Shown here one piece after another: positions 1-7,150 of a stretch of 7,150 bases of DNA. A model generated the notes under the pieces. The model worked only from the letters and a program-made list of their open reading frames with translations. It made no database searches and had not been told where the DNA came from. Every line of letters starts with the position of its first letter. Position 1 is the first letter of the stretch. The DNA is from Thioalkalivibrio nitratireducens (GTDB lineage: Bacteria > Pseudomonadota > Gammaproteobacteria > Ectothiorhodospirales > Ectothiorhodospiraceae), in NCBI GenBank assembly GCA_011390385.1, contig JAABSN010000172.1, forward strand, positions 1-7,150, in the 5' to 3' direction. Both the position numbers and the translations under genes were made by a program.

Positions 1-291
1 CAGCAAGCGTGCCGACCAGCTCACGCCGGCGATGCCGCGCGAGTTGTTGCCGGTCGCCGCGACGATGCCGGACACCCGTGTGCCATGCCAGGAACTGGTG
101 GTGGGGAAATTGCCCGCCGGACCGTCGCCGCAGCCGAAGAAAAACGGATCCTGGAGATCGAGCGTAGTCAAAAAGTCGCCCTCATCACTTGCGTCTGCAT
201 CCCGGCCGGAACCGTCGCCTGCCGCTCGCGGATCGCTGATGAAGTCGTAGCCCGGCAACAAGCGCTCAGCCAGATCCTCGTGTTCGAACAT
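1..291 (-). pseudogene. Subtilisin-like (S8) serine protease fragment, 5'-truncated and open at the left edge
   Basis: The minus strand read from 291 down to 1 is open for 97 codons and leaves the window without a stop. It has the look of an exported S8 peptidase: [19 protein letters not shown] near the start, an acidic Gly/Asp-rich loop ([15 protein letters not shown], about residues 25-39), then [18 protein letters not shown] (about 66-83), where His69 is the expected catalytic His, followed by GIAGVSW. In this family the catalytic Asp lies in an Asp-Ser/Thr-Gly motif a few residues before the FEHEDL-type segment. Here an in-frame TGA (295-297) lies two codons upstream of the only ATG, and no D-T/S-G is readable in any of the three minus frames there. 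Signal peptide, propeptide and Asp motif therefore seem lost. No good ribosome binding site precedes ATG 291: the nearest AGGAG is about 20 bases away and better placed for an out-of-frame ATG. The catalytic Ser region lies outside the window. Family assignment is secure; calling it a pseudogene is inference. Confidence 0.72.
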
Positions 292-631
292 GACTCAGGC
301 CACATTTGGATCTCCTGTCAAAGGGTTCGGAACCGTCTTTCGCATTCGAGCCATGCAATCAAGGCCAGCGATCATGATTCCAAAAGCAGCACAGACAACG
401 TCGGTAAGGTCCTCGATGACCTGAGGAGGGTCTGAAGAGTTCCGCTCACGGCCGGCCAGCATACCGGCAGTCCAAATGCCCGCAAGCGTCCAACAGCCTT
501 AGTCAGAGCAGAATCGAAGTCAAGCATGGCGTTGGCTGTCAAACCCTCTACCGCGCGCAATAGTACCTTCATGCCCCTGTAATTAAAGGGCGGCAGCCTT
601 CCTCCTTCACCAACCTTCATGGAGAAGATAC
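292..631. other. Intergenic stretch with no convincing gene
   Basis: This gap of about 340 bases separates the protease fragment from the PhoD gene. Two minus-strand frames overlap in it. One (start at 620, or an internal ATG at 573, to the stop at 372) contains MKVLLRAVEGLTANAMLDFD. The other (ATG 462 to the stop at 295) encodes 55 residues including VIEDLTDVVCAAFGIMIAGL and runs in the same frame as the protease fragment, separated from it by a TGA. Neither has a well-placed ribosome binding site or resembles a family I know. They could be halves of one frameshifted small gene, or noise. I see no convincing -35/-10 pair for the downstream gene and no clear pho box. Confidence 0.4.
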
Positions 632-2353
632 ATGCTGCCCAAGGTTCCGACTCGTCGCAAATTCATCCGCAACATCATAATCGGCGGCGCCGCCGTAAGC
701 GGCAGTTTGGGGCTGAATGCGTGTGGTTCAGGAGGCTCTGACAGCGCCAGTTTTAATCCGCGCGTTGTCAGTTTTGAGCATGGCGTCGCCAGTGGTGACC
801 CCATGCAGGACCGGGTGGTGATCTGGACCCGCGTGAGCAACAGCAATGACGAGATCGAGGTGCAATGGGAAATGGCCGAAGACTCAGACTTCACAACGCT
901 CACCGCTTCCGGCACGCTCGCGACCGACGCCAGCCGAGACTATACGGTCAAGGTCGATGTGACAGGCCTGCTTCCCGATCGCATCTACTACTACCGCTTC
1001 CGCGCCGACCAGACGATCTCTCCCGTGGGCCGCACCCGCAGTCTACCTGCCGGCACAACCGAGCGGGTCCGTCTGGCGGTGATGAGTTGCTCCAATTATC
1101 CCGCGGGTTACTTTCATGTCTATGCCGAAATCGCACGCATTGCAGCAGACCTGAACGCTGCAATCCACCTTGGCGACTACATCTACGAGTACGAACGCGA
1201 CGGTTACGCATCGGCCGACGCTGCGGCGCTGGGGCGCGTCTCCGATCCTGCGCACGAGCTATTGACGCTGTCCGACTATCGCATCCGCTATGCGCAATAC
1301 CGCACTGACCCCGACCTGCAGGCCTTCCACGCCAACGTCCCGCTGATTGCGGTGTGGGACGATCACGAGATCGCCAACGACACCTGGCGCGGTGGGGCAG
1401 AGAACCACGACCCCGCAACCGAAGGCGACTTCCTCGCGCGTCGCGATGCGGCGATTCAGGCGTGGTACGAATGGTTGCCGGTTCGAGCGCCAAACGCCGC
1501 GCTTCCCGAGCGGATCTACCGCAGCTTCAACTTCGGCGATCTGGTTGCCCTGCACATGCTCGATACGCGCGTAATTGCGCGTGACGAGCAACTCGACTAC
1601 GCCGACTTCTTCGGTGCGAACGGCAGCTTCGACGCAATCGGCTTCGCCACGGCCATCGGCGACCCCAGCCGGCAATTACTCGGTGTCGAGCAGAGCAACT
1701 GGCTACAAATGCAGATGGCCAACTCGACCGCCACCTGGCAAATGCTCGGCCAACAGGTATTGATCGGCCGGATGACGTTACCCGCTCCAGTTGCCCTGCA
1801 AAGCATCGGCTTCTCCGAATATGGCGAGTTGCTCGGTCGTGCTCAGAGCGCACCCGAAACACTCACCGACGAAGACCGCGCCGTGCTCGCCCAACCGTCG
1901 ATTCCCTACAATCTGGACGCCTGGGATGGTTACGCCGTCGCACGCGAGACCTTGCTGGGAACCGCCCGACAACTCGACAAGAACCTCGTCGTGCTGTCGG
2001 GCGACACCCATAACGCCTGGGCCAACGATTTGCTGGATCTGGCTGGCAACCGTGTCGGGGTCGAATTCGCGACACCTTCGGTATCGTCACCGGGCCTGGA
2101 GGCGTTTCTGACCAATGAAAATCCGCTAGTCCTGGCCGCGGGAGTAACACAGCTGATCGAGCCCCTCCAGTACGCCAACACCGGCGACCGCGGTTTCATG
2201 CTGGTCGAAGCACGCACCGATCAGTGCATCGCCGAGTGGCGCTTCGTGTCCACCGTGAAAGATAGGGCCCATGATTTCTTCAACGGACCGCGCCTGCGCA
2301 CCCTGCCCGGGAGCGACCAGCGTCGCATCGAAGTCGACGAAGCACCCGTATGA
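632..2353 (+). CDS. phoD: PhoD-family alkaline phosphatase/phosphodiesterase, Tat-exported lipoprotein
   Basis: Product of 573 residues, close to the usual length of PhoD proteins. PhoD enzymes are extracytoplasmic metallophosphatases that release phosphate from phosphomonoesters and phosphodiesters. The N-terminus has a twin-arginine motif (TRRKFI, R8-R9), a hydrophobic stretch and a lipobox-like LNAC (Cys31), so folded export by Tat followed by lipidation is likely. Asn at -2 is not the usual lipobox residue. An N-terminal PhoD domain follows (HGVASGDPMQDRVVIWTRV, about 50-68). The metallophosphatase core shows MSCSNYPAGYF (Cys153), HLGDYIYEY (Asp182), VWDDHEIANDTW (Asp243, Asp244, His245, Asn249) and LSGDTHNAW (Asp458, His460), the order of metal ligands seen in PhoD. 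The start is supported by GGAGA six bases upstream (621-625). The 5'-nucleotidase gene begins 106 bases downstream on the same strand, so co-transcription is plausible. The symbol reflects family membership, not proven orthology. Confidence 0.93.
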   Translation: MLPKVPTRRKFIRNIIIGGAAVSGSLGLNACGSGGSDSASFNPRVVSFEHGVASGDPMQDRVVIWTRVSNSNDEIEVQWEMAEDSDFTTLTASGTLATDASRDYTVKVDVTGLLPDRIYYYRFRADQTISPVGRTRSLPAGTTERVRLAVMSCSNYPAGYFHVYAEIARIAADLNAAIHLGDYIYEYERDGYASADAAALGRVSDPAHELLTLSDYRIRYAQYRTDPDLQAFHANVPLIAVWDDHEIANDTWRGGAENHDPATEGDFLARRDAAIQAWYEWLPVRAPNAALPERIYRSFNFGDLVALHMLDTRVIARDEQLDYADFFGANGSFDAIGFATAIGDPSRQLLGVEQSNWLQMQMANSTATWQMLGQQVLIGRMTLPAPVALQSIGFSEYGELLGRAQSAPETLTDEDRAVLAQPSIPYNLDAWDGYAVARETLLGTARQLDKNLVVLSGDTHNAWANDLLDLAGNRVGVEFATPSVSSPGLEAFLTNENPLVLAAGVTQLIEPLQYANTGDRGFMLVEARTDQCIAEWRFVSTVKDRAHDFFNGPRLRTLPGSDQRRIEVDEAPV

Positions 2354-2391
2354 GTCGCGTCCCTGCCATTGATCTTCTTCATTTAACGTTT

Positions 2392-2404
2392 CCGTCACCG
2401 ACGG
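2392..2404 (+). other. Weak hairpin between phoD and the nucleotidase gene
   Basis: CCGTC (2392-2396) and GACGG (2400-2404) form a perfect 5-bp inverted repeat around a 3-base loop in the gap between the two plus-strand genes. No T-run follows, so it is not a standard intrinsic terminator. At most it would be a minor processing or attenuation element, and it may be chance. Confidence 0.25.
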
Positions 2405-2459
2405 GTAACACGTAGGTTGGATAGTCCGGCGTTCACTAATCAAGCTAGGCGAGGTAACG

Positions 2460-4304
2460 ATGTTCAAGAGAAGCGCGCTACAGATGGCTATTTTGTCTGC
2501 CACGGCCATGTTAGCCTTGAGCGGCTGTGGTGGTTCGGGCGGTTCCGGTAGCTCAGATGACGAAGGTCTTGAACTCACCATCCTGCATATCAACGATCAT
2601 CATTCCAACCTGGATCCGTCCAATGCGACGTTACGGCTCAAGACGTCTGCGGCAAGTGACGAACGCGAGCGCGTAACCGTTAGCATGGGTGGATTCCCGC
2701 GGGTGACTCAAGCGATTGAGGAAATTGCGGCGCAACATGAAAACGTGCTCAAACTGCACGGCGGCGATGCAATTACCGGCACCCTTTACTACACACTCGA
2801 GGAGGGACGCGCCGACGCGGACCTGATGAACACGGTTTGCTTTGACGCAATGGCCGTCGGCAACCACGAATTCGATTCTGGCGATGCTGGACTCCGAACC
2901 TTCGCAGATTTTCTGTGGGCCGACGGAATCTGCCGCACGCCCCTGCTCTCGGCCAATGTGTCGCCGCGGCCCGGCTCTCCGCTGGGTAGCGACACCATTC
3001 AGCCATCCGTCATTATAGAGCGCAGTGGACAACGCATCGGAATCATTGGTCTGACCGTCGCAGGCAAGACTCAAAACTCGTCTCGCCCAGACAATGGGAC
3101 CACGTTGCTCGATGAATTAACATCTGCGCAAAGCGAGATAGACGCCTTGCGCGCCGATGGAATCGACAAGATCATTCTCCTCAGCCATCTCGGCTATGGA
3201 GCGGAAACCGCACTCGCGCAACAATTGTCCGGTGTCGATGTGGTCGTCGGCGGTGATTCCCACTCCTTGCTGGGTGACGACAGTTTGAACGCATACGGCC
3301 TCTCACCCGCCGGTGCCTACCCGACGGTGGTAAGCAATCTCGACGGTGATCAGGTGTGCATCGTCCAGGCCTGGCAATACAGCGCGGTGGTCGGCGAGTT
3401 GATGGTGAGCTTCGACAGAAGCGGCCGGGTCACGGCCTGCGAGGGGCAGCCTCATGTCCTGATCGGCGACAGCTTTGCGGGTCGTACGGACCAGGAAGTA
3501 GCCGCAATACTGGCTGACATTGCAACGCAACCGGCATTACGCATCACTCAGGCGTCCACAGTCGCCGAAGCGACGATCGCACCTTACCGGACGGCATTGG
3601 AGGCGTTTGGCAGCGAGGTGGTGGCCCAGGCGAGCGATGATCTGTGCCTGCGACGCGTTCCGGGCACAACGCGGGATGTATCGCGTTCAAACCTGACGGG
3701 GTGTAACGATGATCCGCATGTAATCGCTTACGGTGGCGACGTTCAGCAAATTGTTGCCGAAGCCTTTCTCCGCCAGGGTCAGCGTTTTGGCGTCGCGCAG
3801 GTGTCATTGCAAAACGCCGGCGGCGTGCGGGTTGACCTGCCCGCGGGGGACATCACCGTCGGGGATATCTTCACCGTACTCCCGTTCAAGAACACGCTGG
3901 TTCGCTTGACCATGTCCGGCACCGAGGTCAAGGCAGCGATCGAGGACGCCATGGAGGCAGTCGTAAACGGCAGCACTGGATCCTACCCTTATGCAGGCGG
4001 ACTTCGCTGGCATGTCGATTTGCGCCAACCGCGCAACAGTCGCGTCACCACCCTCGAGATCAGGGGGCTGGGTAACATCTGGTTGCCTCTGGATCTTGCC
4101 GCCACCTACCAGGTGATTACCAACGACTTCATCGCCGATGGGCAGGATGGCTACGTCACTCTTGGAACGATTGATGGCGATAGACGCGAGGATACCTTCC
4201 TCGCTTATGCCGACTCATTCCTGCAATTCGCACTCGAAAATCCGGTGCTGTCTCGACCGGCGAGTAGTGAGTTCAGCACGCAGTCGTTCATTGATACGGA
4301 ATAA
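2460..4304 (+). CDS. UshA/NadN-type 5'-nucleotidase, lipoprotein
   Basis: Product of 614 residues, somewhat longer than E. coli UshA (about 550). Members hydrolyse nucleotides, and sometimes UDP-sugars or NAD, to nucleosides and phosphate outside the cytoplasm. The N-terminus is a Sec lipoprotein signal with lipobox LSGC (Cys23), then a Gly/Ser-rich linker and an acidic patch; no Asp at +2 suggests outer-membrane sorting. The N-terminal metallophosphatase domain shows HINDHHSNLDP (Asp46, His48), HGGDAITGTLYYT (Asp103), AVGNHEFDSGD (Asn135, His136, Glu137), LSHLGYG (His243) and VVGGDSHSLLG (His268). The C-terminal 5'-nucleotidase domain shows LQNAGGVR (Asn452, Arg457), GDIFTVLPFKNTL, and TNDFIADGQDGY (about 554-565), the nucleotide-binding side of the family. 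The first metal motif has DHHS where DxHG is usual; the Asp and His ligands remain. GAGG five bases before the ATG fixes the start. It lies behind phoD and is closed by a strong terminator. UshA, NadN and CpdB-like specificity cannot be separated by eye. Confidence 0.93.
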   Translation: MFKRSALQMAILSATAMLALSGCGGSGGSGSSDDEGLELTILHINDHHSNLDPSNATLRLKTSAASDERERVTVSMGGFPRVTQAIEEIAAQHENVLKLHGGDAITGTLYYTLEEGRADADLMNTVCFDAMAVGNHEFDSGDAGLRTFADFLWADGICRTPLLSANVSPRPGSPLGSDTIQPSVIIERSGQRIGIIGLTVAGKTQNSSRPDNGTTLLDELTSAQSEIDALRADGIDKIILLSHLGYGAETALAQQLSGVDVVVGGDSHSLLGDDSLNAYGLSPAGAYPTVVSNLDGDQVCIVQAWQYSAVVGELMVSFDRSGRVTACEGQPHVLIGDSFAGRTDQEVAAILADIATQPALRITQASTVAEATIAPYRTALEAFGSEVVAQASDDLCLRRVPGTTRDVSRSNLTGCNDDPHVIAYGGDVQQIVAEAFLRQGQRFGVAQVSLQNAGGVRVDLPAGDITVGDIFTVLPFKNTLVRLTMSGTEVKAAIEDAMEAVVNGSTGSYPYAGGLRWHVDLRQPRNSRVTTLEIRGLGNIWLPLDLAATYQVITNDFIADGQDGYVTLGTIDGDRREDTFLAYADSFLQFALENPVLSRPASSEFSTQSFIDTE

Positions 4305-4335
4305 CGTCATCCGGACTCGCGCCTTGGTGTAGATC

Positions 4336-4368
4336 GTCGGGCCACGCTTTCAGGTGGCCCGACATTTT
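4336..4368 (+). terminator. Intrinsic terminator of the phoD-nucleotidase unit
   Basis: GTCGGGCCAC (4336-4345) and GTGGCCCGAC (4354-4363) form a perfect 10-bp GC-rich stem with an 8-base loop. It is followed on the plus strand by ATTTT and begins 31 bases after the nucleotidase stop codon. The convergent minus-strand gene ends at 4385, so transcripts from that side also read into the stem. They meet no U-run after it, so termination of that gene here would be weaker. Confidence 0.85.
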
Positions 4369-4384
4369 AAGGCGCCACAGTGCA

Positions 4385-5698
4385 TCACTGCCCGCCGCCC
4401 GCGATCGTACCGTAGGCCGCGCCCATCAGCAGGTGTGCATAGCCCTCGCCGTCTGGCTCCTGCGGCGCAGCCAGCGTGAAGTCCGCCTGTTGCTGAAAGA
4501 CCATGACGAAGTCCGAGCCGCCGAACAGGAAATTGCCGAGCATCGCACCCTTCGCGTGGTTGCTGCCTGCCTTGACGACGTCCTCGAACTGCACCGAGGA
4601 GACCATGGCCATGCCCATCGGGATCAGCGCCACCAAGCCGGTGTTGCCGGTATCGACGATGACCACCCCGCGGGTCTGGGCGAACTGCCAGCCGGTGGAG
4701 ACGACGGGCTCGTAGCGCCCCGTCTCGGCGTTCCAGGTGACCTCCAGTGCGACGTTCTGCTGGATCTTGCTGATCTCCTTGACGGTGCCGCCGACCGGAA
4801 AATGGTAGCGGTGATAGTCATTGACATTGAGGAAGGTGTGTGTAAGCACGCCACCGGCGAAGGAGTCTGCGTAAGCAGTATCCGGGCCGAGCAGCTCCGG
4901 GATGCTGTAGAAGCGCGCGAGCTTGACGCGGAGGCCACCTTCGACCTGGATCCTGGATTGCTCGTCAATGGGCCAGACGCCCTGAGGCACCGAGTCGGCC
5001 GGCGCCGTGACCACGCGTGGATCGTCCGGGGCGGCGATGGGCCGCACTGACGGGTCGCGCAGATAGCGGGCGAAGAACTGGTTGAAGGTGCTCCAGCGGG
5101 TGGGTGACTCGTACCAGTCGCGCGTCAGGCCGAAGCTCGGATCGGCAAGGAACTGCTGATAGGTGGCTTGGGTCCAGGACGCCTCGGTGTTCAGGAACTG
5201 CCCCCAGGTGATGGTGAAGTCCCGCAGCCAGTTGGAGAACGGCGGGGCGTACTGGACGGTGTTCCTGTACAGGCCCTGGTCGGCCAACGCATCGAGCGGC
5301 TGGTCCACCAGAAAATGGAAGTAGCAGATCAGCTGCAGGATCTGGTCGCGGATCAGCTCGGGCGGGTTGTCAACGATCTGCTGCGGGATCAGCTTGCTGG
5401 ACTCGTCGATGAAGGCATAGTACGCGGCCAGGGTCTGGACCGGGTTGGTCTCCAGGTCCGGGTTCACCTTGGCGGCTGCGGCGATGGACTGCGCCAGCAG
5501 CTCGCCGACCTCGGGCTGTTCTTCGATCAGCTGCTGCAGCGCACGGGTGATGGGCGCATGCGACCCTGCGCTATCGACGGTTGGCTGCCCGAACACCGGC
5601 TCGGCCCCCTGAGCCGTAACCGGCGCGGCGGCTATCGCCAGAAACAGGACAGCGATGGCGACCCAAGCGGTACGACAGCAAGGCGATGCGGTGGACAT
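4385..5698 (-). CDS. Secreted phosphatidylserine decarboxylase-like (PsiD-related) protein
   Basis: Product of 437 residues, longer than the roughly 320 of classical bacterial PSD. It has a Sec signal peptide (hydrophobic about 11-25, likely cleavage after VTA, residue 29). A helical N-terminal domain (about 45-215) matches in character the extension found in PsiD-type proteins, then FNQFFARYLRDPSVRPI opens the decarboxylase fold. Core marks are TAPADS (Asp235), FLNVNDYHRYHFPVGGTV (His296 and His299, the DYHRxH block of PSDs), MGMAMVSSV, and MLGNFLFGGSDFVMVFQ with Gly393-Gly394-Ser395. PSDs self-cleave before such a Ser to make a pyruvoyl cofactor; by position Asp235, His296 and Ser395 could form the processing triad (inference). 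The substrate is unknown. AGGAG (plus-strand coordinates 5708-5712) lies about nine bases upstream of the ATG. It is transcribed divergently from a second family member and convergently with the nucleotidase. Third positions are very rich in G/C. Confidence 0.85.
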   Translation of the reverse strand: MSTASPCCRTAWVAIAVLFLAIAAAPVTAQGAEPVFGQPTVDSAGSHAPITRALQQLIEEQPEVGELLAQSIAAAAKVNPDLETNPVQTLAAYYAFIDESSKLIPQQIVDNPPELIRDQILQLICYFHFLVDQPLDALADQGLYRNTVQYAPPFSNWLRDFTITWGQFLNTEASWTQATYQQFLADPSFGLTRDWYESPTRWSTFNQFFARYLRDPSVRPIAAPDDPRVVTAPADSVPQGVWPIDEQSRIQVEGGLRVKLARFYSIPELLGPDTAYADSFAGGVLTHTFLNVNDYHRYHFPVGGTVKEISKIQQNVALEVTWNAETGRYEPVVSTGWQFAQTRGVVIVDTGNTGLVALIPMGMAMVSSVQFEDVVKAGSNHAKGAMLGNFLFGGSDFVMVFQQQADFTLAAPQEPDGEGYAHLLMGAAYGTIAGGGQ

Positions 5699-5743
5699 GG
5701 CGAATAGCTCCTCTGCGTCTGAGTAAAGATGCGGTTGGCTAAA

Positions 5744-5758
5744 GGCCGGCGAACGGCC
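5744..5758 (-). promoter_or_regulatory. Small hairpin in the leader of the minus-strand PSD-like gene
   Basis: GGCCG (5744-5748) and CGGCC (5754-5758) pair around the 5-base loop GCGAA, 46 bases upstream of the minus-strand start. TTGGC (5735-5739) and GCCAA (5756-5760) offer an alternative, partly exclusive pairing. This could be a leader structure or an operator half. Support is structural only. Confidence 0.3.
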
Positions 5759-5877
5759 AAATATCGGGAAGGATAGGAAATCGAACGCGACATCCGGGAG
5801 TATCTTCGCCTCTTGCGGCCTGAGTCAATCGCCGATCTCGCATCAGGAAGTCCTCGGTGCCGCCATAAACCGCCCAG

Positions 5878-5889
5878 TGCGGACCCGCA
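5878..5889. promoter_or_regulatory. 12-bp dyad, possible operator
   Basis: TGCGG, two spacer bases (AC), then CCGCA form a perfect short inverted repeat 67 bases upstream of the plus-strand PsiD-like start. The spacer is too short for a stable RNA loop, so a binding site for a dimeric DNA-binding protein is the better reading. No second copy was noticed in the window. Confidence 0.3.
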
Positions 5890-5902
5890 TACCGGATTGT
5901 GT

Positions 5903-5939
5903 GGGAGGGGCAGTCAGGTATCCTGATCGCCCCTATCCC
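5903..5939 (+). promoter_or_regulatory. Strong imperfect hairpin just upstream of the PsiD-like gene
   Basis: AGGGGC (5906-5911) pairs with GCCCCT (5929-5934). Inside it TCAGG (5914-5918) pairs with CCTGA (5922-5926) around the loop TAT, with one G-U pair and one mismatch between the two stems. GGG (5903-5905) can extend the base by pairing with CCC (5937-5939) across a 2-base bulge. The structure ends six bases before the GGAGA ribosome binding site (5946-5950) of the gene starting at 5956. No T-run follows directly, so it is not a standard terminator. A 5'-leader control element, an mRNA stabiliser or a protein-binding dyad are the options. Confidence 0.5.
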
Positions 5940-5955
5940 GATTTTGGAGAACGCC

Positions 5956-7150
5956 ATGTCTATCTTTCCAAAACCTCAGGGGATAATCGCCCTGATCGTT
6001 CTCTTGCTACTGCCGTTGGCGCCCAGTGTGGCACCGGTGGTGCAGGCGGAGTCAGTGACCATTGCCGGGTCATTGGCGCTTGCGGAACAACCGACCCAAG
6101 CAGGCTCGCTAGCCCCAGTCGTCGAGGAGTTGCGCGCGCTGATCGAGGGCGACCCGGAGTTGTTCATGCTATTTACGCAAATGTTCGAGCAGCTGCCGGA
6201 TCAGCCCCCTTATCACCAAGATCCGACCGGTGCGCCGCCAGTCCGCGATTATCAAGAACTGCTGGTTAAGCTCGATCAGATCCTTACCCAGGCGCCCACC
6301 TTCAATCAGACCGGGCTGGTCGGCTTTCCAATCAATGCGCTCATCAATTGGCCGATGGGAACGCCGGCCGGCGCGACGGTCTTCCTGGACGAGAGGGTTA
6401 ATCGCCAGCTCAAAAAGATTCTCAATCAATGGGCCGTTTTTCTGAACGCCCCTGAGTCTGCTACTGTGCTGAGCGATGATCCAGAGCGTGGCTGGTTAGG
6501 GCATGATGCGATGGCGGCGATGCCAAATTTCGTCGAAGATTTTATCAGCGATCCTGATCAGCCTCATTATGGCTTCACCTCTTGGGATGATTTCTTCACT
6601 CGTCGCTTCCGTGATGGGCGCCGCCCGGTAGCCTCACCCGAGGATGACAGCGTGATCGCCAATGCCTGTGAGTCGGCGCCCTATCGGGTCGCCACCCAGG
6701 TTAACCTGCGCGACCGCTTTTGGATCAAATCCCAGCCCTATTCGCTCGTGCACATCTTTGCCGACGTTGACCTGGCCCATACCTTCGCCGGTGGCACTGT
6801 CTATCAGGCATTCTTGAGCGCGCTCAGTTATCACCGCTGGCACAGCCCGGTCAGCGGCACCATTGTGGACACCCGGCTGTTGGATGGCTCCTATTACGCG
6901 CAGGCGTTGTCGACCGGATTCGATCCGGCCAGTCCCAATGAGTCCCAAGGCTATCTCGCCCAGGTCGCTGCCCGCGGCATCGTCCTGATCGAGGCCGATA
7001 ACCCGGACATTGGCCTGATGGCGGCGGTTTTCATCGGCATGGCCGAGGTGTCATCGAACGAGATCACTGTCTATCCCGGCCAGCGCGTTGCCAAGGGCGA
7101 TCAGCTCGGCATGTTCCACTTCGGCGGCTCGACCCATCTGTTGATGTTCC
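5956..7150 (+). CDS. Secreted PsiD-like decarboxylase (PSD family), cut at the right edge
   Basis: The frame is open from ATG 5956 to the window end: 398 complete codons, no stop reached. GGAGA (5946-5950) precedes the start by five bases. Residues 1-31 form a Sec signal peptide (hydrophobic 10-19, probable cleavage after VQA). An N-terminal helical domain (about 40-205) is followed by YGFTSWDDFFTRRFRDGRRP, the classic entry to PsiD-type decarboxylases. Further marks are NACESAPYRV (Glu239), SYHRWHSPVSGTIVD (His293, His296), IVLIEADNPDIGLMAAVFIG, and QLGMFHFGGSTHLLMF with Gly390-Gly391-Ser392, the expected self-cleavage and pyruvoyl site. From memory these blocks closely match Psilocybe PsiD (YHRWHAP, FIEADNKEIGL, DDLGMFHFGGSS), a soluble L-tryptophan decarboxylase. 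The substrate here is not known; the signal peptide places it outside the cytoplasm. The Glu in ACES sits where the neighbouring homologue has Asp. Only the C-terminal tail seems missing. It is divergent from the homologue ending at 4385 and uses noticeably more A/T-ending codons. Confidence 0.87.
   Translation, partial: MSIFPKPQGIIALIVLLLLPLAPSVAPVVQAESVTIAGSLALAEQPTQAGSLAPVVEELRALIEGDPELFMLFTQMFEQLPDQPPYHQDPTGAPPVRDYQELLVKLDQILTQAPTFNQTGLVGFPINALINWPMGTPAGATVFLDERVNRQLKKILNQWAVFLNAPESATVLSDDPERGWLGHDAMAAMPNFVEDFISDPDQPHYGFTSWDDFFTRRFRDGRRPVASPEDDSVIANACESAPYRVATQVNLRDRFWIKSQPYSLVHIFADVDLAHTFAGGTVYQAFLSALSYHRWHSPVSGTIVDTRLLDGSYYAQALSTGFDPASPNESQGYLAQVAARGIVLIEADNPDIGLMAAVFIGMAEVSSNEITVYPGQRVAKGDQLGMFHFGGSTHLLMF

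Follow-up and report, generated by a model that had tools for sequence, protein, structure and literature searches.

The window analysed here, a 7,150-nucleotide stretch assigned to Thioalkalivibrio nitratireducens, ends in two divergently oriented genes, A (P0001) and B (P0002), each encoding a decarboxylase of the phosphatidylserine decarboxylase (PSD) superfamily with a predicted export leader. Their features are as follows.

4385..5698, minus strand: gene A, PSD-superfamily decarboxylase with export leader, 437 amino acids (PF02666, 3.1e-39)
5612..5698, minus strand: leader of A, residues 1-29, likely cut after VTA (heuristic)
5099..5566, minus strand: N-terminal helical domain of A, counterpart of the PsiD-type N-domain, about residues 45-200 (profile comparison and structural alignment)
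4475..5086, minus strand: catalytic domain of A, PF02666, residues 205-408 (Pfam)
4994..4996, minus strand: Asp235 of A (PAD motif), at the PSD-type catalytic Asp position (alignment)
4802..4813, minus strand: His296 and His299 of A (YHRYH; alignment and motif count)
4514..4522, minus strand: Gly393-Gly394-Ser395 of A, predicted self-cleavage and pyruvoyl site (GGSDF motif)
5708..5712, minus strand: ribosome-binding site of A, AGGAG, 9 bases before the ATG (read by eye)
5699..5955, no strand: divergent intergenic region between A and B, 257 bases
5946..5949, plus strand: ribosome-binding site of B, GGAG, 6 bases before the ATG (read by eye)
5956..7150, plus strand: gene B, exported decarboxylase of the PsiD/ArgDC type (by its leader), 398 amino acids up to the window edge (PF12588 and PF02666)
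5956..6048, plus strand: leader of B, residues 1-31, likely cut after VQA (heuristic)
6115..6522, plus strand: N-terminal domain of B, PF12588, residues 54-189 (Pfam)
6586..7149, plus strand: catalytic domain of B, PF02666, residues 211-398 (Pfam)
6670..6672, plus strand: Glu239 of B (CES motif), which replaces the PSD Asp (alignment; PsiD and the arginine decarboxylase of A. oryzae have Glu too)
6832..6843, plus strand: His293 and His296 of B (YHRWH; alignment and motif count)
7123..7131, plus strand: Gly390-Gly391-Ser392 of B, predicted self-cleavage and pyruvoyl site (GGSTH motif)

A preliminary description of this DNA had placed both reading frames correctly, at 4385-5698 (minus strand) and from 5956 onward (plus strand). 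Gene B is incomplete in the window: its frame runs open without a stop to the window edge and the C-terminus lies beyond it; a homologue, P0122, is longer than the B seen here by about 40 residues. One promoter-like site was found around the pair, at 5799-5828 on the minus strand within the intergenic region, which is not above the level of shuffled sequences (mean 0.7). Terminator-like sites numbered five, against 2.1 in shuffles (sd 1.9).

Both proteins belong to the PSD superfamily, as had been proposed. Against PF02666, for which the curated Pfam cut-off is 22 bits, A scores 135.1 bits (3.1e-39) and B 115.7 bits (2.8e-33), and B also carries the PsiD-type PSDC domain PF12588 (161.9 bits, 1.2e-47; cut-off 23.4). 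A has no PF12588 match at E<=10 in the Pfam profile search and is not classed as PF12588 PsiD-type, and two of its relatives match it weakly, below the cut-off (21.9 and 20.3 bits); yet its N-terminal region is homologous to the B family by profile comparison (probability 99.4), and residues 45-393 of its AlphaFold2 model (pLDDT 85.5, folded from about residue 47) align structurally to PsiD. The two proteins share 27% identity in an alignment of 405 columns (E 1e-25) and are too diverged to stem from a recent duplication, in agreement with the earlier view. Homologues of A number 1,811 at E<=0.001 among 7,997 candidates scored, and Thiohalocapsa marina, of the Chromatiaceae, also carries A; both families are common and go under the name of phosphatidylserine decarboxylases in databases. 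Neither protein reaches the housekeeping PSD equivalog NF001941 (A 71.3 and B 92.7 bits; cut-off 371) or the PSD equivalog TIGR00163 (A 55.8 and B 46.6 bits; cut-off 111.75). Among PDB sequences, B matches 9jer at 6e-72 and 8x4q at 2.4e-67, and A matches E. coli PSD best (1.5e-13), followed by 9jer (1e-10) and PsiD (9e-8 and 1.1e-7). The label 'PSD-like' is too loose, because the closest folds to A and B, by predicted structure, are free-amino-acid decarboxylases.

The sequence blocks reported as common to the two proteins, FFxRxxRD, YHRxH and GGS, are indeed present in both. The Asp of the PSD catalytic set, which we take to be catalytic in A from its role in E. coli PSD, is found in A only, as Asp235, and B has Glu239 instead. 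Among the matches listed, with the window's own proteins included, the motifs are nearly invariant: PAD[SC] occurs in 119 of 120 A proteins and YH[RH][YF]H and GGSDF in all 120, and CE[SA]AP and YHRWH occur in all 121 B proteins and GGSTH in 120. The corresponding cleavage in E. coli PSD is at Ser254, according to the accessible text of PMC8027125. The GGSS signature of PsiD tryptophan decarboxylases is in neither window protein, B having GGSTH and A GGSDF.

The export leaders claimed for both proteins are borne out by a heuristic: each has a positive residue ahead of a hydrophobic ten-residue core (mean hydropathy 3.32 in A and 3.85 in B) and an AxA-type site behind it. Model confidence for A falls below 50 at residues 1-10 and 18-44 (AlphaFold2). 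Among the matches listed, 103 of 117 A homologues and 113 of 119 B homologues pass (14 and 6 fail), although the heuristic is crude enough that two of nine canonical PSDs pass too. A sequences taken from loci start at the tblastn match, so that their score of 7/15 is no test of the leader. Some members of both families have lipoprotein-type leaders, and the protein at one locus, L139, fails the heuristic at every start, its Tat reading coming from the motif alone.

In a phylogenetic tree, B groups with PsiD and the arginine decarboxylase of A. oryzae (a 30-row branch, 98/95), and A lies outside this clade; both fungal rows are long-branched, and the tree program warned of long branches that meet at L130_PSD and L009_C as well as between two PSD groups. 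For canonical PSDs, 15 loci were fetched, 10 had an ORF matching the family model and nine entered the tree, which omits L117 (a near-copy of L118) and the matchless L121, L122, L123, L125 and L126. One row labelled exported, L131_B, is leaderless by the heuristic and groups with leaderless rows. A belongs to a clade of its own, which has the PSD-like Asp-His-Ser set; its substrate, too, is probably not a lipid.

Gene neighbourhoods point to no partner for A. An all-against-all comparison of 1,587 ORFs from 80 A loci found no conserved neighbours: besides A itself and the ORFs antisense to it (24 loci), what recurs are mainly general families such as ABC ATPases (14) and sensor-kinase-like proteins (10), with every other group at five loci or fewer (family names by eye from sequence). 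From 117 immediate neighbours selected, 84 were scanned with Pfam, and no family occurs in more than four of these. We also considered a phospholipid-scavenging module with PhoD and dropped it, because nothing in 95 loci, 15 of which span only about 3-4 kb, matched the PhoD, 5'-nucleotidase or peptidase S8 gene of the window at 1e-10. Some leaderless relatives of B lie directly downstream of basic amino acid/polyamine antiporters; an antiporter gene is adjacent at four of 16 leaderless loci and at none of six exported-B loci with context. None is among the visible neighbours in the window, which ends inside B. The antiporter link, which 12 of the 16 leaderless loci lack, bears on the chemistry of the clade, not directly on B.

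We propose that A and B are separate exported, pyruvoyl-dependent amino-acid-type decarboxylases of the two-domain PsiD/arginine-decarboxylase type, and give this full proposal a probability of roughly 0.6. Our direct results are homology, motifs, heuristic leaders, predicted fold, clades and the lack of pairing; actual export, self-cleavage, substrate and purpose we infer. Each protein would be synthesized as a proenzyme, be taken out of the cytoplasm by its Sec-type leader and, after folding, cut itself within GGS, between Gly and Ser. At the N-terminus formed by the cut, a pyruvoyl group would then react with the alpha-amino group of a soluble substrate resembling an amino acid to give a Schiff base, and CO2 and an amine would be released outside the cytoplasm, where one proton would be consumed. 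No antiporter would be needed, as substrate and product would never cross the inner membrane. Both enzymes would work alongside the cell's own PSD, presumably a separate housekeeping enzyme such as is seen only in relatives. The so far uncharacterised extracytoplasmic decarboxylation suggested earlier is a likely outcome, and the substrates of A and B are probably different. Overall, A and B look closer to the fungal free-amino-acid decarboxylases than their database name implies. B falls among the fungal Arg and Trp decarboxylases, and its substrate is probably a basic amino acid; because it lacks GGSS and has YHRWH where the arginine enzyme has YHCWN, no single substrate is fixed for it. A, with its best PDB score to E. 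coli PSD and its PSD-type Asp, may act on a lipid or another substrate.

That the divergent pair encodes a heteromer, or two enzymes of one dedicated system, is very improbable. The genes adjoin with a common 257-base upstream region, and four of 80 A loci (L009, L013, L014 and L025) have a second full-length PSD-superfamily gene nearby on the same strand, which passes the leader heuristic in all four and is never a B. Against this, a B-family gene occurs at none of the 80 A loci, 71 of which extend for 1.5 kb or more in the direction of a divergent partner, and an A-family gene at none of 27 loci with a B-family gene (23 distinct genes, as four loci duplicate others; some span only about 3.4 kb). 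Further, PF12588 exceeds its cut-off in only three of the 50 A-bearing genomes searched from the 80 loci, and in one of these, G001, the protein is leaderless by the heuristic. The search of other genomes thus speaks against the back-to-back pair as a system, and we rejected a conserved pair and also the heteromer, which is left without comparative support.

It is unlikely that one or both proteins, and A more readily than B, are true phosphatidylserine decarboxylases that convert phosphatidylserine to phosphatidylethanolamine on the periplasmic leaflet. The PSD-type Asp, YHRxH and GGS are all retained in A, whose best PDB sequence match is E. coli PSD (1.5e-13); new phosphatidylserine and phosphatidylethanolamine in E. 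coli are reported first in the periplasmic leaflet (accessible text of PMC8027125), and Toxoplasma has a soluble secreted PSD (accessible text of PMC5413845). It is less probable still that the leaders are not cleaved but hold the enzymes in the inner membrane, the catalytic part facing either out or in: the 14 A and 6 B failures among the matches listed and the two passing canonical PSDs fit such anchors, but the AxA sites behind both leaders, the lipoprotein-type leaders in both families and the Tat motif in L139 point outwards. We give hardly any credence to the idea that the proteins are inactive remnants or have a structural role after processing: nothing was found in its favour, the catalytic motifs are nearly invariant in the 120 A and 121 B proteins among the matches listed, the A frame is intact and the B frame is open up to the window edge.

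The proposal of exported amino-acid decarboxylases has a broader form that we hold tentatively, at slightly less than even odds: that extracytoplasmic amino-acid decarboxylation is a widespread, unrecognized activity of bacteria and archaea, carried out by two exported families that are both present here and act on different substrates. If so, free amino acids would be turned into amines and CO2 in the periplasm or outside, with protons consumed and no antiporter required, and a reaction usually regarded as cytoplasmic would have a new site beyond the inner membrane. Proteins that now bear the name phosphatidylserine decarboxylase would, in their thousands, be exported amino-acid decarboxylases, which would have a bearing on pH control, on the formation of biogenic amines and on how amino acids are used wherever these families live. 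A self-made pyruvoyl cofactor would suit export, because no PLP would be needed outside the cytoplasm. The fungal group of Trp and Arg decarboxylases, known from psilocybin and agmatine formation, would be tied to a large bacterial family.

Known systems resemble A and B only in part. Amino acid decarboxylase systems with a partner antiporter, such as AdiA/AdiC, mostly use cytoplasmic PLP enzymes, whereas B in the window carries an export leader, and the side of it that can be seen shows no antiporter. E. coli Psd (PDB 6l06, 7cnw-7cnz) shares PF02666 and YHRxH with both proteins and the Asp with A, but is a single-domain membrane protein with a lipid substrate, and A and B fall under every PSD equivalog cut-off. 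The A. oryzae pyruvoyl-dependent arginine decarboxylase (PDB 9jer, 9jf5), for which we know of no export, has YHCWN, the second His being Asn, where B has YHRWH. That enzyme is described in PMC11107147, as cited in the accessible text of PMC12283126. PsiD, the Psilocybe L-tryptophan decarboxylase (PDB 8x4q, 8zia), shares with B its fold, the 30-row branch, the CES Glu and YHRWH, and is a self-cleaving PSD relative (accessible text of PMC12099186). It has GGSS, described in the accessible text of PMC6121855 as unique to PsiD and its kin and linked to Trp decarboxylation, whereas B has GGST and A GGSD. In the open-access literature, which takes in few subscription papers, we found no description of bacterial PSD/PsiD-type enzymes that are exported, nor of exported pyruvoyl decarboxylases of amino acids; the accessible text of PMC10670334, on food, mentions 'microbially secreted amino acid decarboxylases' in passing and names no enzyme. 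Toxoplasma secretes a soluble PSD (Gupta et al. 2012, as cited in PMC5413845); this lipid enzyme of a eukaryotic parasite also belongs to the superfamily and acts outside the cytoplasm of its own cell.

Genes A and B of the window are two real genes encoding predicted pyruvoyl-type decarboxylases with export leaders; both enzymes most likely work outside the cytoplasm, on soluble substrates resembling amino acids. The window is laid out as follows.

1-291, minus strand: peptidase S8 gene, partial
632-2353, plus strand: PhoD phosphatase
2460-4304, plus strand: 5'-nucleotidase/NadN-like protein
4385-5698, minus strand: gene A
5956 to the window edge, plus strand: gene B

The open B frame reaches the edge six residues past its GGS serine; P0122, B's nearest homologue, has ~40 more residues than B as visible. 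By eye, the PhoD N-terminus carries a Tat-like TRRKFIR and a lipobox-like LNAC, and the 5'-nucleotidase starts with a lipobox-like LSGC; counting A and B, four adjacent genes thus bear export leaders. A search of 95 related loci gave no match to PhoD or the 5'-nucleotidase.

Profile searches place both proteins, called PsiD/PSD-like in the preliminary description, in the PSD superfamily: B has the PsiD-type N-terminal domain (PF12588) and the PSD catalytic domain (PF02666), whereas A has PF02666 only. The two align at 27% identity over 405 columns, and comparison of their family profiles gives a probability of 99.4%, spanning A columns 32-395. Both families are large, with at least 1811 A homologues among 7997 candidates scored and at least 5486 B homologues among 8000 (E ≤ 0.001). 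Among the matches listed, the nearest named relatives are Thiohalocapsa and Thiodictyon proteins for A (68-78%) and a Thiorhodococcus protein for B (74%), which points to a purple sulfur bacterium as the probable source. Databases name A, B and their relatives phosphatidylserine decarboxylase, which is probably wrong for the PF12588 group.

The GGS self-cleavage motif claimed for both is present (Ser395 in A, Ser392 in B), cleavage itself being predicted. It is accompanied by PAD (Asp235) and YHRYH (His296, His299) in A, and by CES (Glu239) and YHRWH (His293, His296) in B; these motifs presumably take the catalytic roles of Asp-His-Ser in E. coli PSD. Conservation among listed proteins is almost complete, both for A (PAD[SC] 119/120, YH[RH][YF]H 120/120, GGSDF 120/120) and for B (CE[SA]AP 121/121, YHRWH 121/121, GGSTH 120/121). 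One study describes cleavage of E. coli PSD at Ser254 and a Schiff-base mechanism (PMC8027125).

The leaders reported on both genes pass a heuristic combining a hydrophobic core, positive charge ahead of it and small residues at -3/-1. It accepts 103 of 117 listed A homologues with a Met start (120 in the set), 113 of 119 for B (121 in the set), five of six rows of C (a third leader-bearing PSD subfamily), two of nine canonical PSDs and none of 16 leaderless B relatives (including L131 and L159-L164); it also accepts 167 of 782 internal Met starts, so false positives are not rare. A lipobox pattern occurs in 8/120 A and 7/121 B homologues, and on visual inspection two B proteins (P0196, P0219) and seven A proteins (P0034 and P0089 among them) look like genuine lipoproteins. 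A loose Tat pattern matches 0/120 A and 6/121 B homologues, none of the latter convincing by eye. One B relative (L139:7282-8673) fails the heuristic and has a Tat-like leader, SRRDFIK, which, if true, would mean transport in a folded state, perhaps already self-processed. As several kinds of leader occur on the same enzyme types, predicted export looks like a kept property of them.

The divergent pair, previously read as a system, did not recur: no B gene lies in any of 80 A loci (a selection from 252 confirmed), and no A gene in any of the 27 loci that carry B, which represent 23 distinct genes. The A loci, which show no conserved neighbour, span Chromatiaceae, Desulfobulbaceae and kin, Bacteroidota, Chlorobiaceae, Bacillota, Verrucomicrobia, Omnitrophota, Methanothrix archaea and others. 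Two Thiodictyon MAGs (G002, G003) have A and exported B on different contigs. In Thiohalocapsa marina (G004; L134, equivalent to G004:C33, and L097) a B-like gene seems to survive only as fragments, the best in a 119-residue frame and another with an inner stop. A is patchy (a match above 700 bits in 3/146 genomes of T. marina's family) and B rarer (above 600 bits in 1/299 genomes of its phylum, that sole match being leaderless); PF12588 was found in 4/247 genomes of the phylum of G013. In four A loci a further full-length gene of the PSD superfamily shares the strand of A: another A-type gene 37 bases away in L013, and C-type genes in Verrucomicrobia (L014:1119-3844, gap 20 bases), Desulfobulbaceae (L025:8703-11278, gap 35 bases) and WOR-1 (L009:7119-11209, one ORF in between). 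The C motifs are PTD, YHHYH and GGSLF in L014 and L025, and PAD, YHHFH and GGSSI in L009; L031 adds an A fragment. The window pair is probably incidental.

A PF02666 scan of 70 A-bearing genomes, from 70 of the 80 loci, found a further match in 50 (15/20 + 35/50, by eye, including three partial matches and excluding one unsure case), in frames of ~204-370 aa, the ordinary PSD size; A is therefore usually an extra enzyme. The other 20, of unstated completeness, had no countable further match.

Leaderless B relatives can adjoin antiporter genes. One lies 29 bases behind an antiporter on Enterobacter cancerogenus plasmid pUPC1, near YfdX and EmrA/EmrK-type genes; on two Photobacterium damselae plasmids, whose B-relative proteins are identical to each other, the gap is 97 bases; and another relative directly follows an antiporter in genome G375 (gap 45 bases). 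Plasmid records examined numbered 14 of 32, two unannotated and compared by sequence only. Three antiporters scanned scored 488-496 bits against TIGR00905 (cut-off 409), their second-best match, arginine-ornithine antiporter, falling under that model's cut-off. An antiporter adjoins 4/16 leaderless versus 0/6 exported B loci with context (L132, L133, L136-L139; L137 mainly on one side), numbers too small for significance. The Enterobacter case (L151:4358-7158), on a conjugative plasmid, combines a PsiD/ArgDC-type decarboxylase, a basic amino acid antiporter ahead of it and efflux genes of the YfdX and EmrA/EmrK types close by; the region has the look of a mobile island for amino-acid-dependent acid resistance in which a pyruvoyl enzyme replaces the PLP one.

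In a 64-row tree, A (n=15, 100/100), C (n=6, 97/88) and canonical PSDs (n=9, 98/84) each separate, and a fourth group joins B to its leaderless and fungal kin (n=34, 100/99). The joining of A and C is weak (82/45), and the program warned of long branches meeting in three places. Of the exported B rows, 21 fall in one branch (97/91); L131_B, labelled exported in the tree, is leaderless by the heuristic and groups with leaderless rows. A is a separate clade of the same architecture as the PsiD/arginine-decarboxylase group, and B is a member of that group: a 30-row branch (98/95) unites it with Aspergillus oryzae arginine decarboxylase and Psilocybe PsiD, both on long branches, and Glu239 of its CES motif is common to these two fungal enzymes.
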